Shown piece after piece: positions 1 through 12,244 of a stretch of 12,244 bases of DNA. This DNA comes from Zoogloeaceae bacterium. GTDB taxonomy: Bacteria; Pseudomonadota; Gammaproteobacteria; Burkholderiales; Rhodocyclaceae. The notes under the pieces are model-generated. The model was not told the origin of the DNA. It did no database searches and saw only the letters and a list, made by a program, of their open reading frames with translations. Each line of letters starts with the position of its first letter. Position 1 is the stretch's first letter. The stretch spans positions 1-12,244 of the forward strand of contig JAITNI010000315.1 in assembly GCA_031290535.1 (NCBI GenBank), in the 5' to 3' direction. Both the position numbers and the translations under genes were made by a program.

Positions 1-13
1 CGCCACATCAAAT

Positions 14-39
14 GCTGGGTTGATAAAGGCTAACCCAGC
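14..39. repeat. REP-like palindrome at the 3' end of the TfoX-like gene
   Basis: GCTGGGTT (14-21) and AACCCAGC (32-39) form a perfect 8-bp inverted repeat with a 10-nt loop that contains the stop codon of the minus-strand gene. Read on the minus strand the hairpin is followed only by ATTTG, so it is a weak intrinsic terminator at best. Its general form (a GGGTTAGC arm, then AACCCAGC) resembles short dispersed palindromes that I recall from many proteobacterial and cyanobacterial genomes. The window holds only one copy, so membership of a repeat family is inference. Confidence 0.45.
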
Positions 40-362
40 CTGCACGCTTTTTTCTTCCTTGGCTTCGGCAACGGGGTGACTGGCAAGAGCGCCGACACGA
101 CATCACGCGCAAGCTCTGCATTGTCGATGTCGAGGGCGTAATGCTCCTTTGCCCCATCATAGGGGAATCCCTTGTCGGCGTTCGCCATAAGCGCGTCAAG
201 GCAAGGCAGGATTTTGACGTATGTGGTGTTGTCGCAGACGAGCAGAATCGGCTTGTCATCCACATAGACCATGTACTCGCCGAACATCTTCCTGTAGCGA
301 ACCGCGCCCGTACCCGCTATCTGTCCGCAGACAAATTCAACATAATCAAGCGTCGTTGCCAT
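30..362 (-). CDS. TfoX/Sxy N-terminal-domain protein
   Basis: This 110-aa protein looks like a stand-alone TfoX N-terminal domain. The stretch RKMFGEYMVYVDDKPILLV (about residues 24-42), followed by CDNTTYVKI, is the typical core of that family. The C-terminal TfoX domain is absent and the tail is basic (PKPRKKK). Full-length Sxy/TfoX proteins act in competence gene control with CRP, but single-domain versions are common and mostly uncharacterised, so no competence role should be assumed. The ATG at 362 has a good ribosome-binding site (GAAGGAG, 8 nt upstream). A gap of about 100 bp separates it from the nif-associated gene upstream on the same strand. I see no clear terminator or sigma-54 element in that gap, so read-through from the nif block is possible. 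It is probably ordinary flanking sequence rather than a nif gene. Confidence 0.8.
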   Translation of the reverse strand: MATTLDYVEFVCGQIAGTGAVRYRKMFGEYMVYVDDKPILLVCDNTTYVKILPCLDALMANADKGFPYDGAKEHYALDIDNAELARDVVSALLPVTPLPKPRKKKACRLG

Positions 363-461
363 GACTGTTTCTCCTTCGTTATATGCGCGAATTCGAGCAT
401 ACTCGCAAACTTGGCCTCATGGTGATCGACTGGGCAAGCTGAACTTTTGTGTGCGGAAAAT

Positions 462-1430
462 CTACACCACATAAGGCCGATGCAGCCAGTTGCGAACGAC
501 CTCCACATCGCGTTGCGGCAGATAGGCAAAGCCGTTCAAGGCGTCTTCAACCACAGTTTGCGCCACCCAGTGCGGGACGGCTCTGGTAGTCAGCAGGTGG
601 AAAAACCAGGAGAAGGGATAGCCGGTTTCGTGATCGAAGGCGTGCAGGGCGGACTGGAGTTTGAGTCCGTTTGTCCCCTGTACCAGCTCAAAAGCGGGCG
701 GTTTGCCGGAACCGATGGCGATGGGTTGAGCGCGGTATTGAGTCTGCTGGTAACGATCCAGATATTCGCGCAGGGCAATCAGCCAGTGATTGCTGAAGTC
801 TGAGGCGTTCCCTGCGCTGCTGGCTTGCCAGTCGGCGAGCAGGCGCAAAATGGGCGGCGGTTCGGTGCTCTGGGCGGTCATACGGGTCAGCAACGCGCCG
901 ATATGCGCCAGACGGCGAAAATGATAGGCCGCTTGCCCGAACGCTTGCAGGTCAGGCTTGATGCCCACCGGGTCAATCAGTTCGTTCAGGGAATTGGGTT
1001 CGCCTGCGCCCAGACGATGCCCGCGCATTTCCTGCAATGCCTCGATTTCCAGTTGCAGAAAATCCGCCGGGGCATCGCCGGTGCGGGCAATCAGGTAATG
1101 GGTGCTGCCCGTCAGACGGGTGGCGTACAGCGGGGTGTCTTCCAGCATCTCAAGGAGCAGGGTCAGGTCGCCGTCATGGGTTTTTAACGCGCGCTCTGCC
1201 CAATGTTCCAGATTATCGGAAACCCGTTTGCCATCGCCGTCGACCACGCCGCCCAGACGATACCAGCCGCCCCGGTTGAAGCGATACTGAAACGGCCATT
1301 CGGGCTGCGCGGCTTCCAGTTGGCGAAGCAGCGCGGCGGGACTGCCGGAAACCGGGGTCTGCCTGCAAGCCGCCTGAAGCGCGGGCGCGAGATTTTTGCA
1401 GGTTTCCTGCCATGCCAGAGAAACGTTCAT
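462..1430 (-). CDS. Uncharacterised nif-linked protein, 322 aa
   Basis: I do not recognise this protein family. It is a 322-aa soluble-looking protein with no signal peptide, no membrane segment and no clear cysteine cluster or nucleotide-binding motif. It is rich in Trp, Leu and Gln and appears mostly helical. Recognisable stretches include FQYRFNRGGWYRLGG (about residues 47-61), a central run of helices, and a C-terminal part containing YPFSWFFHLLTTRAVPHW. The ATG at 1430 is preceded by AAAGGA. The gene starts only 18 bp after the LRV stop codon, and its ribosome-binding site lies in that short gap, so it is almost certainly the last gene of the nifY-orf-LRV transcript. Co-transcription with NifA-controlled genes suggests a role in nitrogenase maturation, protection or the diazotrophic state, but that is guilt by association. 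It is not NifQ: the Cys motif of that family is missing. Confidence 0.8.
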   Translation of the reverse strand: MNVSLAWQETCKNLAPALQAACRQTPVSGSPAALLRQLEAAQPEWPFQYRFNRGGWYRLGGVVDGDGKRVSDNLEHWAERALKTHDGDLTLLLEMLEDTPLYATRLTGSTHYLIARTGDAPADFLQLEIEALQEMRGHRLGAGEPNSLNELIDPVGIKPDLQAFGQAAYHFRRLAHIGALLTRMTAQSTEPPPILRLLADWQASSAGNASDFSNHWLIALREYLDRYQQTQYRAQPIAIGSGKPPAFELVQGTNGLKLQSALHAFDHETGYPFSWFFHLLTTRAVPHWVAQTVVEDALNGFAYLPQRDVEVVRNWLHRPYVV

Positions 1431-1448
1431 GTCGGGGTTTTCCTTTGT

Positions 1449-2216
1449 TCAGGAGGATTCTGCGTGTTCGAGCAGGCGACGTGCTTCGGCGCGGATTTCC
1501 GCCTCCGGGTCGTCGAGCAGGGGAAGAAGATGTTCAGCGGGCGCATGGGCAAGGGCAGAAAAGCGTACCCACCATTCCGGGTCGGCGAGGAATTGCGCGG
1601 CCAGTTCCGGCAGTGCCCGACTGGCCACAAGGGCGCGGATTTCCTCTTCCGCATCGTTTCGCAACATCGACAGGGCAAAACTGGGCAGACGCGCCGCTAC
1701 TGCCTTCCTCACCTCACGTTCCGGGTCACGCGCCAGACGCAGCAACTGACCGTGCGGCAGGCGTTTGGCGACGGTGACGCGCACCAGATAATCCGGGTCG
1801 CCCAACAGCAGCACGAGTTTTTCCGGCGGCAGGCGGAGCGCAACGGTGTGGCGCACTTCCCGATCCGGGTCATGCGCCATGTCGGGCAGATTTTCCAGCG
1901 GCAAACGACTGGCGACCACGCGCCGCACCACTTCGTCCGCGTCGTGCATCAAGGAAAAAATGGCCGCGAGCGGCGCGTAGCGACAGGCGATGGCGCGGCG
2001 CTCCCAAAAAGAATCTTGCAGATAGCTTTCCGCTTCCTGTGAATTCTTTCGCAAAAAGCGGTCAATCTGACGGCCACTGTCGGCGCGGATACAGGCATCC
2101 CCCGGCGTGCAGCGGGCTTGCTGCGGCCAGTTTTGCAAGGCGTGCGGACAGGCGACGCAGCGCGCAACCGTTTTTGCAGCACGGGTGACGTCAAAAAAGG
2201 AGCGTTCAGTCTTCAT
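1449..2216 (-). CDS. LRV (leucine-rich repeat variant) protein with N-terminal 4Fe-4S domain
   Basis: This 255-aa protein matches the LRV protein first described beside Azotobacter vinelandii nif genes. Near the N-terminus are four cysteines, C20-X2-C23-X12-C36-X5-C42, as expected for the small LRV 4Fe-4S domain. The rest consists of about seven 24-residue helical repeats with the pattern D-P-(D/E)-x-x-V-R-x-x-V-A-x-R-L-P, for example DPDREVRHTVALRLP and DPEREVRKAVAARLP. LRV repeats form a right-handed solenoid of alternating alpha and 3-10 helices, a shape typical of protein binding; the function is unknown. I chose the ATG at 2216 because the longer reading frame to 2354 would lie inside the upstream gene. 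With this start the two genes overlap by 11 bp, which indicates translational coupling. Confidence 0.85.
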   Translation of the reverse strand: MKTERSFFDVTRAAKTVARCVACPHALQNWPQQARCTPGDACIRADSGRQIDRFLRKNSQEAESYLQDSFWERRAIACRYAPLAAIFSLMHDADEVVRRVVASRLPLENLPDMAHDPDREVRHTVALRLPPEKLVLLLGDPDYLVRVTVAKRLPHGQLLRLARDPEREVRKAVAARLPSFALSMLRNDAEEEIRALVASRALPELAAQFLADPEWWVRFSALAHAPAEHLLPLLDDPEAEIRAEARRLLEHAESS

Positions 2217-2481
2217 CGGCGCGGGTCGCCACCACAATGCCGGTTGCAGCGTCGAATTCACTCGTGAATTCCAGACAATGTCCGCTGGCATTGGTGAACA
2301 GAAAATAGAAATGGGCGGGGGTTTCCAGCACCGGACGCATCCGGGCGGGCACATCGTCCTCGCCGCAATCGGTGAACATCACGCCGGGGAATTCCTCACG
2401 CAATGCCTGCGCCGTTTTGCCGCCTCTGACGCTGGCGACAGAAGCGGCAACCGTCTGCAAAAATTCCGGGCTAATGTTCAT
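2206..2481 (-). CDS. Small conserved nif-cluster protein, 91 aa
   Basis: A 91-aa acidic protein that begins 3 bp after the nifY stop codon and overlaps the LRV gene by 11 bp, so it is the middle gene of a tight cistron. Its place between nifY and LRV corresponds to the small unnamed orf at that position in A. vinelandii. It has an N-terminal helix (PEFLQTVAASVASVRGGK), then MFTDCGEDDVPARMRP, and ends in what look like strands (AHFYFLFTNASGHCLEFT). No catalytic motif is evident. It may belong to a small domain-of-unknown-function family seen in nif clusters (possibly DUF6129), but I cannot confirm this. The two cysteines are too far apart for an obvious cluster site. A nif accessory role is inferred from position only. 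Confidence 0.8.
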   Translation of the reverse strand: MNISPEFLQTVAASVASVRGGKTAQALREEFPGVMFTDCGEDDVPARMRPVLETPAHFYFLFTNASGHCLEFTSEFDAATGIVVATRADED

Positions 2482-2484
2482 CGC

Positions 2485-3210
2485 CTACGCTCCGACGAGG
2501 GAAAGTTCCGTCTCGTACTTCGCCAGCGAGGCAGCGGGTACGCCCATGACATGCGCCAGCCAGGGCGGCGGCGTCTGGAGACTGTTCTGAAGATCGGCCA
2601 GCACTTCCCGCGCCACGCCGCCGCTGGGAGCTGTGATGGGATGCACTCCGGCACGCACCACCTTGGCCGCCGCCGGGCCGCCGATGGATTGCAGGTAGAT
2701 AATCTGGCAATCGGCGACCAGCGCGGCGCGGGCGGCGTTTCTGTCCTCGGCCTGATCGGTGCCCAGCGCGTCGCGCACTGCGATGAGCCGGATATCCTCC
2801 GTCGACACCTGATAAATCAAAAACCGTTCGCAGGAGCCAAAATGCCCATCCAGCAGCTCGCTGTGATTGGAGGCGAGGGCGACGCGGATGGAACGCGGTA
2901 AATCGCCCTCGGTATAGGCTTCAATGGCAGGCAGGTCGCTGCCTTCCACGCCCTCGCCCTTGAAGAGGCGAATCACGGCTTTGAGGGCTTCGGGTTCCAC
3001 GCCGACGATGCAGTTTTCTTCGGCATGGTCGCCCGCCAGCATCTCACGCAGGTCTTCCACCGTAATTTGCGCCAGCCGGGTTTCGGTGAGCGGCAAACCA
3101 TAGCGATCCGCCAAGGCATTCACAAACACCTTGAGATCAAGGTGATTCAGGGCGTGTGCCGCATAGGCAATCCGCAGTGCCGCCTCGCGGGAAGCAACAG
3201 GTTGGGACAT
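2485..3210 (-). CDS. nifY: NifY/NafY-family FeMo-cofactor-handling protein
   Basis: This 241-aa protein has the two-part build of NifY/NafY. A helical N-terminal domain (about residues 1-95) precedes a NifX-like dinitrogenase iron-molybdenum cofactor domain (about 105-235). The cofactor domain opens with RVALASNHSELLDGHFGSC and continues ERFLIYQV. His123 in the HFG motif aligns by eye with the histidine reported to be needed for FeMo-co binding in A. vinelandii NafY. Proteins of this group bind apo-NifDK or FeMo-co during MoFe protein maturation. The ATG at 3210 is chosen over an upstream ATG at 3285. It has AAGGAA 7 nt upstream, and the predicted sigma-54 start site near 3235 lies downstream of 3285. 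The gene heads the second nif transcript, followed 3 bp later by the 91-aa orf. NifY and NafY are hard to tell apart without a tree; the position downstream of nifT favours NifY. Confidence 0.88.
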   Translation of the reverse strand: MSQPVASREAALRIAYAAHALNHLDLKVFVNALADRYGLPLTETRLAQITVEDLREMLAGDHAEENCIVGVEPEALKAVIRLFKGEGVEGSDLPAIEAYTEGDLPRSIRVALASNHSELLDGHFGSCERFLIYQVSTEDIRLIAVRDALGTDQAEDRNAARAALVADCQIIYLQSIGGPAAAKVVRAGVHPITAPSGGVAREVLADLQNSLQTPPPWLAHVMGVPAASLAKYETELSLVGA

Positions 3211-3245
3211 AAAAAAATTCCTTGTAAAATTCCTGTTCAACACAA

Positions 3246-3261
3246 AGCAAGAGCCGCGCCA
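3246..3261 (-). promoter_or_regulatory. Sigma-54 promoter (-24/-12) of the nifY operon
   Basis: The minus strand reads TGGCGCGGCTCTTGCT, which matches the sigma-54 consensus TGGCACG-N4-TTGCW at every fixed position except one (G for A). The invariant GG and GC are spaced correctly. The transcript would begin near 3235, leaving a leader of about 25 nt with AAGGAA before the nifY ATG. A perfect NifA site lies upstream at 3312-3327, which strongly supports function. Confidence 0.85.
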
Positions 3262-3311
3262 CTTTGCAAGCCTTGGTTTTCTCAAGGATTTGGCAGAGGG
3301 AGGGTGGGGTT

Positions 3312-3327
3312 TGTCGTAAAGCTGACA
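3312..3327. promoter_or_regulatory. NifA upstream activator site for the nifY operon
   Basis: TGT-CGTAAAGCTG-ACA is an exact TGT-N10-ACA NifA site. The symmetry extends by one pair at each end (TTGTC and GACAA). Its centre is about 85 bp upstream of the predicted transcription start, a normal distance for NifA activation through sigma-54. The rest of the 300-bp gap between nifY and the antitoxin gene (3211-3510) holds only this control region, the toxin-antitoxin promoter and no convincing gene. Confidence 0.8.
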
Positions 3328-3446
3328 AGCGGGGAAGAATTTCGGCGGGGGTACTGGAGATGACCATACCGGACAAGCCGAACAGCCGTTTGCAGAAATA
3401 CCGCATCACTGGACAAGGGCAGGCGTGGTTGAAGCAGATTTCAACC

Positions 3447-3475
3447 TTGCAGAAATGAAGTCATGGCACTAAAAT
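3447..3475 (+). promoter_or_regulatory. Possible sigma-70 promoter of the toxin-antitoxin operon
   Basis: TTGCAG (3447-3452), a 17-bp spacer and TAAAAT (3470-3475) form a plausible promoter about 35 bp before the antitoxin ATG. The -10 box matches 5 of 6 positions but the -35 box only 3 of 6. The box is consistent with a weak, autoregulated antitoxin promoter. Confidence 0.45.
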
Positions 3476-3492
3476 GAAAGCAATGAAGACAT
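3455..3492. promoter_or_regulatory. Candidate FitA operator: two ATGAAGWCAT boxes
   Basis: ATGAAGTCAT (3455-3464) and ATGAAGACAT (3483-3492) are near-identical, partly palindromic 10-mers 28 bp apart. They flank the -10 box of the presumed toxin-antitoxin promoter. Ribbon-helix-helix antitoxins commonly repress their own operon by binding paired short palindromes, so these are the best operator candidates. Binding is inferred. Confidence 0.4.
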
Positions 3493-3510
3493 TTTTGGAG
3501 AGGTGATGAC

Positions 3511-3768
3511 ATGGCAACATTAACGGTACGCAATCTGCCCGACGACGTGCATCGGGCTTTGAGGGTGCGCGCCGCGCAACGCGGTTGCAGTACAGAGGCG
3601 GAGGTACGCGCCATCCTGGAGAAGGCGGCGAAGCCAGAAGGGCGGTTGAAGTTGGGTTCGCTGCTGGCCTCCATCGCCCGTGAAGCAGGCGGGCTGACCG
3701 ACGCGGAAGCTGAGCGTTTCAACCAGCTTCGTGACAAGACAGCAGCAGCGCCGTTGAGGTTTGAATGA
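3511..3768 (+). CDS. FitA-like ribbon-helix-helix antitoxin
   Basis: This 85-aa protein starts with a typical FitA-type ribbon-helix-helix domain: the strand ATLTVRNLPDDVHRAL, then helices through RVRAAQRGCSTEAEVRAILE (about residues 2-42). The C-terminal half is expected to wrap around and block the toxin. The start has GAGGTGAT just upstream. Its stop overlaps the toxin start as ATGA (3765-3768), the usual translational coupling of such pairs. The antitoxin should neutralise the PIN toxin and repress the operon. It is on the plus strand, opposite to all other real genes in the window, and sits between two nif blocks, which suggests later insertion. Confidence 0.9.
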   Translation: MATLTVRNLPDDVHRALRVRAAQRGCSTEAEVRAILEKAAKPEGRLKLGSLLASIAREAGGLTDAEAERFNQLRDKTAAAPLRFE

Positions 3769-4184
3769 TCCTCATTGATACCAACGTGATTTCTGAACTG
3801 TGGAAGTCCGCGCCTGATTCCGGCGTGTTAACCTGGGTTGACGCTCAGGCGGTCGAAACGCTCTACCTGTCGGCTGTCACCGTGGCTGAATTGCGTTTCG
3901 GTCTGGCGACCATGCCGGAAGGGAAGCGGCGCTTCACTTATCAAGATCGTCTGGAGCGGGAGGTTTTGCCCGCCTTCACGGGGCGGGTGCTGCCCTTTGA
4001 TCTGGATGCCTCAGAAGCCTACGCAACATTGATGGCGCGGGCGAAGTCCGAGGGCAAGGCGATCAGCAAGGCGGACGGCTACATCGCCGCTACAGCTACC
4101 GCCCGTGCCTTGATGGTCGCAACGCGCGACGTTGAGCCGTTTCTGGCGGCTGGACTGACCGTCCTCAATCCGTGGAAAGCGTAG
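3765..4184 (+). CDS. FitB/VapC-like PIN-domain toxin ribonuclease
   Basis: A 139-aa PIN-domain protein of full family length. The acidic metal-binding residues are all present: D5 in MILIDTNVISEL, E42 in VTVAELRFG, D104 in ISKADGYIAA and D122 in VATRDVEPF. These match FitB/VapC toxins, which are Mg2+-dependent ribonucleases that often cut specific tRNAs or rRNA; the target here cannot be read from sequence. The gene overlaps the antitoxin by 4 bp. Its 3' end lies only 24 bp from the convergent end of the ferredoxin gene, with no visible terminator between. The intact active site argues that the system is functional rather than decaying. Confidence 0.92.
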   Translation: MILIDTNVISELWKSAPDSGVLTWVDAQAVETLYLSAVTVAELRFGLATMPEGKRRFTYQDRLEREVLPAFTGRVLPFDLDASEAYATLMARAKSEGKAISKADGYIAATATARALMVATRDVEPFLAAGLTVLNPWKA

Positions 4185-4208
4185 GGCGTCCGCTTGAAAA
4201 TCTGTGGC

Positions 4209-4397
4209 TCAGGCGTAAACGATGCTGCCTGACGGACAGACGTCCATGCACTTGGGGGAATCCTGGTCTTCGCATTCGGTGCAGCTCTCGGCGCTGACCA
4301 CGAGGTTGCCTTTTTTGATGGTGATCGACTTGGTGGGACAGACCGGGATGCAGTCGTCGCAGCGGGTGCATTCGTCGATGTTGATGGTGACGGCCAT
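4209..4397 (-). CDS. fdxN: 2[4Fe-4S] ferredoxin of the nif cluster (FdxN-like)
   Basis: A 62-aa bacterial-type ferredoxin with all eight cluster cysteines: C10-X2-C13-X2-C16-X3-C20-P and C39-X2-C42-X7-C50-X3-C54-P. The stretched spacing in the second motif is typical of the Allochromatium-type group found in many nif clusters. Such low-potential ferredoxins can donate electrons to NifH or serve in nitrogenase cofactor assembly. The ATG at 4397 has AGGAGA 7 nt upstream. It begins 24 bp after the nifT stop, so it should be the last gene of the nifHDKT transcript. The symbol fdxN is by family and position; a more specific assignment would need a phylogeny. Confidence 0.9.
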   Translation of the reverse strand: MAVTINIDECTRCDDCIPVCPTKSITIKKGNLVVSAESCTECEDQDSPKCMDVCPSGSIVYA

Positions 4398-4421
4398 GAG
4401 GGTTCTCCTGATAATGAGGGG

Positions 4422-4649
4422 TCAGTCTTCCGCCGCGCCCAGACGGCGGGCGCGTACCGAGATGGGCAGACGTTCCGGTTTGGGGATGGGGTCGACGTAG
4501 TAGCTGCCGCCGTTTTCCAGTTTCAGTTCGCCGCCCCATTTTTCCGGGGTGTCGAATTCCAGGGACTGAATGTCGGCCTCCAGATCGCGTTTGGGCAAAT
4601 AAAACACCAAGCCTCCGGCGGGGTTCTGGCGAATCATGATGTTGGCCAT
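4422..4649 (-). CDS. nifT: NifT/FixU protein
   Basis: A 75-aa protein with the typical NifT/FixU sequence: MANIMIRQNPAGGLVFYLPK, a central KWGGELKLENGG, and a C-terminal PKPERLPISVRARRL. NifT follows nifK in many diazotrophs. Its role is unknown; a link to MoFe protein maturation has been proposed and mutants generally fix nitrogen normally. The ATG at 4649 has AAAGGAG upstream. It is preceded by a 76-bp gap with a strong hairpin after nifK and followed 24 bp later by the ferredoxin gene. Confidence 0.92.
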   Translation of the reverse strand: MANIMIRQNPAGGLVFYLPKRDLEADIQSLEFDTPEKWGGELKLENGGSYYVDPIPKPERLPISVRARRLGAAED

Positions 4650-4685
4650 GTGCGGCTCCTTTGTCGTGGGCGTGATGGAACAATC

Positions 4686-4713
4686 GCCCCTCTCCCGCGA
4701 GCGGGCGAGGGGC
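4686..4713. repeat. GC-rich hairpin between nifK and nifT
   Basis: GCCCCTCTCCCGC (4686-4698) and GCGGGCGAGGGGC (4701-4713) pair at 12 of 13 positions around a 2-nt centre, giving a very stable stem in the nifK-nifT spacer. On the minus strand there is no T-run after it, so it is not a standard intrinsic terminator. It could slow read-through or protect the 3' end of the nifHDK message, or be a dispersed palindrome. Confidence 0.6.
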
Positions 4714-4725
4714 TTTGTTGATTGA

Positions 4726-6294
4726 TTACCGCACCAGATCGTGGTTGTAATCGGTGACGCCCATTTCGCGGGTTTCGTCGTCCAGACGTTCCAGCACAGC
4801 GTTCACCAGCGTGGTGAGGATGTACATCGCGCCCTCGTAGCCCAGTGTGGTCATGCGGTGCAGGTGGTGGCGGTCGAAAATCGGGAAGCCGATGCGAATC
4901 AAGGGCACCTCGAATTCCTTGCCCTTGTGGAGCGTGTCGCGCTGGATGAACTTGCCGTAGCTGTTGCCGATCAGGAAATCCGGCTTGTCGGTAAAGCACA
5001 GGCTGCGCAGATGCCAGAGGTCGCAACCGGGGTAGGTCTTGGCATTGACGCCGTAGGGGGAGCTGGCGAGGAGTTTTTCCATCGACTTCGCCCAGCGCTT
5101 CGAGCCGTTGTTGCAGACGATGTGCGTCGGCTCAATGCCCAGTTCCAGCATGAAGCCGACCATGCCATAGACAAAATCCGGGTCGCCGTAGATGGCCATT
5201 TTTTTGCCGTGCAACCAGGCGTGCGAGTCGGTCATCATGTCAACCAGACGTCCGCGTTCAGTGGCAAGCGACAGGGGAATTTCCTTGCCCGTGGCCTGCG
5301 AAACCGCCATCAAAAAATCGTCCGTGGCGGAAACGCCAATCGGGATGGTGATTTTCGGCACTTCCTGATTCCAGGTGCCTTCGACAAACTTCCGCGTTTT
5401 TTCCAGCGTTTGCGGCTGAAGGAGGAAAGTGGTGATGGCGTTCGGCGCGTCCTTGATTTCGGGGATGGTCGTGCCGCCCGCGTACATGCGGAATTCGCCG
5501 TCCGCCGGGGTATCCAGCACTTCTTCCGGGTCGCAGAGGAAGGTGTAATCGACGCCCATTTCCTTCAGCATCCGCTTGATGACGCGGTAGTTGCCAAGGT
5601 AGGTTTCAAAACCGGGCACGATGTTGATCTTGCCGTTGGAGCCGACCGTTTTGCCTTCCATTTCGTTGAGGGTGAAATAGCGCAGAATGCCTTCTTCCAT
5701 GTTATCCCAGCCAGTGACGTGCGAACCGACAAAAGAGGGGGTATGGGCGAAAGGGACGGGGAAATCCTTGTCCAGATTGCCTTCGTTCCGGGCATTGCCG
5801 ATGAAGGCATTCAGGTCATCGCCAATGACTTCGGCCAGACAGGTGGTCGACATGGCGATCATTTCCGCGCCATACAGGCGGGTGGCGTTCGCCAGCCCTT
5901 CGTGGACATTTTTCTGTCCGCCGAACACCGCCGCATCTTCGGTCATGGAATCGGCGATGAAAGCAATCGGCTCCTTGAAATGGCGGTTGAAATAGGTGCG
6001 GAAATAGGCGACGCAGCCTTGCGAGCCGTGGATATACACCAGACTTTTATGAAAGCCCAATCCACACAAAGCGGAGCCGAGCGGCTGGCAGGCTTTGGCC
6101 GGGTTGATGGTCAGCGCCTCGCGCTTGAAATTGAGTTCCTGATACTCCAGCGAGGTCGTCCACTCGAAAGTCTCGCGCACCTTGTCGGCACCGGGGTTCT
6201 CTTCGAACTGTTCGCGCTTGTTCTTGAGCGTTTCCTTGTAATCGTCGTTGCGAAACAGGGGGTAGCAGGGTTTGATGTGTTCTACGTCTTGCAT
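4726..6294 (-). CDS. nifK: Nitrogenase MoFe protein beta chain
   Basis: The 522-aa product is the beta subunit of the MoFe nitrogenase, which with NifD forms the alpha2beta2 tetramer that reduces N2 to ammonia. The P-cluster cysteines are visible as C69 (KACQPLG), C94 (SQGCVAYFRTYF) and C152 (STTCLAEVIGDD). Length and sequence are normal for the group that carries an N-terminal extension (MQDVEHIKPCYPLFR), which caps the alpha chain. The ATG at 6294 is chosen over an upstream ATG at 6399 because it has AAGGAGA at good distance, starts with the conserved N-terminus, and the longer form would begin within 3 bp of the end of nifD. The gene follows nifD by 107 bp. No damage is seen. Confidence 0.98.
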   Translation of the reverse strand: MQDVEHIKPCYPLFRNDDYKETLKNKREQFEENPGADKVRETFEWTTSLEYQELNFKREALTINPAKACQPLGSALCGLGFHKSLVYIHGSQGCVAYFRTYFNRHFKEPIAFIADSMTEDAAVFGGQKNVHEGLANATRLYGAEMIAMSTTCLAEVIGDDLNAFIGNARNEGNLDKDFPVPFAHTPSFVGSHVTGWDNMEEGILRYFTLNEMEGKTVGSNGKINIVPGFETYLGNYRVIKRMLKEMGVDYTFLCDPEEVLDTPADGEFRMYAGGTTIPEIKDAPNAITTFLLQPQTLEKTRKFVEGTWNQEVPKITIPIGVSATDDFLMAVSQATGKEIPLSLATERGRLVDMMTDSHAWLHGKKMAIYGDPDFVYGMVGFMLELGIEPTHIVCNNGSKRWAKSMEKLLASSPYGVNAKTYPGCDLWHLRSLCFTDKPDFLIGNSYGKFIQRDTLHKGKEFEVPLIRIGFPIFDRHHLHRMTTLGYEGAMYILTTLVNAVLERLDDETREMGVTDYNHDLVR

Positions 6295-6359
6295 GGTGTT
6301 CTCCTTTGCGACGCCACTTAGCCGTGGACAAGCCGCGAAAGTTGCAAAAAAATTCCTGG

Positions 6360-6380
6360 GGGGCGCATTCAATTCGCCCC
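6360..6380. repeat. Palindrome in the nifD-nifK spacer
   Basis: GGGGCG (6360-6365) and CGCCCC (6375-6380) form an inverted repeat around a 9-nt A/T-rich loop. On the minus strand the stem is followed about 8 nt later by a run of seven T residues. It could therefore be a weak attenuating terminator or an mRNA-processing or stability hairpin between nifD and nifK. The core TAGGGGCGAATT-type sequence also resembles dispersed palindromes in other bacteria, which I cannot test here. Confidence 0.5.
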
Positions 6381-6401
6381 TACAAACGTCCCAAGGCAAA
6401 A

Positions 6402-7877
6402 TCAGGCGGCGATCTTTTCGATCTCCGGCTCAGGCTTTTTCAACCAGGGGGGCGTCATCTTCGACCAGCAGGGATTGTTCAGGGTCATATCCATATCGCG
6501 GGCGAAAATGGCGAAACCATCGGTGCCGTGATAGGGGCCGGAATAATCCCAGGAATGCAGTTGCCGGAACGGGACGCCCATTTTGTGAAAGACGTATTTT
6601 TCCTTGATGCCGGAGCCAATCAGATCGGGTTTCATTTTCTCCACGAACTGCTCGAATTCATAGCCGGTCACGTCATCGTAAATCAGCGTCGCGTCGCCCA
6701 TATCCTTGATGGTGCGGTCGTAATCGTCATTGTGGGCGAATTCGTAGCCCGTGCCGATCACTTCCATCCCCAGGTCTTCATACGCGCCGACCACATGGCG
6801 CGGACGCAGGCCGCCCACATACAGCATCACCTTCTTGCCTTCCAGACGCGGACGGTATTTGGCAATCACCGCCTCCATCATCGGGGTGTATTTGGCAATC
6901 ACGCGCTCTGCGCCTTCCTTGATCTTGTCATCGAAAAAGCCGGCGATTTTCCGCAGCGATTCCTTGATCTTGGTCGGGCCAAAGAAATTGTATTCCAGCC
7001 AGGGGATGCCATATTTTTCTTCCATATGGCGGCTGATGTAATTCATTGAGCGGTAGCAGTGCAGCAGATTCAGTTTCACATTGGGGGTGTTTTCCATTTC
7101 CGCCAATGTGCCGTCCCCCGACCATTGCGCCACCACGCGCAAGCCCATTTCTTCCAGCAGAATACGGGAAGCCCAGGCGTCGCCGCCGATGTTGTAGTCG
7201 CCCAGAATCGCCACATCGTAGGGCGTTTTTTCAAACGGCTGCCCGTCGCGGTTGGAGAGGATGTAATCGCGCACCGAATCGTTGGCGATGTGGTGGCCGA
7301 GCGATTGCGACACGCCGCGAAACCCCTCGCAGCGCACTGGCACCACCGGCTTGCCGAGTTCGGTAGTGGCTTTTTTGGAGACGGCTTCAATATCGTCGCC
7401 AATCAGGCCAATCGGGCATTCGGACTGCACGGAAATGCCCTTGTTCAGGGGGAATAAAGCCTCGATTTCGTTAATCATCTTGGCGAGTTTTTTATCGCCG
7501 CCGAACACGATGTCCTTTTCCTGAAAATCGGAGGTGAAATTGATTTCGCAGAACGAATCCACCCCGGTCGTGCCGACGTAATAATTCCGCCGTCCGGCGC
7601 GGGCGTATTGACCGCAGCCGATAGGGCCGTGCGAGATGGAGATGATGTCCTTGATTGGCCCCCAGACCACGCCTTTGGAACCGGCGTAGGCGCAACCGCG
7701 CATGGTCATCACGCCGGGCAGGGATTTGCGGTTGGAGGTAATACACTTTTTTGAGGATTCCAACGTTTTATCGTTGACCATCAAATGTTTGGCCCGGTCT
7801 TTCTTGGCCTTGTCGGGATACACCTCAAGCACTTCGGCAATGAGGGCATCGGTTTCTTCGCGGGTAAGCGCAGACAT
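6402..7877 (-). CDS. nifD: Nitrogenase MoFe protein alpha chain
   Basis: The 491-aa product is the alpha subunit, which holds FeMo-cofactor and shares the P-cluster with NifK. P-cluster cysteines are C62 ([11 protein letters not shown]), C88 ([17 protein letters not shown]) and C154 ([12 protein letters not shown]). The FeMo-co ligands are C274 ([11 protein letters not shown]) and H441 ([13 protein letters not shown]). The substrate-pocket histidine corresponding to A. vinelandii His195 is present at H195 (SLGHHIAND). The ATG at 7877 (MSALTREE) is preferred over one at 7925: it has AAGGAAAC upstream and gives the usual N-terminus. The gene begins 67 bp after nifH. All key residues are intact, so a functional Mo-nitrogenase is expected. 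Confidence 0.98.
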
Positions 7878-7898
7878 TTTGTTTCCTTTCGTCGCGTC

Positions 7899-7914
7899 GG
7901 CGCTTATTCGCGCC
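7899..7914. repeat. Short stem-loop in the nifH-nifD spacer
   Basis: GGCGC (7899-7903) and GCGCC (7910-7914) form a 5-bp perfect stem with a 6-nt loop between nifH and nifD. There is no T-run. Stem-loops in this spacer are known in other diazotrophs and are thought to leave more nifH than nifDK message. Here the stem is short and the role is inferred. Confidence 0.35.
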
Positions 7915-7944
7915 AGACACAGCAATGGAGGGGATTAACCGGAT

Positions 7945-8871
<927 letters not shown>

Positions 8872-8909
8872 TCAGAGATTGCAGGATTCAAACTTTGCCC
8901 CACCTCTTC

Positions 8910-8925
8910 TGCACGAACCGTGCCA
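8910..8925 (-). promoter_or_regulatory. Sigma-54 promoter (-24/-12) of nifH
   Basis: The minus strand reads TGGCACGGTTCGTGCA, which matches the consensus TGGCACG-N4-TTGCW except for one base (G for T before the TGC). The GG and GC have the right spacing. Transcription would begin near 8899, about 52 nt before the nifH ATG. A NifA site and an IHF-like site lie upstream in the proper order. Confidence 0.92.
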
Positions 8926-8942
8926 AGCCGAATGAATGGTTA

Positions 8943-8955
8943 TAACATCATGATT
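8943..8955 (-). promoter_or_regulatory. IHF-like site between NifA site and nifH promoter
   Basis: The minus strand reads AATCATGATGTTA, which fits WATCAA-N4-TTR at 8 of 9 defined positions and sits in a strongly A/T-rich stretch (about 8938-8970). Its centre is about 50 bp before the predicted start, between promoter and activator site, where IHF commonly bends DNA at nifH promoters so NifA can reach the polymerase. Function is inferred from position and consensus. Confidence 0.55.
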
Positions 8956-9021
8956 TATAATGATTTTTCAGGAGAGTACCGGATTTTTCCCCGTGCGCGG
9001 GAATGCGACAAAGCCCCTGTT

Positions 9022-9043
9022 TTTTGTCGGGGTAACGACAAAA
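9022..9043. promoter_or_regulatory. NifA upstream activator site of nifH
   Basis: TGT-CGGGGTAACG-ACA (9025-9040) is an exact TGT-N10-ACA site inside a longer perfect palindrome, TTTTGTCG (9022-9029) and CGACAAAA (9036-9043). Its centre is about 134 bp upstream of the predicted nifH start, a standard distance. The left arm can also pair with CGACAAA at 9006-9012. The site lies just past the stop codon of the upstream gene. Confidence 0.85.
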
Positions 9044-9062
9044 TGCTGGGCAGACCTGTCGG

Positions 9063-9087
9063 GCGCAGTTTTGGCGTTGTACTGCGC
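9063..9087. terminator. Possible 3'-end hairpin of the restriction-modification gene
   Basis: GCGCAGT (9063-9069) and ACTGCGC (9081-9087) form a 7-bp perfect inverted repeat with an 11-nt loop, touching the stop codon of the minus-strand gene. There is no T-run on the minus strand after it, so it is at best a Rho-dependent or 3'-end protecting structure. If termination fails, transcripts of the upstream gene would run through the NifA site into nifH. Confidence 0.3.
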
Positions 9088-12000
9088 TAACTTCGCGCCT
9101 GATTGAGTTTCAGCAGCCGTTTGAGGATTTCCGCGTCGCTCGTTTCCGGGGTGTAATCCTGCCAGCCGTAGGCGGCGGCGACGGCGGCGTCCAGTGCCTT
9201 GTGGGCATTGTCCAGCCATGCCGGACGCTGGTTGTAGAGATTCGTCAGGGTGCGCTTTTTGAGTTCGGCCTCAAAACCGGGTTTGGCGATCGGGCGCTTG
9301 GGGAAACCTGCCGCTTCTTCCGCCGGGGTGATGACCCAGTCGACCCATTCGGGCGGGTTGAGCCAGTTTTCGCGGAGTTCGTTCAGACGACGGGCGGCGG
9401 CGGCGATGCGCTCGGCGTGGGGGTTGGCCTCCCCCCTGACAAGGGGGAATTGAGGGGGGTTTGGGGAGGTTCCGCTGGCTTCAACCGTTGTTTCTTGCTC
9501 AACCGCCGCAAACCCCTCCCCAGCCCTCCCCTTGTCAGGGGAGGGAGTCGCGCTGTCCCGTGGCGTCATCCCTTCCGGGAAGGGGAAGGTCTCGAAGCAG
9601 GTGGCAATAACATAGGTAGGATAATTGCCAACACCGTGCATGGATGCGTTGGCAAGCGCCCACACTTCATGGATATGGCTGGACAGAATGCCCATGTTGA
9701 CATCATCGGCACGGGCGATGACGCAAAGCCGAGTATCCGGGAGAACCGCATTTGATCGCCAAACAAAAAAGCGATGTTTGGCAACACGTGGGGTGACGAT
9801 AAAACGCGGGAGACCCTTCACTGCTTTCCGCAATTCCACCCGGTTTCTTTCATGCAGCCACCAGTTACGCTGCGTTTTTTCATCGCTGGCGGTCTGACGT
9901 GCGGGCTTTACATGCTCCAGCACAAATTCATAAGGTAATTCAAAAAGGGATGCTGTGTTTTCCGGCATGACGCCGAAATCAATAATCCATTTATCGGAGG
10001 GACGTTTGGTAATATCTAGACCATTTGCCCAAGGTTTAACGACCATGCTGTTGGGCTGGCCGTTCGGGTTCGGCTGCGTTAACCAGCGACGCGCCAGCTC
10101 TCCCGAAATATCAAACTTCCCATATTTTTTTGTGCCTTCAAAGCTGCAACCCGCATTCTCCGCCAGCACTCTGGCTTCGGTGAGATTCACGCCACCCCCT
10201 GCCGTCAAATCGGCATGAATGGCAGCGACTTCCTGACCGTTCAGAAAACAAACCGACGGCAAAACCAGCGCGGTTTTAGCCTCCCCCCTGACAAGGGGGG
10301 ATTGAGGGGGGTTTGGGAGGGTTCCGCTGGCAACAACCGTAGTTTCTTGCTCAACCGCCGCAAACCCCTCCCCAGCCCTCCCCTTGTCAGGGGAGGGAGC
10401 ATGGGCAAACCCGACCAGCGATACCCGTACCGCCGCGCCTTCATTCACCCACGCCTCATCGCTCCACGCTTCAAAAATGCGGGCATCGGCGACAATGGCA
10501 TCCAGCACTTTGCGGTTGCTGCCGTTGCGGATGGCTTGCGTCGCGACCAGTCCCGCCGCCTGCAATTTCCCGGCGAGCATTTGCGCTCTCGCCTTGTGAA
10601 ACCAGTAGCAGACCAAATCCGCGCCGCCGGGGACGTGGGCGGCATAAACCTTGTTGAGCGCCGCAAAATAATCATCGCCCAGTTCGCGGCGTTTTTTGCT
10701 GCCACCCAATAACGGCGGATTGCCGACAATCACATCCGCCTCCGGCCATGCGGCCTCGCTGCCGTCGGCGTTCAGTAGCGCATCCTGATGCCGGATGCCG
10801 GAGAGCGAGCGCAGAATCGGGTTTTTGGCGTGTGGGTAGTAATTCTGGTGGCTCCATTGAATGTCACCAATCCACACCGTCACCCGCGCCAGTTCAGCGG
10901 CGAATTCGTTGATCTCCAGACCCAGAATATTGTGCGGGCCGGTGTGCAGGGATAAATCGGCTTCAAACCCCATTTCCTGCGCGTCGACGTTGGCGCGTTT
11001 TTCGACATCGCGCAAGGCTTTCAGGGCCAGATAGAGAAAGTTGCCGGAACCGCAGGCGGGGTCAAGGACGCGAAAATTTTCCAGCCGCAGCAAAAATCCC
11101 TGATACGCCGCCCTGGCCTGCTGGGCGTATTTTTTAACGGTTTTGGCCGTGCCCTGCGTGGCAAGCGCGGCCTCCATGCGGGCGCGAATGTCCGCCCATT
11201 CGCAGAGCAGGGGTTCGCTAATCAGGGGACGAATCAGTTTTTCTATTGTCTGGGGGTCGGTGTAATGCGCCCCCAACTGGGCGCGTTTGCCGGGGTCAAG
11301 GCCGCGCTCGAAGAGGGTGCCGAAAATGGAGGCGTTGATCGCCCGCCAGTCCTTGCCTGCGGCGTCTTGCAGGCTTTCAAGGTCGGCAATGGAAAGCGGC
11401 GGGATGTCGATTTTCTGGAACAGCCCGCCGTTGAACCATTCAATATCGTCATTGCCGTAAGTGCCGGATTTTTCCTGCATGGCAAGAAAGAGTTTTTGCA
11501 AACGGTCGGCGGATTTTTTCGGGTTGGGAGCCGTTTGGTCAAGGAGGTGACTGAAAATGTCCTTGGGCAACAGTCCCTCATCTTCGGCAAACATCGCAAA
11601 CAGGCACTGCACCAGAAAATGCGCCACCTGTTGCCCCTCCAGCCCGCGCCCGCGCATGGCGGCGGAGAGTTCGGCAAATTGCCCGGCCATTTCTTCCGTG
11701 ATCGCGGCATTGGATTTTTGCGGGCGGAGTTTTTCGGGTGAGACGAACACCCAGCGCAGCACTTCCTGCGCGGCGGGGTCGGCCAGTTCTTCGATCAAAA
11801 TCGTGCGGACTTCATCCGGGTAGCCGGTGAAGGCGGTGTGAATCTCGATGATTTCGCGGTCGCAAACCACGAGCAGCGGCGGATTGTCGAGATTCAAAGC
11901 GTAATCGGTAAGCTGCTTCAGCGCCGCTTTCAGGTCGCGTCCCGGCTTCTTGTTCTCCCACGCAAAATGCCCGCGCTTCCAGACATCCGCCCAGCCCTCG

Positions 12001-12164
12001 CCGCCGCTGGCTTTTTTCGCGCCGCGCTCAAAACAGTAGTTTGCGGGGTCGACGGGCTTGTCGACGCCAAGCAGATCGCATAAATCGTTGAAATGCGTCT
12101 GCGCCCCGGCGCGCTCGGACAGGGGATTGTTTTTCCAGCGGGCGATGAATTCGGCAGGGGTCAT
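9087..12164 (-). CDS. MmeI-like type IIL restriction-modification enzyme
   Basis: This 1025-aa single-chain enzyme should both cut DNA and methylate adenine in its recognition site. Its N-terminus is that of the MmeI family (MTPAEFIARWKNNPLSERAG). It has a PD-(D/E)XK-type nuclease set, D60, E70 and K72 (GWADVW, AWENKK), with the same 9-residue D-to-E spacing as MmeI. A helical spacer leads to the methyltransferase: motif I DPACGSGNF (368-376) and the catalytic motif IV NPPL (482-485). The target-recognition part (about 640-860) and a C-terminal helical region (about 915-1025) follow. Residues 591-629 and 875-913 are two near-identical 39-residue insertions encoded by palindromic repeats; both fall in loops, and the frame is unbroken. 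The ATG at 12164 has no strong ribosome-binding site but gives the family N-terminus. Cutting activity is predicted only from conserved residues. The target sequence is unknown. Confidence 0.9.
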   Translation of the reverse strand: MTPAEFIARWKNNPLSERAGAQTHFNDLCDLLGVDKPVDPANYCFERGAKKASGGEGWADVWKRGHFAWENKKPGRDLKAALKQLTDYALNLDNPPLLVVCDREIIEIHTAFTGYPDEVRTILIEELADPAAQEVLRWVFVSPEKLRPQKSNAAITEEMAGQFAELSAAMRGRGLEGQQVAHFLVQCLFAMFAEDEGLLPKDIFSHLLDQTAPNPKKSADRLQKLFLAMQEKSGTYGNDDIEWFNGGLFQKIDIPPLSIADLESLQDAAGKDWRAINASIFGTLFERGLDPGKRAQLGAHYTDPQTIEKLIRPLISEPLLCEWADIRARMEAALATQGTAKTVKKYAQQARAAYQGFLLRLENFRVLDPACGSGNFLYLALKALRDVEKRANVDAQEMGFEADLSLHTGPHNILGLEINEFAAELARVTVWIGDIQWSHQNYYPHAKNPILRSLSGIRHQDALLNADGSEAAWPEADVIVGNPPLLGGSKKRRELGDDYFAALNKVYAAHVPGGADLVCYWFHKARAQMLAGKLQAAGLVATQAIRNGSNRKVLDAIVADARIFEAWSDEAWVNEGAAVRVSLVGFAHAPSPDKGRAGEGFAAVEQETTVVASGTLPNPPQSPLVRGEAKTALVLPSVCFLNGQEVAAIHADLTAGGGVNLTEARVLAENAGCSFEGTKKYGKFDISGELARRWLTQPNPNGQPNSMVVKPWANGLDITKRPSDKWIIDFGVMPENTASLFELPYEFVLEHVKPARQTASDEKTQRNWWLHERNRVELRKAVKGLPRFIVTPRVAKHRFFVWRSNAVLPDTRLCVIARADDVNMGILSSHIHEVWALANASMHGVGNYPTYVIATCFETFPFPEGMTPRDSATPSPDKGRAGEGFAAVEQETTVEASGTSPNPPQFPLVRGEANPHAERIAAAARRLNELRENWLNPPEWVDWVITPAEEAAGFPKRPIAKPGFEAELKKRTLTNLYNQRPAWLDNAHKALDAAVAAAYGWQDYTPETSDAEILKRLLKLNQARS
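9427..9547. repeat. Palindromic repeat element, copy 1, in frame in the restriction enzyme gene
   Basis: A 121-bp element about 95% identical to the copy at 10279-10399. Each end carries a CCCCTGACAAGGGG-like core in inverted orientation, and the arms (about 40 bp) form a long imperfect palindrome rich in C- and G-runs. On the minus strand it encodes residues 875-913 of the enzyme (SPDKGRAGEGFAAVEQETTV and onward to VRGEA), between the target-recognition region and the C-terminal helices. There is no transposase, so it resembles a MITE-like or protein-coding palindromic element. Confidence 0.85.
10279..10399. repeat. Palindromic repeat element, copy 2, in frame in the restriction enzyme gene
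   Basis: A second 121-bp copy in the same orientation, with only about six base differences from copy 1, most of them in the middle and in the G-runs. It encodes residues 591-629, placed after the catalytic motif and before LNGQEVAAIHADL in the methyltransferase part. The reading frame stays open through the element here and also on the plus strand in another frame, as expected for an element that survives inside genes. Confidence 0.85.
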
Positions 12165-12244
12165 GAAAGGATTCAGAACAATCAGGGAAGGCTGGATTGT
12201 GACACCCAGGAGGAAGAAAGGAAATAACGGAGCGGGTTACGGCG

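Follow-up and report, generated by a model that had tools for sequence, protein, structure and literature searches.

Palindromic repeats that lie in frame in conserved genes have been described in Rickettsia (Ogata et al. 2000/2002), where a guanylate kinase carrying such an insert is reported to stay active with altered substrate affinity (PMC2229807, PMC10969869). Di Nocera et al. (2013, PMC3733652) consider REPs of the GTAG and CGTC types that lie inside genes to be perhaps neutral in linkers or loops; REP dimers inside genes encode 20-30 amino acids, clusters in Thauera and R. conorii encode 43-82 amino acids, and recB of two Xanthomonas species holds different REPs at about the same site. 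Additionally, QMITE insertions are reported to be sometimes in frame (PMC5896051), and the protein-coding palindromes of Wolbachia and Methanocaldococcus jannaschii (Ogata 2005; Suyama 2005, as cited in PMC2229807) are also palindromic repeats with coding potential, likened here by description.

The element examined in this work was found as two copies within one gene of a 12,244-nucleotide stretch of DNA (the window) from the draft genome of a betaproteobacterium. It resembles the Rickettsia palindromic elements (RPEs), as described in those sources, in two respects: RPEs are palindromes of about 105-150 bp found in and between genes, and our element measures 124 nt and folds stably; RPEs lie in frame in unrelated conserved proteins with a conserved peptide, and our element has seven copies in five kinds of gene, all in one frame. 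It differs in its host, whose homologues within the genus are named Zoogloeaceae at NCBI, in being GC-rich and in having a core present in several phyla. By analogy of description, the element would work like an RPE without being filed as one. The earlier note on this DNA had proposed a family analogous to RPEs, and the palindromes, their in-frame position in unrelated genes, the single peptide and the absence from relatives agree with that proposal.

REPs share with our element small hairpin units, often inverted dimers, in many copies. However, GTAG or CGTC lay within 8 nt of an end in 0/31 near full-length copies of this genome (each motif occurs somewhere inside 5 of the 31), and the RAYT of the GTAG class was not found in this incomplete genome. 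The TIR repeats of TIRYT tyrosine transposases are likewise inverted, some of them self-complementary, and occur as dimers and in moderately abundant families (PMC3733652), but their GGGGWSAS motif was present in only 2 of the 31 copies, and an associated transposase was not found in the loci examined, which is a weak test. Literature searches with the encoded peptides brought up one unrelated paper and those with core DNA strings none; together with the other searches, in a literature mostly without subscription papers, preprints and supplements, they found no description of this family; the kind of element is already known, and the family itself was not found in print within that scope.

Results

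The host gene and its surroundings

The window carries, at 1449-8847, an ORF of the NifH family and a pair of nifD/nifK-like ORFs for nitrogenase component 1, with Nitro_FeMo-Co and LRV/FeS proteins close by; the NifH-family and nifD/nifK-like ORFs support the diazotrophic host that had been suggested from the letters alone. A FitA-like ribbon-helix-helix antitoxin and a PIN-domain toxin form a pair amid these nitrogen-fixation genes (3511-4184). No Rfam family matched within the window at gathering scores.

The gene that holds the repeats matched the PADLOC REase_MTase_IIG model with E 7.7e-276, and Pfam placed MmeI_Mtase, MmeI_hel and MmeI_N above and MmeI_C and MmeI_TRD below cut-off. MmeI (5hr4) was the sole PDB sequence match at E <= 0.001 (E 1.3e-40) and ranked first among fold matches for the enzyme's model, in line with its earlier identification as MmeI-like. 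Residues D60, E70 and K72 and five tested positions of DPACGSGNF, which we take to be the PD-(D/E)XK nuclease and N6-adenine methyltransferase motifs, agree with 119/119 homologues. The NPPF motif (methyltransferase motif IV), present in 119/119 homologues, reads NPPL in the host enzyme (F485L, window 10710-10712). Including F485L, the enzyme deviates at 14 of 394 near-invariant positions, against a set median of 1; at least 14 such deviations occur in 8 of 120 sequences, the host enzyme counted among them. These 14 unusual residues suggest that the enzyme may be decaying under relaxed constraint, and its tolerance of inserts would then be less informative.

The two copies in the gene

The two copies form a direct repeat of 124 nt, about 94-95% identical with 7 differences, whose starts lie 852 bp, or 284 codons, apart (Table 1). 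Their flanks are unrelated, the 20-base blocks beyond the ends being 15-40% identical. Both copies are read in one frame of the minus-strand ORF, with the SPDKG peptide starting at residues 591 and 875. The earlier note had described two palindromic elements of 121 bp, about 95% identical and 852 bp apart, in the same gene, orientation and frame, and this description is correct to within a few bases (124 nt, 94%). As RNA, the coding strand of the two copies folds at -71.3 and -76.1 kcal/mol, whereas shuffled sequences average about -53 kcal/mol (z -4.4 and -5.7) and 0/200 shuffles are equally stable; both near-palindromic copies are far stabler than their own shuffles.

Table 1. Window coordinates of the host gene, its palindromic copies and the third variable loop
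Feature	Position	Strand	Basis
MmeI-like type IIG/IIL restriction-modification enzyme gene, 1025 aa	9087..12164	minus	PADLOC, Pfam, PDB sequence and fold
Palindromic element, site 1, residues 591-629, end of methyltransferase domain	10276..10399	minus	direct repeat, fold, pLDDT < 50
Left hairpin unit, site-1 copy, encodes PSPDKGRAGEGF	10361..10399	minus	sequence, frame table
Right hairpin unit, site-1 copy, encodes NPPQSPLVRGEA	10278..10324	minus	sequence, frame table
Palindromic element, site 2, residues 875-913, between target-recognition and C-terminal domains	9424..9547	minus	direct repeat, fold, pLDDT < 50
Left hairpin unit, site-2 copy	9509..9547	minus	sequence, frame table
Right hairpin unit, site-2 copy	9426..9472	minus	sequence, frame table
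Site 3, third loop, residues 464-472, no insert in host enzyme, filled in other homologues	10749..10775	minus	homologue lengths, G010 orthologue

Sites 1 and 2 are domain boundaries (the Pfam match to MmeI_Mtase ends at residue 588, that to the TRD ends at 864 and MmeI_C starts at 967), and site 3 precedes the NPPF motif. In the AlphaFold2 model, residues 592-631 and 874-911 have pLDDT < 50 and no secondary structure, which fits the surface loops proposed for both copies. The model is mediocre (mean pLDDT 70, pTM 0.55) and other target-recognition parts are equally poor, so that low pLDDT at the inserts is weak evidence by itself; both 39-residue inserts are probably disordered loops.

A repeat family in the genome and the genus

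Against the window's own genome, a fragmented draft that is 62.6% complete, the repeat unit gave 60 matching pieces at E <= 0.001, a figure that counts both strands of one palindrome. Fetching these stretches and rescanning them with a profile resolved 43 distinct copies in the stretches examined; the total is probably higher because some copies touch contig ends (C306:1-115) and candidates were scored in part. The genome search for further copies that the earlier note had proposed thus returned at least 43, both inside and outside genes, the majority outside any recognised gene. The element consists of two inverted GC-rich hairpin units of ~40 nt around a variable loop and spans roughly 80-131 bp, fragments aside. 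Outside genes, many copies are bordered by common sequence, GCGAAGCGCAGC-like to the left and CTGGAACCGCTTGG-like to the right, that does not accompany the genic copies. The genus is represented by 19 further genomes: two, G009 and G002, gave 65 and 53 matching pieces, four had 1-6 matches and 13 had none at E <= 0.001. Judged from these sequence matches, the copy-rich genomes (G009, G002 and the window's own) represent a lineage-specific expansion.

Once duplicates are removed, the window's genome has 26 ORFs of 150 aa or more that span a copy. The family scan covered 21 of them: 20 were compared with Pfam, 5 of these also with NCBIfam, and the window gene was compared with Pfam separately. 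Family support and position placed 7 of the 43 copies in recognisable genes of five kinds. Besides sites 1 and 2 of the window gene, copies lie at site 2 of a paralogue that is also MmeI-like and shares 82% identity across residues 875-1024, in a dipeptide-type ABC ATPase between its pair of ABC domains, in YgiQ (TIGR03904, E 1e-249), in an exporter whose HAE3/MMPL similarity is weak (E 8e-10, under the curated cut-off) and, as a half copy, in a TamB-like ORF. All seven are read in one frame, PSPDKGRAGEGF...NPPQSPLVRGEA, the complete ones as PSP(D/V)KGR...PLVRG(E/D). Three frames are open from end to end in both window-gene copies and in the ABC-gene copy, and two in the YgiQ and exporter copies.

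The spacing between cores was 95 nt, or 2 mod 3, in 5/5 complete genic copies, and the same phase was found in 7 of the 24 other measurable copies (Fisher p 0.007); this count left out the 14 of 43 copies whose spacing was not measurable, two of them genic. The copies in L073 (near a type III translocon-like ORF) and L071 (before a DUF3261 domain) were classed as non-genic because they lie before the recognisable part of the ORF, a decision that took the genic phase count from 6/6 to 5/5. Since only frame-preserving insertions are visible as genic, such a bias is expected and reflects a filter, not an insertion preference. Among ten ORFs scanned in G002, another MmeI-like gene holds a copy whose left half is in the PDKG frame and whose right half is in a different one, a Dyp-type peroxidase has a copy before its domains, and the other eight matched no family. 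From the readings in this MmeI-like gene and the three frames seen in other lineages, the one-frame rule is not strict outside the window's genome.

Two genic copies are accompanied by further repeats. The paralogue is a C-terminal piece at a contig start (L070:1-552), and another repeat is nested in the left end of its palindromic insert; the nested sequence GGAATGCGGCGAAGCCGCAC, or one nearly the same, also adjoins truncated copies in L026, L029 and L075. In the TamB-like ORF (L012:1503-1700), the half copy is followed by another in-frame repeat-like peptide, VRPELVEGHSPWKQGLRQAQPERTE.

Relatives and other inserts in the same loops

The YgiQ peptide was missing in 12/12 sister genomes that have the gene and the ABC ATPase peptide in 17/17 sister genomes covered there, the orthologues of both also differing in some residues that adjoin the element; the MmeI-like homologues lack the two peptides as well, and gaps in homologues were what the earlier note had asked for in support of mobility. 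Site 1 is covered by eight orthologues of the window enzyme, found in seven sister genomes, a count that leaves out further matches such as a third G012 gene, and the peptide is present in 0/8. At site 2, the G002 orthologue has a short related stretch, IPSPDKEMSGEGFAP.

Other insertions were seen at or near these places. The ABC ATPase orthologue in G016 (L131) bears its own, different insert at the interdomain site, LPSPTCGVLQTANGCPEGTGEGEHA, and YgiQ of G013 has another repeat-like stretch, LPSPFVGEGRG, near the insertion place. At site 1, the MmeI-like orthologues in L109, L114 and L123 contain short TEDGGQKTEDR-like stretches in frame, which seem to be a repeat type of their own within the genus.

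Of 7,997 database homologues the best 119 were measured: the residues anchoring site 1 are separated by a median of 12 residues (55 in the host enzyme) and those anchoring site 2 by 23 (51 in the host enzyme). At sites 1, 2 and 3, respectively, 13, 9 and 6 of these 119 homologues exceed the median by at least 20 residues; this was judged from the proteins, with the DNA unseen, and some of the extra lengths are perhaps not repeats. By eye, P0041, P0002, P0045, P0087 and P0071 have PLVRGEA-, HPHPNPPLEGEG- and SPDKGRPGG-like peptides in these loops, and P0071, which matches the G010 orthologue, has all three loops filled. P0041 carries the same two half-peptides at site 2 in swapped order, apparently through an independent event as far as the protein sequence indicates. 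The same peptides at the same positions in the aligned homologues, an observation that would speak against mobile repeats, were absent, with the swapped half-peptides of P0041 as a caveat.

Wider occurrence of the hairpin core

The 22-base core CCCTCCCCTGACAAGGGGAGGG was found in at least 120 stretches; on an estimate that assumes even base composition, 257 billion bases would contain it roughly 0.03 times by chance. The 80 listed core loci hold 83 occurrences and include isolates of Zoogloea, Aeromonas, Hafnia and the cyanobacterium Anabaenopsis, as well as MAGs of further phyla, in which contamination is possible. A plasmid search gave one 36-bp match, in a 4.9-Mb Aeromonas record.

Ten ORFs chosen for their resemblance to known proteins all had Pfam support: GatB (in two genomes), MetH, MetG, AceF, Lpd, a P-type ATPase and two RND transporters in Gallionella/Sideroxydans/Nitrosomonadales-type MAGs, and HypF in a gammaproteobacterial MAG. 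Their frames were PSPDKGR in six, PLSGEG in two and PLVRGG in two. Four further ORFs comprised one FliK-like below cut-off, one with the copy before a DUF559 match and two of no family. Both GatB inserts immediately precede AKLCANW, at one shared position, and run in opposite directions (L158:1506-3023, a Nitrosomonadales MAG; L230:2896-4425, a Gallionella MAG), which points either to independent insertions or to flipping of the palindrome.

Discussion

The inserts are very probably copies of a non-autonomous, REP/MITE-like palindromic element that multiplied recently and is tolerated in permissive loops. Copies in phase, with a core-to-core spacing of 95 nt and the stop-free PSPDKGRAGEGF...NPPQSPLVRGEA frame, would enter genes without breaking them, and would be translated as a Pro/Gly-rich disordered loop of ~39 residues. 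Such near-neutral copies would be retained at permissive loops or domain boundaries of the protein, and in the MmeI-like enzyme those places would be the methyltransferase/TRD and TRD/C-terminal boundaries. Movement would be by copying, either through an enzyme acting in trans or through copying at the replication fork.

No transposase or target duplication was linked to the element in the loci examined; the element has inverted ends, and no target-site duplication could be delimited because the orthologues differ around the site. Y1_Tnp (the RAYT/IS200 domain) was not found in the window's genome (62.6% complete) or in copy-rich G009; copy-rich G002 has four matches, partial or stop-interrupted, and two copy-poor genomes, G014 and G010, have long matches. 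In a survey of 200 genomes of the order, the domain was present in 21 of 27 genomes with the element and 101 of 173 without it (p 0.06), a weak link whose counts come from listed genomes and tallies and assume that both searches covered the same 200. Furthermore, the ORFs of 110 element loci (80 core and 30 sister-genome loci) gave no phmmer match to ORFs from the Y1_Tnp loci of the genus, with few queries and some spurious ORFs among them. Among these loci, units in opposite orientation neighbour each other at distances of 350-2600 bp in five cases.

How the second copy arose within the gene can be considered from the identities between copies. Gene conversion or local copying from the first copy, with no separate insertion, is a doubtful but serious alternative: sites 1 and 2 are 95% identical, whereas the inherited site-2 copies of the gene and its paralogue are 87% identical with a 9-nt indel. 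However, a copy on another contig, that in the ABC gene, matches each of the two just as well (94-95%), a pattern that fits one recent burst, and the similarity stops at the element ends. The three copies thus appear to derive from one recent burst or to have been converted, and conversion between copies already inserted may also have taken place. The site-2 insert itself is older, because gene and paralogue both have it with an identical 20-base right flank. The earlier note had favoured recent spread or gene conversion; the near-identity stands and extends to the ABC-gene copy.

It is also necessary to consider that the inserts could be selected, as Pro/Gly-rich linkers that alter activity or specificity, with the one frame used as the best-working peptide. 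The single frame of all seven genic copies in the window's genome would agree with this, as would the homologues in which unrelated peptides, several of them repeat-like, occupy these three loops, including the G010 orthologue with all three. On the contrary, the same peptide occurs in the unrelated ABC ATPase, YgiQ, exporter and TamB proteins, the majority of the 119 homologues have no insert there, a frame bias can arise where stops or unfavourable readings are avoided, and the genic copies include three that are near-identical and so not independent. We consider selection of this kind improbable. Far less probable still is that the hairpins, very stable as they are in the mRNA strand, are skipped by ribosome bypass or removed from the RNA to leave proteins without the loops: the complete genic copies are in phase and stop-free, which bypass would make needless, and in Rickettsia the insert-bearing gmk product is reported to be translated and active (PMC2229807). 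Finally, native structural repeats of the MmeI-like family, suggested by the position of both peptides at domain boundaries where homologue lengths vary, are ruled out for practical purposes by the near-palindromic DNA, by aligned homologues that lack the peptides (related half-peptides such as those of P0041 excepted) and by the same peptides in unrelated genes and outside genes of this genome.

The reading of the inserts as a tolerated mobile palindrome has consequences beyond this locus. Repeats inserting into proteins are best known from Rickettsia, and here dozens of copies are found in several sister genomes, within a family that occupies conserved genes with peptide-free orthologues and whose core extends from Betaproteobacteria to Cyanobacteria. 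The family offers a natural series (copies outside genes, in phase, in genes, nested and decayed) for asking how selfish DNA turns into protein sequence, and it marks candidate permissive loops in type IIG enzymes. More tentatively, and as a possibility we rate somewhat below an even prospect, these repeats may belong to a family of mobile coding palindromes that spans several phyla, is separate from the GTAG/CGTC REPs and repeatedly enters the same permissive loops in housekeeping and defence enzymes that are unrelated to one another. The cases in point would be GatB, with its one linker occupied in both orientations in two genomes, and the MmeI-like enzymes, whose three loops hold inserts of several repeat families. 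If this is true, such a family would be a general supply route of new disordered linkers for bacterial proteins.
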